Under the pieces are notes generated by a model. The model did no database searches and was not told where the DNA came from. It saw only the letters and a program-made list of their open reading frames with translations. A DNA stretch of 64,000 bases from an uncultured Rhodopila sp. (GTDB lineage: Bacteria > Pseudomonadota > Alphaproteobacteria > Acetobacterales > Acetobacteraceae), in contig CAINOE010000019.1 of assembly GCA_903851415.1 (NCBI GenBank), positions 124,001 through 188,000 of the forward strand, given 5' to 3'. This document shows, in pieces, positions 1-64,000 of the stretch (within the stretch, counting starts at the first letter, position 1; every line of letters begins with the position of its first letter). The position numbers were made by a program, and so were the translations under genes.

Positions 1-486
1 CCGGGCGAAGGGTCGGTTTTCACGCTGAGCATACCCGTTCGTCCGCCTGCCGCCTGTGCCGCGCCCGCGACTCAACCCGAACGGGCGCGCGACGTTCTCC
101 TGATCGATGACGAGGAGACCTCCCGCTACGTGCTGCGCCAGATGCTGAGCGCCTGGCAGGTGTTGACCATCCGCGAAGCCGAGACCGGCGCCGAGGGCCT
201 TCGCCTGGCCGGGGCCGCGGCGCCGGACGCCGTGCTGCTGGATCTGCGGCTGCCGGACATCGACGGATTCGCGGTGATGGATCGCCTGCAGGCCGATGCG
301 GTGACCGCCGGCATCCCGGTGATCGTCTGCACCTCCTCCGTGCTGACCGGCGCTGAACGGTCCCGGCTCGGGCATGCCCGCGCGATCCTGTCCAAGGCGG
401 CACTGACACGGGATGCCGTCCAGCGCGCGCTGGACGCGGTGTGGCAGGACGATGTCGCGCGTGCCGCGGGACGGATCGCCGAATGA
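1..486 (+). CDS. Hybrid histidine kinase, C-terminal end (partial)
   Basis: The frame is open from base 1, so the gene begins outside the window. The first residues (GEGSVFTLSIPV) match the end of a HATPase_c domain. A short linker leads into a receiver domain with the acidic cluster LLIDDEE, the phospho-acceptor motif LLDLRLP and a serine-lysine near the end (ILSKAAL). This is the usual tail of a hybrid histidine kinase, in which the receiver takes phosphate from the kinase core. It ends at TGA 484-486 and overlaps the next kinase gene by ATGA, so the two are probably co-transcribed. The signal sensed cannot be judged because the N-terminus is missing. Confidence 0.8.
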   Translation, partial: PGEGSVFTLSIPVRPPAACAAPATQPERARDVLLIDDEETSRYVLRQMLSAWQVLTIREAETGAEGLRLAGAAAPDAVLLDLRLPDIDGFAVMDRLQADAVTAGIPVIVCTSSVLTGAERSRLGHARAILSKAALTRDAVQRALDAVWQDDVARAAGRIAE

Positions 487-2111
487 GCGCCATCCCGCCT
501 TTGGTGCTGAATGTCGACGATGATCCGGCCAACCGCTACGTCAAGACGCGGTCGTTGCGGATGGGCGGGATGGAGGTGATCGAGGCCGAAGACGGCGCCT
601 CCGCCCTTGCGGTCATAGCCGAACGACAGCCGCTGCTGGTGCTGCTGGATGTGAATCTGCCGGATGTGAACGGGCTGGAGGTCTGCCGCCGCATCAAGCA
701 GTCCTGGCCGGAGATCGTCGTGATCCAGATCTCCGCCACCGCCATTTCCTCGGCCGAAAAGATCGTCGGACTGGAAAGCGGCGCCGATTGCTACCTGACG
801 ACTCCGGTCGAGCCGCTGGAGCTGATCGCCGTCACCCACGCCATGTTGCGGCTGCGCCAGGCGGAAACCCGCGCCCAGGAAGCGCATGAGCGCTACCGGA
901 TGATCGTCGAGAGCGCGGTGGACTACGCGATTTTCACCTGCGGCCTGGACGGACGGGTCACGAGCTGGAACTCCGGTGCCGAAGCGATCCTGGGCTACAC
1001 TCCGGACCAAATCGTCGGCCAGCCCTGCGCGCGCATTTTCATGGCCGACGACGTCGCCGCCGATGTTCCCGAAACCGAGATGCGCTCGGCCCGGGCTGGG
1101 ATCGGCGTGCGGGCGGAACGCTGGCACCGGCGGCGCGACGGCACCCGCTTCTGGTCCAGCGGCCGCATGGTGCCGCTGCGCGACCGTCGTGGCGAGGTCG
1201 CGGGCTTTCTCAAGATCCTCTACGACCGCACGGTCGAGAAGGACGCGCGTGACGCGCTGGAGGCTTTGAACGCCGAGCTTGAAAACCGCGTGGCGGAGCG
1301 CACCCGGGAACTGGCGGCGGCCAATGAGCGGCTGCGGGCGGAGATCGCCGAACGCGAGCGGACCGGAGAGCAGATCCGTCAGTTGCAGAAAATGGAAGCG
1401 CTCGGGCAACTCACCGGCGGGATTGCTCACGATTTCAACAACCTTCTCACCGCGATCCTGGGCGGCCTGGAGGTCACGCGGCTGCGGATCGAGGATCCGC
1501 GCACCTTGCGGATGATCGACAGCTCCGTCAGCGCCGCGCAGCGCGGGGCAAAGCTGATCGCGCAGCTTATGGCGTTTGCGCGCCGGCAGAACCTGGAGCT
1601 CGATTATCTGCCGATAAACGATCTTCTGCAGGAGATGCGGGAGCTGCTGGAGCGCAGCGTCGGTTCGGCGGTGACGCTGACCTTCGATTTCGCTCCCGAT
1701 GTCTGGCCGGTGCTGGCAGATGCGAGCCAGGTGCAGACAGCGGTCCTGAACCTCGCGATCAACGCGCGCGACGCGATGCCGGAGGGCGGTGCCTTGCGCA
1801 TCGCCACCGGCAATACGCTGATCCGCGGTCCGGTGGACGGAACGGACGTGCCGCCGGGCGACTACGCCACCTTGTCGGTGGAGGACACCGGCACAGGGAT
1901 GTCGGACGAGGTGAAGGGGCGGCTGTTCGAGCCGTTTTTCACCACCAAGGAGCTGGGAAAGGGCACCGGCCTCGGACTGGCCCAGGTGTATGGCTTCGTG
2001 CGCCAGTCGGGCGGGGACGTGCGGGTCGATAGCGTGCTGGGGCGGGGGACGAAGATCACGATCCTGCTGCCCAAGGCGGTGGAGACAGCCGGCGAGGCCG
2101 CGGCGGTGTAG
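483..2111 (+). CDS. Sensor histidine kinase with N-terminal receiver and PAS domain
   Basis: This 542-residue protein has a receiver domain (about 5-120, VDDDPAN cluster, Asp56 in LLDVNLP), a PAS domain (about 135-250), a coiled coil, HisKA (phospho-acceptor His315 in GGIAHDFNN) and HATPase_c (DTGTGM, GTGLGLA). No membrane segment is seen, so it is probably cytoplasmic and may be controlled through its receiver or PAS domain. The start at 483 overlaps the upstream kinase stop and is preferred over the in-frame ATG at 441, which would run deep into that gene. The conserved receiver Lys before Pro is Thr here (YLTTPVEP). The partner regulator is not in view. Confidence 0.85.
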   Translation: MSAIPPLVLNVDDDPANRYVKTRSLRMGGMEVIEAEDGASALAVIAERQPLLVLLDVNLPDVNGLEVCRRIKQSWPEIVVIQISATAISSAEKIVGLESGADCYLTTPVEPLELIAVTHAMLRLRQAETRAQEAHERYRMIVESAVDYAIFTCGLDGRVTSWNSGAEAILGYTPDQIVGQPCARIFMADDVAADVPETEMRSARAGIGVRAERWHRRRDGTRFWSSGRMVPLRDRRGEVAGFLKILYDRTVEKDARDALEALNAELENRVAERTRELAAANERLRAEIAERERTGEQIRQLQKMEALGQLTGGIAHDFNNLLTAILGGLEVTRLRIEDPRTLRMIDSSVSAAQRGAKLIAQLMAFARRQNLELDYLPINDLLQEMRELLERSVGSAVTLTFDFAPDVWPVLADASQVQTAVLNLAINARDAMPEGGALRIATGNTLIRGPVDGTDVPPGDYATLSVEDTGTGMSDEVKGRLFEPFFTTKELGKGTGLGLAQVYGFVRQSGGDVRVDSVLGRGTKITILLPKAVETAGEAAAV

Positions 2112-2550
2112 CGGCGCAGAAGTGCACCCCGGGGTTCGATACCCGGCAGCCGATGGTTGGAGGCGAAGCCAGTTGTACCACGGATTTTCACCGATTAAGG
2201 GCACGGATTACAGGAATTGGGCTGCCTCGCATCACACTGCGCCTCCGGCTGGCCGGGGCGCACCATGCAATGCGTGACTTAATCCCTCTGATCCGTGTTG
2301 CAACTCGCCTCCTGCTACTGCGGAACCCGATGGCCGCGATCCGCCGACCTTCGCCGCACCTGCAACGCCACGCGGGCATTTTCAGGCATTGTGGTGCCCG
2401 GTACGGGCTGGGAGACTATGCTCGAACGCGGTGAAAAGATGCTGCCGGGGTCATAACGCAGTCTCGATCGGCTTGACCCCGTACCGGCACGCCTGCATCG
2501 GCCATGACTTGCCACTTATCACGCCATGACGGCCCCGCTATACCCCCGCA
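2112..2550. other. Intergenic region without a credible gene
   Basis: These 439 bases separate the kinase from the glycosyltransferase. Short open frames occur on both strands but show no recognisable protein and no convincing ribosome binding site. The left part holds the CACGGATT repeats annotated separately. No clear promoter was found. Confidence 0.5.
2179..2297. repeat. Degenerate repeat built on CACGGATT
   Basis: CACGGATT occurs at 2179 and 2202. A related block in inverted orientation lies at 2281-2297 (AATCCCTCTGATCCGTG), roughly mirroring 2202-2218 (CACGGATTACAGGAATT). It looks like a decayed intergenic repeat. No second copy was recognised elsewhere in the window, so the call is weak. 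Confidence 0.3.
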
Positions 2551-3648
2551 ATGAACCCTTCCGGCCACGGCGTGACCAACCATCCGGCCCCGGGCACCGC
2601 CGCACCGCGCGTCAGCGTGCTGATGACCACACACAACGGCGCCCGCTTCATCCGCGAAAGCATCGACAGCGTACTGGCGCAGACGCTGACCGATTTCGAG
2701 CTGATCGTCGCGGACGACGCCTCGACCGACGAGACGCCGTCATTACTCGCGGGCTACAGCGATCCCCGGCTGCGCGTGGTGCGGCCGGAGCGCAACCTCG
2801 GCGTGGCGGAGGCGCGCAACTTCGGCCTGGCCGCCTGCCGCGGCGAGTATGTCGCCGCGCTCGATCACGACGACATCAGCCTGCCGGAGCGCCTCGCCGT
2901 CCAGGTCCGCTACCTGGATGCGCATCCGGAGGTCGTCCTCGCCGGGACCGAGGTGCTGCTGCGGATGCAGGACGGCCGGACGTTGCCGACGGACCATGCG
3001 CCGGGCAGCTCGCCCGCGCTGGTGCACTGGATGCTGCACGTGGACAACCCGTTCACCTGGTCATCCGTGATGCTGCGCGCAGCGGCACTGCGGCGTCTCG
3101 GCACATTCATGCGCCGCGAGGCGGAACCGGCCGACGACTTCGACCTGTACCATAGACTATTGCGCGTCGGAGCCCTGGCGCGGCTGGACGAGACGCTGAC
3201 GATCTATCGCTGGCACAGCGGCAACACCACCTACACGCAGAGCGAGCGGCTGTTCGCCAGCGCCAGCGCCATCCTGGCGCGGGCCTATGAACCTCTGCTT
3301 GGTGCCGACTCCGCTGACGCCGCGCGGCTGGTCGTGCATCACCTGTCCGACCGTCAGCCGGTGCGGGACATCGCGACGCTGGAACGCCTCGGTGAGGTGC
3401 TCGAACGCTTGCTGGCCCGGTTCCAGGGCATCTACGCCGCCGATGCCGCCGCGCTGGCGCAAATCGAGGCGCATGCAGGCCGCGTGTGGTGGCGGGTGGT
3501 GCGCAGTGCGATCCGCTCCGGCCTGCCGCTAGCGCTCGCGCGGCACGCCGCGCGGCGCAGCTTGCGGATCGGCTTCAGTCCTGCGTGGCACGATGTGGCG
3601 ATGTCGGTCGCGGTGGGGACGGTTCGGGCCGCGCACATCGTGCCGTAG
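2551..3648 (+). CDS. Family 2 glycosyltransferase
   Basis: This 365-residue protein starts with the GT-A fold signature of family 2 glycosyltransferases (RVSVLMTTHNGARFI, then ADDASTDET). The metal and nucleotide-sugar motif is LDHDD at about residue 110. It would transfer a sugar from a nucleotide-sugar donor to a cell-surface polysaccharide or lipid acceptor in the cytoplasm. No membrane segment is evident. The region after residue 240 has no obvious homology and may bind the acceptor. It stands alone, away from the exopolysaccharide genes at 27-33 kb. ATG 2551 is used because it directly precedes the domain; no strong Shine-Dalgarno is visible. The acceptor is unknown. Confidence 0.85.
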   Translation: MNPSGHGVTNHPAPGTAAPRVSVLMTTHNGARFIRESIDSVLAQTLTDFELIVADDASTDETPSLLAGYSDPRLRVVRPERNLGVAEARNFGLAACRGEYVAALDHDDISLPERLAVQVRYLDAHPEVVLAGTEVLLRMQDGRTLPTDHAPGSSPALVHWMLHVDNPFTWSSVMLRAAALRRLGTFMRREAEPADDFDLYHRLLRVGALARLDETLTIYRWHSGNTTYTQSERLFASASAILARAYEPLLGADSADAARLVVHHLSDRQPVRDIATLERLGEVLERLLARFQGIYAADAAALAQIEAHAGRVWWRVVRSAIRSGLPLALARHAARRSLRIGFSPAWHDVAMSVAVGTVRAAHIVP

Positions 3649-4057
3649 TGGCCGTTGTCAGTGGGTCTGGATGACGCTCGGGCCCCCGGCGCCAGGGAAT
3701 CACCGGGCTTTGGGTGGATTTCATCGGATCGAACATGTAGCCAAACGCGATGCACAAACCAGGAACAAGCCTTTGCCGGTGCGGCAGCGGGAATGTCGGC
3801 GACGCGGCTTATTCCACGTGCCGCGGATGAAGCGATCTGCTAGTACGCGAGATCGAAAAGGGAATCGGAGTCGCAGCTCATGCACATCCTCATCCGCGGC
3901 AGCGAGTTGCATCATGGGCGACTTGTTCGGCTTTGATGACCGGCCAATCGCCGATCACGGTTCCCGCCCCGTCGACGTTGTGTCAGACTGCTTCGATGAC
4001 GCGGGTGAGACCGCTCGGGCAGGCGAAGTCTTTTCCCGGCCCCGACGCACCCGGCAG
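3649..4057. other. Intergenic region before the methyltransferase
   Basis: These 409 bases follow the glycosyltransferase. The methyltransferase frame stays open through here, with an in-frame ATG at 3914, so the true start could lie upstream of 4058. The upstream residues have no recognisable domain and the composition looks non-coding. No controller-protein gene was seen. Confidence 0.4.
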
Positions 4058-5215
4058 ATGGCACTGACAAAGCCCGGGCTGACAGAGATGCCCACGCCGG
4101 AGGCTGTCAGGCGCTATCACCGGACCCGGTTCGGCCGTATCATGCACGGGAATTCTCTTACCCTTCTGGGCAAGATGCGCAGCCGGTCGGTAGATCTCGT
4201 CATGACGAGTCCACCGTTCGGTCTCGTGAGGAAAAAGGACTACGGCAACGTCGCCGCCAGCGAATATCTTGACTGGTTTCGACCTTTTGCGCTCCAGATC
4301 AGCCGGGTGCTCAAGGATACCGGAAGCTTCGTGATCGACATCGGGGGGGCGTGGGAAGCCGGCCAGCCGACGCGCAGCCTTTATCACTTCAAGCTTCTCA
4401 TCATGCTCTGCGAGGAATTCGGCTTCCATCTGGCGCAGGACTTTTATTGGTGGAATCCATCCAAGTTGCCGACGCCCGCGGAATGGGTGACGGTGCGGCG
4501 GATCCGGGTGAAGGACGCCATCAACACCGTTTGGTGGCTTTCTAAAACAGCGTGGCCGAAAGCGAGCAACCGCCGCGTTTTGCAGCCTTACAGCGCCAGT
4601 ATGATGACGTTGCTGTCAAACGGCTATAGGGCGAAGAAGCGCCCATCCGGCCACGATATCAGCGAAAAATTCTCGATCGACAACGGGGCTGCCATCCCGC
4701 CTAACCTGATTGCCATGCCCAACACGGAGAGCAATGGCGCGTACCAGCGCTATTGCGAAGAACATGGCCTGCCTCACCACCCGGCGCGCTTTCCGGCGGA
4801 ACTGCCGGAGTATTTTGTGCGCATGCTGACGGATGCCGGAGATCTCGTGGTTGACCCGTTTGCGGGAAGCTGCGTGACCGGCGAAGTGGCGGAGCGCCTG
4901 GGACGCCGGTGGGTCTGTGCGGAGTTGGTCGAGGCATACCTGCAGGGTGCCCTGTCCCGGTTTCCGCCGCACAATACCGGCCTGCCGAAACCGCTCCCTA
5001 AACCGGACGATGATTCAAGTTTCTATCGCGTTCCCCGTCCCGGACTTCTTTGGAACGGCAGTGAGGGCGATCTGCTGCCGGTTGATGGCGGCAGGAAGCG
5101 GCCACCTTCCGTGAACACCGCCAAAGGGGGCCGTAAGCCGCCAAAGACCCCGAGCCGGTCGGATCGGCCACTGTTACCGTTGACGCACGTCGCGAGCACC
5201 GACCCGGTGGACTGA
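4058..5215 (+). CDS. Site-specific DNA methyltransferase (N4-cytosine or N6-adenine type)
   Basis: The catalytic motif TSPPF lies at residues 50-54, preceded by a target-recognising start (RIMHGNSLTLL). The AdoMet-binding motif DPFAGSCVTG lies near residue 270. Catalytic motif before the AdoMet motif is the beta-class arrangement, and SPP(Y/F) is typical of N4-cytosine enzymes, though N6-adenine activity cannot be excluded. About 385 residues fits the family; the last 50 residues are a variable tail. The HNH nuclease gene begins two bases after this stop, so the pair is read as a type II-like restriction-modification operon. The start is uncertain: ATG 4058 is chosen, with 4088 and 3914 as alternatives. 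The recognition sequence is unknown. Confidence 0.82.
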   Translation: MALTKPGLTEMPTPEAVRRYHRTRFGRIMHGNSLTLLGKMRSRSVDLVMTSPPFGLVRKKDYGNVAASEYLDWFRPFALQISRVLKDTGSFVIDIGGAWEAGQPTRSLYHFKLLIMLCEEFGFHLAQDFYWWNPSKLPTPAEWVTVRRIRVKDAINTVWWLSKTAWPKASNRRVLQPYSASMMTLLSNGYRAKKRPSGHDISEKFSIDNGAAIPPNLIAMPNTESNGAYQRYCEEHGLPHHPARFPAELPEYFVRMLTDAGDLVVDPFAGSCVTGEVAERLGRRWVCAELVEAYLQGALSRFPPHNTGLPKPLPKPDDDSSFYRVPRPGLLWNGSEGDLLPVDGGRKRPPSVNTAKGGRKPPKTPSRSDRPLLPLTHVASTDPVD

Positions 5216-5217
5216 AC

Positions 5218-6234
5218 GTGCCCAAACTGAGCAAGCAAAAACTGGTAACGACCGTGGAGGATGCCATCCGCGACAGCGGTTGGAGCTTCTTGCGGTTCAG
5301 CAAGCCGAAAGATCACCCTGCTGATTATCAGGTTTACCGGGACGCAGAGTCATACCCGGTGCGCGTCTACATCTGGAACCTGTCCCACGGAGGCGGAGAA
5401 AAGCGACCGCTGCATGAATTCCGCATCCAAATCACGGGAATTCAATATTCCGGCGGTATCCAACAGTTCCAGCCGCGAATCGACGGCAAGACACTGATCC
5501 TGGGATGGTGGCCCGATGCCGGCGTCTTCGCGGGATTCGATTACGCCTATCACATCCGGCCGCTCGGGGTCTCACCCTCCATTCAGGTCGGCGAAGCCGC
5601 GCTCCGCGCCGCCCACTTGAGCGGCTTCGCGCCGCACAACCGCCACAATGGAGAACTGGCCATCGCATTCAGGCCGGATTTTCTCGGCACCTACATCCAG
5701 AACCTCGAACCGCTGCATGCGTGCGGCAGGGTGCCCTCCGAGATCGAAATCTTGGATCAGATCGCCACTGACCCTGCCAGTGTCGGCGAGACGCAAATTC
5801 AGGGCGAAGTAGCGACGTCGCGGCAGTGCGCCGTTGTCACAACGACACGGGCGCTTCGAGATCTGAATTTTCGCGCTCGTGTCCTCACGGCCTACGGCCA
5901 CCAGTGTGCCATGTGCGGCGTGCAGCTCAAGCTTCTCGACGCCGCTCATGTTCTACCGGTGGCCCACCCGCACAGCACTGATGAAACTTGCAATGGTGTC
6001 GCGCTCTGCGCGCTCCATCACCGCGCCTACGACAAGGCATTTGTCACATTCGATGAGAAGTTCCAGATTCGGCACAATGCAAAAATCGCCATGGCGTTGA
6101 AGGTTTCAGGGCACGATGGCGGGTTGGCTTCCTTCACGCAGGCACTGCGATCGCTGCTGATCCTGCCGCAGGCCGCCCATGATCGTCCCGCCGCCGCGTT
6201 CGTCAAAGAAGCCAACAGCTTGCGAGGATGGTGA
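5218..6234 (+). CDS. HNH endonuclease, likely restriction partner
   Basis: This 338-residue protein has a C-terminal HNH nuclease domain (about 225-275). CAMCG supplies the zinc-binding cysteines, DAAHVLPV the catalytic His, and CALHHRAYD the rest of the core. The N-terminal 200 residues are of unknown family and probably recognise DNA. The GTG start lies two bases after the methyltransferase stop, and a one-base-scale gap argues for tight co-expression. HNH endonucleases adjoining a methyltransferase are a known restriction-modification arrangement, so cleavage of unmethylated DNA is the likely role. A modification-dependent nuclease is also possible. Confidence 0.8.
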   Translation: MPKLSKQKLVTTVEDAIRDSGWSFLRFSKPKDHPADYQVYRDAESYPVRVYIWNLSHGGGEKRPLHEFRIQITGIQYSGGIQQFQPRIDGKTLILGWWPDAGVFAGFDYAYHIRPLGVSPSIQVGEAALRAAHLSGFAPHNRHNGELAIAFRPDFLGTYIQNLEPLHACGRVPSEIEILDQIATDPASVGETQIQGEVATSRQCAVVTTTRALRDLNFRARVLTAYGHQCAMCGVQLKLLDAAHVLPVAHPHSTDETCNGVALCALHHRAYDKAFVTFDEKFQIRHNAKIAMALKVSGHDGGLASFTQALRSLLILPQAAHDRPAAAFVKEANSLRGW

Positions 6235-6293
6235 CTGCCGGTCCGTCCGCAGGCGGGCGCCATGGAAGTAGGCAACAGGAGCATGGTTGACGA

Positions 6294-6560
6294 ATGAGAT
6301 GGGGCACGTTCTCACAGCCCGATCTGTTCGACGAAGCCGCCGTTCAGGCGGATTCGGCGGAACGGGCGCCACTTGTTGAACTCGCGGACATGCTCGCCAT
6401 GCTGCGGGCAGCCGATCACCTGCCCTGGCCCGATGCCGCCGCCACAATGGCTGAAGAAAGGCGCGCACTGGGTCTCGCCCGCCTTGCCGGACCGGAAGGC
6501 GAGGCGCTCGCCGCGGCCATCCTCGAGGAAACCGAACGCCTGCTCGCCGCAACCGATTGA
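6294..6560 (+). CDS. Small hypothetical protein
   Basis: This is an 88-residue, acidic, Ala-rich, probably helical protein starting [14 protein letters not shown]. No membrane segment, signal peptide or metal-binding motif is visible, and I do not recognise a family. It follows the HNH gene on the same strand after 59 bases and precedes prs. Codon use looks like that of the neighbouring genes, which supports real coding. Function is unknown. Confidence 0.55.
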
Positions 6561-6678
6561 CGCCCGACCGCCCGGGCCGCCCCGCCATCTTCATGGACAT
6601 GTGACACCCCCATTGCTAGAAGCCGGCTTGTTTCCGGCGCTCAGACCGGTCCGGCATCACAACTCAGCGGCCCGAACT

Positions 6679-7611
<933 letters not shown>

Positions 7612-7741
7612 ACCGGTGTCACGGGGCCTGGACGTCAGGGCCGCCTGACGGCATGGTTGGCCGCGATCACGGCCAAAGACAGACGCTTGTTTGTTTGCCA
7701 ATCGGCTACATCTAGAACGTCAACGACCAGGATTAGCGACC

Positions 7742-8680
7742 ATGGACCACATCATCGGCCAGGCAGCCCCCGGCCAACCGGGCGCCGCGGCCAACATCAT
7801 CAAAGACGGCGACCAGAAGACCTTCATGCAGGACGTGATCGAGGCGTCTCGCTCGGTTCCGGTCCTGGTGGATTTCTGGGCGACATGGTGCGGACCCTGC
7901 AAGCAGTTGACTCCCACCCTGGAGAAGGTGGTGAAGGCCGCCGGCGGGAGGGTGAAGATGGTCAAGATCGACATCGACCAGAATCAGGGCCTGGTCCGCC
8001 AGTTGGCGCAGCTTGGCCTGCCGATGCAGTCGGTGCCGACCGTTGCTGCCTTCTGGCAGGGTCAGATCGCGGATTTGTTCCAGGGCGCGCAGCCGGAGTC
8101 GGAGGTGAAGCGCTTCGTCGAGGCGCTGCTGAAGAACGCCGGCGGCTCCATGCCGGCGGCCGATTTGCTCGCCGAGGCGAAGGCGGCGCTGGAGCAGGGC
8201 GATCCGCAGCAGGCGGGCGAACTGTTCAGCGCGCTGCTCGCCGAGGAACCCGAGAACGGCGACGCCTGGGGCGGCCTGATTCGCGCCCTGATCGCGTTGG
8301 GCGAGGAGGAGCAGGCGGAACACGCGCTGTCCGAGGTGCCGGAAAAGCTGGCCGAACATGCCGAGGTTTCCGGCGCGCGCAGTGCCCTGGCTCTGGCCCG
8401 GGAAGGCCGCGCGGCGAAGGATCAGCTTCAATCGCTGCAAGCCCGCCTGGCGGCGGACCCGGCGGATCATCAGGCGCGCTACGACCTCGCCACCGCTTTG
8501 AACGCGATGAACGAGCGTGACCAGGCCGCCGAGGCGCTGCTGGAGATCATCCGCCGCGCCCGGGCCTGGAACGAGGATGCGGCCCGGCTGCAACTGCTGA
8601 AATTCTTCGAAGCCTGGGGGTTCGACGATCCCGCGACCTCAGCCGCCCGCCGCCGCCTGTCGGCGCTGCTGTTTAGCTGA
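7742..8680 (+). CDS. Thioredoxin-TPR co-chaperone (CnoX/YbbN-like)
   Basis: The N-terminus is a thioredoxin domain with an intact WCGPCK active site (Cys50, Cys53). The rest (about 150-312) is helical tetratricopeptide repeat. This matches the CnoX/YbbN chaperedoxin family, which holds unfolding clients and passes them to foldases. The E. coli protein lacks the full CxxC, whereas alphaproteobacterial members keep it and can act on disulfides. ATG 7742 (MDHIIGQ) is chosen; the ORF could extend to 7691, but that part is not family-like. The stop is directly followed by the LON-domain ATG at 8681, so the two genes are coupled. Confidence 0.88.
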   Translation: MDHIIGQAAPGQPGAAANIIKDGDQKTFMQDVIEASRSVPVLVDFWATWCGPCKQLTPTLEKVVKAAGGRVKMVKIDIDQNQGLVRQLAQLGLPMQSVPTVAAFWQGQIADLFQGAQPESEVKRFVEALLKNAGGSMPAADLLAEAKAALEQGDPQQAGELFSALLAEEPENGDAWGGLIRALIALGEEEQAEHALSEVPEKLAEHAEVSGARSALALAREGRAAKDQLQSLQARLAADPADHQARYDLATALNAMNERDQAAEALLEIIRRARAWNEDAARLQLLKFFEAWGFDDPATSAARRRLSALLFS

Positions 8681-9346
8681 ATGACCGTGTTTCACCCCTA
8701 CCCCGAGGATTTGCCGCCGGAGTTCGCGGTGTTTCCGCTGACCGGCGCGCTGCTGCTGCCGCGGGGGAAATTGCCGCTGAACATCTTCGAGCCGCGCTAC
8801 CTGGCGATGACTCTGGATTCGCTGGCGTCGGGACGCATGTTCGGTATGGTGCAACCCGACCCGCAGGCGCCGAGACTGGAGCACGGACCGGGATTGTACC
8901 GCGTCGGCTGCCTCGGGCGGCTGTCGTCGTTCAGCGAAACCGATGACGGCAAGCTGCTGATCACACTGACCGGGCTGATCCGCTTCACCATCGACAGCGA
9001 ACTCGATCTGGTGCGGGGCTATCGCCGGGTGCGCGGCGACTTCTCCCGCTTCACCGACGACCTTGACGTCGTCGCGCCCGCTGTCGACCTGGAGCGGGAG
9101 AAGCTGCTGGCCGCCTTGCGGGGCTATTTCGCCCAGCGCGGCGTGGATGCGAACTGGGATGCGATCCGGCGGATGTCGGACGACGCACTGGTCGTGACCC
9201 TGGCGATGGCCTGCCCGTTCGAGCCGGTGGAGAAGCAGGCCCTGCTGGAAGCCCCCACCCCGGCCGAGCGCGCGGCGACGCTGCTGGCGCTGCTGCAGAT
9301 GGGCGCGGCTGGCCCAGACTTGCCGCCCGGCCGTTCCGTTAGCTGA
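8681..9346 (+). CDS. LON substrate-binding domain protein
   Basis: This 221-residue protein is a stand-alone Lon N-terminal domain, recognised by FPLTGALLLPRGKLPLNIFEPRY and GLYRVGCLGRL spacing. It lacks the AAA and protease modules of Lon. Such proteins bind peptides or protein substrates, but their physiological role is not settled. It begins immediately after the thioredoxin-TPR stop with no intergenic base and precedes Trm112, so it lies in a protein-quality operon. No membrane segment is seen. Confidence 0.85.
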   Translation: MTVFHPYPEDLPPEFAVFPLTGALLLPRGKLPLNIFEPRYLAMTLDSLASGRMFGMVQPDPQAPRLEHGPGLYRVGCLGRLSSFSETDDGKLLITLTGLIRFTIDSELDLVRGYRRVRGDFSRFTDDLDVVAPAVDLEREKLLAALRGYFAQRGVDANWDAIRRMSDDALVVTLAMACPFEPVEKQALLEAPTPAERAATLLALLQMGAAGPDLPPGRSVS

Positions 9347-9364
9347 ACTCAGAGGATTGGCGCC

Positions 9365-9577
9365 ATGCCCGAACCTGCCCCTACCGCGTCCGCCGCTGTC
9401 GAGGCGGCCGTCGATCCGCGCCTGCTGGAGGTGCTGGTCTGCCCGCTCACCAAGGCACCGCTGGAGTATGACCGCGCGGCGAACGAGCTGATCAGCCGCA
9501 AGGCCGGCCTGGCCTACCCGATCCGCGACGGCATTCCGATCATGCTGCCGGAAGAAGCCCGGACATTGGATCAATAA
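9365..9577 (+). CDS. Trm112 family protein
   Basis: This 70-residue protein carries the bacterial Trm112/YcaR signature [17 protein letters not shown] and ends with [16 protein letters not shown]. In eukaryotes and archaea Trm112 activates methyltransferases; the bacterial short form has an uncertain role. Only one of the zinc-binding cysteines is present, which is common in bacteria. A ribosome binding site (AGAGGATTGG) precedes ATG 9365. Its TAA shares one base with the next ATG, so translation is probably coupled. Confidence 0.9.
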
Positions 9578-9933
9578 TGCCGACGCCGACGGAAATCCGG
9601 CTGGACCGCGCGGCCCGGGTGCTGCATGTTTCGTTCGATGACGGAAAAGACTTCGCGCTGCCCGCCGAGTACCTGCGTGTCGAAAGCCCGAGCGCCGAGG
9701 TCCAGGGCCACAGCCCGGACCAGAAGCAGACGGTTGCCGGCAAGCTGCATGTCGGCATCGCCGCCGTCGAGCCCGTCGGCCACTACGCCGTCCGGCTGGT
9801 GTTCGATGACAGCCACGACAGCGGCATTTACTCCTGGACCTATCTGCGCACGCTGGGGGAGGAGCAGCATCTTCGCTGGGCCGCGTATCTCGCCGCGTTG
9901 GCCACACGTGGTTTGTCGCGGGATCCGGGGTAA
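9577..9933 (+). CDS. DUF971 domain protein
   Basis: This 118-residue protein matches the DUF971 family, which resembles the N-terminal domain of gamma-butyrobetaine hydroxylase. Family features include EIRLDRAARVLHVSFDDG at the start and GIYSWTYLR near the end. Some relatives are linked to iron-sulfur cluster carrier function, but no metal ligands can be assigned here. It overlaps the Trm112 stop by one base, which fits its usual small-gene operon context. Confidence 0.88.
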   Translation: MPTPTEIRLDRAARVLHVSFDDGKDFALPAEYLRVESPSAEVQGHSPDQKQTVAGKLHVGIAAVEPVGHYAVRLVFDDSHDSGIYSWTYLRTLGEEQHLRWAAYLAALATRGLSRDPG

Positions 9934-10008
9934 GCCCGCCGTCGCCACTCCGGGCCACGACGCGATTTTCGGCCACCCTCCGTGCAGCCCCTGCATCGCT
10001 TCCACCCC

Positions 10009-10551
10009 ATGCCGCCGCGCGCGCGGCGTTTGACCGACGCCGACAAGGCGTCATGGGCAAATTACGCCCGCCTTATCGCGCCGTTGCCGGGCAAGCCCGG
10101 AGCGCCTCCGCCTGAACCCCTTCCGATCGAGTTGCCGGCGATCCCGGCCGATCTGCCGCCCCGGTTCCGGGTGCCACCGGTGATCGCCAATCCCCGGGTA
10201 AAGCCGCCGTCACTCTCCGTCGGCGAACAGCCGGGCGGTGTCGATCGTGCCACCTGGCAGCGGTTCAGGACCGGGAAACTGGCGGCGGTGCGCAAGCTCG
10301 ACCTGCACGGCATGACGGCGCAGCACGCCTTCCACGCCCTCGTCGCGTTTCTGCGCACAGCGCACGCGGATCAGGTGCGTTGCGTCGAAGTTGTGACCGG
10401 GCGCGGCAGCGGCGAGAGCGGCGGGGTGATCCGGCGGGAGTTCCCGCTCTGGTTGAACCTGCCGGACATCCGGCCGCTGATCCTCGGCGCCGCGCACCCG
10501 CATGCGCTGAACCCCGGATCGGTGCGGCTGATTTTGCGGCGCATCCGGTGA
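10009..10551 (+). CDS. Smr domain protein
   Basis: The C-terminal half (about 95-180) is a Smr domain with LDLHGMTAQHA and VVTGRGSGESGG, the motifs of the MutS2/Smr nuclease fold. The N-terminal half is a Pro-rich linker. Stand-alone Smr proteins have been linked to nucleic-acid cleavage and ribosome rescue; the role here is unknown. The ATG at 10009 (MPPRARRLTDADK) is preferred to GTG 9982; neither has a strong ribosome binding site. Its stop overlaps the next GTG start by GTGA, so it is translationally coupled to the HTH gene. Confidence 0.87.
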   Translation: MPPRARRLTDADKASWANYARLIAPLPGKPGAPPPEPLPIELPAIPADLPPRFRVPPVIANPRVKPPSLSVGEQPGGVDRATWQRFRTGKLAAVRKLDLHGMTAQHAFHALVAFLRTAHADQVRCVEVVTGRGSGESGGVIRREFPLWLNLPDIRPLILGAAHPHALNPGSVRLILRRIR

Positions 10552-10943
10552 CCCCGTTTGGCGCCCGGCTGCGCGGCTTGCGCGCCGCCCGCGGGGTGAC
10601 GCTGAAGCGTCTCGCAGAAGCGCTGCAGATCTCGGCCGCCTATCTCTCGGCGCTGGAGCACGGCAAGCGGGGAATGCCGAGCGCGGGGCTGGTGCACCAG
10701 GTCAACGAGTTCTTCGGGCTGATCTGGGATGAGGCGGATGAGCTGTCCCGCCTGGCCCGGCTGTCGAACCCGCGGGTGACGGTCAACACCGCCGGGCTGA
10801 CGCCGGAGCAGACGGCGCTGGCGAACCGCATGGCGCAGGCGATCGACCGCCTGACTCCGGAGACGGTGGCGGCGCTGGACGCGTTGCTGGATAGCACGGC
10901 ATTTCAGCCGAAGCCGCGGACGCGGCGCAGCGCGAGGGGGTAG
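10548..10943 (+). CDS. XRE-family HTH transcriptional regulator
   Basis: This 131-residue protein has an XRE helix-turn-helix at residues 4-65, with TLKRLAEALQISAAYLSALE in the recognition region and GKRGMPS after it. The C-terminal half (TPEQTALANRMAQAIDRL) is probably a dimerisation helix. It likely binds DNA as a dimer; targets are unknown and no palindrome was seen near its start. The GTG start overlaps the Smr stop (GTGA). It is the last gene of the run that begins at about 7.7 kb. Confidence 0.85.
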   Translation: MTPFGARLRGLRAARGVTLKRLAEALQISAAYLSALEHGKRGMPSAGLVHQVNEFFGLIWDEADELSRLARLSNPRVTVNTAGLTPEQTALANRMAQAIDRLTPETVAALDALLDSTAFQPKPRTRRSARG

Positions 10944-10955
10944 GGGCGGGCGTAT

Positions 10956-11041
10956 CATTCGTCATGGTCCGGCTTGTCAGGGCCATCCGTCGCGGCACAC
11001 GCCGGCATAGATGGCGCGGACAAGCCGGACCATGACGAATG
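10956..11041. repeat. REP-like palindromic element (copy A)
   Basis: Perfect 23-base inverted arms lie at 10956-10978 and 11019-11041; the left arm reads CATTCGTCATGGTCCGGC plus TTGTC. The loop contains CCGTCGCGGCAC, which also occurs in the copy at 24.3 kb. The element sits between convergent genes, as expected for REP/BIME-type repeats, and might also act as a bidirectional transcription stop. Confidence 0.8.
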
Positions 11042-11048
11042 AGCGATC

Positions 11049-11345
11049 CTACGCCGCCAGCGGCTGGACCCGTGCCTCGATCTCCGCGCCGAACTGCGCC
11101 TGAGCCATCGACAGATCATACGCCGTCTGCAGACCCAGCCAGAACTGCGGGCTGGTGCTGAAGCAGCGCGCCAGGCGCAAGGCCAGGTCGGACGTCATCG
11201 GCCCTTCGTCCGTGATCACCGGAGCGATCTGGCTGGGCGGCACGCCGAGGGCCTCGGCGAGGCCCGTGGCATCAAGCCGCATCGGCTCCATGTACTCTTC
11301 GCGCAACACCCGTCCCGGGTGCATCCTGCGTCTCGTGCGTCCCAT
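11049..11345 (-). CDS. higA: HigA-family addiction-module antitoxin (orphan)
   Basis: This 98-residue protein has the HigA opening MHPGRVLREEYMEPM and an XRE helix-turn-helix (LAEALGVPPSQIAPVI). HigA normally binds and represses its own operon and neutralises the HigB mRNA interferase. In the canonical order higB lies just upstream of higA, but reverse-strand sequence at 11346-11480 holds no HigB-like frame. The next gene in that direction is the secreted hydrolase. The antitoxin therefore appears to be an orphan, perhaps now acting as a regulator. Confidence 0.85.
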   Translation of the reverse strand: MGRTRRRMHPGRVLREEYMEPMRLDATGLAEALGVPPSQIAPVITDEGPMTSDLALRLARCFSTSPQFWLGLQTAYDLSMAQAQFGAEIEARVQPLAA

Positions 11346-11481
11346 TGGGCGACCTGTGGTGTTTTGGTATGAATGGACATTGCCCGCCGGTCATGGCAGC
11401 AAAAAGGCAAATCCGGCACCATCTTAGGGCTGCGCGATCTTTTTTTTCGCAGCGCACCATCCAGCGCCGCCGTGCAGACGA

Positions 11482-12360
11482 TCAAGGCGGCAGCGCAGCG
11501 AGCGCCTGACCGGAGTTGAACATCCGGGCGGCGCTGTGGCCGACACCCGGGACGATGGCCAGATGCCAGTTGAACGGCCAACCGTGCTGGCGGGCGGCTT
11601 GCTCCGCCTCCCGAAACACGGTCGTGCCGCGTTCAAGCCGGGTGCGCCCCTGCGCTTCGGCCTGCTCGGTAACGGACAGGTGGCGCGACCCGAGGTCCTC
11701 CTGGCCGAGCAGGACCGCCACCGGGGCGGCCAGATAGCGGCGCAGCGCCGCCTCGCCCTGCGCCGGCGCATAGACGCCGCCAAATCCGAAGGGAGCGGCG
11801 ATGCCGAGCGACGGGCGAACCCAGGTTGACGGGTTGGCGATGACGATCTCCGTTGCCCCGGCCTGCCCGAAGGCGGCGACGCGGCTGAGGAATTGCCCTC
11901 CGGCGGAATGGCCGATCAGAGCGTAAGGCAGGTCGGGGCGGCTTTCCTGGAGTCGGATCCGGGAGACAAGACGCGGCACGAGGCTCACGGTCCAGTCTGC
12001 CTCGGGCTGGACCACGCCGCCGTGAACGATGCCGCCAAGCTGGTAGCGCCACCCGGGAAACCGGGCTTCGTCGAACAACGGTGCCGCGATCAGGCGGCAG
12101 AGGCGCTGGCCGAGACCAACGGCATCGCTGCGATAGTCCGCGGCGTTCCGGTCCAAGCCGTGAAACACGAGCAACAGGCCGGAGATCGGGCATCCCGCCG
12201 GCCGATAGGTGAAGACCTGAAGTCGAACGCCGTCCACATCGGCGGTTTCCTGTCCGTAGCCGGGCGGGATCGGACGGGCAGGCGATGCACCACGTTCCTG
12301 CGCTGCCGCGGGACGGCTGGCGGTCAGAATGCAAAGCAGTAGAAGCAATCGCCAAAGCAT
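11482..12360 (-). CDS. Secreted alpha/beta hydrolase
   Basis: A signal peptide (MLWRLLLLLCILTASRPAAA) precedes an alpha/beta hydrolase domain with the nucleophile elbow GHSAGG and an oxyanion segment VFHGLDRNA. The catalytic His is probably in VPGVGHSA near the end. The ATG at 12360 is chosen because the signal peptide begins there; the frame extends to 12438 without improvement. It is likely a periplasmic esterase or lipase-like enzyme of unknown substrate. The neighbouring CoA-transferase remnant gives no clue. About 20-80 bases past the stop, GCTGCG and CGCAGC flank an A/T-rich loop, a poor terminator candidate. Confidence 0.8.
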   Translation of the reverse strand: MLWRLLLLLCILTASRPAAAQERGASPARPIPPGYGQETADVDGVRLQVFTYRPAGCPISGLLLVFHGLDRNAADYRSDAVGLGQRLCRLIAAPLFDEARFPGWRYQLGGIVHGGVVQPEADWTVSLVPRLVSRIRLQESRPDLPYALIGHSAGGQFLSRVAAFGQAGATEIVIANPSTWVRPSLGIAAPFGFGGVYAPAQGEAALRRYLAAPVAVLLGQEDLGSRHLSVTEQAEAQGRTRLERGTTVFREAEQAARQHGWPFNWHLAIVPGVGHSAARMFNSGQALAALPP

Positions 12361-12434
12361 GCAGCGCGGTCCAATTTTAAGGGTGCGCGAGGCGGCAGTA
12401 ACGCGTCGTTCGGCGGCATGCAGTCCAAAGCGGG

Positions 12435-13144
12435 TCATATCGCGCCGGCCGCGCGCATCGCCGCAATCCGATCGGGGGAGAAGCCGACTTCCGACAGCAC
12501 GGCATCAGCGTGCTGGCCGACGGAGGGGACGGCGCCCGTCGCCGCCGCCTGATCCGCGAAGATGAACGGCGGCAGCAGCCCGCGCACCGGCCCGGCCTCG
12601 GTCTTCCGCCTCCGGAGGATGCCCATCGGCGAATACATGCCGGTGGCGATATCGGCGATCGACAGGCCGACGCGCGCCGGTTCGTCCGCCGTGCCGTTGA
12701 CGCTGATCCGTCCGGCCTCCGCCTGGATCAGCAGGTCATAGGCCTTCTTGTTCACGAACGGTCCGCTGTCGCCGTAGCCGGAGACGTCGCAAACCACCAG
12801 TACCGGGCTAGCCGGCTTCAGCGCCTCATACGCCAGGCCAAGCCGGGAAGCGGCGCCGGGGGCGAGGTTCCGGATCAGTCCGCCCCCTTGACCAACGCCT
12901 GCAATGCCGCGCGAGCCTCGGGGTGCTTCACATCCAGGGTCACGCTGCGCTTGCCGCGGTTCAGCCAGACGAAATGGCTGGAAAGCCCCTTCACATGGTC
13001 GTCATAAGCGCGGGCGAAATCCCCCTCCCCCGGCCTCTCCACCTTGACCACGTCCGCCCCGAGATCGACCAGGTGCCGCGTGCCGATTGGCGCCTCGACA
13101 GCGTGTTGCAGGGCGATCACGCGCATGCCTTCAAGCGCGAGCAT
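12435..13144 (-). pseudogene. Decayed CaiB/BaiF-type CoA-transferase
   Basis: Reading leftward, 13144-12875 encodes the family N-terminus (GMRVIALQHAVEAPIGTRH, LNRGKRSVTLDVK). The frame then breaks, and a second frame continues with the expected sequence (IRNLAPGAASRLGLAYEALK, VCDVSGYGDSGPF, GLSIADIATGMYS). A frameshift near 12876 separates the two. After MYSPMGIL the sequence jumps to the normal C-terminus (VRGLLPPF, GAVPSVGQHADAVL), so roughly 150-180 residues of the usual 400 are missing. Two independent lesions make it a pseudogene. Intact relatives move CoA between carboxylic acids. Confidence 0.85.
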
Positions 13145-13196
13145 CCGGGCGTTTCCTTGCTTGTTCAGGCCAGCAAAGCGCCGTCCCGATCGGCTG

Positions 13197-14375
13197 TCAA
13201 AGCAGCGAGGCCGCCGGCACGCGCGATACGACGACCGCCGCGATCAGCAGCGCAGCCGCGGCCAGCAGCGAGGGCACTGCGAAGCTGCCGGTATGCTCCC
13301 ACAGCAGGCCAGCCAGTGCCGGACCGACGATTTGTCCGAAGCCGAAGGATGCCGTCATCACCGCCAGAACCGGCCTCGGGTTCGCGGGCGCGAGCCGCCT
13401 CGCCCCGGACAGGCCCAGCGCCGTCAGGCCCATGAACGTGCCTCCCAGCAGCGCCGCGGCCAGCAAGGCGCCTGTGACCGAGGGCCAAAGCACGCTGGCC
13501 GCCACGCCAATCGCCTCCACGACGCAGGCGATCGAGAAGGTGCGTGGAATGCCAAGCCGCAGGCTCGCCCGCGCCCAAAGCGTCACCGACGGGGCGGCGG
13601 TCAATCCGACGATCAGCCAGACCAGCGGTTCCACACTGCGCAGCGGCGGCGAGGCGCGCACGATCGCGACGAGGAAGGTCGCGGTGATGACGTAGCCGAA
13701 GCCGAACAGGCCGTAGGCGCACACCAGCGCCGGCAAACCGGGCCGCGGCGTGGCGTCCGTCATCGAACCGGTGGTCCCGGCGTGCGGCGGATCCGCCGGC
13801 GGGATCAGCCACGCAACGGCGGCCGCCGCCGCGAGCGATAAGCCGCCGACGGCGTACCAAAGCGTTTTCCAGCCTTGGCCTTGGGCCTGAAGGACGGCGA
13901 CGATCAGCGCGGAAACCGCGATGCCGGCGCCGACTCCGGCGAAATGCAGCGCGAACAGGCCGGTGCGCCCCGCCGCCGCCAGGCGATCGAGCACCAGCGC
14001 CGACGCCAGGACCAGCACGAAGGCGCTGGCGGCCCCGCCGATGGCACGAAGGATCAGGAACGGTGGCATGGCAGACGCCAGACCCATCGCCGCGGTCGTG
14101 ACCGCGCTGACGGCCAGGGCACCCAGCAGCCAGGTCCGCCGGTTGCCGCGCAGACGCGGCGCGGCGGCCAGCAAGGCGCCGATAAGATACCCGAGGAAAT
14201 TGGCCGAAGCGATCAGTCCTGCCTGCGCCTTCGAAAGACCCAGCGCCTCCGCCATCACCGGCAGGATCGGGGTGTAGACGAAACGCCCGACGCCCATGGC
14301 GGCGGCGAGCGCGATCAACCCGCCGAGGGCCAGCGCTGCCGGACGCGTATCGGATTTCACGAGTGGGCGCTGCAT
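13197..14375 (-). CDS. MFS transporter, YbfB/YjiJ-like
   Basis: This 392-residue protein has about 12 hydrophobic segments and the opening GLIALAAAMGVGRFVYTPIL, typical of the YbfB/YjiJ group of the major facilitator superfamily. It is an inner-membrane carrier of unknown substrate. ATG 14375 (MQRPLVKSD) is chosen because GGAG lies six bases upstream of it; the frame extends to 14504 without a better site. The last membrane span ends near the C-terminus (RVPAASLL), so the protein looks complete. It neighbours the CoA-transferase remnant on the same strand. Confidence 0.82.
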   Translation of the reverse strand: MQRPLVKSDTRPAALALGGLIALAAAMGVGRFVYTPILPVMAEALGLSKAQAGLIASANFLGYLIGALLAAAPRLRGNRRTWLLGALAVSAVTTAAMGLASAMPPFLILRAIGGAASAFVLVLASALVLDRLAAAGRTGLFALHFAGVGAGIAVSALIVAVLQAQGQGWKTLWYAVGGLSLAAAAAVAWLIPPADPPHAGTTGSMTDATPRPGLPALVCAYGLFGFGYVITATFLVAIVRASPPLRSVEPLVWLIVGLTAAPSVTLWARASLRLGIPRTFSIACVVEAIGVAASVLWPSVTGALLAAALLGGTFMGLTALGLSGARRLAPANPRPVLAVMTASFGFGQIVGPALAGLLWEHTGSFAVPSLLAAAALLIAAVVVSRVPAASLL

Positions 14376-14522
14376 GCCGAACTCCGCTGGTGTCGGCCGC
14401 GGATGTAGCATCATTGGAAAAGGGAATGGAGGATCGGGCCATATGCGCCGCGCGAAAAGCGTGCGGCGTTCGTTCCTCCGGACGAACGCCGCGTCTGATG
14501 TCATTGCGTTTACTCGTAGGCG

Positions 14523-15452
14523 TTAGCTCTGCTTGACGGTGTAGGTGACCCCCAGGCCGTCGGTGTGGCCGCTTTGGTCGAGATAGAAGCCGACGATTTG
14601 ACCCTTGTCGTTGATGCCGTTAAGGACTGTCATCGCGGTTGCGCCCGTCTGGGGGATCTCACCCGCAACGGTGTTCATTGGACCGTTGACCGTCGCGTAG
14701 GTGTTGGAGTGCGCATCATACACGAAGCCATAGGTCGGGCCGCACGGGGTGGTCTCATATGACCCGACGACCTGGTCTTCGTTGTTGATGCCAAGCGCCT
14801 GCACCGACACGGCACCTGCCGGCCCGGTCAGCCAATCGATCGTGCCACCCTCCTTGATGAAGCTGATGTCGCAGCCGTTAGACGTGACGAAACCGGCGAT
14901 GTGACCCGCATTGTTGATCGCGGTCGTTTCTGTGCTGGCAAAACCCGCAATATCAACCTCGGTGAAGCTTTTCGAGTTGATGTCGTAGGTAAAGCCGTGG
15001 TTGTTACCGCTCGAGTCGGTCCAAAAGCCGACCGCCTTGTCCTTGTCGTTGACGCCGAGCAGCTGCTCGACGGTCTTGCCCTTGCCGGCCTTGCCCAGTC
15101 CGTGGGGGTCATTGACGTCGCTGATGACACCGTTGTTGTCAACGAAGCCGAAGTTGTTGTTGACGCCCGGGCTGGCTACGTTGGAGTCGGACCAGAACCC
15201 GACCGTTACCCCCTCGTTGTTGATGCCGGTGACCTGGGTCTGCACTGAACCCACGAAATTCTCGTTGTGGAAGTTGGCCTGAGTGTATGGCGGCGTGAAG
15301 GTGTAGCCCTTGTTGGGATGGCCCGGGGCACCGCTGCCGTAGTAGCCGGCGATGGTGCCTTCGTTGTTGATGCCGAGCAGCTGGTTGAAGGTCACGTCGT
15401 TCGGGTCGGGGGGGGCGGCGTTGTTGGAAGTAATCTGGATCGTGGTAGCCAT
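14523..15452 (-). CDS. Repeat-containing protein, possible type I secretion cargo
   Basis: This 309-residue protein has five or six repeats of about 45 residues with the pattern GINN-(E/K)-G-x-(I/V)-x-G-(F/Y) (LLGINNEGTIAGYYGS, VTGINNEGVTVGFWSD, LGVNDKDKAVGFWTD, LGINNEDQVVGSYETT, LNGINDKGQIVGFYLD). This resembles HAF-type extracellular beta-propeller-like repeats. There is no N-terminal signal peptide, and it is rich in Asn, Gly, Thr and poor in Lys, as in type I secreted proteins. It diverges from a type I ABC-HlyD pair 266 bases away, so I infer it is that system's cargo. A strong AGGAG precedes ATG 15452. Confidence 0.65.
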   Translation of the reverse strand: MATTIQITSNNAAPPDPNDVTFNQLLGINNEGTIAGYYGSGAPGHPNKGYTFTPPYTQANFHNENFVGSVQTQVTGINNEGVTVGFWSDSNVASPGVNNNFGFVDNNGVISDVNDPHGLGKAGKGKTVEQLLGVNDKDKAVGFWTDSSGNNHGFTYDINSKSFTEVDIAGFASTETTAINNAGHIAGFVTSNGCDISFIKEGGTIDWLTGPAGAVSVQALGINNEDQVVGSYETTPCGPTYGFVYDAHSNTYATVNGPMNTVAGEIPQTGATAMTVLNGINDKGQIVGFYLDQSGHTDGLGVTYTVKQS

Positions 15453-15573
15453 TGATAGTCTCCTGTTGTGTTGCGTTAGTTCCGGATTTCGTCCGGGTCA
15501 TGCCTCTAACTGAACCGGGTAAGTCCGGAGCAGTTGGCGAGACGGAACTTGCCCCGGGCGACAAGACCCGAGG

Positions 15574-15587
15574 GTGACCATGGTCAC
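15574..15587. promoter_or_regulatory. Perfect 14-base palindrome between divergent genes
   Basis: GTGACCATGGTCAC lies in the 266-base gap between the repeat protein and the ABC transporter gene, 132 bases before the transporter start. Its symmetry and position suit an operator for a dimeric regulator. No regulator gene is adjacent, so this remains a candidate site. Confidence 0.35.
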
Positions 15588-15718
15588 GTTTTACTTCGAT
15601 TGCCGGAAAATCCGGGTCCGCCGGCTTTTGTGCCTGCGGTCACTTCCCGTCTTCCCGTCGCATGGCACTGACCACGCGGACGCAGCCACGGGGCTGCCGA
15701 AATCAGGGAGACAGGGTC

Positions 15719-17929
15719 ATGGACACAGGCAACGTAGAGGAAGTGGAACAGGCGGGCGTGCCAACCCCGGGCGGGGCGCTCGCGGTGCAGGTTCGACTGA
15801 TGGCAATTGCCGCGGCTGCGCGGTTTCACGGCGCGGAACTGAGTCGCAGCGATCTCCGCGTGCCGGCCGAGGAAATCCCCTCCCCGGCCGCTCTGTCGGA
15901 CTGGCTGCGCAGCAGCGGGCTCTGGGCCAAGGCGGTTCGCCTGCCGTGGAAACAACTGGTGGCGCTGGATCTCACGTCGCCGGTCGTGCTGCTGCTGAAG
16001 GACGGAAGCGCCGCCCTGCTGGTGGCGGCCGACAAGAAGCGCAACCAGGTGTTGCTGCGGCACTGCCGGCTGGGGCCGAGCGACCCGCCGCTGGCCGTCA
16101 CCGAAAAGATGTTGTCACAGGTGTGGAATGGTGACGCGGTGCTCATGCGCGCCCGCCGCTGCTCAGCGCGGGCCGACGCGCCGTTCAATCTGGGCTGGGT
16201 CGCCGATTTGGTCTGGCAGGAGCGGCGTTTGCTGCGCGATGTCGGGATCGCATCAGGGGTGCTCAGCCTGCTGACGGTCATTCCGGCTTTGACGGTGATG
16301 ACCGTGATCGACCAGGTCGTCACCCACCAGAGCATCTCCACACTTATCCTGATGGCGCTGCTGATCGGCATTGCCCTGTTGTCCGAAACGGCTTTGGGAT
16401 TTGCGCGGCGGCAACTGATCCTGGTCGTCGGCGCGCGGGTCGATGCGAGGCTCAACCTGCATGTCTTCGAGCGCCTGCTGCGGCTGCCGCTGGACTACTT
16501 CGAACGCAACCAGGCCGGCACCGTCTGGTCGAACACCGGCTTGCAGATCGCCAAGATCCGCGAGTTCCTGACAGGAAAGCTGCTGACCACGATGCTCGAC
16601 CTGGTCACGCTGGCCGTCCTGCTGCCCATCCTGTTCTATCTGCAACCGCTTCTGGCGCTGCTGGTGCTGGCCTCGGCCTGCGCGATCGCCGGAATTATCG
16701 TGGTGTTCATGCAGCCGATGAGCAGCCGCGCCAGGCGTTTCATCAATGCCGAGACGGCGAAGTCCAGCATCATGGTCGAAACGTTGCACGGCATCCGCAC
16801 GGTTAAGACCCTGGCGCTGGAACCGCAGCAGCGCGCGCTGTGGGATGAGCGTGTTGCCGAAGCAACGAAAGCGAAAATCGCCGCCGGGCGTCTGGCGAAT
16901 CTGCCGCAGATGCTCATTACGCCGATCGAAGGATTCATGCAACGGGGCGTGCTGCTGGTGGGGGCTTATATGGCGATCACTGACAGCGGAACGGTCGCCG
17001 TCGGTGCGCTGATCGCCTTCATGATGCTGAGCGGGCGTGTCGCCCAGCCGCTCGCCGGCCTGGCGCGGCTGATGGAGGATATCGGCCAGGTGCGCACGGC
17101 CACGACCCTGGCGGCCTCGGTGCTGAACCAGCGGCCGGAGACGGCCGACACCGTCAGCGGCGCCCGGCCGCAGTTTCAGGGCGGGATTGCGTTCCGCAAC
17201 GTCACCTACAGCTACCCCGGCGCGGCCAGCCCGGCGCTGGACCGCATCGGTTTCGGCATCGCGCCCGGAACGGTGCTCGGCGTCGTCGGCCGCAGCGGAT
17301 CAGGCAAGTCCACTTTGACCCGCCTGCTGCAAGGCATCAGCCGCGACTACTCGGGCCAGGTCAGCATTGACGGCATCGACATCAAGGACATCAACCTGGC
17401 GCATCTGCGGCGCAATCTCGGCGTCGTGCTGCAAGAGAATTTCCTGTTCCGCGGCTCCATCCGCGACAACATCCTGGCCGGCCGCCCGGGGCTGACGCTG
17501 ACCGACGCGGTGCGTGCCGCCCGCCTCGCCGGCGCCGCCGAGTTCATCGAACGCCTGCCCAACGGCTATGAAACGATCATCGAGGAAGGCTCGCCCAACC
17601 TGTCCGGCGGCCAGCGGCAGCGCCTCGCGATCGCCCGCGCGCTGGTGCACGACCCTCGGATCCTGATCCTGGACGAGGCCACCAGCGCGCTCGACCCGGA
17701 AAGCGAGGCCCTGGTCAACGCCAACCTCGCGCACATGGCCAAGGGCCGCACCATGGTCATCGTTTCGCACCGCCTGTCCTCGCTGACCGAATGCGATGCG
17801 ATCCTGGTGCTCGACCAGGGCCGCGTCCTGGATATCGGACCGCACGCCGAACTGCTTAGCCGCTGCGGCACCTACCAGCAGCTTTGGCTTCAGCAGAACC
17901 GCCACATGATCGCCAACCAGGGAGTTTGA
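15719..17929 (+). CDS. Type I secretion ABC transporter (permease-ATPase)
   Basis: This 736-residue protein has an N-terminal C39-like domain (about 15-150) lacking the catalytic Cys, so it is a non-cleaving cargo-binding CLD as in HlyB-type exporters. A six-span membrane domain (about 180-450) follows. The nucleotide-binding domain has Walker A GRSGSGKST (about 524), signature LSGGQRQR, Walker B LILDEATSAL and H-loop VSHRL. ATG 15719 is preceded by GGGAG; the upstream ATG 15662 has no such site. It would export an unprocessed protein in one step together with HlyD and a TolC-type channel, which is not in the window. HlyD begins three bases later. Confidence 0.92.
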   Translation: MDTGNVEEVEQAGVPTPGGALAVQVRLMAIAAAARFHGAELSRSDLRVPAEEIPSPAALSDWLRSSGLWAKAVRLPWKQLVALDLTSPVVLLLKDGSAALLVAADKKRNQVLLRHCRLGPSDPPLAVTEKMLSQVWNGDAVLMRARRCSARADAPFNLGWVADLVWQERRLLRDVGIASGVLSLLTVIPALTVMTVIDQVVTHQSISTLILMALLIGIALLSETALGFARRQLILVVGARVDARLNLHVFERLLRLPLDYFERNQAGTVWSNTGLQIAKIREFLTGKLLTTMLDLVTLAVLLPILFYLQPLLALLVLASACAIAGIIVVFMQPMSSRARRFINAETAKSSIMVETLHGIRTVKTLALEPQQRALWDERVAEATKAKIAAGRLANLPQMLITPIEGFMQRGVLLVGAYMAITDSGTVAVGALIAFMMLSGRVAQPLAGLARLMEDIGQVRTATTLAASVLNQRPETADTVSGARPQFQGGIAFRNVTYSYPGAASPALDRIGFGIAPGTVLGVVGRSGSGKSTLTRLLQGISRDYSGQVSIDGIDIKDINLAHLRRNLGVVLQENFLFRGSIRDNILAGRPGLTLTDAVRAARLAGAAEFIERLPNGYETIIEEGSPNLSGGQRQRLAIARALVHDPRILILDEATSALDPESEALVNANLAHMAKGRTMVIVSHRLSSLTECDAILVLDQGRVLDIGPHAELLSRCGTYQQLWLQQNRHMIANQGV

Positions 17930-17932
17930 ACC

Positions 17933-19282
17933 ATGTCCGTCACAACCCAAGCCGTGCTTGAATTCCAGTCGCCGACAGCCAGTGTGATCGCGGAACCGCC
18001 GTCCCTCGCCAGCCGCGCAACGATCTGGGTGATCGGAGCCGCAATCGTTTCTTCCATCGCGATCATGGGCGTCTATCCCGTCGATCGGGTGGTGGCCGTC
18101 CCCGGCAAGGTCGTTTCTAAAGCCGCCAATCGCGTGGTGCAGCCGCTGGAGACCGCGATCGTCCGGCAGATCGATGTCCGGGAGGGCCAGTCGGTGCACG
18201 CGGGCGATCTGCTGGCCAGGCTGGATCCGACCTTCGCGCAGGCGGATGCAGGCTCGCTGGATGCGCAGGTGGCAAGCCTGCAGGCGGAAGTGGACAGGCT
18301 GGAGGCCGAAACGAACGACCGCGCCTACAACCCGGACGGCAGCCCGGCCAGCCAGTTGCAGGCGATGATCTTCGCCCAGCGCCATGCGGAACGGACCGCG
18401 CACCTGGAGAACTACCGCCGGAAGATCGACAGCGCGCAGGCGCAGATCGCCCGGACCACCAGCGACATCGTCAACTACGCCGACGAGCTGCGCGCCGCGC
18501 AGGCCAAGGAAGGCATCCGCCGCCAACTGGAGAAACTCCAGCTCGGCAGCAAGCTGAACACGCTGGATGCCGGGGCGCAGCGGGCCGACGTCAACCGCTC
18601 CCTGCAAGCCGCCTTCGCCGCCAACCTCGCGGCAAAAAGCGATCTGGAGGCGCTGGTCTCGGAGCGCGACGGGTATGTGCAGCAGACCCGGTCGGAGACC
18701 TCGGAACAACTGACCGAGCAAGGCCGCAAGCTGGCCGAGGCGAAAGACCAGCAGGCCAAGGCTGGCCTGCGCCGCAAGCTGGTGGACCTGCGGGCCGACC
18801 GCGACGCCATCGTGCTGAATGTGGCCAAGGTGTCGGCCGGGTCCGTCGTGCAGTCCGGCGACGAACTGATCACCCTGGTGCCGGCCGACGCGCCGCTGGA
18901 GATCGAGGCCAGCATCCCGGCCCGCGACGCCGGCTTCGTCTCGGCGGGCAACCACGCCGTGATCAAGTTCGATACCTTTCCATACACGACGTACGGCTTC
19001 GCCACCGGCACGCTGACCACGGTCAGCGCGGACAGCTTTTCCAGCGCGCGCGACAAACCGGGCCGCCCGGCGGCGGCGTCCCGGGACCCGGCTGACGGAG
19101 CGGCGTTCTTCCGCGGCAATCTGTCGCTCGATGAGATGAAGCTCCACAACCTGCCCGCCGGCTTCCGCATGACGCCCGGCATGCCGGTCACCGCGGACAT
19201 CAACGTCGGGCGGCGCACCGTGCTGTCCTACCTGCTGGCGAAGGTGGTTCCGGCGCTGACCGAGGGCATGCGCGAGCCCTGA
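17933..19282 (+). CDS. HlyD-family membrane fusion protein
   Basis: This 449-residue type I secretion adaptor has one N-terminal membrane span (about residues 25-50), the first half of a lipoyl-like hairpin (PGKVVSKAANRVVQPLETAI, IDVREGQSVHAGDLLARLDP), a long coiled coil and the second lipoyl half with VVQSGDELITLVP. The C-terminus (GMPVTADINVGRRTVLSYLL) is typical. It bridges the ABC transporter in the inner membrane to an outer-membrane TolC-like protein. It starts three bases after the ABC gene with GGGAG upstream, so they form one operon. The tolC partner is absent here. Confidence 0.92.
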   Translation: MSVTTQAVLEFQSPTASVIAEPPSLASRATIWVIGAAIVSSIAIMGVYPVDRVVAVPGKVVSKAANRVVQPLETAIVRQIDVREGQSVHAGDLLARLDPTFAQADAGSLDAQVASLQAEVDRLEAETNDRAYNPDGSPASQLQAMIFAQRHAERTAHLENYRRKIDSAQAQIARTTSDIVNYADELRAAQAKEGIRRQLEKLQLGSKLNTLDAGAQRADVNRSLQAAFAANLAAKSDLEALVSERDGYVQQTRSETSEQLTEQGRKLAEAKDQQAKAGLRRKLVDLRADRDAIVLNVAKVSAGSVVQSGDELITLVPADAPLEIEASIPARDAGFVSAGNHAVIKFDTFPYTTYGFATGTLTTVSADSFSSARDKPGRPAAASRDPADGAAFFRGNLSLDEMKLHNLPAGFRMTPGMPVTADINVGRRTVLSYLLAKVVPALTEGMREP

Positions 19283-19348
19283 TCGCTGGCCAAGGGGGCG
19301 CATCGGCGGCCGGATGCGCCCCGGGCTTGCGGCTCACAGGCTTGCGGC

Positions 19349-19744
19349 TTACAGGCCGAACGGCAGGCGCCCTTCCCGATATCCGTTCTCATCAAAATGT
19401 TGCTGTCCAGACACGAGATTGCCGCCGGCGACGTATTCCGCAACGCCCGGATTGTGTTTCAGGTAATAGTCCTCATCGACCTTGATGGCGAAGGGCCAGC
19501 GGCCCTCGAAATATCCGTCGCTGACGAAGTGCGTCTTCGGGGATTGCACGATGCCTTTCCCGATTGCGTCGGCGATATCGGGGTAACGCTCAAGATACCA
19601 TGTCTCGTCCACCTCCACCCCGGCGATCAGCCGCCTTATCAACCCGACAAACTCCTCGTAACCGCAGTTTACGATCAGTTCGCCGGTGCCGGCTGTAATC
19701 GAAACATAGGACTTCAGAACTTCGAAAGGGGGCAGGTACTTCAC
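19349..19744 (-). CDS. Hypothetical protein with two tandem repeats
   Basis: This 131-residue protein contains two tandem repeats of about 42 residues. The first runs DETWYLERYPDIADAI to YFEGRWPF, and the second DEDYYLKHNPGVAEYV to YREGRLPF; HF and EGR are shared anchors. Such YL..(Y/N)PD..HF..G..EGR units occur in proteins annotated near large surface or glycosyltransferase proteins. No signal peptide or membrane segment is present. The start is GTG with GGAG eight bases upstream. It is convergent with the HlyD gene, so cargo of that secretion system is a possibility without direct support. Confidence 0.6.
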   Translation of the reverse strand: MKYLPPFEVLKSYVSITAGTGELIVNCGYEEFVGLIRRLIAGVEVDETWYLERYPDIADAIGKGIVQSPKTHFVSDGYFEGRWPFAIKVDEDYYLKHNPGVAEYVAGGNLVSGQQHFDENGYREGRLPFGL

Positions 19745-19983
19745 GAAACAAACTCCAACTCAGGCGTCGTTGCCGATGTGGCGATTATACACGGTGGAAG
19801 CAACCAAGTTGAGTACGAAATGAGGCTGACGGCCGCCTTTCATCCCGCACTGCACAAACCGGCTCAGGGCCGGCACCGCGGCGCTATTATCGCCATGGAC
19901 ACGACGGCATTCCGCGCCACTATATGCTCGAAGCACGACTTTGGAGACGATGACCCGATGCCAGCCCAGATCGCCGCGGTTTC

Positions 19984-21087
19984 ATGAGCGACCGGTTCAC
20001 CGCAACCTATCGGGTGCGCGCGGCGGAGGCGGACATCGAGGCCCGGGCGCAGGCCATCGCGGTGGAGCAAAGCGTCGAGATGCCGCTGGCCGCCATCGAC
20101 GATGAGACGGTTCTTTCCGGGATCGTCGGAGCCGTGCAGGACATCGCGGACCTCGGCGCCGGCCTGTTCGAGGTGCGCATCGGCCTGGCAACGGCGACCG
20201 TCGGGCGAGATGCAGGTCAGTTCCTCAACATTCTGTTCGGCAATACCTCGCTGCACGAGGACGTGGCGTTGTGGGACGTCGCGGTGCCCGAGGCGCTGGC
20301 CGAAGCCTTCGGCGGCCCGCGCCACGGGATCGCCGCCTTGCGCCAGCGGTTGAAACTGCAAGGCCGCGCGCTGGCCGGGTCCGCCCTGAAACCGCAGGGT
20401 TTGCCGCCGGATCGGCTCGCGCTGCTGGCCGAACACCTGGCGCGCGGCGGCCTGGACTTCATCAAGGACGACCACGGGCTGGCCAACCAGAGCTACTCGC
20501 TGTTCGCCGAACGGGTCCGCGCCTGCGCGGCAGGGGTGGCGCGCGGCGTCAGGGCGACCGGGCATCCGACGCGCTATATCCCCAGCGTAACCGGGGACCT
20601 GGACCAGATGCGGGCGCAGGCGGCGCTGGCGCGCGAGGAAGGTCTGGACTGCCTGATGGTGGCGCCGATGATCAGCGGCTTTCCTGCGGTTCAGGCGCTG
20701 GTGCGGGACTTTCCGGACATGGCGGTCTTCGCCCATCCCAGCTTGGCGGGCGCCGCCCGCATCGCACCGGACCTGCTCATCGGCGGCCTGTTCCGGCTGA
20801 TCGGGGCGGATGCCGTGATCTTCCCCACCTATGGCGGCCGCTTCGGCTACTCGCAGGACACCTGCCGCCGCCTCGCCGCCAACGCCCGCCGCTCGGACGA
20901 CGGCATGAAACGCGCCCTTCCCGTGCCGGCCGGCGGCATCGGCCTGGAGCGTATCGGGGAAATTCTTGATTTCTATGGCGAGGATACGATGTTGCTGATT
21001 GGCGGCAGCCTGTTGCTGGCGCGCGAGCACATCATTCAGGCAACCGAGCAGTTCACCCGCGCCGTCGCCGATCACACGCTGATTTAG
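19984..21087 (+). CDS. RuBisCO-like protein (form IV)
   Basis: This 367-residue protein has the RuBisCO large-subunit TIM barrel. Retained active-site landmarks are ALKPQGLPP (the position of RuBisCO Lys175) and FIKDDHGLANQ, where the canonical KxDE reads KDDH. It therefore cannot be a normal RuBisCO. The gene is followed after eight bases by a cupin. In Rhodospirillum rubrum this pair isomerises 5-methylthioribulose 1-phosphate and removes methanethiol to give a deoxyxylulose phosphate for isoprenoids. The same function is proposed here. Other RLP activities, such as sugar-acid pathways, are possible. Confidence 0.85.
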   Translation: MSDRFTATYRVRAAEADIEARAQAIAVEQSVEMPLAAIDDETVLSGIVGAVQDIADLGAGLFEVRIGLATATVGRDAGQFLNILFGNTSLHEDVALWDVAVPEALAEAFGGPRHGIAALRQRLKLQGRALAGSALKPQGLPPDRLALLAEHLARGGLDFIKDDHGLANQSYSLFAERVRACAAGVARGVRATGHPTRYIPSVTGDLDQMRAQAALAREEGLDCLMVAPMISGFPAVQALVRDFPDMAVFAHPSLAGAARIAPDLLIGGLFRLIGADAVIFPTYGGRFGYSQDTCRRLAANARRSDDGMKRALPVPAGGIGLERIGEILDFYGEDTMLLIGGSLLLAREHIIQATEQFTRAVADHTLI

Positions 21088-21095
21088 GACAAGCC

Positions 21096-21557
21096 ATGGA
21101 TACCGGGCAGAAGCCGCTTTTTCGTGCCGCGCAACAGGGCTTCCGCTGGGAGTCGGTGGCGCACCAGCCGTACAAGCAGGACGGCAGCGCCCCGTTCAGG
21201 GATATCTCCCGCCAGGTGCTGTTCCACCAGGACGACCTTGGCTGCGAGTTGCGCTATTTCGAGATGGACGCCGGCGGGTATTCGACGCTGGAACGGCACG
21301 AACACGCGCACGCCGTGATGATTTTGCGGGGCCGGGGAGAGTGCCTGCTCGACGCTGAGGTCCGTCCGGTGAAGCAGTTCGACCTGGTGTCGATCCCGTC
21401 CATGGCTTGGCACCAATTCCGCGCGACTGCTGATGAGCCGCTCGGCTTTCTCTGCATGGTCAACGTCTCGCGCGACCGTCCGCAACTGCCGACCGCTGAA
21501 GACCTGGATGGGATGAGAGAGGATCCGGCGGTCGCCCGTTTTCTGGACCGCGCATAA
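21096..21557 (+). CDS. Cupin, likely methylthioxylulose-phosphate methylsulfurylase
   Basis: This 153-residue single cupin has the metal motif HEHAHAVMILRGRGE and a second motif with MAWHQF, which supply the His/Glu ligands. It sits eight bases after the RuBisCO-like gene and is probably in the same operon. By analogy with R. rubrum CupA, it would cleave methanethiol from 1-methylthioxylulose 5-phosphate. That function is inference from context; cupins are diverse. Its TAA lies inside the terminator hairpin region of the opposing csbD gene. Confidence 0.75.
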   Translation: MDTGQKPLFRAAQQGFRWESVAHQPYKQDGSAPFRDISRQVLFHQDDLGCELRYFEMDAGGYSTLERHEHAHAVMILRGRGECLLDAEVRPVKQFDLVSIPSMAWHQFRATADEPLGFLCMVNVSRDRPQLPTAEDLDGMREDPAVARFLDRA

Positions 21558-21583
21558 AAAAGGGGAGCGCGGTTGCGCTCCCC
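21556..21583 (-). terminator. Rho-independent terminator of the CsbD gene
   Basis: On the minus strand a perfect nine-base stem GGGGAGCGC/GCGCTCCCC with a four-base loop is followed by six T. It lies ten bases past the CsbD stop. The plus-strand A6 means it works mainly leftward, although the hairpin could also stop the cupin transcript. Confidence 0.85.
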
Positions 21584-21593
21584 AAGGGCTGGA

Positions 21594-21776
21594 TTACTTG
21601 TTCACCCAGTCCTTGACGGCATCCTTGGCGCCGCCAACAGCGTTTTGCACCTTGCCGGCAACCTTTTCAGATGTGCCCTCGGCCTGGGTTTCCTTGTCGC
21701 CCGTCACCTTGCCGGCAGCTTCCTTGAGGTTGCCCTTAGCCTCATGGCCGGCGCCTTCGATGCGATCCTTATCCAT
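21594..21776 (-). CDS. CsbD family stress protein
   Basis: This 60-residue protein is a complete CsbD domain (MDKDRIEGAGHEAKGNLKEA, AGKVTGDKE, KVQNAVGGAKDAVKDW). It is small, hydrophilic, rich in Ala, Gly, Lys and Glu, and folds as a helical hairpin. Family members are induced by general stress, and the molecular role is unknown. It has its own terminator immediately downstream and an AGGAG-like site upstream of ATG 21776. It is a monocistronic gene. Confidence 0.93.
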   Translation of the reverse strand: MDKDRIEGAGHEAKGNLKEAAGKVTGDKETQAEGTSEKVAGKVQNAVGGAKDAVKDWVNK

Positions 21777-21854
21777 TTTTCACTCCTGATTGTTAGGGGT
21801 AGTGCGTCCATAACGGACCAGGCGGGATCAGGTTGCACTGTATCCGGATTACAC

Positions 21855-23522
21855 TCAGCGCGGGTTGGATCGCGCGCTCCGCTTCCCATGCGGCCGCGGT
21901 TCGGCCGGCCTGCGGAACTGCCGCACCGGCATCGGTCCCAGACCGGCCTGCGTGATCCGCGGCTCTTTCGCCGGCAGGTTGGCAGTGGCCGCGGCGAAGG
22001 CGTCGCTGACTTCCCGCCGCACCTCGAAGCGGGAGTCGGTGTCGAAGATGCGGATGCCGCCAACATCCCGCTTGGTAATGCCGCCGACGCGGCAGATCAG
22101 CGGCAGTATCCATTTCGGGTCCGCCTTGTCATTGCGGCCGACAGAGATGCGGAACTGCACGAAGTCGCCCTCGGCGCGTGGCGGCCGCGTCCGGGGCGCT
22201 TCGGATTGGACGGGCGTCGGCTGCGGCGGCGGACTGACCATCTCCGGCGGCGGCAACCGGCGGCGATACAGCCGCAGCAGCGCGGCGGCGATGGCAACCG
22301 GATCATGCGCCGCGAGCAATGCCTCGGCATCCGCCCGTTCCGCCGCATCCGGCGCCGCCAGCATCGGATCGGTCAACAGCCGCTCCCGGTCGCGGCCGTT
22401 GATGTCCTCCGCCGTCGGCGCGCCCGACCACGCGGCGCGCACGCGGGCGGCGTTCACCACCTGCTCGGCCCGCCGGCGCTTGGAATACGGCACGATGATG
22501 ACGGAGACGCCTTTGCGCCCGGCCCGCCCGGTCCGGCCGCTGCGATGCAGCAGGGTCTCCGGGTTCGTCGGCAAATCGGCGTGCACCACCAGGTCCAGTT
22601 CCGGCAAATCCAGTCCCCGGGCCGCCACGTCGGTGCAGACGCCGACTCGCGCCCGCCCGGAGCGCAGCGCGTCGAGCGCCGTGGTGCGCTCGTGCTGGCT
22701 TAGTTCGCCCGACAGCATCACCGCGGCAAACCCCCGCTGAACCAGCGCGAGGTGCAGCCGCCGCGTCGAGTCGCGCGTGGCGCAGAACACCAGCGCACCC
22801 GGCGCTTCATACCAGCGCAGGATGTTGACCAGCGCCGCCTCCGTCTCGTGCCCGGCGACCGTAATGGCGCGATACTCGATGTCACCGTGGGGCTGCGAGC
22901 GGTCGATCGTGTCGATGCGCAACGCGTTGCGCTGGTACTTCCGCGCAAGGCTGACGATGTCGTGCGGAATCGTGGCTGAGAACAGCAAGGTGCGGCGGTC
23001 CGCCGGCGTGGCCTGCAGGATGAACTCCAGCTCCTCCTGGAAGCCGAGGTCGAGCATCTCGTCGGCCTCGTCGAGAACGACCACTTTAAGCGCCGACAGA
23101 TCGAGATTGCCGCGCCGCAGATGGTCGCCCAGCCGCCCGGGGGTGCCGGCGACGATATGGCAGCCGGCGAACAATGCCCGCGCCTCCCGGCGGATATCCA
23201 TACCGCCGACGCAGGCCGCGACCCGGGCGCCGCGGTACAGCCACGCGAGTTCGGCCTGAACCTGCAACGCCAGTTCCCGCGTCGGCGCGATCGCCAGCGC
23301 GATGGGCGGGCCCGGAGCCGGCATCGCGCCGTCCGGCATCAGTGTCGCGGCGGCGGCCAGGCCGAAAGCGACGGTCTTGCCGGAGCCGGTGCGGGCCGAA
23401 ACCAGCAGGTCGCGGCCTTCCGCGTCCGGCCGGAGAACCGCGGACTGCACCTCCGTCGGCTCGGCATAGCCGCGGGTGACAAGGGCTGCATCAAGCAGCG
23501 GATGGACGGGAGGGAAGGGCAT
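21855..23522 (-). CDS. DEAD-box RNA helicase with DbpA-type RNA-binding domain
   Basis: This 555-residue ATP-dependent RNA helicase has motif I ARTGSGKTVAFGL, motif Ia PTRELALQ, motif II VLDEADEM, motif III SAT and the helicase C domain with HRSGRTGRAGRKG. A DbpA-like RNA-binding domain lies near the end (VQFRISVGRNDKADPKW). Such enzymes remodel rRNA or cold-stressed mRNA in the cytoplasm. ATG 23522 (MPFPPVHPLL) fits the family start; the frame extends further upstream into the DUF4157 gene without merit. The Pro-rich linker before the last domain is variable. Confidence 0.9.
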   Translation of the reverse strand: MPFPPVHPLLDAALVTRGYAEPTEVQSAVLRPDAEGRDLLVSARTGSGKTVAFGLAAAATLMPDGAMPAPGPPIALAIAPTRELALQVQAELAWLYRGARVAACVGGMDIRREARALFAGCHIVAGTPGRLGDHLRRGNLDLSALKVVVLDEADEMLDLGFQEELEFILQATPADRRTLLFSATIPHDIVSLARKYQRNALRIDTIDRSQPHGDIEYRAITVAGHETEAALVNILRWYEAPGALVFCATRDSTRRLHLALVQRGFAAVMLSGELSQHERTTALDALRSGRARVGVCTDVAARGLDLPELDLVVHADLPTNPETLLHRSGRTGRAGRKGVSVIIVPYSKRRRAEQVVNAARVRAAWSGAPTAEDINGRDRERLLTDPMLAAPDAAERADAEALLAAHDPVAIAAALLRLYRRRLPPPEMVSPPPQPTPVQSEAPRTRPPRAEGDFVQFRISVGRNDKADPKWILPLICRVGGITKRDVGGIRIFDTDSRFEVRREVSDAFAAATANLPAKEPRITQAGLGPMPVRQFRRPAEPRPHGKRSARSNPR

Positions 23523-23583
23523 GCGCGGGACGTAGGCCGATTGCGCGGTCAACGCCACCGATTGCGCGCGGGCCCGGCTGCCC

Positions 23584-24099
23584 TCACCCGCCGGCTTTCC
23601 GAGGCAGCCAGGCGGCGAAGCGGTTGGCGTTGTCGATCGCCTCGCGTTCGACCGAAGCGCTGTCGCGGACATAGCGATCGGCGAAGCCCTCGATCCCCCA
23701 GCGCTGGTATTGCATGACATGCGTCAGTTCATGCGCCCAGAGCTTCAGATCGTTTTCCGCGGCCCGCGCGGTCTTGAACAGGACGACCTCGCCGAGCGTG
23801 ATCGCCAGCGCGTCGCCGTAGGAGAAGGCCAGCATCGGCAGGGACAGCCGGCGCGTGCCGCCCACGGCATAGCGCGCCCGTTGCAACAGGGCTGCCGGGA
23901 AGTAGCCCAGCAACGCCCGGTAAACGCCGGGCGGCAGGGGACGCACCCCGTCGGCGATCGCCTGCCGCCGGGCGCTGTCGATCAAATCGGCCAGCGCGGT
24001 TCCGGCGTAGTCCAGCAGTCCGGGCGGGATAACGGGTTGAGCGCGGGCCGGAAGCGCGCGGGCCAACGCGGCTAACATGACGGTTCGCCGAAAAGCCAT
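23584..24099 (-). CDS. DUF4157 (eCIS-core-like) metallopeptidase-type protein
   Basis: This 171-residue protein has the zinc-type motif HELTHVMQYQRWG, as in DUF4157 proteins. An N-terminal signal-like segment (MAFRRTVMLAALARALPARA) suggests export. DUF4157 domains can be associated with contractile-injection cargo, but no eCIS genes are near, so this looks like a stand-alone periplasmic protein. It is unclear whether it cleaves peptides. ATG 24099 is used; the longer frame would need a TTG. It lies upstream of the DEAD-box gene on the same strand with a 61-base gap. Confidence 0.75.
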   Translation of the reverse strand: MAFRRTVMLAALARALPARAQPVIPPGLLDYAGTALADLIDSARRQAIADGVRPLPPGVYRALLGYFPAALLQRARYAVGGTRRLSLPMLAFSYGDALAITLGEVVLFKTARAAENDLKLWAHELTHVMQYQRWGIEGFADRYVRDSASVEREAIDNANRFAAWLPRKAGG

Positions 24100-24303
24100 G
24101 AGGTTGGACAATGCATAACAGGACTTTAATCATCCCATCGCGTTCAAACCGAGCCGGAATTGTGGCAATAACGAGGATTATACCACTCTGGCCTGGCAAC
24201 GCGCCTCCGAGTCAACCGTCATGGCTCTGCGCCGACTTGTCCGGGCCATGACGAGGGTAGGGCGACGCCCAAGAATAAGCGAATCGGGCGGCTGGCTTTG
24301 TTT

Positions 24304-24382
24304 CGTCATGGCCCGGCTTGACCGGGCCATCTGTCGCGGCACGTGCGGCTATAAGGTGGCCCGGACAAGCCGGGCCATGACG
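24304..24382. repeat. REP-like palindromic element (copy B) with degenerate neighbours
   Basis: Perfect 17-base arms lie at 24304-24320 (CGTCATGGCCCGGCTTG) and 24366-24382. The loop contains CTGTCGCGGCAC, shared with copy A. The flanks hold partial copies, for example at 24221-24256 and 24425-24447 (AAGCCGGGCTATGACG). The whole gap of 24100-24463 between convergent-free minus-strand genes has no credible CDS; its open frames are translated repeat. Confidence 0.8.
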
Positions 24383-24463
24383 GTTTTTGGGACCTTACCC
24401 CTTGAAGCGGTAGTTCTTGGGCGTCGCCTAAGCCGGGCTATGACGATGGCGAAGCGGCTAGCG

Positions 24464-25012
24464 TTATACCCGTTCGCTGACGGCAATCGCGGTCCGGCAG
24501 CCCGCCTTGATGACCCGCGAAAGCATCCTGTAGCCCGGAGCCTGTTCGGCACCGTTGGCCAGGCCGATATCGCGGTGCTCGAGTTCTTCGGCGCGGAACC
24601 GCTCCAGCGTGTCCCGCAGGTCCGCTTCGCCGGGGCCGATGGTCTTGATCTGGCCGCTATAGTGCGCGTCGATGGTTTCCTCCACCGCGACGGTGCAGGC
24701 CATCGCGGCCTTCTCCCCCAGGGCCGCGGTCACCGCCCCCAGCGCGAAGCCGGCGAGGTGCCATAGCGGCAGCAGCGCCGTCGGCCGCACCCGGCGGTCC
24801 GCGATCAGATCCTTGAAAGTGCGCAGATGCTCCTGCTCCTGCGCCTGCATGTGGCGCAGCAAATCCCCTTTGCTGCCGCGGCCAAGCACCGCGAGCTGGC
24901 CGGCATAGATACGCGCCGCGCCGTATTCGCCGGCATGATCCACCCGGATCATCCGTTCCGTCCGCGCCCGCGCGCTCAAATCGCCCGGGAGTTCGGCAGT
25001 TGCATCCGTCAT
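24464..25012 (-). CDS. coq7: Demethoxyubiquinone hydroxylase
   Basis: This 182-residue di-iron enzyme hydroxylates demethoxyubiquinone in ubiquinone synthesis. Family marks are IRVDHAGEYGAARIYAGQL, the iron-ligand segments QAQEQEHLRTF, AVEETIDAHY and RAEELEHRDIGL, and the end SRVIKAGCRTAIAVSERV. Length is as in alphaproteobacterial Coq7. ATG 25012 overlaps the dsbB stop by ATGA and has AAGGAG upstream, so it is co-translated with dsbB. It acts at the membrane surface in the aerobic respiratory quinone pathway. Confidence 0.95.
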   Translation of the reverse strand: MTDATAELPGDLSARARTERMIRVDHAGEYGAARIYAGQLAVLGRGSKGDLLRHMQAQEQEHLRTFKDLIADRRVRPTALLPLWHLAGFALGAVTAALGEKAAMACTVAVEETIDAHYSGQIKTIGPGEADLRDTLERFRAEELEHRDIGLANGAEQAPGYRMLSRVIKAGCRTAIAVSERV

Positions 25013-25524
25013 CGTCTGCGAGATCTCCTTTGCCCCAGCAAAGTGGCACTGACTGAGGCTAAAACCAGGGCGAACAGCATATTCAGCGCCGCAATCGAAA
25101 GTGGAACGCCAGGGATGAGAAAGCTCGGCTCGTCGCATGGTTTGGAAGGCCGCGCCGGCATGGCGGCAAGGCGATCCGCGATCGACCCGCCGGAGAAATG
25201 CGGCGCGGCGCATTCCGGCAGGGGACTTGGCCACCATTGCAGCTCCACCCCCACATGCACCGCCGCGACCGCAGCGCCGGCAAACAGGGAGCAAATAGCC
25301 GCGATCAGCAACGGCTTCACGAAGCCGCGCGGCGCAACAGCGGCGACAAGGCCGAGGACGACGACGATGCGATAGGGCCAGCGCTCCAGCAGGCACAGCG
25401 CGCACGGGACGAGTCCGCCCCAGACCTCGGCGGCGTAGGCGACACCGAGCGCCGCCGCCGCCGCCAGGGCGATCAGGACGGCCAGGGACCTCGGCGGGGC
25501 GCGGCGCGCTGCGTGGCTGTACAT
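25009..25524 (-). CDS. dsbB: Disulfide bond formation protein DsbB
   Basis: This 171-residue inner-membrane protein has four membrane spans. The first Cys pair is CALCLLERWPY and the periplasmic loop pair is LPECAAPHF with KPCDEPSF. DsbB reoxidises DsbA and passes electrons to quinone, which fits co-expression with coq7, a quinone-synthesis gene. ATG 25524 (MYSHAARRAPP) starts just before the first span; the longer frame to 25848 is spurious. The stop overlaps coq7 by ATGA. Confidence 0.9.
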   Translation of the reverse strand: MYSHAARRAPPRSLAVLIALAAAAALGVAYAAEVWGGLVPCALCLLERWPYRIVVVLGLVAAVAPRGFVKPLLIAAICSLFAGAAVAAVHVGVELQWWPSPLPECAAPHFSGGSIADRLAAMPARPSKPCDEPSFLIPGVPLSIAALNMLFALVLASVSATLLGQRRSRRR

Positions 25525-25618
25525 GGGTGTCCGTGTGCCCCGGCTGTCCGGTTCGTGCAAGTTGCCGGTTCGTGTCGCAGGCATTAAGGTAGAATACTCG
25601 TATTTCCGCGGGACCAGC

Positions 25619-25909
25619 TTGAAGCCATCCGCCGCCCTCGACCTCCGCCGATCGGCTGTGCGTGACCTTGTCGGGAGGTTTCGTGCCGCCAACCCTCGCG
25701 TGTTCGGTTCGGTTCTCAATGGCACCGATACCGAAGATAGCGATATCGATTTGCTGGCGGATGCACTTCCGGGAGCAACTTTGTTCGACCTGGGAGGCTT
25801 GCTCGAGGAACTTGAGGATTTGCTCGGCGTGCCGGTCGATCTGCTCACGCCGGCTGATTTGCCGCTGCAAGCCCGCGCCCGGGTTCTGGCGGAAGCCGTG
25901 CCGGTATGA
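25619..25909 (+). CDS. MntA-type nucleotidyltransferase antitoxin (orphan)
   Basis: This 96-residue protein has the minimal nucleotidyltransferase motif FGSVLNGTDTEDSDIDLL, as in MntA (GSX10DXD). It also has the family segments LEDLLGVPVDLLTPADLP. MntA adenylylates and neutralises the HepT RNase. TTG 25619 (LKPSAALDL) is chosen because family members begin MKPS; the ATG at 25523 would run through dsbB. The stop overlaps an ATG by ATGA, but the following frame (to about 26010) is short and not HepT-like, so the toxin gene seems lost. Confidence 0.75.
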   Translation: MKPSAALDLRRSAVRDLVGRFRAANPRVFGSVLNGTDTEDSDIDLLADALPGATLFDLGGLLEELEDLLGVPVDLLTPADLPLQARARVLAEAVPV

Positions 25910-25999
25910 GCATGACGACCCGCAGCCCGCCTTGCCAGGTCTTGCCCGCGCTATCCGAAGCAGCAATCAACGACAACGGCAATCCGACCGGAGGAAATC

Positions 26000-26650
26000 A
26001 TGACTGACACCCCGCACCGCATCGTCTGGGGCCGCACCACCTCCAGCAACGTGATGAAAGTGCTGTGGGGGCTGGCCGAGCTGGACCTGCCGTTCGAGCG
26101 CATTGATGCCGGGGGCAGCTTCGGCAAGACCGACACCGCCGAATATCGCGCCATGAACCCGAACGGCCTGATCCCGACGTTGCAGGAGGGATCGTTTTCC
26201 TTGTGGGAAAGCAACGCCATCCTGCGATACCTCGCAACTGTGCACGCCGCGGACGCGCCTTTGTGGCCGGGGGACCCGCGGGCAAGGGCCAACATCGATC
26301 GTTGGATGGACGCGCAGCAGACGCTGCTGAACCGGCCCATGAGCCAAGTCTTTTGGGGCCTTGTGCGCACGCCGCCCGAGAAGCGGGACCTGAAGGCGGT
26401 GGCCGCCGCGATCGAGGAAACCGCAAAGGTCTGGGGCCTGGTCGAAGCTCAGGTGGCTCAGCACGACTACATCAGCGGACCCGACTTCACCCTGTGCGAC
26501 ATCCCCTGGGGCGTGCATGCCCATCGCTGGTTCGGCATGAATTACCTTGGCCTGACCCGGCCGGAGCTGCCCGCGTTGCGCGCCTGGCACGACAGGTTGT
26601 GCCGCCGGCACGGCTATCAGCGCCATGTGGTCGCAACGCCGATCGTTTAG
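26000..26650 (+). CDS. Glutathione S-transferase
   Basis: This 216-residue protein has the thioredoxin-like N-terminal domain (VWGRTTSSNVMKVLWGLAEL, NPNGLIPTLQ, LWESNAILRYLA) and the alpha-helical C-terminal domain. The SNVMK start suggests a serine-type active site. Such enzymes conjugate glutathione to electrophiles; the substrate is unknown. A strong GGAGGAAATC precedes ATG 26000. It lies just downstream of the MntA-type gene and is convergent with mepA. Confidence 0.88.
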   Translation: MTDTPHRIVWGRTTSSNVMKVLWGLAELDLPFERIDAGGSFGKTDTAEYRAMNPNGLIPTLQEGSFSLWESNAILRYLATVHAADAPLWPGDPRARANIDRWMDAQQTLLNRPMSQVFWGLVRTPPEKRDLKAVAAAIEETAKVWGLVEAQVAQHDYISGPDFTLCDIPWGVHAHRWFGMNYLGLTRPELPALRAWHDRLCRRHGYQRHVVATPIV

Positions 26651-26653
26651 CGC

Positions 26654-27454
26654 CTAATCACCGCCCGCCAGGATCGCCTTGCACGCCGCGGGCGCCGGCG
26701 GCGGCTTGTACGGCGCCGACGGCCTGGCCGGCACGTCCAGCTGGTCGAACCACCATTGCAGCGTGGCGTCGCAGCCATCCCCCGGGGGAGGCGGCGCGGC
26801 CTGCACGCACTCCGTCTGGTCCGCGGGACACCGGAAGCGGATATGCATATGCGCGGCATGGCCATACCAGGGCCGGATCAGGTGCAGCCAGGAGCGGTCG
26901 CCGGTGACCTCCCGGCAGAGCTGCTGCTTGATCGCGGGGTTCACCAGGATGCGGTCCACACCGGGCAGCCCGGCGGCCATCCGCAGCAGCGCCGTCACCC
27001 GCGGCGACCACACGCCCGGATCGACTCCCCGACCGTCGGCCGCCACCAGGCTGGTGAGCTCTATCGTATTGCGCTGGGCGGAAGTCAGCGGCGCCCTTAG
27101 ACGCATATCCAGCCCGACATCGGCGTCAAGGCCGATCTGATGGCTGACATGGCCGCCGGGCAGAGGGCCGCCGCGGGCGCGGGAAATATCCTCGACCAGC
27201 AGTGCCGGCAGTTCGGCAGCCTTCGCCTCCCGGCCGAACTGCTCCAGGTTGGCGATCGTCTGAGGCGCACCCCAGAAGGCGCTGCGGTCGAGGTGGATGG
27301 TCTGGAACCCCGGACCTTCCGGCGGCAGGCTGACCGCGCCGGCGATGCAGCCGCCGGTATTCGGGCCGCCGATGATACGGAGCGGGCCGGGCGCCGGGCT
27401 CGCCGCCGCCAGAGTGATTGTCAGAAAGACGGCGGTGCGAGCTGAGAGATTCAA
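26654..27454 (-). CDS. mepA: Penicillin-insensitive murein endopeptidase
   Basis: This 266-residue M74-family peptidase has GGHVSHQIGLDADVGLDM (zinc ligands His and Asp) and HAAHMHIRFRCP (second His pair). It would cleave D-Ala-mDAP crosslinks in the periplasm. An N-terminal signal-like stretch (ARTAVFLTITLAAAS) precedes it. The start is TTG overlapping the upstream stop (TTGA), so it is translationally coupled to the polysaccharide-export gene, an unusual partnership that may open peptidoglycan for assembly of the exporter. Confidence 0.88.
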   Translation of the reverse strand: MNLSARTAVFLTITLAAASPAPGPLRIIGGPNTGGCIAGAVSLPPEGPGFQTIHLDRSAFWGAPQTIANLEQFGREAKAAELPALLVEDISRARGGPLPGGHVSHQIGLDADVGLDMRLRAPLTSAQRNTIELTSLVAADGRGVDPGVWSPRVTALLRMAAGLPGVDRILVNPAIKQQLCREVTGDRSWLHLIRPWYGHAAHMHIRFRCPADQTECVQAAPPPPGDGCDATLQWWFDQLDVPARPSAPYKPPPAPAACKAILAGGD

Positions 27455-28002
27455 AACCTGCGCTCGAAGATGGTGATGACGTCGCCCGGCTGGACGAAGC
27501 TCTTCCGGGTTGCCTTGCCTTCGACAGCGACTCCGTCGACGGTCCGTGCCACGGCAGCATAGTCCTGGATCGCGCGGTAGGTGAAGCCGCCTGCAACGGC
27601 AGCCGCCGTCACCACCGTCATGCCCGGTTGATAGGCGTATTGTCCCGGCTTGCTGACTTCTCCGAGGACGAATATCGGCCGGTAGGCGGTCACCTCGGCG
27701 ACCACCGATGGTGCCCGCAGCATGTTCTCGCGTTGCAGCGCCGCCGCCACCCGGGCGCCCAGCGCCTGAGTGGAAAGCCCCGATGCCTGAACCGCGCCGA
27801 CGAGCGGCAAGGCGATGGCGCCGCTGTCATCGACCCGGAATTCCCCGGTCGTTGCGTCCTCGCCGAAAGTGATCAGCCGCACCACATCGCCCGGGCCAAG
27901 CCGGTAGGCGCCGGGCGCTGCCGGCGGAAGGTCCGGCAGGCCGCGCCCCGGAGCGCAGGCTCCGGCGAGCAGGCAAAGAAGAACCGGGGCGAGCAGACGC
28001 AC
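27451..28002 (-). CDS. Polysaccharide export lipoprotein (Wza-like)
   Basis: This 183-residue protein has a lipobox (LLAGAC) and the Poly_export domain (YRLGPGDVVRLITFGE, FRVDDSGAIALPLVGAV) plus one SLBB-like segment (FVLGEVSKPGQYAY). It is much shorter than E. coli Wza (about 380), so it lacks the outer-membrane helical barrel. Related short forms act in exopolysaccharide export. It starts at GTG 28002 and diverges from the Wzc-like gene across 271 bases, suggesting a shared promoter region. Its stop overlaps mepA. Confidence 0.88.
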   Translation of the reverse strand: MRLLAPVLLCLLAGACAPGRGLPDLPPAAPGAYRLGPGDVVRLITFGEDATTGEFRVDDSGAIALPLVGAVQASGLSTQALGARVAAALQRENMLRAPSVVAEVTAYRPIFVLGEVSKPGQYAYQPGMTVVTAAAVAGGFTYRAIQDYAAVARTVDGVAVEGKATRKSFVQPGDVITIFERRF

Positions 28003-28273
28003 GGTGGAGAACCCCTATTTTAGGGTTGCGGGGACGGCGCCGGATTTGCGGCCGCCTCCGCCATACCGGCGAAATCGTTAATTTTCGGTTAATGCCCCGG
28101 GGATTTTCTTCCCGACGCGTGTTCCGGGAAGCGGCCGCCGTCGCGGCGCGTGATTTTCCGCATCGCCGATCGGCGGCGTTAGCGAAATATTAACCAGTTC
28201 GGGCCTAATAGCGGGGGTCAACCGCCGGCAGACGAAACCGTCTCGGCATCACCGGAAAAAGGCGAAGTCGCGG

Positions 28274-30490
28274 ATGCCTGACAGCCCACCGGACCTCATG
28301 GGCGAGATGCCGTCCCCCGGTCGGAGCGCCACTCCGGCGCGCGAGGGCGAACCGGTATGGGGCGAGACTCTTCCGGGATTGCTGTCGGCCATACGACAGC
28401 GCCGCCGGGTCCTGGTCGCGACAATGCTCGCCGTCCCGCTGAGCGCCTTTCTGGTCCTGCAGCAGATAACGCCGCAGTACACCGCCACCGGCTCGCTGAT
28501 CTATCAGGCCAGCGACTACCAGGGCGCGCTGCGGCAGGATCCGATCACCGAAGCGACAATGGCCAGCCAGGCGGAGGTGCTGCAGGATCTTTGGGTGGCG
28601 GAGGAGATTGCGACGCGGGGCAATCTGTATGCCAATCCGGACTTCAACGCCTCCCTCCGCCCCCCCGGCCTGGTAAGCCGCGTGCTTTCTGACGTCCGGT
28701 TCCTGCTCGGCGATGCGCCGGACAACGGTCCAGACGAACATTTCATCGGGCCGATCCGGGATCACGCCCGGGAACTGACCCTGGTAGCGGTCCATGCCGC
28801 TTTGCATGCCGCCCCCGTCCGGCTTTCGCACATTATAGAAGTGACGTTCACCGCGAGCGATCCGACCGTCGCCGCCAACGCGGTGAACAACGCCATGGAT
28901 ACCTACATCAAGCGCCTCTATTCCGATAAGCACGTCAAGATCGGCGACGGCGCGGCTCAGTTCGAATCGCAGGCCCGGGCGCTTCGCGCCAACGTCCAGC
29001 AGTCCGAAGAAAGGATCGCCGCGTTTCGCGCCGAACACAGTCTCAGCCAGGGAATTCACGCCGGAACGGATACCGAGCAAATCACCCGCCTCTCGGAGGA
29101 ACTGGCCGCCGCGCGCGCCCAGCAGGCGGGGGCGGACGGCAAACTTGATGCGGCCCGCGGCCGGGCGGGCGCCGCCGCGCAGGCGGCCGTCGCTTCCTCG
29201 GTCGTGCAGTTGCGTGCCCAGCAGGACCGTCTGGCGGCGCAGATCCAGGCGGAACAGGGACGGCTCGGCAGCGCCCATCCCGAGGCACTTGGCCTCAGCC
29301 GCCAGTTCGCCGAGGGGCAGCGCGCGCTGGCCTCCGAAACCGCCCGCGTCGTCGCCGCGATCGAAGCCGAGCAGCACGCCGCGGCGGAGCGGGTGCGCAG
29401 CCTGGAGTCCAACCTGCACGCAGCGGAGGAGGCGGCGGAACGTTCGGCCCGCGAGCAGATCCCGCTCAACGCCATGACCCGCGATCTCGACGCCACCCGC
29501 GCGCAGTTGCAAGCGGTGTTGGAGCGAATCCAGCAGACGACGCATCAGGCATCGATCGAATTTCCTGAAGCGCATGAAATCTCCCTGGCCATCCCGCCGG
29601 ACCGCCCGAGCGCGCCGAAAACGCTCCAGACCATGGCAGCCGCCTCTGCCGCCGGGGTGTTTCTCGGCCTGCTGCTGGTCTACCTCCTGCACCTGAACGA
29701 CGAGACGGTCCGCAGCGGCGGCGACATCCGCCGTCTCACCGGCCTGCCCTGCTTCGCCCTGATCCCGGAGATCGGCAGGCGTGCCCTCGGCCAACTCGGG
29801 ATGGACGAGTATGCGGCACGCCGGCCGCAGACAGTCTTCGCTGAACAGGTCCGCGCTCTCCGCGCCAGCCTCTCCCTCTCCGCCGATCGGCCGCGGGTGG
29901 TGGCGGTGACGGCGGCGCGGCCGAACGAGGGCAAGTCCGTCATGACCCTGTCCCTCGGCCGATCGGCTCAGATCAGCGGGGAGAGGGTGCTGGCGGTGGA
30001 ATGCGATGTGCGGCGGCCATCGTTCCAGCGCCGGCTCGGGGGGCCGCCCGCGCCGGGCCTGATGGACATCCTGCGCGGCCATATCGACTGGCAAACCGCG
30101 GTCCAGGACGATCCGGTCACCGGCATGCACATCATCCCGGCGGGCAAGCCGGGAGGCGACATCGCGGGCTATTTCCTGTCGGACAGGATGCGCCGGTTCC
30201 TGGCGGAGGTGCGCGAGCGCTACGACCTGGTGCTCCTGGACGCTCCTCCGGTGGAGGCGGTGACGGAAACGCGCATCGCCGCATCGCTGGCCGACGCCAC
30301 GGTGCTGTGCGTGCGCTGGCGATCCACCCGCGGCGCGACGTTGCTGCGTGCACTGGAGATGCTACGCGATGCCCACGCCAAGGTTATCGGAACGATAATG
30401 ACAAGGGTCGATCCTCATGCGCATCTGCGCTCCGGCTATGCCGATGCGGCGATATACCATCGTCGTTACACGACATATTACCGGGGGTAG
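28274..30490 (+). CDS. Polysaccharide biosynthesis tyrosine autokinase (Wzc-like)
   Basis: This 738-residue inner-membrane protein has an N-terminal Wzz domain between two membrane spans (about 45-65 and 455-475), a coiled coil in the periplasm, and a C-terminal BY-kinase. Walker A is AARPNEGKSVMTL (about 545-555), Walker A' VECDVRRPS and Walker B YDLVLLDAPP. The C-terminus is a Tyr cluster (YHRRYTTYYRG) for autophosphorylation, which controls chain length and export of exopolysaccharide. It diverges from the Wza-like gene and is followed after five bases by galE. Confidence 0.93.
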   Translation: MPDSPPDLMGEMPSPGRSATPAREGEPVWGETLPGLLSAIRQRRRVLVATMLAVPLSAFLVLQQITPQYTATGSLIYQASDYQGALRQDPITEATMASQAEVLQDLWVAEEIATRGNLYANPDFNASLRPPGLVSRVLSDVRFLLGDAPDNGPDEHFIGPIRDHARELTLVAVHAALHAAPVRLSHIIEVTFTASDPTVAANAVNNAMDTYIKRLYSDKHVKIGDGAAQFESQARALRANVQQSEERIAAFRAEHSLSQGIHAGTDTEQITRLSEELAAARAQQAGADGKLDAARGRAGAAAQAAVASSVVQLRAQQDRLAAQIQAEQGRLGSAHPEALGLSRQFAEGQRALASETARVVAAIEAEQHAAAERVRSLESNLHAAEEAAERSAREQIPLNAMTRDLDATRAQLQAVLERIQQTTHQASIEFPEAHEISLAIPPDRPSAPKTLQTMAAASAAGVFLGLLLVYLLHLNDETVRSGGDIRRLTGLPCFALIPEIGRRALGQLGMDEYAARRPQTVFAEQVRALRASLSLSADRPRVVAVTAARPNEGKSVMTLSLGRSAQISGERVLAVECDVRRPSFQRRLGGPPAPGLMDILRGHIDWQTAVQDDPVTGMHIIPAGKPGGDIAGYFLSDRMRRFLAEVRERYDLVLLDAPPVEAVTETRIAASLADATVLCVRWRSTRGATLLRALEMLRDAHAKVIGTIMTRVDPHAHLRSGYADAAIYHRRYTTYYRG

Positions 30491-30495
30491 TGACG

Positions 30496-31482
30496 ATGAC
30501 GGAGCGTTTCCTGGTCACCGGCGGGGCGGGCTACGTGGGCAGCCATCTGGTGGCGGCTCTGCTGGACCGGGGCGCCTCGGTGACCGTGTTCGACAATTTC
30601 CGCACCGGACATGCCGCCGCCGTGCCGCGGGAGGCCCGGCTGGTGACCGGGGATCTGGCGGATGCCGGGCAGATCGATGCGGTGGTGGGGGATGGTGAAT
30701 GGGATGCGGTGTTCCACTTCGCCGCCCTGTCGCAGGTCGGCGAGAGCATGCGCATACCGATGCGCTACCTGCTGGACAACGCCGCGAACGGGATGCGGCT
30801 GATCGATTCCTGCGTGCGGCACGGCGTGTCGCGCTTCGTGCTGTCGTCGACGGCGGCGCTGTTCAACGAGCCAGGGGACGCGCCGATACCAGAGGATGCC
30901 CGGATCGACCCGCAGTCGGCCTATGGCGACAGCAAGTGGATGATCGAGCGGGCGTTGCGCTGGGCTGGCCAGGTGCACGGGCTGCGCTCCGCCTGCCTGC
31001 GCTATTTCAATGCGGCGGGCGCGGACCCGACGGGACGGCTGGGTGAAGACCACCGGCCGGAGTCGCATCTGATCCCGCTGGTTATCGACGCCGCGCTGGG
31101 CCGCCGGGCAGCATTGGACCTTTACGGGGACGATTACCCGACGCCGGACGGGACCTGCATCCGGGACTATGTGCATGTCTCCGACCTGGCGACAGCGCAT
31201 CTGCTCGCGGTGCGGCATCTGGCGCAGGGTTCCGTCGTGTGGAACCTCGGCAACGGCGCCGGTCATTCGGTCAGGCAGGTGATCGCCTCGGTCGAGCGGG
31301 TCAGCGGCCTGCAGGTGCCGTACCGGATAGCGCCGCGCCGGGCGGGGGATGCCGCGGTGCTGGTTGCTTCGTCGGCACGGGCGCAGCAGGCGGGCTGGAA
31401 GCCGGTGCACGGTGCGCTGGACGACATTGTCGCGACGGCCTTCGCCTGGCGGAAGTCTCATCCGGATGGCTATGGCGACTGA
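30496..31482 (+). CDS. galE: UDP-glucose 4-epimerase
   Basis: This 328-residue short-chain dehydrogenase-type epimerase has the NAD motif GGAGYVGSH (residues 7-15), the catalytic serine region VLSSTAALF and the YGDSK catalytic Tyr-Lys pair. FNAAGADPTGRLGEDH and RDYVHVSDLATAH are GalE hallmarks. It interconverts UDP-glucose and UDP-galactose and so feeds the polysaccharide genes around it. ATG 30496 is preferred to GTG 30490. Its end overlaps the next gene by 17 bases. Confidence 0.9.
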   Translation: MTERFLVTGGAGYVGSHLVAALLDRGASVTVFDNFRTGHAAAVPREARLVTGDLADAGQIDAVVGDGEWDAVFHFAALSQVGESMRIPMRYLLDNAANGMRLIDSCVRHGVSRFVLSSTAALFNEPGDAPIPEDARIDPQSAYGDSKWMIERALRWAGQVHGLRSACLRYFNAAGADPTGRLGEDHRPESHLIPLVIDAALGRRAALDLYGDDYPTPDGTCIRDYVHVSDLATAHLLAVRHLAQGSVVWNLGNGAGHSVRQVIASVERVSGLQVPYRIAPRRAGDAAVLVASSARAQQAGWKPVHGALDDIVATAFAWRKSHPDGYGD

Positions 31483-32932
31483 ACGGAGGGCCGTGCTGTC
31501 CGTGCTGGCCGCCGCGGCATTATTGCTGTGGCCGGCGCTCTGGAACGGCTATCCGATCGTGTTCGCCGATACCGGCACCTATCTTTCCCAGGCCCTGCAT
31601 CTCTATGCCGGCTGGGATCGCCCGGTTTTCTACAGCCTGTTCATGCTGCCGCTGCACGGCGCGGTGACGACCTGGCCGGTGGTCGCGATTCAGGCGCTGC
31701 TGACGGCATGGGTGCTGCGGCTGGTTTGCCGGGTTCTGCTGCCGGGGTTCCCGGAGCGAGCCTACATCGCCGGGGTGGCGGGGCTGTCACTCTGCACGTG
31801 GCTGCCGTGGATTGTCTGCGAACTGATGCCGGACGTGTTCACGCCGTTGCTCGTACTGGTGCTGTGTCTCCTGGCGCTGGCGCCTGAGCGGGTATCGGGA
31901 CGGGAACAGGTGGTTCTGGTTTTGCTGGCGGCGTTCATGATCGCCAGCCAGCAGTCGAGCCTGCCGCTGTCGTGCGGGTTGCTGGTTGTGCTGGCATTGG
32001 TACGGCACTTTTCTTCTCTGTCGTGGCCGGGCCTGGCCCGGCTGCCGCTCTGTCCCCGTCATGGCGCGGCTTGCCCCGGCCACCTGTGCCAGCCCGTGCC
32101 GCGACAGGTGGCCCGGACAGGCCGGGCCAGGACGAATGGAGGAAATGCCTTGCTCCGCCCACCATCGGCGCGCCGCTGGCATCTTCTCGTCCTCCCCCCG
32201 GCCCTTGCGGTCCTGGCACTCTGCGTCGTCAACCTCGGCGCGCATGGGCGTTTCGCGATCTCGCCGTTCGGCAACGTCTTCGTGCTTGCGCGGGTAATCT
32301 ATGACGGACCGGGCATGGCGATGCTGCAACGTGCCTGCCCCGTCGCCGGCTGGCATCTCTGCCCGTTCCTCGACCGGTTCCCTGCGCGGTCGGATGACTT
32401 CATGTGGTCGCCGGACAGTCCCCTCAATCTGGCCGGCGGGGCCAAAGCGGTATCGCGTGACGCCGATGCGATCATCGCGGGTGCTGTTGCCTCCGACCCG
32501 GCCGGCGTCGCCCGTGCCGCCTTGTCGAACATGCTGGAGCAACTGTGCCGCTTCGACAGCGGCGATGGCCTGGGGGCGTGGCCGGACCAGGTCACGCCCT
32601 GGATCCAACGCGACTTTCCACAGGCCGAGCAGGCAGTCTACGCCGCGGCGTTGCAACAGCGCGGGCTGCTTTCGGTGCCGCCGGTCCTGGCGAAACTCCA
32701 CCGCGTCACCGCGCTCGGCGGAGTCGCTGCCTGCGGACTGCTGGTGCCCGGAGCCATCCGCCGCCGCGCGGCGTGCGCCGGGTTTCTGATCGCCGCGCTT
32801 ATCGCGTTGCCGCTCAGCGCCGCGATCACCGGCGAACTGTCCACGCCGCACGACCGGTATCAAAGCCGGATCATGTGGCTGCCGCCGTTCATTGCCGCCG
32901 TTTCCCTCGCGTCGTTGCGCCGGCCGGGATGA
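31466..32932 (+). CDS. Polytopic membrane protein of the exopolysaccharide locus
   Basis: This roughly 488-residue protein has about nine hydrophobic segments, starting with LAAAALLLWPALWNGYPIV. A conserved-looking acidic patch (FADTGTYLSQALHLY) after the first span recalls GT-C type membrane glycosyltransferases, but no defined family is recognised. It overlaps galE and probably acts in polymer or lipid-linked glycan synthesis. Between about residues 185 and 225 the sequence (CPRHGAACPGHLCQ) is translated from a REP-like palindrome, so that stretch is probably an inserted cytoplasmic or periplasmic loop. ATG 31466 and 31472 are both possible starts. Confidence 0.65.
   Translation: MAMATERRAVLSVLAAAALLLWPALWNGYPIVFADTGTYLSQALHLYAGWDRPVFYSLFMLPLHGAVTTWPVVAIQALLTAWVLRLVCRVLLPGFPERAYIAGVAGLSLCTWLPWIVCELMPDVFTPLLVLVLCLLALAPERVSGREQVVLVLLAAFMIASQQSSLPLSCGLLVVLALVRHFSSLSWPGLARLPLCPRHGAACPGHLCQPVPRQVARTGRARTNGGNALLRPPSARRWHLLVLPPALAVLALCVVNLGAHGRFAISPFGNVFVLARVIYDGPGMAMLQRACPVAGWHLCPFLDRFPARSDDFMWSPDSPLNLAGGAKAVSRDADAIIAGAVASDPAGVARAALSNMLEQLCRFDSGDGLGAWPDQVTPWIQRDFPQAEQAVYAAALQQRGLLSVPPVLAKLHRVTALGGVAACGLLVPGAIRRRAACAGFLIAALIALPLSAAITGELSTPHDRYQSRIMWLPPFIAAVSLASLRRPG
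32056..32137 (-). repeat. REP-like palindromic element (copy C), intragenic
   Basis: The reverse complement aligns along its length with copies A and B, including CCTGTCGCGGCAC. Perfect inner arms are GGCCACCTGT and ACAGGTGGCC; the outer arms are imperfect. A further half copy lies at about 32020-32055. The frame of the membrane-protein gene stays open through it. Confidence 0.75.
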
Positions 32933-33023
32933 AAGAATTGTTGGGACACCGTCGCTTTCCCGCATCCCTGTTAGGAGTTGGTTAACAATTACCCGTCATA
33001 CCTTCCCGCCGATGGAGGGCGGC

Positions 33024-34115
33024 ATGGCAGGCAAGCGCGACAAAAAGGCAAACGGTGGTGGCGTCGTCATCAGGCGGGAAGAGGTCGTCGAGGGCGGCCA
33101 TCACGGCGGCGCATGGAAGGTGGCCTACGCGGATTTCGTCACCGCCATGATGGCGTTCTTCCTGCTGATGTGGCTGCTGAACGCGACGACGGAGGACCAG
33201 CGCAAGGGCCTCGCCGACTACTTCAGCCCCAACAACGTGCTGTCGCATTCCTCCTCCGGGACGGGGGATCCGTTCGGCGGCCACAGTGCACTCGACCAGG
33301 GGGCCCTGGTTTCCGATCGCGGCAGCGTGCAGGTCGTCACCGGCCAGCGCCCGGTGGTCGAGCGCACCAGGGACGGAAACGACACGGTCTACTCCGACTA
33401 CCACCGCTCCAAATCCGGCGAGGGCGAAGGCGCCGGTCCGGCAACGGACGACCAGGACGCCGATGACGCGGCGGATGACAAGCCGCTTGGCCAGGCCGCC
33501 GGCAAGGCGGCGGACGGACCGGGCGGACCGGCGGCCATGCGCCGGGAGGGGCAACCCGAATCGCGCCCGCCGCCGGCAGACGATCCCGTGGCCCGGGCTG
33601 AGCGTCAGGAGAAAGCGGAGTTCGAACAGGCGGCGCAGCAGATCAAAGACGCCGTGCGCAGCGATCCGGCGCTGGCCGATCTGCTGAAGCAGTTGTCGAT
33701 CGACATGACGCCGGAGGGATTGCGTATCCAGATCATGGATGAGGTGAAGGTGGCGATGTTCCCCTCCGGCTCCGCTACGCCGAACGACAGGGTGCGGCTG
33801 TTGATGCAGAAGGTGGTGCCGGTGCTGATGAAGCTCAGCCATCCGATTTCCGTCGCCGGGCACACCGACGCCGCGCCGTTCCCCGGGCCGGAACGCACCA
33901 ACTGGGAGCTGTCGGCGGAGCGGGCGAATGCGACGCGCCGCCTGTTGGTCGATGGCGGATTGCCGGAGACGCGCATCCGCTCGGTGACCGGGCTGGCTGA
34001 CCGCGATCCGCTGCTGCCGGCGGACCCGCTGGCGCCGGCAAACCGGCGGATCGCCATTCTGGTGCTGCGGAGCATGCCGCAAGCGGCGTCCGCCCCGGTG
34101 CCAACCGGACCGTAG
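33024..34115 (+). CDS. motB: Flagellar motor stator protein MotB
   Basis: This 363-residue protein has one N-terminal membrane span with the proton-binding Asp (AYADFVTAMMAFFLLMWLL, Asp37) and a C-terminal OmpA-like peptidoglycan-binding domain (about 240-350: VAGHTDAAPF, NWELSAERANATRRLL). The middle is a long Asp/Gly/Pro-rich linker. With MotA it forms the proton-driven stator. ATG 33024 has GGAGG six bases upstream; ATG 33012 and the longer frame are less likely. Gene order is motB then motA. Confidence 0.95.
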   Translation: MAGKRDKKANGGGVVIRREEVVEGGHHGGAWKVAYADFVTAMMAFFLLMWLLNATTEDQRKGLADYFSPNNVLSHSSSGTGDPFGGHSALDQGALVSDRGSVQVVTGQRPVVERTRDGNDTVYSDYHRSKSGEGEGAGPATDDQDADDAADDKPLGQAAGKAADGPGGPAAMRREGQPESRPPPADDPVARAERQEKAEFEQAAQQIKDAVRSDPALADLLKQLSIDMTPEGLRIQIMDEVKVAMFPSGSATPNDRVRLLMQKVVPVLMKLSHPISVAGHTDAAPFPGPERTNWELSAERANATRRLLVDGGLPETRIRSVTGLADRDPLLPADPLAPANRRIAILVLRSMPQAASAPVPTGP

Positions 34116-34124
34116 TCACGCGTC

Positions 34125-34988
34125 ATGCTTGTCATCGGCGGACTGGTCCTGCTGTTCGGCTGCGTGTTCGGCAGCTACCTGGCCTCCGGCGGCAGCATGG
34201 AGCCGCTGATCGAGGCGGTCCCGTTCGAGATGTGGACCATCGGCGGCGCCGCGATCAGCACCTTCATCATGTCCAACAGCATGCACGACGTGAAGCACAC
34301 GCTGGGCGGCCTGGGAAAGGCGATCAAGGGTGCCGCCTACAAGAAGCCGGATTACATCGAGCTGCTGAGCCTGCTGTACTTCCTGGTGCGGCTCGCCAGC
34401 ACGAAGGGGGCGATGGCGCTGGAGCCTCATATCGAGAAGCCGGAGGAGAGCAAGGCTTTCACGAAGTTCCCCAAGATCCTGCACAACCACCATGCCAGCA
34501 CGATCATGTGCGACTACCTGCGCATGGTCGGGATGAACGCGGACGACCCGAACCAGATCGAGGACGTGATGGGGAGGGAGCTGAAGAAGACCCTGAACGA
34601 GGAACTCCACCCGTCGCACGCGTTGCAGACCATGTCGGACGGATTGCCGGCGCTCGGCATCGTCGCGGCGGTGCTGGGCGTGATCAAGACCATGTCCCAC
34701 ATCGACCAGCCCCCCGCCATTCTCGGCGCCATGATCGGCGGTGCGCTGACCGGAACGTTCCTGGGCGTGTTGCTGGCCTACGGCGTGGTCGGCCCGTTCG
34801 CCACGCGGATGAAGGGAATCGCGGAGGAGGAGGCGAAATACCTGGAGGTCATCCGCGCGGTGCTGGTGACTCACCTGCACGGCAACGCGCCCCAGGTGAG
34901 TGTCGAATCCGGGCGCAAGATGGTGCCGAATGAGCACATGCCGACGTTCCAGGAACTGGAGGAAGCGGTGCAGTCGCTGGATATTTGA
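34125..34988 (+). CDS. motA: Flagellar motor stator protein MotA
   Basis: This 287-residue protein has four membrane spans (two near 1-50, two near 165-220) and MotA landmarks: FGSYLASGG, the cytoplasmic loop with LSLLYFLVRLASTKGAMALE and the pore segment MSDGLPALGIVAAVLGVIKT. It forms the ion channel with MotB and pushes the rotor. It begins nine bases after motB, reversing the enteric motA-motB order. No other flagellar gene adjoins it. Confidence 0.95.
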   Translation: MLVIGGLVLLFGCVFGSYLASGGSMEPLIEAVPFEMWTIGGAAISTFIMSNSMHDVKHTLGGLGKAIKGAAYKKPDYIELLSLLYFLVRLASTKGAMALEPHIEKPEESKAFTKFPKILHNHHASTIMCDYLRMVGMNADDPNQIEDVMGRELKKTLNEELHPSHALQTMSDGLPALGIVAAVLGVIKTMSHIDQPPAILGAMIGGALTGTFLGVLLAYGVVGPFATRMKGIAEEEAKYLEVIRAVLVTHLHGNAPQVSVESGRKMVPNEHMPTFQELEEAVQSLDI

Positions 34989-35117
34989 CGGGCAATCCGG
35001 GCGGAGGGGGAGGTTGTGCCCATTCGGCGATGACGGTGACTCTCCGGCGGCGGCGACCGTGACCATGAATCAGGCTCAAAGCGGACAGGCATTATCCGAT
35101 CATCACGGGAACGAAAA

Positions 35118-35501
35118 TCAGCGCTCCGCGTCCTCCGACCGGAACGCGTCGGCGATTCGCCTAACCCGCCTCGCAGGGTCCACGACCAGGATATCGAAGC
35201 GGGCGCCGTTCACGCCCCATTCCGGGTGCTCGCCGAGTATGATCTCGCACGCGCCGAGCAGGCGGGCACGCTGCCGCGCGGTCAGCGCGACGGCCGCCTC
35301 GGCCAGGGTTGGGCGGGACTTGACCTCGATGATCGCAAGCAAGCCCGCCTTCTCGGCCACAATGTCCACCTCGCCAGCCCTTGTGCGCAACCGGCGCGCC
35401 AGGATGGTCCAGCCGTCCGCGCTGACAGCGGCGCAGGCGGCATCCTCGGCGGCAATGCCGCTGGCATGGGCGGTCCGGCCAATGAGGCTGCGTGTCGGCA
35501 T
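35118..35501 (-). CDS. YraN family (UPF0102) endonuclease-like protein
   Basis: This 127-residue protein has the YraN nuclease-fold signature: GIAAEDAACAAV, ILARRLRTRAGEVDIVA and IIEVKSRPTLAEA, giving the E-x(n)-D-E-x-K active site of the restriction-enzyme-like fold. YraN proteins are often found near DNA-repair or lipoprotein genes and their role is undefined. ATG 35501 is used. It is convergent with motA across about 130 bases. Confidence 0.88.
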   Translation of the reverse strand: MPTRSLIGRTAHASGIAAEDAACAAVSADGWTILARRLRTRAGEVDIVAEKAGLLAIIEVKSRPTLAEAAVALTARQRARLLGACEIILGEHPEWGVNGARFDILVVDPARRVRRIADAFRSEDAER

Positions 35502-35658
35502 GATTGCAGCCTACGGCGTCAGACGTTAAGATTTGGTTAACCGAGTCGCTGGGTGTACGTCGCACGCATGAATTTTCTCCCCATCCGGGCTTATGCTAGC
35601 TGGGCGCAACGCCGGCACAGCCCGTCCGTTGTCACTTCGACCGTCACCGAGAGGCCCC

Positions 35659-36060
35659 ATGGTAATTGAGTCTGACACCGTAACAAAACCCCTGGAACCC
35701 AGCCCGCAGCGCGACGAGCGCATCCGCGAGGTCGCCTATCAGCTGTGGGAGGCCGACGGCGGCCCGCACGGACGCGATGTCGAATACTGGGAACGCGCAC
35801 GCGAACTGGTTGGCATCGAGGAAAGCGTCGGCGCCGGACAACTGCCGAACCCGCAAACGCATCCGGAATCGGTGCGCGAGACCGGCATCGAGGAGGCCTC
35901 AATCCAGGACAATCTCGGCGAATTCCCCGATCGCTTCGCCGATCAGGGAGAGGTGCAGCCGACGCCGGCTGCCAAGCCGAAGGCGAAAGCAGCCGCCAAA
36001 ACAGCAGCCAAGGCTCCGGCAAAAGCCAAGGCTCCGGCGAAGCCGAAGAAGCCGGCCTGA
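35659..36060 (+). CDS. DUF2934 protein with histone H1-like tail
   Basis: The N-terminal part contains a DUF2934 domain (RIREVAYQLWEADGGPHGRD, EYWERARELV). The last 33 residues are Ala/Lys/Pro repeats (AAAKTAAKAPAKAKAPAKPK), a composition like histone H1 or HU-tail proteins, which suggests nucleic-acid binding. The protein is 133 residues. ATG 35659 follows GAGAGGCCCC. The function of DUF2934 is unknown; the tail makes a nucleoid role plausible but unproven. Confidence 0.75.
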   Translation: MVIESDTVTKPLEPSPQRDERIREVAYQLWEADGGPHGRDVEYWERARELVGIEESVGAGQLPNPQTHPESVRETGIEEASIQDNLGEFPDRFADQGEVQPTPAAKPKAKAAAKTAAKAPAKAKAPAKPKKPA

Positions 36061-36072
36061 TCTGTTCACGAA

Positions 36073-36102
36073 AAGCGGCGTGATCGGATTTTCACGCCGC
36101 TT
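36073..36102 (+). terminator. Hairpin after the DUF2934 gene
   Basis: AAGCGGCGTGA and TCACGCCGCTT form an eleven-base stem starting 13 bases after the stop. The downstream tract is GCCCCTTT rather than a T run, so termination may be weak or Rho-assisted. Confidence 0.45.
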
Positions 36103-36183
36103 GCCCCTTTCTGGCCACACCCGTTCCCCACCCTGAGGCTCATCAAAGTCGAAGACCGAACGTCTTCTCGGGGATGGGTTGAA

Positions 36184-37962
36184 ATGAGATTTTTCCGTAT
36201 CTATGGCCGGGTTCTCGGCCTGCTTGGCCGCGACATCAGAATCGCCGGCTTCCTCGCATTCGCCAATCTGATTGTTGCCGGCCTGCAATTTCTCGATCCG
36301 GTCCTGTTCGGCCGTGTTGTGAATCTGCTGTCGGGCTCAGATAAAATGGAATCCAGCGTGTTGTGGCATCAGGCCGCGTGGCTGCTGGGCATCTGGGTGG
36401 CCGTTGGCATCTGCGGCATCCTCAGCAACATATTCGTTGCGCTGCAGACCGAGCGGCTGTCGCACCGGCACCGCATCAATTCCATGGGCAAGTATTTCCA
36501 GCACGTGCTGGCCCTGCCGCTGTCGTTCCACGGTGACACCCACTCCGGCCGCCTGATCAAGCAGATGCTGTCCGGCACCGACGGGCTGTTCGCCACCTGG
36601 CTGGTGTTCTTCCGCGACCAGCTTTCCACCATCCTGTCGGCCGCCATCCTGTTGCCGCTGACGCTGTTCCTGAACTGGCGCCTGGCGCTGGTGCTGATTG
36701 CGCTGGTCGCGATCTTCCTGACCTTCACCACGATCGTGGTGCGGAAGACCGAGACGGCGCAGCGCAGGGTCGAGGGGCTGAACTCCTCGCTTGCCGGCAC
36801 GGCTCAGGATGCGCTGACCAACGTCATGGTGGTGCAGTCCTTCACTCGCCTGTCGGCCGAGGGCAAGCTGTTCGGCGATATCGCCCAGCAGGTGATCCGC
36901 AACCAGTTCCCGGTGCTGAACTGGTGGGCGCTGGTCAACGTCATGACCCGTGCCTCCAGCACACTCGCCGTCATCACCATCGTCGTTGTCGGCACCTGGC
37001 TGCACGTGAATGGCATGGCCAGCGTGGGCGAGATCGTCAGCTTCATGGGCATCGCCATGCTGCTGATTGGCAGGCTGGAAACCGCGGCATCCTTCGTATC
37101 CTCGCTGTTCTTCAAGCTGCCGGCGCTGGAGGACTTCTTCGCCATCCTCGACGCCCGCAGCAGCGTGCCGGAGAAGGACGACGCCCGCACCCTGTGGGCG
37201 CCGCGCGGCGAGGTCCGCTTCGAGGACGTCAGTTTCGAATACCCGAACGGCGGCGGCCCGGTGCTGAGCAATGTCAGCTTTGACGCCAAGCCCGGCACCA
37301 GCGTCGCCCTGGTCGGACACACCGGCGCCGGCAAGTCCACCGCGATGTCCTTGCTGCAACGCCTGTGGGACCCGACCTCCGGCCGCGTCACCATCGACGG
37401 GCAGGACCTGCGCGAAGTGACCCTGGACAGCCTGCGCTCCAACATCGGCATGGTGTTCCAGGAGAGCCTGCTGTTCAACCGCACCATCCGCGAAAACCTG
37501 ATGGTTGGCCGCCCCGACGCGACCGAGGACGAGATGGAGCGGGCCTGCCGCATGGCCGACGCGCATGAGTTCATCATCCGCCAGCCGCACGGCTACGACA
37601 CGATGATCGGCGAGCGGGGCACCAGCCTGTCGGGCGGCCAGCGGCAGCGTTTGGCGATCGCCCGGGCGTTGCTTAAGGACCCGCCGATACTGATCCTCGA
37701 CGAGGCGACCAGCGCGCTGGACGCGGCGACCGAGGCTCGCGTCGGCCGTGCGCTGAAGGCACTGATGGCCGGGCGGACGACGTTCATCATCGCGCACCGG
37801 CTGTCCACCGTCCGCGACGCTGATGAAATCCTCGTGTTCGAGGAAGGCCGCATTGTCGAGCAGGGCGATTTCGACGCGCTGCTGGCACGCGGCGGGCGGT
37901 TCGCGGATCTGGTGCAGACGCAGCTTTCCCCGTCGGTGCCGCATTTGGTGGCGGCGGAGTAA
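36184..37962 (+). CDS. ndvA: Cyclic glucan exporter ABC transporter (NdvA/ChvA-type)
   Basis: This 592-residue fused permease-ATPase starts with FFRIYGRVLGLLGRDIR, as NdvA/ChvA proteins do, and has six membrane spans. The ATPase has Walker A GHTGAGKST (about 378), signature LSGGQRQR and Walker B ILILDEATSAL. The family exports periplasmic beta-1,2-glucan used in osmoadaptation. No glucan synthase gene is in the window. The length equals that of rhizobial NdvA. A strong terminator follows. Confidence 0.88.
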   Translation: MRFFRIYGRVLGLLGRDIRIAGFLAFANLIVAGLQFLDPVLFGRVVNLLSGSDKMESSVLWHQAAWLLGIWVAVGICGILSNIFVALQTERLSHRHRINSMGKYFQHVLALPLSFHGDTHSGRLIKQMLSGTDGLFATWLVFFRDQLSTILSAAILLPLTLFLNWRLALVLIALVAIFLTFTTIVVRKTETAQRRVEGLNSSLAGTAQDALTNVMVVQSFTRLSAEGKLFGDIAQQVIRNQFPVLNWWALVNVMTRASSTLAVITIVVVGTWLHVNGMASVGEIVSFMGIAMLLIGRLETAASFVSSLFFKLPALEDFFAILDARSSVPEKDDARTLWAPRGEVRFEDVSFEYPNGGGPVLSNVSFDAKPGTSVALVGHTGAGKSTAMSLLQRLWDPTSGRVTIDGQDLREVTLDSLRSNIGMVFQESLLFNRTIRENLMVGRPDATEDEMERACRMADAHEFIIRQPHGYDTMIGERGTSLSGGQRQRLAIARALLKDPPILILDEATSALDAATEARVGRALKALMAGRTTFIIAHRLSTVRDADEILVFEEGRIVEQGDFDALLARGGRFADLVQTQLSPSVPHLVAAE

Positions 37963-38003
37963 TGCGGGTCTGATCCGACCTGTTTTGTGAGCCGGACACG
38001 ACG

Positions 38004-38038
38004 ACAACCCATACCTCGGTATGGGTTGTTTCGCTTTT
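38004..38038 (+). terminator. Rho-independent terminator after ndvA
   Basis: A perfect twelve-base stem (ACAACCCATACC/GGTATGGGTTGT) with a two-base central loop spans 38004-38029 and is followed by TTCGCTTTT. It lies about 40 bases past the ndvA stop. Confidence 0.8.
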
Positions 38039-38060
38039 CCGTCTGACCCGGGAGTACGCG

Positions 38061-38234
38061 ATGCTGCGCTTGGCGGTGGCATGCCTTGTTATTTCAGCAT
38101 TGGCAGCGGTTTTCGGCTTCGGAGGCGTTACGACGGAGCTGGATGGTATCGCTCGCATCGTTTTCTTTATCGCGATCGTGCTGTTCGTATTTCTTCTTGT
38201 TGCGGGCGTGACCGTGGGCGGTGAGCTTTGGTAG
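38061..38234 (+). CDS. DUF1328 small membrane protein
   Basis: This 57-residue protein (MLRLAVACLVISALAAVFGF, then GGVTTELDGIARIVFFIAIV) has the two membrane spans and the central FGFGG of the DUF1328/UPF0391 family. It has a GGGAG site seven bases upstream of ATG 38061. Such proteins are abundant in stress and stationary phase; function is unknown. It sits between the ndvA terminator and the CBS gene, near other stress-type genes. Confidence 0.8.
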   Translation: MLRLAVACLVISALAAVFGFGGVTTELDGIARIVFFIAIVLFVFLLVAGVTVGGELW

Positions 38235-38405
38235 AGATCTTGCTGCATTGCACACCAAGAATTTGCATGTTGGTTGATGCACGGCGCATACTTCTTTTGC
38301 TAGGGGTGCAGACGCGCGGTCCGGCGTGAGAACTTCCCTGAAAAGACGGTCGAGGAAACGGCACACGGACCCAACGTCCGCCTGAACCAGAAGGGACAGG
38401 ACGAC

Positions 38406-38843
38406 ATGACGACGATTGCGGCGATTCTAAAGCACAAGGGCTATGCGATCACGACGGTTGAGCCGGCGGCACATATCTCCACGGTGGCGAGAACTTTGGC
38501 GGATCATCACATTGGCGCGGTTTTGGTGATGGATCGCGCGGGACAGATGATCGGCATTGTCAGTGAGCGCGACATCGTTCTCTCGCTCGCCGCGCACGGC
38601 AACCGCACCATGGACATGACCGCGGCGCAGTTGATGACCAGTGAGGTGCATGTTGTTCGCCCGGAAACCAGTGTGAACGAGGCGATGCAAACGATGACCG
38701 CCGGGCATTTCCGGCACCTTCCCGTTGTTGACCATGGCAGGCTGGTGGGGCTTATCAGCATTGGCGACGTGGTGAAGGCCCGGATCGTGGATGCCGATAC
38801 TGCGGTGGACAGCCTGACGGCCTACGTGGCGGGTTCGGCGTAG
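38406..38843 (+). CDS. CBS domain protein
   Basis: This 145-residue protein consists of two CBS domains (TVARTLADHHIGAVLVMD with IGIVSERDIVLSLA, and VNEAMQTMTAGHFRHLPVVD with LVGLISIGDVV). A CBS pair binds adenine nucleotides and senses energy state in larger proteins. Stand-alone forms of this kind occur widely in alphaproteobacteria. No catalytic domain is present. ATG 38406 follows GGGACAGGAC. Confidence 0.92.
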   Translation: MTTIAAILKHKGYAITTVEPAAHISTVARTLADHHIGAVLVMDRAGQMIGIVSERDIVLSLAAHGNRTMDMTAAQLMTSEVHVVRPETSVNEAMQTMTAGHFRHLPVVDHGRLVGLISIGDVVKARIVDADTAVDSLTAYVAGSA

Positions 38844-39206
38844 GGCGTCATTTCGCGCCGGGACCGGGCGCCGCCGCCCGGTCGTCGCGCCGGCAACCAT
38901 GGCGAAATCAGTGACACGCAACAGTTGCCGGGTGTTGCCGCTGCCCGCTTGGGTTTCGCGGCGGTTTTTGCATGGCCAAAAGGCCGAGCCACATCTTGCG
39001 GCTTGGTGTAGAGGCTCCGGGTGGCGCCCCCCGGCATCAAGGTAAACCGCGAGCAGGGACCGCATCAGCCACGCGCAACGCGCCTCATCACGACGGCTTC
39101 GCCCATCTTGTTGGCGCCGGCAGCGATGGACATGTGTTTGCTTTCCATTCTCTCGGGGTAGGTTGGCATGGCCGGCCGAGAGGGCCGTACTGCACGAAGA
39201 AGCGAC
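38844..39206. other. Intergenic region with a GC hairpin
   Basis: A nine-base stem GACCGGGCG/CGCCCGGTC with CCGC loop spans 38862-38883, about 20 bases after the CBS stop. It has no T run, so it may be a Rho-assisted stop or merely structure. The rest of the 363 bases holds no recognisable gene; an in-frame ATG for the next gene lies at 39168. Confidence 0.4.
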
Positions 39207-40211
39207 ATGGACGGCACGACACTGATTTCGCAACCGCGGATCGGAACGAACAAGCCGCTCGCCCGGCAGATTGTCGACGCCGGCATCCGCCGCTACTTCG
39301 CCGATCGGCGGGGGATGGTGGGTTCGTTTGTCACTCGGAATTTTTCGCTGGCGGGATCGCTGAAATTGCACCGCCGGGCCGTCGGCTGGGACATCGCCCG
39401 CGCGCCCTTCAACCTGACCATGGCCGTGCCCCAGATCGGCTTGCTGCTGGCGGGTCGTGCCGCAAGCAAGCTGGGCGCGCATCGCGCCGGCAAGCGGCTC
39501 AGCAAAATGCGCCTGACGGTGGATACCGCCGTCAACAGGGAGCTGACATGGCGGCTGCACACCGAGTTGCTGGAGTTGCCGTTCCGCGATGGCGGCCGGG
39601 TGTCGGCGAAGGATGCGCTGGCGGAGACGATCCTGGCGGACCCGCGCGTCGCGGCGGCCATCGCTCCGGCGCTTGAGGCCATCGGCGCGCATGGCGAGGA
39701 TCCGGCGCTGCGCCGCCGGCTGGAAAATGCGATGACCGAATACGCCCGCACCCGAGCCGCGGCGACCGAGATCACCACGGCCATGCTGACCCTGAGCGCG
39801 GGCGCGCTGGCGGTTCAAAAAGTGACCCCGGGGGCCGTGACACTGGGGCCGATCCTGGCTGCGGTGATCGCCCAGCAGTCGGCCGTGGCGTCGTTTCCAA
39901 TGGGCGCGGCCTTGGGATCGGTTTGGTACGGGCTGTTTCCGGCGGCGGCGCCGGCGATTTTGGTGGGGACGCTGACGGGCGGGTTGGTCGCGGCCTCGAC
40001 CCTGGTTTCGGCGTTCGCCGGGGTGGTCGCCGATCCGGTGCAGCGGAGACTGGGTCTGCATCAGCTCCGGCTGCGGCGGATGCTGGATGCGCTGGAGCGG
40101 CAGATGGCGGATCCGCGCGCGCCCGGGTTCGCGGTGCATGATCATTACGTGGCTCGGCTCCTCGATCTGTTCGACCTGGCCGGGGCGCTGGTGCGGGCGG
40201 TAGCGTCGTAG
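39207..40211 (+). CDS. Hypothetical membrane-associated protein
   Basis: This 334-residue protein begins with a helical region carrying FADRRGMVGSFVTRNFSLAG and HRRAVGWDIARAPFNL. The middle is weakly hydrophobic (ITTAMLTLSAGALAV, LVGTLTGGLVAASTLVSAF), so it may span or lie on the membrane. It resembles DUF6635-type proteins, but I am unsure. The start is ATG 39207 or 39168. The gene is not obviously co-transcribed with the CBS gene, and function is unknown. Confidence 0.6.
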   Translation: MDGTTLISQPRIGTNKPLARQIVDAGIRRYFADRRGMVGSFVTRNFSLAGSLKLHRRAVGWDIARAPFNLTMAVPQIGLLLAGRAASKLGAHRAGKRLSKMRLTVDTAVNRELTWRLHTELLELPFRDGGRVSAKDALAETILADPRVAAAIAPALEAIGAHGEDPALRRRLENAMTEYARTRAAATEITTAMLTLSAGALAVQKVTPGAVTLGPILAAVIAQQSAVASFPMGAALGSVWYGLFPAAAPAILVGTLTGGLVAASTLVSAFAGVVADPVQRRLGLHQLRLRRMLDALERQMADPRAPGFAVHDHYVARLLDLFDLAGALVRAVAS

Positions 40212-40283
40212 GGTGTTGGCAATACGCGGCAGATTGGCGGTATACTCACCGGTAAAGGACGGTCGCAAACGAGGAGGAACGCG

Positions 40284-41168
40284 ATGGAAATCACGATAAC
40301 CGGCCTGACCCCCGGTTTCGCCGGCGAGGTTTCCGGCATCGGCATCACGCAGCCGCTGACCCATGCGCAGGCCGGCGCGATTGAAGCCGGGATGGATCGT
40401 TACGCTGTCCTGGTCTACCGCGACCAGCGCTTCACCGACGAGCAGCAGAAAGAGTTCAGCCGCAACTTCGGCGCCCTCGAGCAAGCCCGCGCCAGCAACA
40501 TCACCGCGCCAGCCGATCGGCGGCTGGATTTGGAGATGGCGGATGTTTCGAACCTCGGGGCGGACCACCGACCGCTGGCGCGCGACGATCGCCGCCGGCT
40601 GTTCAACCTGGGCAACCAGCTTTGGCACTCCGACAGTTCGTTCCGGGCAATTCCGGCCAAATATTCGTTACTGTCCGGACGCATTGTGGTCGATGACGGC
40701 GGCAACACGGAATTCGCCGACATGCGGGCCGCTTACGATGCGCTGGATGCGAGGACCAAGGCCGAAGTGGAGGATCTGGTCTGCGAACATTCGCTGATCT
40801 ATTCACGGGGCACGCTCGGCTTCACCGAACTGACTGATGATGACAGGCGGATGTTCGCCCCGGTGCGCCAGCGCCTGGTGCGGACGCATCCGGTGACGGG
40901 GCGCAAGTCGCTGTATCTGTCGTCCCATATCGGCTCGATCGCCGGCTGGCCGGTGCCGGAGGCGCGGGCGTTCATCCGCGACCTGACGGAGCACGCGACG
41001 CAGCCCCGATTCGTCTACGTGCACAGGTGGCGGCAGTTCGATCTGGTGATGTGGGACAACCGGACGACGATGCATCGCGTCAGGCGGTTCGATGAAACCA
41101 GGGTCAGGGACATGCGCCGCACCACGGTGGCGGGCGAGAGCATGACCGTGGAGCAGTTGGCGGCCTGA
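40284..41168 (+). CDS. TauD/TfdA-family dioxygenase
   Basis: This 294-residue Fe(II)/2-oxoglutarate dioxygenase has the iron ligands in QLWHSDSSF (His and Asp) and NRTTMHRV (distal His), plus RDMRRTTV with the 2-oxoglutarate-binding Arg. The family includes taurine and 2,4-D dioxygenases, which cleave C-S or C-O bonds after hydroxylation. ATG 40284 follows AGGAGGAACGCG. An acyl-CoA-dehydrogenase-like flavoprotein follows on the same strand, so the two may act in one degradation pathway. The substrate is unknown. Confidence 0.88.
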   Translation: MEITITGLTPGFAGEVSGIGITQPLTHAQAGAIEAGMDRYAVLVYRDQRFTDEQQKEFSRNFGALEQARASNITAPADRRLDLEMADVSNLGADHRPLARDDRRRLFNLGNQLWHSDSSFRAIPAKYSLLSGRIVVDDGGNTEFADMRAAYDALDARTKAEVEDLVCEHSLIYSRGTLGFTELTDDDRRMFAPVRQRLVRTHPVTGRKSLYLSSHIGSIAGWPVPEARAFIRDLTEHATQPRFVYVHRWRQFDLVMWDNRTTMHRVRRFDETRVRDMRRTTVAGESMTVEQLAA

Positions 41169-41298
41169 TCGAACCGGCGGGCCTTGCGGTCGTTGCGCCT
41201 CTGCCGCAGGCATCCTGGACCGGCAGCGTCATACTCCCAAAGACGTAGGCCGACTGAAATAATGAACATTGTCTTCCCGTTGAAGCCCGGAGACCGCC

Positions 41299-42459
41299 AT
41301 GGAACTGCGTTTGCGCGACGAGGGAGCCGGCATGTTGGAGGCCGCGCGGCAACTCGAGCCGCTGGTGAGATCGGTTTGCGCCGGGTTCGACAAGGAACGC
41401 CAGTTGCCGCGGGAACTGGTTGACGCCATCGGCCGCGCCGGGCTGTTTTCCATGTGGCTGCCGCGGGCGCTCGGCGGCCGGGAACTGCCGCCGCTTCCGT
41501 TTCTTGATGTTATCGAAGAACTGTCGCGGCAGGACGGGTCCGTGGGCTGGTGCACCGTCATCCCGGCTGGTTATGGACGCCTGGCCGGCGGCATGCCGCT
41601 CGCGGCCGCAAACGAAATATTCGGCTCGGGCCGCCCCGTTCTCGTCGGCACGCTGAATCCTGCCGGCAAGGCCGTGGCCGAACCCGGCGGATACCGGGTG
41701 ACCGGCCGCTGGAGTTACGGCAGCTTCATCGCTCACAGCAACTGGGTGCTGGGCGGCTGCATCGTGCAGGACGACCCGGGCGCCCCCTTGCGCCTATGCA
41801 TCTTTCCGCGCGCCGATGTCGAAGTCTTCGACATCTGGCATGTCGGCGGCCTGCGCGGCACCGGAAGCAATGACTATCAGGTCACGGGCGTTTTCGTCCC
41901 GGAAGAGCGGGCGGTGCCGATCCCGGGATTCTCGCCGGTGCCGGTGCAGCCGGGGGCGCTGTATGCGGTGCCTATGCTGGCCACGTTCGTGTCCTGCATC
42001 GCCATCGTTACGCTGGGCATCGCCCGTGCCGCGATCGAGGCGCTGATGGAGATCGCCTCGGCAAAGACTCCCACCGGATCGGAATCGGTGCTGCGCGAGA
42101 AGCCTTCCGTGCAAACCGATCTGGCCCGGGCCGAGGCGCTGGTGCGCTCCGGCCGCGCGTTCCTGTTCGATGCGCTGGGCGCCTGCTGGGACGATGCGCT
42201 GGCGGGACGGACGATCACGCTGCACCGCCGGGCGCTGGTCAGGCTGGCCGCGTGCCAGGCCACTCAGAATGCCGTGCAGGCGGTGGACCTGATGTATGCC
42301 TGCGGCGGCGGGACGTCGCTGTTCGAGGGCAACCGGCTGGAGCGCTGCTTCCGCGACGTCCATGCCGGCGCGCAGCATTTCGCCGTCGCCCCGCTAAGCA
42401 ATCTTGAGCCCATCGGCCGCGTGCTGTTCGGGCTCGACCCCGGCCGGGCGCGGTTCTGA
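41299..42459 (+). CDS. Acyl-CoA dehydrogenase-like flavoprotein (monooxygenase type)
   Basis: This 386-residue protein has the acyl-CoA dehydrogenase fold: DAIGRAGLFSMWLPRALGG, EELSRQDGSVGWC, a beta domain with GRWSYGSFIAHSNW, and a helical C-terminus with CGGGTSLFEGNRLERCFRD. The SGSN/HSNWV style and absence of the typical catalytic Glu region resemble the two-component flavin monooxygenases (HpaB/DszC-like) rather than true dehydrogenases. The neighbouring TauD-type gene supports a desulfurisation or aromatic oxidation role. Start ATG 41299 is clear. Confidence 0.75.
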   Translation: MELRLRDEGAGMLEAARQLEPLVRSVCAGFDKERQLPRELVDAIGRAGLFSMWLPRALGGRELPPLPFLDVIEELSRQDGSVGWCTVIPAGYGRLAGGMPLAAANEIFGSGRPVLVGTLNPAGKAVAEPGGYRVTGRWSYGSFIAHSNWVLGGCIVQDDPGAPLRLCIFPRADVEVFDIWHVGGLRGTGSNDYQVTGVFVPEERAVPIPGFSPVPVQPGALYAVPMLATFVSCIAIVTLGIARAAIEALMEIASAKTPTGSESVLREKPSVQTDLARAEALVRSGRAFLFDALGACWDDALAGRTITLHRRALVRLAACQATQNAVQAVDLMYACGGGTSLFEGNRLERCFRDVHAGAQHFAVAPLSNLEPIGRVLFGLDPGRARF

Positions 42460-42464
42460 CTGCC

Positions 42465-42498
42465 TGCCGCGACAGGCGGCCCGGACCGACGCCGGGCG
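42465..42498 (-). repeat. REP-like half element (copy D)
   Basis: TGCCGCGACAGGCGGCCCGG with CGACGCCGGGCG resembles one half of copy C (GCCGCGACAGGTGGCCCGG), same orientation. It sits in the 40-base gap between convergent genes. Only one arm is recognisable. Confidence 0.5.
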
Positions 42499-42499
42499 C

Positions 42500-43843
42500 T
42501 CAGCGCGCCAGCGGCACCCCGGCCTCCTTCAGCGCCGCGGCCTGACGCGCCGCCAGTTCCGCCTCGTTGAAGCCGTCGGTCAGTTCGTGGAACAGCCGGC
42601 TCCAGTTCAGTTCCGCGCGCAGGCGCAGGAACACGCCGCCGAGGCCGAGCGCCGAGCGGTCCATCAGCACGAACTCGCGCGGCGGCATCACGCCGCCGGT
42701 GCGCTGAAGGCCGGCATGCACCCGCTGGGCGACCTCGCGGCCGAACATCGGATCGTCCGACTCCTGGATGCGGCGGACTCGGTCCTGGGTCAGCGGCTCG
42801 TACAGGAAGTGCGCCCACATGTTGAGCACGTCCATCTTCTCCTGCGACAAGTCGGCAAAGCCCCAGCTTTCGTACGCCCGCCGGGCCTTGTCGTCGTCGT
42901 GGTCGCGGACGGCCTCGAACAGCTCGTTCACGCCGCGCACGAACTTTGTGCCGAAGACCCGGATCGCGCCGAAATCCAGCAGGTTGACGCTGCCGTCCGG
43001 GCGCACCTGGTAGTTGCCGAGATGCGGGTCGCCGTGGATCACGCCGAAGCGGTAGAACGGCACGTACCAGGCGCGGAACAGCGCCTCGGCGATGCGGTTG
43101 CGTTCCTCCTGCGGAGGGTCCTCCGCCAGGCGCTGCATCAGCGGGCGGCCGTCCAGCCATGTCATCGTCAGCAGCCGCCTGGTGCTGTAGCCGGCGATCG
43201 GCACCGGCACGTGGACGCTGGGATGGTCCTTCAGCATGATGGTGTAGAGGCGCATCTGCGCCGCCTCGCGCTCGTAATCGAGTTCCTCGCGCAGGCGTTC
43301 GCGCAGTTCCTTGTAGATCTCGTCCTGGTGGATGGCGTTGTCCATCCGCTGATACACCGCCATCGCCATCTTCATCTGCCGCAGATCGGCTTCCACCGTG
43401 CTGGGCATATCCGGGTACTGCAGCTTGCAGGCGACATCCGTCCCGTCCGGCAAGGTCGCGCGATGCACCTGCCCGAGGCTGGCCGCCGCCGCCGCCTCAT
43501 GGCTGAAGGATCTGAATTTCGACTGCCAGTCCGGGCCGAGTTCGCTGCTCATGCGGCGGCGGACGAAGTTCCAGCCCATCGGCGGGGCGTTGGCCTGCAA
43601 CTGCGCCAGTTCCAGCGCGTATTCGGCCGGCAGCGCGTCGGGCACGGTGGAGAGGAACTGCGCCACCTTCATCAGCGGCCCTTTCAGGCCGCCGAGGATC
43701 GCCTTGAGATCCTCGGCATGTGAGGCGCGGTCGGTTTTGATGCCGAACACGCGCTCCCCGGCGACGCGGGCGGCGATGCCGCCGACGGCTCCGGACGTGC
43801 GGGCGAGGCGACGGATTTCGCCGAACAGGTTGCTACCGGACAT
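42500..43843 (-). CDS. ABC1/UbiB-family atypical kinase
   Basis: This 447-residue protein has the ABC1 kinase signature: GPLMKVAQFLSTVPDALP (KxGQ-like motif, here KVAQ), AAAASLGQVHRATL (Ala-rich loop) and VIHGDPHLGNYQV with LLDFGAIRVF for Mg-ATP binding. UbiB/ADCK members support ubiquinone synthesis or lipid homeostasis. No C-terminal membrane spans of UbiB are seen, so it is a relative rather than ubiB itself. It may work with coq7 in quinone metabolism, by inference only. Confidence 0.9.
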   Translation of the reverse strand: MSGSNLFGEIRRLARTSGAVGGIAARVAGERVFGIKTDRASHAEDLKAILGGLKGPLMKVAQFLSTVPDALPAEYALELAQLQANAPPMGWNFVRRRMSSELGPDWQSKFRSFSHEAAAAASLGQVHRATLPDGTDVACKLQYPDMPSTVEADLRQMKMAMAVYQRMDNAIHQDEIYKELRERLREELDYEREAAQMRLYTIMLKDHPSVHVPVPIAGYSTRRLLTMTWLDGRPLMQRLAEDPPQEERNRIAEALFRAWYVPFYRFGVIHGDPHLGNYQVRPDGSVNLLDFGAIRVFGTKFVRGVNELFEAVRDHDDDKARRAYESWGFADLSQEKMDVLNMWAHFLYEPLTQDRVRRIQESDDPMFGREVAQRVHAGLQRTGGVMPPREFVLMDRSALGLGGVFLRLRAELNWSRLFHELTDGFNEAELAARQAAALKEAGVPLAR

Positions 43844-44097
43844 TAGGGAAACGCGCTGAAAAGCTTGCCAGGGTCATCAGGTCACTCTCGTTCGGGGACG
43901 CATGAAGGATATCTGCCGCGCGTCCGCGATTGCAACCCGCTATCCGGCGTTCGCCCTGGTCTCGATCGCTTCGGCCAGACGTTGTGGATCAACTTTGGTC
44001 CCGGCGCCAGCCCGTTCGGTGTGCGGCGCGATGATCGGCCGGAGTGTGCTTGTCGCCGGGCGCGGGTTGGCGGCCGGGCGGCCGCCCGGGGCGGGTT

Positions 44098-44424
44098 TCA
44101 CGGATTGGCATCGAAGATGTCGCGGGCGATGTTGGCGGCGGACATGGCAGAGGGCCAGCCGGCGTAGAACGCGACGTGGGTGATCATTTCGGAGATTTCC
44201 GTCTGTGTCAGGCCGTTGTCGAGGGCGCGCTGGAGGTGGCCTTTGAGCTGCTCCGGCCGGTAGGTGGCGGTGAGGACGGCGATGGTGATCAGGCTGCGGT
44301 CGCGTTTCGACAACTCAGGGCGTTCCCAGATGTCGCCGAACAGGACGTCGTCGGTGAGCTCGATCAGCTTGGGGACGGTGGCACGGACGCGGTCTCGGGG
44401 GGAGGGTGCGGGGGGTTGGGTCAT
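44098..44424 (-). CDS. Carboxymuconolactone decarboxylase family protein
   Basis: This 108-residue alpha-helical protein has the family stretch LSKRDRSLITIAVLTATYRP, followed by LKGHLQRALDNGLTQTEISE and HVAFYAGWPSAMSA. It lacks the Cys pair of AhpD, so it is probably a decarboxylase or thiol-independent relative. The start at 44424 follows GAGGAC. It may be involved in aromatic degradation, but no pathway genes are beside it. Confidence 0.87.
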   Translation of the reverse strand: MTQPPAPSPRDRVRATVPKLIELTDDVLFGDIWERPELSKRDRSLITIAVLTATYRPEQLKGHLQRALDNGLTQTEISEMITHVAFYAGWPSAMSAANIARDIFDANP

Positions 44425-44658
44425 TTTGGGTGTGTCCTCAGGTTGGGATTGGGCGGGGATTGGATACGATCGGGGTGGGGGAGTCCAATATTTACAGAGG
44501 CGGGACTTGAGGCGTTCAACGGCCACGTCTCCCAAACGCCACCGTTTTCGTGACCGGCGTTGACAGTGGGACGACTTGTTGGCTGCCTTTGATCTTGTCG
44601 CTCGGCGAGCTGTCATGGCGGTCGTAGCGGTGGCAAGCTGATGACGGCACGCGATACC

Positions 44659-44686
44659 TTGACTTTTTATCCGCATTCCACATAAT
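44659..44686 (+). promoter_or_regulatory. Sigma70-like promoter of the SIR2-NTPase gene
   Basis: TTGACT (44659-44664) and CATAAT (44681-44686) are separated by 16 bases and lie about 98 bases before ATG 44784. The GC-poor flank stands out in this genome. The remaining gap 44425-44783 contains no gene. Confidence 0.55.
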
Positions 44687-44783
44687 TCCGGATATGGCGA
44701 CTGACGTGGTGGGGATGCGGTATCCGAGTGGAAGTACTGGCCACATCAGGCGCTGGCTTATGACGCTAGATTAGGTGGTGAAA

Positions 44784-47237
44784 ATGCCGACTTCGAGTTT
44801 CGACCCGCTCCACGCTGCAATCAAGCATGCTCTCGACGGTTCAGGGTTGCTGTTCGTCGGAGCCGGCGTGTCTTTCCTGTTGACCAACGCCGCGAAACGC
44901 CCGCTGCCAAATGGGATTGCTCTGAACAAAGCATTCCATAACGCCTGTGGTATCGACTACCCGAATTATACATTGGACCGTATCTCAGGCCACTATCTTA
45001 GGAAATTTGGCTCAATCAAGTTATACGACTTTTTGTGCGAAGAACTCATTGTCCAAACTGTCGACCCGGAATTGCAAGAGCTTTATAGGCTTGACTGGCA
45101 GCGGATTTATACAACTAACTACGATAACGCTATTGAAATTTCCCGAAAAGGAATCAGCAATCCAGCGCCTCTTATACTTAATGATGCTCCGCGAAACATA
45201 GTTGGCGGAGCGACAATACATCTTAATGGCTCTATTAAGCGAGTTTCAGCCACTCGGATTTCAGACGATATTATCCTAACGGATGTCAGCTATGCATCGG
45301 ATAGGCTAGTGCACAGCCCTTGGGCGCATGCTTTTCGATCGGATCTTCGTACAGCAAAGTCAATCATTTTTGTTGGCTATAGTCTTGCGGACCTAGATAT
45401 TGCCAAAATCTTGATCGAAGATAGGTCGCTTAAGTCAAAAACTGTCTTTGTGATCGCACCCAACGCACCTGAGATCGATCGTGATGCGTTGGAGCACTAC
45501 GGCATGGTCTATGCGACCGGCGTCAAAGTCCTGTTTGAAAAGATCCGAGAGATCCGTGGATCGCACCGTAGAGCTGACAAAATTGAGACATTTTCGAGTC
45601 TCAAAGAGCTTACGCCGGATGCGGAGCATTCTTCCGCCAACGCCGTCCGCGTCCTATATGACCAACTCATATTTGGCCTAATGCCGCTATCCCAAATTCT
45701 AACCGCAACGCCAGTATTCGGTGATACAAAGTACCTCGTCAAGCGCGTTGCAGTAGACCAGGCCTTTGACCGGTTGCGGCTAGGCTCGATGCGAGACACC
45801 ATCATTACTGGAGAACTTGCCTGTGGCAAGACTTTTGGAGCGATCCAGTTGGGCGTCCGGTTGCGCGAAGAGGGATATCGGGTCTTCATCGCCACGGCCC
45901 TGAGGGATCTAGAAAGAGAACTCCAACAAATCTGCCGCATCGAGGGAAAGATCTGTATAATTTTCGATCAATACCGTACGTATCTGGACAACATAAAGAC
46001 TTACGCCGATCAGCGCCCGCTTACCCACTGTATGATTCTCACTGAGCGGCTAACGATTCACGAACTCCTAGGTGACGTAGCGATAGCGAGCGTCGGCGAA
46101 GGAACATGCCAAGTGACGGTTCTTGACCACTTGACACCGCCGGAGGCTGCCCATTTTGACGCTCTCATGAACTTCTTAGGATTGTGGGGAGAGTATGCCG
46201 GTCTTTCGAGCGCTCAACGTTTAAGGCGAATAGACATCAACTTAGGGAACTCACTCTACCGCCTTCTCTTGGAAGCGATAAAGTCGAAGAAGGTACAAGA
46301 TGATATCAGGGAGTTAATCGAACCGCTTAAGGGCGACGAGACAGCACTTCAGTTTTTTACAACGGCATTCATCTCTAATATTATCGGTGTTGATTTTTGG
46401 ATAAATGATTGGCAAGACTATTATGATATCAGAAATGTGCGAGAGGTAATCCGAAAATTCAGCGCCCACCTCAGGCATTTCATGCTTATTGATGCCGCTA
46501 GCATAAGAATGCGGACAGGCCTAATCAGCGCATATCTCCTACAACAATTTCTAGATAATGACCTTGTGCTTAAATGTCTTGTAAATATGTTTGCTCATTC
46601 TGTGAAAGTTGCTGAGGTCGACAAAGATTTTCGGCGGCTGTCCATCGAACTTGCAAAATATAGTACGATAGAGCCTCTCTTTAGAGATCCGCAAAAACTG
46701 GCCTTTCTGGTAAATTATTACGAGGAGATTAGAGAGTTTGGATCGACCAAAGACAGTGCCGACTACTGGTTGCAGTACGGCATCGCTTCCACTATATATG
46801 GGGACCTGGGTCGCGCGGAAACCGCCTTTAAAAACGCCTATTCCCGCGAAAGAAGCCACGCGTATCCCAATCTTACTCGAATCGACAACTACTTCTCGCG
46901 GTTTGAGATGCAGAAAGCGGTTCAAACAGGCGACAAAGAGGAGGCTTTCAGGCTCTTCAAAGCAGGCAGTGATCGGTTAGTCAAACAGATATTTCTTGAT
47001 AACAATCGACACTATCCGTTCAAAACTGGTCGAGCTTTTTCCGACATAGCTGCAAAACACTATGCGTCCTGGTCACCACAACAACAAAGTGCATTCGTAT
47101 CTATGGCTCGATCGATCCGCGAGAAAGCGCAGGCTTGGAAGAAATCGAATCGGGTCGGCAGTGCCGACGTGGAGATCCTCATCCGCGAAACAGGACAACT
47201 GCTTACACAAATAAGTACCAAGCATTCTCACTCCTAG
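44784..47237 (+). CDS. SIR2-P-loop NTPase fusion, putative antiphage effector
   Basis: This 817-residue protein has an N-terminal SIR2-like NADase domain: FVGAGVS (24-30), YTTNYD (catalytic Asn112), IHLNGS (His146) and IIFVGYSLADLD (about 194-205). A P-loop NTPase follows, with Walker A GELACGKT (343-350) and Walker B ICIIFDQY. The rest is helical and may be repeat-like near 640-740 (GDLGRAETAFKNAY). The layout fits SIR2-STAND defence proteins such as Avs5, in which a sensor triggers NAD depletion. The gene is clearly AT-richer than all its neighbours, which suggests transfer. ATG 44784 follows AGGTGG; GTG codons at 44775 and 44778 are alternatives. It appears to be a single-gene system. Confidence 0.82.
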   Translation: MPTSSFDPLHAAIKHALDGSGLLFVGAGVSFLLTNAAKRPLPNGIALNKAFHNACGIDYPNYTLDRISGHYLRKFGSIKLYDFLCEELIVQTVDPELQELYRLDWQRIYTTNYDNAIEISRKGISNPAPLILNDAPRNIVGGATIHLNGSIKRVSATRISDDIILTDVSYASDRLVHSPWAHAFRSDLRTAKSIIFVGYSLADLDIAKILIEDRSLKSKTVFVIAPNAPEIDRDALEHYGMVYATGVKVLFEKIREIRGSHRRADKIETFSSLKELTPDAEHSSANAVRVLYDQLIFGLMPLSQILTATPVFGDTKYLVKRVAVDQAFDRLRLGSMRDTIITGELACGKTFGAIQLGVRLREEGYRVFIATALRDLERELQQICRIEGKICIIFDQYRTYLDNIKTYADQRPLTHCMILTERLTIHELLGDVAIASVGEGTCQVTVLDHLTPPEAAHFDALMNFLGLWGEYAGLSSAQRLRRIDINLGNSLYRLLLEAIKSKKVQDDIRELIEPLKGDETALQFFTTAFISNIIGVDFWINDWQDYYDIRNVREVIRKFSAHLRHFMLIDAASIRMRTGLISAYLLQQFLDNDLVLKCLVNMFAHSVKVAEVDKDFRRLSIELAKYSTIEPLFRDPQKLAFLVNYYEEIREFGSTKDSADYWLQYGIASTIYGDLGRAETAFKNAYSRERSHAYPNLTRIDNYFSRFEMQKAVQTGDKEEAFRLFKAGSDRLVKQIFLDNNRHYPFKTGRAFSDIAAKHYASWSPQQQSAFVSMARSIREKAQAWKKSNRVGSADVEILIRETGQLLTQISTKHSHS

Positions 47238-47433
47238 GCGTCGCGATTGCTTGGGCGCTTGTGCGTCACTGTGGTTATGGCGGATAGAATGATCATCCCG
47301 CTTGTTGTCGCAACCTCGAAAACATTCGCTCTTGGAGAAAGAGGCAGAGCGGTATGACGGATGGCACAGAAACTCTGTTCGCGCTCCACCGCCTCAACCA
47401 GCCGGGCGTCACTTTTCTAGACCTATCCAGCCC

Positions 47434-47841
47434 TTACCCCCCAACCGCCTTCCGCGGCCGTCCTCCCTTCGCCCCATTCTCCCGTGCCGCCGCAGCCTTG
47501 GCTGGAGACGTCGCCTGCCCCGCCCGCCGGGCCATATACGCCTTCGTCCCGAACAGCCCGGCAAGCAGCCCCGGCACAGACAGATCGGCGTCGAGTGCCT
47601 CCCAGTGCAGCCCGTAGCCCGCCCCCAGCAGTTCCACCCCGGCAAGCTGATCGTCCGTCGCCGTCTCGAGTCCCTCCGCCAGGTGCGGCGGGAAGGCAAA
47701 AGTGCATCCATTCGTCAGGTCCACGATGATCCGGCGCAGCCGGCGATCATAGCGCACGGCCCGGGCGCGCGGCTCGTTGACGGCAGCCAGCCTCCCCCGT
47801 TCGGTCGCAGCGTCGATCTGTGCGTCAGTCAAATCAGCCAT
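47434..47841 (-). CDS. DUF2442 domain protein
   Basis: This 135-residue protein has the DUF2442 core: DRRLRRIIVDLTNGCTFAFP and ELLGAGYGLHWEALDADLSV. The tail (ENGAKGGRPRKAVGG) is basic and could bind DNA. It overlaps the DUF4160 gene by 8 bases, a conserved pairing often predicted as a toxin-antitoxin module, though the roles are not established. ATG 47841 is chosen because it follows GGTGGGAGGATATC. Confidence 0.85.
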   Translation of the reverse strand: MADLTDAQIDAATERGRLAAVNEPRARAVRYDRRLRRIIVDLTNGCTFAFPPHLAEGLETATDDQLAGVELLGAGYGLHWEALDADLSVPGLLAGLFGTKAYMARRAGQATSPAKAAAARENGAKGGRPRKAVGG

Positions 47842-48073
47842 GGATATCCTCCCACCTTGCGAGCAGAAAGTCTTGCTGCTCAACGACAACTTGCATGGCC
47901 CGGCGGACCTCGCCCCGGTCCATGCCCTCGGACCAAACCAACTCCGCGGTCCCGCCGGCACTCCGGAGATTGATCTTGGCCTGGCCATCACCGAAGACGT
48001 GCACATGGGCCGGTTGATGATCATCGGAAAAGATGATCACCCGCAAACCGCGGGCACGAAGAACGGTGACCAT
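47834..48073 (-). CDS. DUF4160 domain protein
   Basis: This 79-residue protein has the DUF4160 pattern: RVIIFSDDHQPAHVHVFGDG followed by AELVWSEGMDRGEVRRAMQV and VEQQDFLLARWEDIHG. The H-x-P-x-H-x-H motif could be catalytic or metal-binding. It precedes DUF2442 with an 8-base overlap and would be translated first. It is probably the toxin-like member of the pair, by inference only. Confidence 0.85.
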   Translation of the reverse strand: MVTVLRARGLRVIIFSDDHQPAHVHVFGDGQAKINLRSAGGTAELVWSEGMDRGEVRRAMQVVVEQQDFLLARWEDIHG

Positions 48074-48162
48074 TGACGCAGATAACCTATCGCGATGGGT
48101 TTTTCAAGGTCCTGGTTTGCCGGGCGCCCGCATGGAGACTATCGCAAGAACCTCATAGACCG

Positions 48163-48190
48163 GTGACAGACGCTGTAATCCCGATATAAT
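48163..48190 (+). promoter_or_regulatory. Promoter of the Xre/ParS-RES remnant
   Basis: GTGACA (48163-48168) and TATAAT (48185-48190) are 16 bases apart and lie 34 bases before the antitoxin GTG. Toxin-antitoxin promoters are usually autoregulated, but no clear operator was seen. Confidence 0.5.
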
Positions 48191-48223
48191 CACTATGTCC
48201 GGAGAAAAACCAGAGGCACGCCG

Positions 48224-48590
48224 GTGACCGCAGACGATACCTTTCTCAGCAACGTCTTCAGCACCGACGGCACGATCGAACCCGATCGCCTTGGCGCGGC
48301 ACTCCGCGTCACCAAGACCGAACTGGCCGCCGCATCCGGCCTCTCACGCGATGCCGTGTCCAAGACGCGGCGCCTGCAAGCCCCGGCCACGCAAACGCGC
48401 CTGCGAGAAGTTGCCGAGACCATCAACCGCATCCTGCCCCGGGCGGCTCCGTGCAACAGGCTTTGGTTTGGTACCGGTCTCAGCCGATCCCGGCGTTCGG
48501 CGACCAGACGGCGGAGGATCTGCTGCGGGCCGGGCGGTCGGACCACCTGAGACGCCACCTCGCCGGGATCGCCACCGGCGGATATGCGCG
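48224..48590 (+). pseudogene. Frameshifted Xre/MbcA/ParS-type antitoxin
   Basis: The first frame encodes the N-terminus (TFLSNVFSTDGTIEPDRLGA, LSRDAVSKTRRLQAPATQTR) up to INRILPR. The family continuation (VQQALVWYRSQPIPAFGDQT, AEDLLRAGR, IATGGYA) sits in another frame. A single missing G near 48441 (GGCGGCTCC where GGCGGGCTCC is expected) accounts for the switch. The normal stop after GGYA is also lost. It is the antitoxin of the RES toxin remnant next to it, now apparently inactive. Confidence 0.8.
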
Positions 48591-49093
48591 AGGCCGATCG
48601 GCTTCGTCTACCGGGCGCACAATCCGCGTTGGGCCTTCGCACCGGTCTCCGGCCTCGGCGCCGCCTCGACCGGGGGCCGCTTCAACCCCCCGGCATGCCG
48701 GCGCTCCACACCAGCCGGCGGTTGGAGACCGCGTGGCTCGAGGCGCAGCAGGGCTTTCCGTTCAAGGCGCTGCCGATGCCGCTGTGCGCGTATGAGATAG
48801 ACTGCGAGGCCCTCCTCGACCTGACCGGCCCGGGCATTCTGGCGGCGCATGCGATCACCCCGGGCGACCTCGCCTGCCGATGGAAGGACCTGGCCACGCG
48901 CGGGACCAGGCCGCCAACATGGCAGCTCGCCGAGCGTCTTGTCGCGAATGCCGCCCCTGAGTCCGAAAACACCCCGCCCCTGCCCCCGGCCAACGACGAA
49001 ACGCCATCCCCACTTCCGGACAGTATCGGAACAAGTATGCGTGACGCACCCGCGAACGAGAAACCTGAAGCCGAAACCGGCGCTCATTCGTAG
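48584..49093 (+). pseudogene. Frameshifted RES-domain toxin
   Basis: The RES N-terminus (IGFVYRAHNPRWAFAPVSG) reads in one frame, and PGMPALHTSRRLETAWLEAQ with CAYEIDCEALLDLT in another. A C6 tract near 48684, where C7 is expected, explains the second shift; a further shift lies near the start. The C-terminus (after about residue 125) is Pro/Glu-rich sequence unlike the family end. Intact RES toxins degrade NAD. This is a decayed Xre-RES locus. Confidence 0.8.
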
Positions 49094-49219
49094 TCACTCG
49101 CTGAAATACGCTTGTCGGACACCCGTCACTCTGACTAGAGTGACATTGCACGAAACCAGTCCTTGCGACTCGTTCGTTGTGCAATGCACTGCGCGCTCTG
49201 AAGAAGAGGGAACTGAAAC

Positions 49220-49423
49220 ATGTTGTTTGGTCTGCCCGCCTACATCGACTTCGCGATCCGCATGGCCTTCACTATAAGCCTGCTTTACGTCCTGTATGCC
49301 TGGCTGGATTATCTGTACAGAGGCAACAACCGCTACCCGAAACTTTTCGGGGCGCTCGATCGCTGGACGACCCTGCTGCTCAGCGCTCTATTGCTGCAGC
49401 CGTTTCGCCGCAAGCAGGACTAA
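49220..49423 (+). CDS. Small membrane protein, hypothetical
   Basis: This 67-residue protein (MLFGLPAYIDFAIRMAFTIS) has one clear membrane span (about 10-30) and a hydrophobic second segment (LLLSALLLQPF). GAGGGA lies eight bases before the ATG. A terminator lies about 70 bases past the stop, which supports a real gene. I do not recognise a family. Confidence 0.5.
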   Translation: MLFGLPAYIDFAIRMAFTISLLYVLYAWLDYLYRGNNRYPKLFGALDRWTTLLLSALLLQPFRRKQD

Positions 49424-49492
49424 ACCGCGGCTCCCTCACTCGGCGCTCGCGGATTGTATAGTCTGAAACAACGCGATCCTGGCGTGAGAACT

Positions 49493-49519
49493 AAAACGGG
49501 ACGCCAGGCGTCCCGTTTT
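49493..49519 (+). terminator. Bidirectional Rho-independent terminator
   Basis: AAAACGGGACGC and GCGTCCCGTTTT pair over twelve bases with a three-base loop and a T run on the plus strand. It follows the small membrane gene at 49220-49423. Confidence 0.75.
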
Positions 49520-49711
49520 TGATTCCATCCGTCCGCCGGCCAAAGATCGTCCACAACAATGTCCCGTCGGCGTGACGGCTGGCGACCTCATCATAGCAGA
49601 ACGCGCTAATGCCTCCCTGCCGTTGACACGACCGTGCAACCTCCCTGTTATGTGGTATGGTGCTCGCCCTCAAATCGGAAGGTTCGCGCCGGCCGTGGAT
49701 TGCAATACTCA

Positions 49712-49743
49712 CACAAAAGTTGCCCGGTGAACCACCGGGCAAC
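49712..49743 (-). terminator. Hairpin terminating tspO
   Basis: GTTGCCCGGTG and CACCGGGCAAC (49719-49743) form a perfect eleven-base stem with a three-base loop. On the minus strand it is followed by TTTTGTGT, about 70 bases past the tspO stop. The gap 49424-49811 holds these two hairpins and no gene. Confidence 0.65.
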
Positions 49744-49811
49744 CAAAGTGCCGCCAGACGGAAGAGGCGCCCCGCGAGCCCCGGCGCGCCCCCCGAACCC
49801 AAACGCTCACC

Positions 49812-50327
49812 TTACTGAGCCGACCGCGACTCCCACGCCGATGTGGCATTCATCCCGAACGGCGGATTGATCCGCACCACCGTCCGATTGAGATAAGCCG
49901 CGAATGAAACCCAGCACAGGTAAGGCACCAGCAACAAACTCGCGGTCTGCGATATCGGCCAGAGCACCGCCATCGGCGCCAGCACTGACAGCCACAGAAC
50001 CGGCACCTCCATCAGCGCCCAATCCGGACGCCGCAGCGTGAAGAAAAGCGGGCTCCAGACGATATTCGCCAATCCGTTCACCACGAACAGGCCGATGACC
50101 AGCAGGCGCATGTCCTCATTCGGAGCGTCCCGCAGCCCGAGATACAGCGACCATCCCGCAAGCGCGAAAATAACCGACCACGCCGGCCCGAACGCCCAAT
50201 CGGGCGGCTGCCAGGACGGCTTCTTCAACACCTCCCGGTACCAGGCTGTTCGGCTGTCGGTCAGGAACGCGCCCGCAGCCGCGACCACCACACCCCAGAC
50301 CACGGCGATAACAAGATATGTGTTCAC
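49812..50327 (-). CDS. tspO: TspO/MBR family protein
   Basis: This 171-residue inner- or outer-membrane protein has five spans and the TspO hallmarks WYREVLKKPSWQPPDWAFGP, WSVIFALAGWSLYL and LANIVWSPLFFTLRRPDWAL. In Rhodobacter (CrtK) it regulates photosynthesis genes by handling tetrapyrroles. Here it diverges from a bchO-like gene, which supports a pigment-related role. The acidic tail is variable. Confidence 0.92.
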   Translation of the reverse strand: MNTYLVIAVVWGVVVAAAGAFLTDSRTAWYREVLKKPSWQPPDWAFGPAWSVIFALAGWSLYLGLRDAPNEDMRLLVIGLFVVNGLANIVWSPLFFTLRRPDWALMEVPVLWLSVLAPMAVLWPISQTASLLLVPYLCWVSFAAYLNRTVVRINPPFGMNATSAWESRSAQ

Positions 50328-50567
50328 GCATCAACCTCCTCGATTCCTGCGACGATTGGTTAGCCGGCCGCCCCGATGCGTCTGGCGAGCCTGAAAGGGT
50401 GAAATTCCCTTTCGGACCCGACGACGCCCTCAACGACGTCTCTCCGGCGGTTCATCCCGAGGTGGGAAGCATTCATCGGCTGTTAACTGCGCCCTCGCGC
50501 CGGGTTGTTTCAAGAAAACTTGTACCCGGGCGCACCGTGTCTCGCCTGGAGCACGCGCCCGCCCGAA

Positions 50568-50586
50568 GTGTCAACAAATTTGACAC
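50568..50586. promoter_or_regulatory. PpsR/CrtJ-like palindrome upstream of bchO
   Basis: GTGTCAACAAATTTGACAC is a 7-5-7 palindrome with TGT and ACA 11 bases apart (PpsR/CrtJ consensus is TGT-N12-ACA). A weaker related site, TGTCAGATGAACTTGACC, lies at 50731-50748 with the exact N12 spacing but a final C. Both lie in the 554-base divergent region between tspO and bchO (50328-50881), which contains no gene. Confidence 0.4.
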
Positions 50587-50881
50587 GGCGCATGTCATGC
50601 CGGCCGAAGTATCGTTGCAATAGCTCACTGCGACCCGGCCAATATCAACGCCTTCCGCCCCTCCGTCATTTCTCTGGAATCCCGCCACGCCTCCCGCAAG
50701 GTCTTGATACCGACAATCGTTCGTGACACCTGTCAGATGAACTTGACCACGTAACGTTGATGCACCGCCCGCCGAACGGAAAGCATCGACACAGTGTTCG
50801 GACACTGCCGGCGGACTTCCCCCAAAGCAGCGAAGAGTCGCGGAGGCGTCAAAACCGGCATTTGCATAAGGACTATCGCCG

Positions 50882-51850
50882 ATGACGGCTGCCGTGACGC
50901 ATGCGCGGATCGCTATCCCTTCCTTTCAGCCGGGCAGTCCGGGACTTCGCCGGGCGGAAAACGGCCTCGACTGGTCCACTGATGGCGCAAACTGGCCGAA
51001 CCGCATCGCCAGCCGCTTCGTAAAGACCGCGGAACTGACATGGCACGTGCAGATCATGGGACAAGGGCCGATCCTGTTGCTGGTTCATGGCGCGGGCGGC
51101 TCCACCAGCAGCTGGCGCGATCTCATGCCGTGTTTGGCCAGAGATTTCACCGTCGTTGCGCCCGACCTGCACGGCCATGGCTTCACCGGCACGCCTGGCG
51201 CGTCCGGAATGACGGTCGACGCCATGGCCGCCGGCCTGGAAGCGCTGCTTCTGGCGCTTGCGGTCTCGCCGGCGGTCGCGGTGGGGCACTCGGCCGGCGC
51301 GGCTATTCTGGCGCGTCTGGTGCTCAGCGGACTGGTCGCGGCGCCGTCGGTCCTTGTGGCTCTGAATGGCGCGCTGCTGCCGATGCCGGCGCTGGCCGGC
51401 CATGTGTTCCGTTCGGTGGCGAGGCTGCTGGCGTCGGCGCCCGCCCTTTCCCGGCTGGTCAGCCGCCGGGTGCGCAGGCAGGACGTCGTCGCGAGACTGA
51501 TCGCCAATACCGGCAGCCGGCTGAACGACGCCGGCATCGCCGCCTATGCGCGCCTGATGGGCAATCCCGGCCACCTGCGCAGCATGCTGCTCATGCTCGC
51601 CAACTGGGACATGCGGGAAATCGGCCGCGAGCTGCCCGGGCTGCCATGCCGCCTCGTGTTGGTGGCGGCTGACTGCGACCGCGCGGTGCCGCCGCAAGCC
51701 GCTCGGCAAATGGCCGCGCGCGTGCCGGGCAGCGAGTTGATCGTGCACCACGGGTATGGGCATTTGTCGCACGAGGAAGCCCCCGAAGAGACGGCTGCCA
51801 TCATCCGCCGCGCGGCGCGCGAACGCCTGACCGAAGCCGCCGCTGCGTAG
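50882..51850 (+). CDS. bchO: BchO-like magnesium chelatase accessory hydrolase
   Basis: This 322-residue alpha/beta hydrolase begins with the BchO hallmark WPNRIASRFVKTAELTWHVQ followed by GPILLLVHGAGGSTSSWRDL. The nucleophile elbow is VGHSAGAAILA and the catalytic His is near HHGYGHLSHEE. BchO is found with magnesium chelatase genes of bacteriochlorophyll synthesis, and its reaction is not established. The bchI/bchD genes are not adjacent. AAGGA precedes ATG 50882. Assignment rests on sequence resemblance. Confidence 0.78.
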   Translation: MTAAVTHARIAIPSFQPGSPGLRRAENGLDWSTDGANWPNRIASRFVKTAELTWHVQIMGQGPILLLVHGAGGSTSSWRDLMPCLARDFTVVAPDLHGHGFTGTPGASGMTVDAMAAGLEALLLALAVSPAVAVGHSAGAAILARLVLSGLVAAPSVLVALNGALLPMPALAGHVFRSVARLLASAPALSRLVSRRVRRQDVVARLIANTGSRLNDAGIAAYARLMGNPGHLRSMLLMLANWDMREIGRELPGLPCRLVLVAADCDRAVPPQAARQMAARVPGSELIVHHGYGHLSHEEAPEETAAIIRRAARERLTEAAAA

Positions 51851-51975
51851 CCCGAACCGGATGCCTGGCGCGCTCCCCCGCCGGTTTCTTGCATCGCCGT
51901 CCCGGATCATGTACGTAAAGACAGCCGATCGGCCAAAGCGGCAGTCAAATCAGGTATCCGGGGGGAGACTATTCC

Positions 51976-52455
51976 ATGAGACTCAGCGTTCTGTTGGCGG
52001 TCGTCAGCCTGACCGGCACTCCGGCGTTCGCGCAGACCGGCGCCACGCCGGTCGATGGCGATTGGATCGGTAAAGGGTCATTCCAAATGGGCGGCGATAT
52101 CCTGGCTTGCACCGAGGTGAAGATGAAATTCGTCGGAACCCCGGCGGTTTTCGGCGTGCGGGACGCGTCGTTTGCCTGCGAAAGCTTCAACCAGGCATTC
52201 CCGATGAATGACGACTTCGAGGTCAGGCCCAATGACGACATCTACTACAAAGGCGCGAAGATCGGCGTTGTCACCGGCACAAGGCTGACCGTCCTGGTCC
52301 CTGGAAAAGACGAAGTCGGGACCGAATTTACACTCCGCCGTGAAGGCGATTTCCTTTATTATAATGAAGTCTCGCGCGCTCCCGGGCAACCGCCCGTCTT
52401 CGGCATGGTCGCCATCATGCACAAAGACCCAAACGCTGGTGCAGTGCAACATTAA
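51976..52455 (+). CDS. Secreted hypothetical protein
   Basis: This 159-residue protein has a signal peptide (MRLSVLLAVVSLTGTPAFAQ, cleavage after FAQ). The mature part appears beta-rich (WIGKGSFQMGGDILACTEVK) with two Cys that could form a disulfide. A GGGGGGAGA site precedes ATG 51976. It is conserved-looking but of unknown family. It sits between bchO and the carotenoid oxygenase on the same strand. Confidence 0.65.
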   Translation: MRLSVLLAVVSLTGTPAFAQTGATPVDGDWIGKGSFQMGGDILACTEVKMKFVGTPAVFGVRDASFACESFNQAFPMNDDFEVRPNDDIYYKGAKIGVVTGTRLTVLVPGKDEVGTEFTLRREGDFLYYNEVSRAPGQPPVFGMVAIMHKDPNAGAVQH

Positions 52456-52606
52456 ACAGTAACGAAAACCGGCGCATAGTTCACTCGTTGTTTAGGCTTC
52501 ACTTGCCGGAGCCACACCTTTCGGACGGACATTTCCGCATCACCTGAAAATCATGGCGCGCAAGGAACGGCAATGGCCGAACCCGCGTATCAGGGAGCCG
52601 AATGTC

Positions 52607-54019
52607 ATGTCAGACGCCTCCACTTTGGAGCATGCCGTCCACTGGGTCTCCTGCAAGGCGCAAAAGCTGGCCCCGTACGATGCTGCCAATCGTTATCTTG
52701 AAGGTCCGTTCGCGCCGGTTCATGCCGAAGTGACGCATACCGGGCTTGCCGTCACCGGAACACTGCCGCGCGAGCTGAACGGTCTGTTCGCCCGCATCGG
52801 CCCCAACCCGATGGACGTCCCCAACCCCGGAATCCACCACTGGTTCCTTGGCGCCGGCATGGTGCACGGCGTCCGTCTGCGCGACGGCAAAGCCCTCTGG
52901 TACCGCAACCGCTGGATCGGCACCGATTCCGTGCAGCAGCGGCTCGGCCGCCCCACCGCGCCGGGGCCGCGCCGGGGGACTGTCGATATCGTCAATACAA
53001 ACGTGATCGGTCACGCCGGACGCCTCTGGGCGCTGGTCGAGGGCGCGGCACTGCCGGTTGAACTCGATGCCGAGCTCAACACGCTGCGCCACGGCCTGTT
53101 CACCGCGCCCGCGACGCGATCCTTCACCGCTCACCCGCGGCAAGACCCCGCGACCGGCGAGCTGCATGCCGTGTGCTACGACGTGAGCAACCGCGAGCGC
53201 GTGGACTACGTCGTCATCGGCCGAGATGGCGCCCTGGTGAAAGAGGTCGCAATCCCCGTCCGCCATGGCCCAATGATCCACGATGGCGCGGTGACACGCT
53301 CTCATGTCGTGATCCTCGATCTGCCCGTGACATTCTCGATGCGCGCGATGCTCCGCGGGCGGGCTCTGCCCTACACCTGGAACGAACGCCATCCGGCCCG
53401 GGTCGGCCTGCTGCCGCGCCACGGGGATGCCGCCGCGATCCGCTGGTTCGAGATCGAGCCGTGCTACGCGTTCCACATCGCCAACGCCTACGACCGCGAT
53501 GATGGCACCACGGTGGTCGACGTCGTGGCCTATCCGCGCATGTTCGACACCTCCCGCCAGGGGCCGGAGGGCTTCAACAGCAGCTTCGAGCGCTGGACTC
53601 TGGACCCAGCGAGCACGCGGGTGAAGCGCAGCATCGTCTCCGGCTTCAGGCAGGAGTTTCCCCGCTGCGACGACCGCCGCGCGGGACTTCCGTATCGCTA
53701 TGCTTATAGCATCGGTACTGTCCTCGACGCGCCCGGCCCGCAGCCGCTGTATCGCCACGACATGGAGACGGGCGCGGTGATCCGCCACGAGTACGGCACG
53801 CACCATATGCCGGCCGAGGCGGTGTTCGTGCCGCGCCATAAGGACGCGGCCGAGAATGACGGATGGCTGATCGCCTTCGTGTACGATCTGCGCGACGACA
53901 GCAGCGCGCTGGTGGTGTTGAACGCGGGCGATCTCGGTGGCGAGCCTGCCGCGACGGTTCACCTGCCGGCGCGCGTGCCGCTCGGGTTCCATGGCAATTG
54001 GATCCCGGATGTGATGTGA
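52607..54019 (+). CDS. Carotenoid cleavage oxygenase
   Basis: This 470-residue RPE65/CCD family protein has the four iron-binding His positions in FTAHPRQD, MIHDGAVTRS, CYAFHIANAY and a final FHGNW. The opening VTGTLPRELNGLFARIGPNP is typical. It cleaves carotenoid or apocarotenoid double bonds with oxygen. ATG 52607 is preferred because GGGAG lies nine bases upstream; the ATG at 52553 would add 18 residues. The substrate is unknown. Confidence 0.92.
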   Translation: MSDASTLEHAVHWVSCKAQKLAPYDAANRYLEGPFAPVHAEVTHTGLAVTGTLPRELNGLFARIGPNPMDVPNPGIHHWFLGAGMVHGVRLRDGKALWYRNRWIGTDSVQQRLGRPTAPGPRRGTVDIVNTNVIGHAGRLWALVEGAALPVELDAELNTLRHGLFTAPATRSFTAHPRQDPATGELHAVCYDVSNRERVDYVVIGRDGALVKEVAIPVRHGPMIHDGAVTRSHVVILDLPVTFSMRAMLRGRALPYTWNERHPARVGLLPRHGDAAAIRWFEIEPCYAFHIANAYDRDDGTTVVDVVAYPRMFDTSRQGPEGFNSSFERWTLDPASTRVKRSIVSGFRQEFPRCDDRRAGLPYRYAYSIGTVLDAPGPQPLYRHDMETGAVIRHEYGTHHMPAEAVFVPRHKDAAENDGWLIAFVYDLRDDSSALVVLNAGDLGGEPAATVHLPARVPLGFHGNWIPDVM

Positions 54020-54073
54020 TGGCGATATCCTCCGATGAGACTATCCGGCAGGGAAACGGAGTAATCGGTTCCG

Positions 54074-54634
54074 ATGCGCATGGCCGAACGATTGGCAATA
54101 GCCGGGATCGTCTTGTCGGGTGGCTGGCACCCGGCGGCGCAGGCCGCGTGGGCGGGATTTGACCAACCGGCGGATCACCTTTGCAGCTTCGGATCGCCAT
54201 TGCGCCAGCAATACGCGGCAGTGGTCATCTCGGGCAGATTCGAAACGGGTTCAGGGCGAGCCGGGCCCGTTTATTCACTGGTTTTCACCGCCGATGACGG
54301 CAGCGCTGAGATTACGGAACTCGACATCATTGTCGATGAGCGGGAAATTGGCCGCTTCGATATCGTGTCCCACGTGCCATCCTCTTCGGGGGCGTCCGCC
54401 GTCGTGACGCTCGACCCGGACATGATTGGCACGCTGTTTCGCGCTACCGACAATGGCAAGGTGCTGCACATACGGGTGCCTCCCGCGCGGCTGTCCTACG
54501 ACTTCGATCTCACCGGCTTCGCGACAGCCGCGGATGTCTTCACGGATTGCATGCTCCGCAACACGTCCCGGGTTTCCCCGGCCAGTCTTCCAGCGGATCC
54601 GGCCCGGCGTGCGGGTTCGGCGGCAATCCGCTGA
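54074..54634 (+). CDS. Secreted hypothetical protein
   Basis: This 186-residue protein starts with a signal-like segment (AIAGIVLSGGWHPAAQA). The mature part appears beta-rich (ISGRFETGSGRAGPVYSL) with two Cys (CSFGSP, DCMLRN). No family is recognised. It is 54 bases after the carotenoid oxygenase on the same strand and may be co-transcribed. The function is unknown. Confidence 0.55.
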   Translation: MRMAERLAIAGIVLSGGWHPAAQAAWAGFDQPADHLCSFGSPLRQQYAAVVISGRFETGSGRAGPVYSLVFTADDGSAEITELDIIVDEREIGRFDIVSHVPSSSGASAVVTLDPDMIGTLFRATDNGKVLHIRVPPARLSYDFDLTGFATAADVFTDCMLRNTSRVSPASLPADPARRAGSAAIR

Positions 54635-54680
54635 ACCGGGAGGCTATGCCGGGACTGTCGTAACGGCGCGGCGTTTCGGC

Positions 54681-55259
54681 TTACCAGGTCAAGATCGGCA
54701 CCCCGATCAGCCAGGGATGCAGGAAGATCATCGCGACATACGCCACGGTGCCGGCGCCGAGAGCAATCCCGTCGGCCTTCGTAAACGAGCTGATCCTGGC
54801 AGCCCCGATATCGCCCCGTTTCTTAACCGCGATCCGATCATACACCGCCCAGGCGAGGAACGAACCGAACAGCAGCACGCCACCAAGATCGCCGTTGGCC
54901 AGCAGATGCGCCAACGCCCAGATCTTCACCCCGGCCAGCATCGGGTGGCGCAGCCAACCCCGGATTCGTCCCGGCGCCTTGGGATTGGAGCACGCGAGCG
55001 ACACGAACGCGAACCACATCAGGACGATGGCGAGACCGGGTCCCCACGCCGGCGGGCTCCAGAGCTGGATCAGTCCCTCCGCGCGGTAACGCGAGAAGCC
55101 CCAGCAGATCATGGCGAACCCGGCAAGCGCCACCACCGAGTAAATGCCCTTGAAGGCGCCCGGCCCGACGCGCTCGATCAGCCGCTCTCGTGGGCCGCGA
55201 AATGTGGTGAAGGTATGCGTGCCGAGGAAGACGATGATCCCGATGATAAGAATAAGCAT
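54681..55259 (-). CDS. nnrU: NnrU family membrane protein
   Basis: This 192-residue protein has about six membrane spans and the NnrU signature LGTHTFTTFRGPRERLIERV, GLIQLWSPPAWGPGLAIVLM and RHPMLAGVKIWALAHLLANG. NnrU is linked to nitrite/nitric-oxide respiration in some alphaproteobacteria, but no denitrification genes are near. The role here is unclear. Confidence 0.9.
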   Translation of the reverse strand: MLILIIGIIVFLGTHTFTTFRGPRERLIERVGPGAFKGIYSVVALAGFAMICWGFSRYRAEGLIQLWSPPAWGPGLAIVLMWFAFVSLACSNPKAPGRIRGWLRHPMLAGVKIWALAHLLANGDLGGVLLFGSFLAWAVYDRIAVKKRGDIGAARISSFTKADGIALGAGTVAYVAMIFLHPWLIGVPILTW

Positions 55260-55346
55260 CTGCTGCCTCGCGCGTCCGGTGCGGCTGCGGATAGCGCATA
55301 AAAAGACCGCCCGGCAACCCGGTTTCGAACCGGTTGCGCCACCGCG

Positions 55347-56123
55347 TCAGAACGGCATCAGGATATCCATCATCTGCTGGCCCCAGCGCGCCCGCTGCAG
55401 ATCTGTCAGCTGGCCCCTGCCGCCGTAGGAAATGCGCGCCTCGGCCATCCGGTCATGCGGCACGGTATTGTCCGACGCGATGTCCTGCGGACGGATCACG
55501 CCGGTCACCTGAAGGTCGCGCAATTCGCCGTTGACCATGAACTCCTGCCGCGCCGCGACGACAAGGTTGCCATTGGCGAGAACCTGCGTGACGATCCCGG
55601 CCAGCCTCAGTGTCACGGCCTCGTTGCGCTGGATCTGCCCGGCACCGATGTTGCTGTTGCCGCTCTTGGCTGCCAGCAGCGAAGCCGGCGTGACCGTTGG
55701 CGGCACGAGTTTCTCGAGGCCGAAAAAATTCGCCATTCCGGCGGTGTCCGTGCTGGCGCGGGTGGACGTCGTGTTGTTCTTCAGGTTCGCTGAATCATTC
55801 ATGTTTACCAGAACGGTGACGATGTCGCCCACCTGGGCGGCGCGCTGGTCCTTGAAGAACGCGCGGGACCCCGAGCGCCACAGCGCGTTCGCCTCGGTCG
55901 GCGACGGCTGAGGCGCCGGCATCGGCAGGGTCAGCGGCCGCCATTTCGGGTCCTTCGTCGGGTCGTCGGTCGGGGTCATCGCCGGGTCGCGTCCGACTTC
56001 GGACAGTTTCGTCAATGTGCCGCATCCGGTCAGCAGCCAGGCGCAAAGACCGAGGCAAATCGCCGGCCGCACCGCGCGGCGGGCGATCCGGGGTGCCCTG
56101 ATGTCGCGAGGCTGCTTCAACAC
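55347..56123 (-). CDS. flgH: Flagellar L-ring protein FlgH
   Basis: This 258-residue outer-membrane lipoprotein has the lipobox LLTGCG and FlgH features LWRSGSRAFFKDQRAAQVGD, VTVLVNMNDSANLKNNT and VTGVIRPQDIASDNTVPHDR. It forms the L ring around the flagellar rod. The start is GTG 56123. No other basal-body genes adjoin it here; flgA/flgI may be elsewhere. Confidence 0.93.
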   Translation of the reverse strand: MLKQPRDIRAPRIARRAVRPAICLGLCAWLLTGCGTLTKLSEVGRDPAMTPTDDPTKDPKWRPLTLPMPAPQPSPTEANALWRSGSRAFFKDQRAAQVGDIVTVLVNMNDSANLKNNTTSTRASTDTAGMANFFGLEKLVPPTVTPASLLAAKSGNSNIGAGQIQRNEAVTLRLAGIVTQVLANGNLVVAARQEFMVNGELRDLQVTGVIRPQDIASDNTVPHDRMAEARISYGGRGQLTDLQRARWGQQMMDILMPF

Positions 56124-56267
56124 CGTTGTCCTTCAGGCCGTGCGTTTCGACGGCCGGGACACTAGCGCCGGAAGATTGCCAAACAGTTAACGGCAGGCGG
56201 CGAAAGGCTTCAGCCATCTTGGCGGCGGGACTGAAGCGTTGGCATCGTTTCCCGTCATCGCCCGATA

Positions 56268-57074
56268 TCAATCAAGCCTCGCCACATCCACCGTGACGGC
56301 ATGATCCAATGGCCCGTGGCCGCCGCCATAGCCGGGCGCGGACAGGATAGCCGCACGCACATAGGCCCGGGCGCGGATCACCGCATCCCGGAGCGAAAAT
56401 CCCTGCGCCAACCCGGCCGCCAGGGCCGAGGCGGTCGTGCAGCCGGTGCCATGCGTGTGCCGCGTTTCGATCCGCGGCGCCGCAAACGTCTCGATCCCGG
56501 CTGCGGTCGCCAGCAAATCAACGACCGTGCCGGAGGCCATGTGGCCGCCTTTCAGCAGCACGGCCGGCGCCCCCAGCCCGAGCAGCGCCGCCGTGGCAAC
56601 CCGCATCTCCGCCTCGGTGCCGATAGACGCGCCGGTCAGCGCCTCCGCTTCCGGCAGGTTGGGAGTTATCACCGCGGCCCGTGGCAGCAGCCGCCGGCGC
56701 AGCACATCCACCGCTTCATGCGCAAGCAGCGCATGGCCGCCCTTCGCCACCATCACCGGATCGAGCACCACCGGCACACCGCCGGCAAACGCCGCGAGCG
56801 CATCGCAGACGGCCGCGATCGTCGCCTCATCGCCCAACATGCCGATCTTGATGACATCGGCGCCGATGTCGGCCATCACGACCTCGATCTGCCGCCGGAT
56901 GAACGCGGGCGGCACCGCCATCACGCCGTGCACGCCGAGCGTGTTCTGCGCGGTCAGCGCGGTGATCGCCGTCGCCGCGAAGGCGCCCAGCGCCGTGATA
57001 GTCTTGATATCCGCCTGTATACCCGCGCCACCGCCCGAGTCGGATCCTGCGATGACCAGGACCCGTCCCCGCAT
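56268..57074 (-). CDS. thiD: Hydroxymethylpyrimidine/phosphomethylpyrimidine kinase
   Basis: This 268-residue enzyme phosphorylates HMP and HMP-P in thiamine synthesis. It begins VLVIAGSDSGGGAGIQADIK and has the kinase anion hole HTHGTGCTTASALAAGLAQG. Its ATG shares a base with the glmM stop, so it is coupled to glmM. Other thiamine genes are not in view. Confidence 0.95.
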   Translation of the reverse strand: MRGRVLVIAGSDSGGGAGIQADIKTITALGAFAATAITALTAQNTLGVHGVMAVPPAFIRRQIEVVMADIGADVIKIGMLGDEATIAAVCDALAAFAGGVPVVLDPVMVAKGGHALLAHEAVDVLRRRLLPRAAVITPNLPEAEALTGASIGTEAEMRVATAALLGLGAPAVLLKGGHMASGTVVDLLATAAGIETFAAPRIETRHTHGTGCTTASALAAGLAQGFSLRDAVIRARAYVRAAILSAPGYGGGHGPLDHAVTVDVARLD

Positions 57075-58444
57075 CAGGCGGCGGCGTCCCGCACCCGGGC
57101 AGCCTCGGCGATCAGTTCACACAACGTGTCAACCGCATCGGCAACCAGTTCGGGGTCTTCGCCCTCGGCCATGACCCGCACCAGCGGCTCGGTGCCGCTT
57201 TCCCGGATCAGCACCCGCCCGGTGCCCTTCAGGCGCAGTTCCTGCTGGCGGATCGCCGCCTGCACGTGGTCCTGGCGCAGCGGGGACGGCCCGGTGAAGC
57301 GGACGTTCTTCAGCCGTTGCGGCAGCCGCTTGAACACCTGGCATATCTCGGATGCGGGACGTCCCTTCTGCACCAGCACCGCCAGCACCTGAAGCGCCGC
57401 CAGCAGCCCATCCCCGGTCGTCGCGAAATCAGACAAAATCAGGTGGCCGGACTGTTCCCCGCCGACATTCATCCCGGTCGCCCGCATGTGTTCGGCGACG
57501 TAGCGGTCGCCGACCTTGGTGCGGTGCAGGGCGAGGCCGAGCGATTCGAGGTGACGCTCCAGACCCAGGTTCGACATCACCGTCGCGACAATGCCGCCGC
57601 CGCGCAGCGTGCCGTCCTGATGCCAGGTCTCGGCGATCAGCCCGAGGATCTGGTCCCCGTCCACCAAATCCCCGTTCTCATCCGCGATCTGCAGCCGATC
57701 GGCGTCACCGTCGAGGGCAATGCCGAGATGGGCGCCGTGCTCGAGAACCTTGGCGCAAATGAACTCCGGCACCGTGGAGCCGCAGCCTTTGTTGATATTG
57801 AAACCATCCGGCGTCACGCCGAGCGGAATCACCGTCGCGCCGAGTTCCCACAGCACGGTCGGCGCTACCTTGTAAGCCGCCCCGTTCGCGCAATCGATGA
57901 CGATCCGCAGCCCGTCGAGCCGCAGTCCGCGCGGGAAGCTGGCCTTCGCCACTTCTATGTAACGGCCTGCCGCGTCGTCGAGCCGCGACGCGCGGCCCAG
58001 CCGATGCGGTTCGGCCAACCGGTCGCCGAACCCGCTATCCATCAGCGCCTCGATCTCGAGTTCCTTCTCATCCGACAGCTTAGCGCCATCGGGTCCGAAC
58101 AGCTTGATTCCATTATCCTCATACGGATTATGCGACGCCGATATCATCACGCCCAGATCGGCCCGCAGCGACCGCGTCAGCATCGCCACCGCGGGCGTCG
58201 GCAACGGACCGAGCAGGGTGACGTCCATGCCCGCACCGACGAAACCGGCGGTCAGTGCCGGCTCGATCATGTAGCCGGACAGCCTGGTGTCCTTGCCGAT
58301 GACCACGCGGTGGCGATGCTCGCCGCGGGTGAACAGCAAGCCGGCCGCCTGCCCGAGCCGCAAGGCGATGCCGGCCGTCATCGGGTCCGTGTTCGCCTTG
58401 CCCCGAATTCCATCAGTCCCGAAAAGACGCCTTGTATTCGTCAT
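57074..58444 (-). CDS. glmM: Phosphoglucosamine mutase
   Basis: This 456-residue enzyme converts glucosamine 6-phosphate to 1-phosphate for UDP-GlcNAc. The phospho-serine motif is [20 protein letters not shown] and the Mg loop [10 protein letters not shown], with the sugar-binding [15 protein letters not shown] near the end. ATG 58444 ([12 protein letters not shown]) fits the family; the longer frame is spurious. It follows folP and overlaps thiD. Confidence 0.96.
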
Positions 58445-58509
58445 CGCCAACCGCCGTTCCGTTTGCACCGTGCGCGGGACGACCCGCGTCGAGCAAGCCG
58501 AACAGTGCG

Positions 58510-59346
58510 TTAATCGAACAATGAATGCCATACACGAAACGCCTGGACTGTCTCACGCACGTCATGGACACGAACGATTGACGCGCCGCGTAGCGCCGCG
58601 AACACAGCCCCCGCCAGCGACCCGCCCAACCGCCGATCGGCTTGAGGCTCGAGGCCGGCGGCACCGATGAAGGATTTGCGGGAAAGGCCGATGAGCACCG
58701 GGTAGCCGAGGCCAGTGAACGCCGGCAATCCGCGCAGCAGCGCCCGCGACTGCTCGGCCAGTTTGGCAAAGCCGATCCCGGGGTCGATAGCGATATTTTT
58801 ACGGTCAATGCCGGCGGCCAGCGCCGCTTCGACCCGCGCCAGCAGCTCGGCCCGAACCTCGGCGATGACATCGCCGTAGGTCGCCATGGCGTTCATCGTC
58901 GCGGGCGTGCCGCGCATGTGCATGAGCACGACCGGGCAGTCCCGGGTGGCGACCAACGCGGCAGCTTCAGGATCGTGCGTCAGCCCGGACACATCGTTGA
59001 TGATCGTCGCACCGGCATCGAGCGCGGCGCGCATGGTCGCGGCGTTCCTGGTATCGACAGACACGCACAATCCCGCCCGCGAAAGGCCGCGGACGACCGG
59101 GATGACACGTTCCTGCTCGATCTCCGGCGGCACGGCGGGGGCGCCGGGGCGGGTGCTTTCGCCGCCGATATCGATGATGTCGGCGCCGTCCTCCGCCATC
59201 GCCAGCCCAGCGGCAACCGCGGCGTCCGGGCCGCCGTGCCGGCCGCCGTCGCTGAAACTGTCGGGCGTCACGTTGAGGATGCCCATGACGCGCGTACGAT
59301 CGAGGGGCAGGCCGGCCCAATGGAGTGTTTCGTGCGAGGTGAGCAT
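58510..59346 (-). CDS. folP: Dihydropteroate synthase
   Basis: This 278-residue enzyme condenses p-aminobenzoate with dihydropterin pyrophosphate in folate synthesis. Signature segments are [30 protein letters not shown] and [12 protein letters not shown], with [15 protein letters not shown] 59346 ([12 protein letters not shown]) fits the family. It is upstream of glmM in the common folP-glmM order. Confidence 0.95.
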
Positions 59347-59600
59347 CGGAATCGCCGGGGATATGAGGGAGGACGAAAGCTGTCGCCGCCCGTTCGCTCG
59401 GGCGGCGGCCAATCCCATCAGACGGCAGATCGCACGCCGGGTGCAAGGCCCGGCTGTCCCGCATCACATTCGGTGCCATGAACGGCGAGAGGGTTGGTCT
59501 TATGCCGCCTTTCTGTTCCACGCAGCCGCCCGGGCTGACCTCCCGGCACCGCGTCTGCAATGGGCTGGCGATCGGCCGCCGATGCGCCTATCCTGTCGCC

Positions 59601-59819
59601 ATGTCCGATGTTGACTTCACGACCGGTGCCGACTTCCCCGCCCCCCGCAGCGAGACTGCGGAGGAGAAGGAGCAGCGTCTTGCCCGTGAGGCCGTGATGA
59701 TCGCCGAAGCCCGCGCCTCAGTCGCGGCCGGCCGCGCGGTCTCCTTCGAAGCGGTGTCGGCCTGGATCGATAGCCTCGGCACTGATCACGAATTGCCGGT
59801 ACCGCAGTCGGGCCGCTGA
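59601..59819 (+). CDS. Antitoxin of a ParE-type module
   Basis: This 72-residue acidic, helical protein (ETAEEKEQRLAREAVMIAEA, then SFEAVSAWIDSLGTDHE) resembles RelB/ParD-like antitoxins. It precedes the ParE-type toxin by nine bases. It would bind the toxin and repress the operon. ATG 59601 is used. Confidence 0.7.
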   Translation: MSDVDFTTGADFPAPRSETAEEKEQRLAREAVMIAEARASVAAGRAVSFEAVSAWIDSLGTDHELPVPQSGR

Positions 59820-59828
59820 TCCGCACCT

Positions 59829-60131
59829 ATGGCGAGGCGTGTAAGCCTGTCCGATCAGGCTGCCGTGGACCTGGACGCAATGTACCGATGGCAGTTACAG
59901 CCCGGCTCCGGTGCAGCCGCCAGGCGCCGTCTCCAGGCGATCCGGGACACCATCGGACGGCTCCGTCACCATCCATGCCTCTATGCACGCGGCGATCTGC
60001 CTGGCATGCGGGAGGTGTCATCCGAGGAGCATCGGATTGTCTTTGTCGTGGATCCCGATACGGGCAGAAATGCCGATGCCGGCGACGTGACGGTGTTGCG
60101 CGTTTTCGGGCCGGGGCAGTTGCGGTCCTAG
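59829..60131 (+). CDS. ParE/RelE-type toxin
   Basis: This 100-residue protein has the ParE/RelE fold pattern: RVSLSDQAAVDLDAMYRWQL, GRLRHHPCLYARGDLPGM and EEHRIVFVVDPDTG with VLRVFGPGQ at the end. ParE members poison gyrase and RelE members cleave mRNA; the type cannot be decided here. With the upstream antitoxin it forms an intact module between folP and its decayed copy. Confidence 0.78.
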   Translation: MARRVSLSDQAAVDLDAMYRWQLQPGSGAAARRRLQAIRDTIGRLRHHPCLYARGDLPGMREVSSEEHRIVFVVDPDTGRNADAGDVTVLRVFGPGQLRS

Positions 60132-60169
60132 CCGCTCAGCAGCGGATGGCGGCTTGCTTGACGGGGCGC

Positions 60170-60560
60170 CCCCGGCGATCTTCTCCACCACGTTCGTTAT
60201 CATCATGGTGCCAGGATCCCAAAGCACGGCCGGCGCCACCTTGAACGCAGCACCGTTGGCGCAATCGATGACGATGCGGCCGACCAAGCCGCAGTCCGCG
60301 CGGGAAGCTGGCCTTCGCCACTTCCACGTACCGGCCCGCCGTGACGGCCGCCGTCGCTGAACCTGCCGGGCATCACATGAAGGATGCCCATGACCCGGGG
60401 ACGATCGAGGGGCAGGCCGGCCCAATGGGGTGTTTCGTTCGTGAGCCCGGGGATGCGAGGACGGATGAACGCCGTCGCCGCCCGTTCCCTCGGACGATGG
60501 CGAACCCCATCCGACGACAGATCGCGTGCCGGGTGCAAGGCCCGGGCGGACCGACCGCGA
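60170..60560 (-). pseudogene. Decayed second copy of folP start and glmM middle
   Basis: At 60340-60560, GGCCGCCGTCGCTGAA and GACGATCGAGGGGCAGGCCG match the folP start region and its upstream (about 59240-59460). At 60220-60340, GTTGGCGCAATCGATGACGA and GTCCGCGCGGGAAGCTGGCC match the glmM middle (about 57860-57960). The order is the native folP-then-glmM with a large internal deletion at about 60340. Frames are broken. It is a degenerate duplicate. Confidence 0.8.
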
Positions 60561-61524
60561 ACGCGGGATCGACACGGTGATTTGTTACTTAACCCCGCCG
60601 GTCAGGACGCGCGGCGGAGGCAAATCGGACCGATGCGCGCGATATGCGAAGCGACTGAAACGGGTTGAGCACCATGCCGGGAAAACTCGATAAGCCCATG
60701 AAATAGCATCAACCGGTGGACGCCGGCGGAAACGGCGGGGGGCGTGCTGGCGGAGGCACGTGCCTTCCCTTTCGGCAGTGTCTGCCCAGGGACAGCCCAT
60801 ACACAGATTTTCAGCCACCCCGCCTAATTCTTGGTGTAGCGTCTCAGGATGAACAAAAGCCCCGGAACGGAATCGGCACGCGTTAACCATTCCTTAAGAC
60901 TATCCGTGTATTCACGATACCTTGCCGCGACTGGTGCCCCTACCCGGCGCGGAGCGTGGAGGCGCTGATGATGCACCTGGCAGACACGACCCTGCCGCCC
61001 TGCCGCCGCCGCCTCGGCGACATTCCGCGCGCTCGGCCGGACGCTGCCACTTGCTCACGTCAGCGCGACGCCCAATATCCTGTCGCGCGTCGTGCCCGCT
61101 TGGTTTTTCGCAGTTGCGATGCGAATTTTCTTGAGTTCATCCGCGCTGGCTTTCACTATTCGGTGATCGTGCGCGACGGTGCTTCCAGAGCGGCCGCTGG
61201 CGTCTGCCTTAGCGGCCCTGTTGCTCTCAAGATTTCGCGGCGGCGGCTCCGTGTGCGGTTGCACAGGGAAATGATCGACGGCGCCTCAACCCGATCCCGC
61301 CAGTTCCGGTTGCGAACCGGCGACAGGAGGACAGATGCTGAAGAGTCCAAAAATTGGCTTTCACCGATGACGATAAACGCCCGACCGCGAAGGTTCCCTG
61401 ATGCGATTCGCTAAAAACATTCCCGCGACGCTACCCTCTTGCGCTACGATTGCACCCATCTTGCATGCAGCGATGCATGTGACGCCGGAACATCGTGGCA
61501 TCACCCTTAACACAGGAGCGGCCG
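60561..61524. other. Long intergenic region upstream of prkA
   Basis: These 964 bases contain only short, Arg-rich open frames and no recognisable gene. GTTAACCATTCCTTAAGACT at about 60883 is an AT-rich promoter-like stretch. CATGCAGCGATGCATG at 61464-61479 is an inverted repeat (6-4-6) about 45 bases before prkA and could be an operator. Confidence 0.5.
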
Positions 61525-63471
61525 ATGCAGACGGTCGATGACATTTTCACCGCCTACGCGCGAAGCTTCGAAAGCAGCCGCGAAGCCGAGATGTCGTTGT
61601 CGGAATACCTGGACGCCTGCCGCACGGACCCGATGGTCTACGCGACGGCGACCGAACGCCTCCTCGCCGCCATCGGCGAGCCCGATATGGTCGATACGTC
61701 GAAGGATGCCCGGCTCGGCCGCATCTTCATGAATCGCACCATCCGCGCGTACCCGGCCTTCAGCGAATTCTACGGCATGGAAGAGACGATCGAACGCATC
61801 GTCGGCTTCCTCCGCCACGCCGCCCAGGGCCTGGAAGAACGTAAGCAGATCATGTACTTGCTCGGCCCCGTCGGCGGCGGCAAGTCGTCGCTGGCGGAAC
61901 GGTTGAAGGCGCTGATGGAGACCTATCCCATCTATGTGCTCAAGGCCGGCGACAACCTCAGCCCGGTGTTTGAAAGCCCGCTCGGCCTGTTCGACCCGGA
62001 GCGCATGGGCGCAGTGCTGGAAGACCGCTACGGCATTCCGCGGCGCCGGCTGACCGGGCTGATGAGCCCGTGGTGCATCAAGCGGCTCGACGAGTTCAAC
62101 GGCGACATCTCCAAGTTCCGCGTGCAGAAGCTGATGCCCTCGCGCCTGCGTCAGATCGGCATCGCCAAGACGGAACCGGGCGATGAGAACAACCAGGACA
62201 TCTCCTCGCTGGTGGGAAAGGTCGACATCCGCAAGCTGGAGTTGCATTCTCAGAATGATCCGGACGCCTACAGCTACTCCGGCGGACTGAACCGGGCCAA
62301 TCAGGGCATGCTCGAATTCGTCGAGATGTTCAAAGCGCCGATCAAGATGCTGCATCCGCTGCTGACGGCGACACAGGAAGGCAATTATATCGGAACGGAG
62401 AATATCGGCGCCATTCCCTTCCAGGGGATCATCATGGCCCACTCCAATGAGTCGGAGTGGCAATCCTTCAAGAACAACAAGAACAACGAAGCCTTCATAG
62501 ACCGCATATATGTTATCAAGGTGCCGTACTGCCTGCGCGTCACCGAAGAGCAGAAAATCTATGAAAAGCTGGTCTCGCGGTCCGAACTCGGGCAGGCCCC
62601 CTGCGCGCCGGCGACTCTGGAGATGCTGGCGCGGTTCTCCGTGCTGACCCGGCTGAAGCGGCATGAAAATTCAACGCTGTATGCCAAGATGCGGGTCTAC
62701 GATGGGGAAAGCCTGAAGGAAACCGATCCGCGCGCCCGCAGCCTTCAGGAGTACAAAGACACCGCGGGCGTCGAGGAGGGCATGGACGGGGCATCAACCC
62801 GTTTCGCCTTCAAGGTGCTGGCCGCGACGTTCAATCACGATACCACCGAGATCGCGGCTGACCCGGTACACCTGATGTACGTGCTGGAGCAATCGATCCG
62901 CCGCGACCAGATGCCGCAGGATACCGAGAAGCGCTATCTTGAATTCATCAAGGGCGAACTGGCACCTCGTTACGCGGAGTTCATCGGCAACGAGATCCAG
63001 AAGGCGTACCTCGAATCCTATCACGACTACGGCCAGAACCTGTTCGACCGCTATGTGTCCTACGCCGATGCCTGGATCGAGGATATCGACTTCAAGGACG
63101 CCGACACCGGCCAGTTGCTCAACCGCGAACTGCTCAACCAGGAGTTGACGAAGGTTGAGAAGCCCGCCGGGATCGCCAACCCCAAGGACTTCCGCAACGA
63201 GGTGGTGAAATTCTGCCTGCGTGCCCGCGCGAACAACAACGGAAAAAATCCGTCATGGACCAGCTATGAGAAGATCCGCGACGTGATCGAACGGCGTATG
63301 TTCAGCCAGGTCGAGGAATTGCTGCCGGTGATCAGCTTCGGCTCGAAGAAGGACAGTGATACCGAAAAGAAACACACGGAGTTCGTCGATCGCATGACCG
63401 CCCGCGGATACACGGAACGGCAGGTCAGACGGCTCGTGGAGTGGTATATGCGCGTGAAGCAGGCAGGCTGA
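61525..63471 (+). CDS. prkA: PrkA-type serine protein kinase
   Basis: This 648-residue protein has the PrkA AAA domain with Walker A LGPVGGGKSSLAERLKAL (about 113) and AYPAFSEFYGMEETIERIVG, and a C-terminal PrkA domain. It matches E. coli YeaG, which controls stationary-phase and nitrogen-stress responses with YeaH. ATG 61525 (MQTVDDIFTAY) follows CAGGAG; ATG 61495 would add ten residues without a site. YeaH follows. Confidence 0.94.
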   Translation: MQTVDDIFTAYARSFESSREAEMSLSEYLDACRTDPMVYATATERLLAAIGEPDMVDTSKDARLGRIFMNRTIRAYPAFSEFYGMEETIERIVGFLRHAAQGLEERKQIMYLLGPVGGGKSSLAERLKALMETYPIYVLKAGDNLSPVFESPLGLFDPERMGAVLEDRYGIPRRRLTGLMSPWCIKRLDEFNGDISKFRVQKLMPSRLRQIGIAKTEPGDENNQDISSLVGKVDIRKLELHSQNDPDAYSYSGGLNRANQGMLEFVEMFKAPIKMLHPLLTATQEGNYIGTENIGAIPFQGIIMAHSNESEWQSFKNNKNNEAFIDRIYVIKVPYCLRVTEEQKIYEKLVSRSELGQAPCAPATLEMLARFSVLTRLKRHENSTLYAKMRVYDGESLKETDPRARSLQEYKDTAGVEEGMDGASTRFAFKVLAATFNHDTTEIAADPVHLMYVLEQSIRRDQMPQDTEKRYLEFIKGELAPRYAEFIGNEIQKAYLESYHDYGQNLFDRYVSYADAWIEDIDFKDADTGQLLNRELLNQELTKVEKPAGIANPKDFRNEVVKFCLRARANNNGKNPSWTSYEKIRDVIERRMFSQVEELLPVISFGSKKDSDTEKKHTEFVDRMTARGYTERQVRRLVEWYMRVKQAG

Positions 63472-63508
63472 ATGCCCGCCGAACCTGGAAAGGTTGCACA
63501 GGCACGTT

Positions 63509-64000
63509 ATGCACATCGTTGACCGCCGCCTGAACCCGAGTGGGAAAAATCTCGCAAACCGGCAACGCTTCATGCGGCGTGCCAAATCGCAGATCCGCAA
63601 GGCCGTGCATGAAAGCGCGGGAAGCCGCAGCATCAAGGACGCCGACGAGGGCGGCGAAGTGGTGCTGCCCGCGCAGGGCGTGCATGAACCGTCGTTCCGC
63701 CGCAGCAGCAGCGGCGGAATCCGGGATCACCTGTTGCCGGGCAACAAGGAATACATCGCGGGCGACACGATTGCCCGCCCTCCCAGCGGGGGGGGCGGCA
63801 GCGGCTCGGAGGGCAGCCCGGACGGCGAGGGCGAAGATGATTTCCGCTTCGCCCTGTCGCGGGAGGAGTTTGTCGATCTCTTCCTGGAAGACCTGGAACT
63901 GCCCGACCTCGCAAAGCGGCGCGTCGTCAATGCCGAGGCCGTCGTATTCCATCGCGCCGGCTATTCCGTCAGCGGTTCGCCGGCCAACCTGGCGCTCAAC
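63509..64000 (+). CDS. yeaH: YeaH/YhbH family protein (partial, continues past the window)
   Basis: The N-terminus (MHIVDRRLNPSGKNLANRQR, then SGSRSIKDADEGGEVVLPAQ-type segment) is that of DUF444/YeaH proteins, which act with PrkA/YeaG. A Gly/Ser-rich linker follows. The frame is open at base 64000 and lacks the C-terminal von Willebrand-like domain. SpoVR would be expected next. Confidence 0.9.
   Translation, partial: MHIVDRRLNPSGKNLANRQRFMRRAKSQIRKAVHESAGSRSIKDADEGGEVVLPAQGVHEPSFRRSSSGGIRDHLLPGNKEYIAGDTIARPPSGGGGSGSEGSPDGEGEDDFRFALSREEFVDLFLEDLELPDLAKRRVVNAEAVVFHRAGYSVSGSPANLALN

Follow-up and report, generated by a model that had tools for sequence, protein, structure and literature searches.

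The window, by which we mean the whole 64,000-nucleotide stretch of DNA analysed here, contains an intact plus-strand open reading frame at 44775-47237 that encodes 820 amino acids when read from a GTG codon and 817 when read from the ATG at 44784. The ATG, which has an AGGTGG shortly 5′ of it, is the likely start, and residue numbers below refer to the 817-residue form unless GTG numbering is named. As the first-pass annotation had described, the 817 residues of the encoded protein (the window protein) comprise a SIR2 domain, followed by a P-loop NTPase and by a helical tail. The features are as follows.

44659..44686, plus strand: promoter-like string TTGACT-N16-CATAAT, with a site count not above chance
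44773..44778, plus strand: AGGTGG, ribosome-binding-site-like, preceding ATG 44784 and read directly in the sequence
44784..47237 (stop included), plus strand: predicted Avs5-type SIR2-STAND protein, 817 aa, with an alternative GTG start at 44775
44859..45533, plus strand: SIR2 domain, approximately residues 26-250, with GAGVS 26-30, TTNYD 110-114 and H146-L-N-G149 (NG variant of HG)
45585..46121, plus strand: linker and STAND P-loop NTPase, residues 268-446, with Walker A 343-350, Walker B-like D395 and conserved R422
46137..46511, plus strand: helical and winged-helix-like part of the STAND module, residues 452-576, a label read from predicted secondary structure
46557..47234, plus strand: helical-repeat tail, approximately residues 592-817, the presumed sensor, with Y646, W662 and Q664 matching the published Avs5 tail residues

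The gene has a foreign-looking composition and was apparently acquired. Its GC content is 0.48 and its GC3 0.51, while same-length stretches outside the gene in the same window (n = 283) have a mean GC of 0.660 (sd 0.021, minimum 0.598), which gives the gene a z score of −8.4 and makes it the most AT-rich stretch of the window. Eight other window genes, from 41299 to 54019, have GC3 values of 0.70-0.90, bearing out the earlier remark that the codons are far more AT-rich than those of the neighbours. The annotation also credited the gene with its own promoter. The TTGACT-N16-CATAAT string is indeed present, but we rejected it as promoter evidence because the region 44400-47500 holds five promoter-like sites and shuffled sequences give similar counts (3.2, sd 1.7).

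The Pfam SIR2_2 family (PF13289) matches the window protein at 49.9 bits (cut-off 24.5; residues 110-244 in GTG numbering), and the motifs FVGAGVS (24-30), YTTNYD (109-114), HLNG (146-149), GELACGKT (343-350) and IIFDQY, which includes D395, were all found. Within residues 452-576, helices are predicted at 519-534, 540-547 and 551-558 and strands at 567-569 and 573-576. The Pfam nSTAND3 model scores the window protein at 16 bits, below its cut-off of 27.2, whereas L009, an E. coli plasmid protein, scores above it at 33.2. L009 aligns with the solved structure 9jap over 849 of 849 residues (1846 bits) and, as a near-copy of EfAvs5, serves here as its stand-in.

Among solved structures the top sequence match of the window protein is 9jap_A, with an E value of 5.5e-61 over residues 82-777 (GTG numbering). 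The corresponding entry, PDB 9JAP, is titled "Helical structure of EfAvs5(SIR2-STAND)" and was released on 2025-03-19; the structural study of EfAvs5 is reportedly that of Wang et al. 2025 (Nat Commun 16:2408). 9JAP is also the top structural match of an AlphaFold2 model of the window protein (pLDDT 90.5). Identity to L009 is 25% over 792 aligned columns. EfAvs5, from Escherichia fergusonii, resembles the window protein over its full length, in domain order, in predicted fold and in its catalytic and P-loop residues, but it differs in overall identity (approximately 25%, measured against the near-copy L009) and in a diverged tail, and its trigger may differ. The second Foldseek entry for the whole model is the AVAST5 filament 9NC9, at 13-14% identity. 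When the protein was folded without its SIR2 domain, the best match was still EfAvs5, followed by SAMD9, and at E values up to 0.001 Foldseek returned EfAvs5, SAMD9, 9nc9, 6mfv and ORC/Cdc6-type entries for this part. Because the remainder still falls on EfAvs5 and then SAMD9, the NTPase is a STAND module, contrary to the first-pass view that it lacks obvious STAND features beyond the P-loop. For the whole model, the human SAMD9 match extends over 662-671 residues in the best rows, though this is an animal protein of approximately 10% identity. A fold search against a viral fold library gave only weak matches, the best at 7.1e-5. The profile and structure comparisons that the annotation had suggested found full-length similarity, though at low identity, to a protein that is already named and solved. 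Likeness of this kind is what the annotation itself had listed as refuting, and its proposal of an undescribed type does not stand.

Avs5 is a bacterial alarm protein thought to sense a virus protein and to destroy the NAD+ of the cell. In the report on PaAvs5, the PaAvs5-1 features are given as GAGxS 24-28, TTNxD 108-112, NG 153-154 and Walker A 357-364, with E410, R438, Y661, W675 and Q677 as further hallmark residues (PMC12931631). The published hallmarks are present in the window protein at near-equal spacing. If Avs5 is taken in a wide sense, the SIR2 features (GAGxS, TTNxD, HG or NG) correspond to GAGVS 26-30, TTNYD 110-114 and N148-G149, the STAND features (Walker A, Walker B-like acid, arginine) to K349, D395 and R422, and those of the helical-repeat tail (Tyr, Trp, invariant Gln) to Y646, W662 and Q664, with full-length homology to a named Avs5 provided by 9jap and L009. 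PaAvs5-1, -2 and -3 share with the window protein the SIR2-STAND-repeat layout, GAGxS, TTNxD, the NG variant and Walker A, and likewise a Walker B-like acid, an arginine 27-28 residues after it and the tail Tyr, Trp and Gln (PMC12931631). The host is different and the acid is D395 in the window protein versus E410 in PaAvs5-1, the features being compared by published positions. NG is described there as about as frequent as HG among Avs5 proteins (Muralidharan et al. 2026, PMC12931631). By alignment, N148-G149 is this NG variant: in the profile alignment N148, not H146, lies opposite the HG histidine of Avs5 relatives, and H146 sits two residues before it.

The curated annotation models capture these proteins poorly. 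On the NCBIfam Avs5 equivalog NF041814, which requires at least 1000 bits, the window protein reaches 24.3 bits and its closest relative, L015, 47.3 bits (residues 67-465), and L009 has no match at E values up to 0.1. No strict member above the cut-off was found in 398, 5, 247 and 248 genomes or records; the comparison rows that we used, L118, L120 and L121, score 223, 138 and 234 bits against the cut-off of 1000. In PADLOC the window protein has weak matches, ThsA among them, with Avs5 at an E value of 0.0023. As the NCBIfam model leaves the window protein far below its cut-off and misses L009, this gap may explain why the protein looked new. Direct BLASTP of the window protein against L118 matched in the SIR2 domain only, and a profile comparison with L118, L120 and L121 aligned 658 columns (E 2.5e-27). 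Split comparisons gave 9.5e-20 for SIR2, 4.2e-12 for NTPase plus tail, 8.9e-9 for the NTPase, 5.7e-6 for the tail and 1.7e-5 for the last part; eight controls (two reversed, five column-shuffled and one cross-domain) gave 0.024 to 0.49.

Scans with one protein at a time yielded no confirmed relative, either in genome_contigs (13 pattern stretches) or in viral_contigs (one stretch), a viral_contigs scan with the Avs5-like L118 found none in nine stretches, and neither the window protein nor L118 had a match in the phage record collection. A search with an alignment of eight natural proteins found 125 relatives among 145 pattern-matched genome_contigs stretches, and we carried the best 80 forward; in viral_contigs it found 15 loci. 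An open reading frame of at least 700 residues is present at 83 of these 95 loci, the other 12 being shorter because the contig ends or a stop codon comes sooner. The window protein and 73 of the loci make up a 74-row alignment; the 12 short loci and 10 long ones (L054, L059, L072, L074, L087, L090, L096, L100, L102 and L105) were left out, without a formal rule, so that the alignment stayed small. The Roseococcus protein L016 and the protein L015, from a metagenome-assembled genome, are 41% and 42% identical to the window protein; none of the remaining 71 aligned relatives exceeds 26%. N112, D114, G348 and K349 each occur in 74 of 74 rows, Q664 in 73, W662 in 72 and R422 in 68, and the position of Y646 holds Y in 63 rows and F in 11. 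Position 395 is D in 39 rows, E in 31 and P in 4; position 148 is N in 60, H in 13 and Y in one. Of the two sites that the annotation had put forward for mutation, N112 suits a test of the catalytic residue, whereas H146, although conserved in 73 of the 74 rows, is not the HG position.

A tree of 81 rows was built from the window protein, ten loci from plasmids and other searches, which include the three comparison rows, and those 70 of the 80 genome_contigs loci whose open reading frames exceed 700 residues. Its rows, those from genome_contigs being drawn from the best 80 of 125 relatives, come from eight named phyla: Pseudomonadota, Bacteroidota, Bacillota, Chloroflexota, Deferribacterota, Spirochaetota, Campylobacterota and Thermodesulfobacteriota. 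The window protein groups with L015 and L016 (SH-aLRT 100) and falls on the side of the EfAvs5-like L009 when three NF041814-like rows are imposed as outgroup, while the fork that sets this trio and the EfAvs5-like rows apart from a 13-row group has a support of only 89. As the tree is a quick search under a simple model, with a long-branch warning that includes the branch joining the outgroup to the rest and an uneven letter make-up in 33 rows, we use only its three-row clade and its broad split.

The gene is patchily distributed. Among 33 genomes of the genus it was found only in the window's own, one other giving a weak match confined to SIR2, and this search showed no conserved chromosomal context. 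In a class sample of 385 genomes that includes its own, five had any match, and two of these (its own genome and G107) were near full length. Of 72,556 plasmid records 45 match, 12 of them over at least 80% of the query. On the chromosome of E. coli 400660 an EfAvs5-like gene lies alone between two IS1A copies (L122:14074-18700), and a plasmid of the same strain carries a further copy; near-copies were found in 2 of 5426 E. coli genomes for L009 and in 9 of 5426 for L012. To the left of the window gene lie acyl-CoA dehydrogenase, ABC1-like and carboxymuconolactone decarboxylase genes, and to the right DUF2442, DUF4160, a RES-like gene in two frames, TspO and an alpha/beta hydrolase. In the same-genus genome G1237 the two flanks enclose, in the place of the window gene, a gene for a DUF6602 protein:

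L134:12197-13498, minus strand: DUF6602 protein, 433 aa, in the matching slot of the same-genus genome

This one full comparison suggests that the gene occupies a variable slot; in another genome, G1235, no right-flank match followed the left flank within 15 kb. When ten genes that neighbour four of the relatives were scanned with PADLOC (E up to 1e-4), there was a mad3-like match beside L015 (334 bits), one neighbour of L040 matched several defence models (best PbeA, 49 bits) and the other eight gave nothing, which is too thin for a defence-island claim. The mad3-like protein is encoded directly upstream of the closest relative's gene, at L015:614-3592 on the plus strand.

What the analysis shows is the order of the domains and their predicted fold, the conservation of catalytic and nucleotide-site residues, homology to EfAvs5 along the whole chain, a foreign composition and a patchy distribution; it is very probable that the window protein is a divergent Avs5 (SIR2-STAND) antiphage protein, on the EfAvs5 side of the group and with an Avs5-like mechanism. 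The most serious rival, itself improbable, is that the gene is a relic of an Avs5 gene and has lost its function in its own genome. Its low GC, its variable slot and the nearby RES-like gene in two frames would suit such a relic, as would two departures from the family, a Walker A whose first residue is G instead of the S found in 53 of 74 rows, and a T at residue 578, which is S in 68 of 74; the frame is nevertheless intact across 817 codons and retains the invariant catalytic and P-loop residues. Slightly less credit goes to a genuinely new defence type in which the partner of SIR2 is a P-loop NTPase with no relation to STAND. The poor coverage by curated models would be expected of it, but Avs5 and STAND structures are matched by the NTPase and tail even without the SIR2 domain, and we discarded this candidate because the protein matches 9JAP in sequence and fold along its full length and has the STAND fold.

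A SIR2 effector of the DSR2 or ThsA type is slightly less probable still. The SIR2 domain does match ThsA, KomC and DSR2 structures, for the whole model certain DSR2 and ThsA entries score no lower than AVAST5 9nc9 by VIA-align, and four relatives match Dsr1 or Dsr2 weakly, at 16-22 bits. Thoeris ThsA has SIR2 followed by a SLOG-type ligand-sensing domain; ThsA sequences match the window protein in its SIR2 part only, its remainder matching STAND structures. The likeness to DSR2 and ThsA, however, lies mainly in SIR2, and the rest of their chains is unlike the best matches of the window protein, which without SIR2 are those listed above. In addition, the NCBIfam DSR1/DSR2 models NF041818 and NF041819 (at least 1400 bits) have no match to the window protein at E values up to 1, and in the Foldseek ranking 9jap and 9nc9 stand well above the best DSR2 match (1.3e-9). 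A housekeeping protein or an ordinary sirtuin deacetylase would share the SIR2 fold, but scarcely merits consideration for a SIR2 domain fused to a STAND module, in a gene found in one of 33 genomes of its genus and with relatives on plasmids and between IS1 copies.

The divergent Avs5 reading replaces the candidate new system with another protein of the Avs5 kind. What stands of the earlier proposal, and is supported, is a single-gene, apparently acquired SIR2-NTPase as a candidate for phage defence, the defence itself being what we infer. PaAvs5 is described as triggered by an early jumbo-phage protein and as needing its SIR2, nucleotide-site and C-terminal parts, with NAD+ dropping after infection (PMC12931631); another report, citing Wang et al., states that Avs5 appears to need filament formation before it can be active (PMC12700824). 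By analogy with this work, the resting window protein would be held closed by its nucleotide-binding STAND module until a phage protein produced in the course of infection is recognised by the helical tail. Rearrangement of the STAND module and assembly of the protein into filaments would follow, the SIR2 domain would hydrolyse NAD+, and infection would abort. Sequence similarity is lowest in the tail, which makes it plausible that the trigger differs from known Avs5 triggers. That the window protein, L016 and L015 form a separate deep Avs5 branch with its own phage trigger is a more tentative idea, which we rather doubt; if true, this branch scores far below the cut-off of the annotation model for Avs5. 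With a profile made from the 74 rows, annotation tools could count a wide Avs5 branch, with its eight named phyla in the tree, and could also single out proteins whose tails have diverged, for use in finding triggers.

Three smaller observations concern the surroundings and the genome. The RES domain (PF08808) matches in two different plus-strand frames, at window 48291-48800 (profile 2-31, 22.6 bits, just under the cut-off of 23.2) and 48584-49093 (profile 28-115, 28.5 bits), so this RES-like gene looks frameshifted. The DUF2442 and DUF4160 genes overlap as a pair on the minus strand (window 47434-48073), and seven other genomes among the 33 of the genus contain DNA that matches most of the length of the pair at 68-87% identity. 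The same genome encodes a second SIR2_2 protein (L001, G000:C73:8924-9379), with an open frame of 302 aa and a score of 79 bits.
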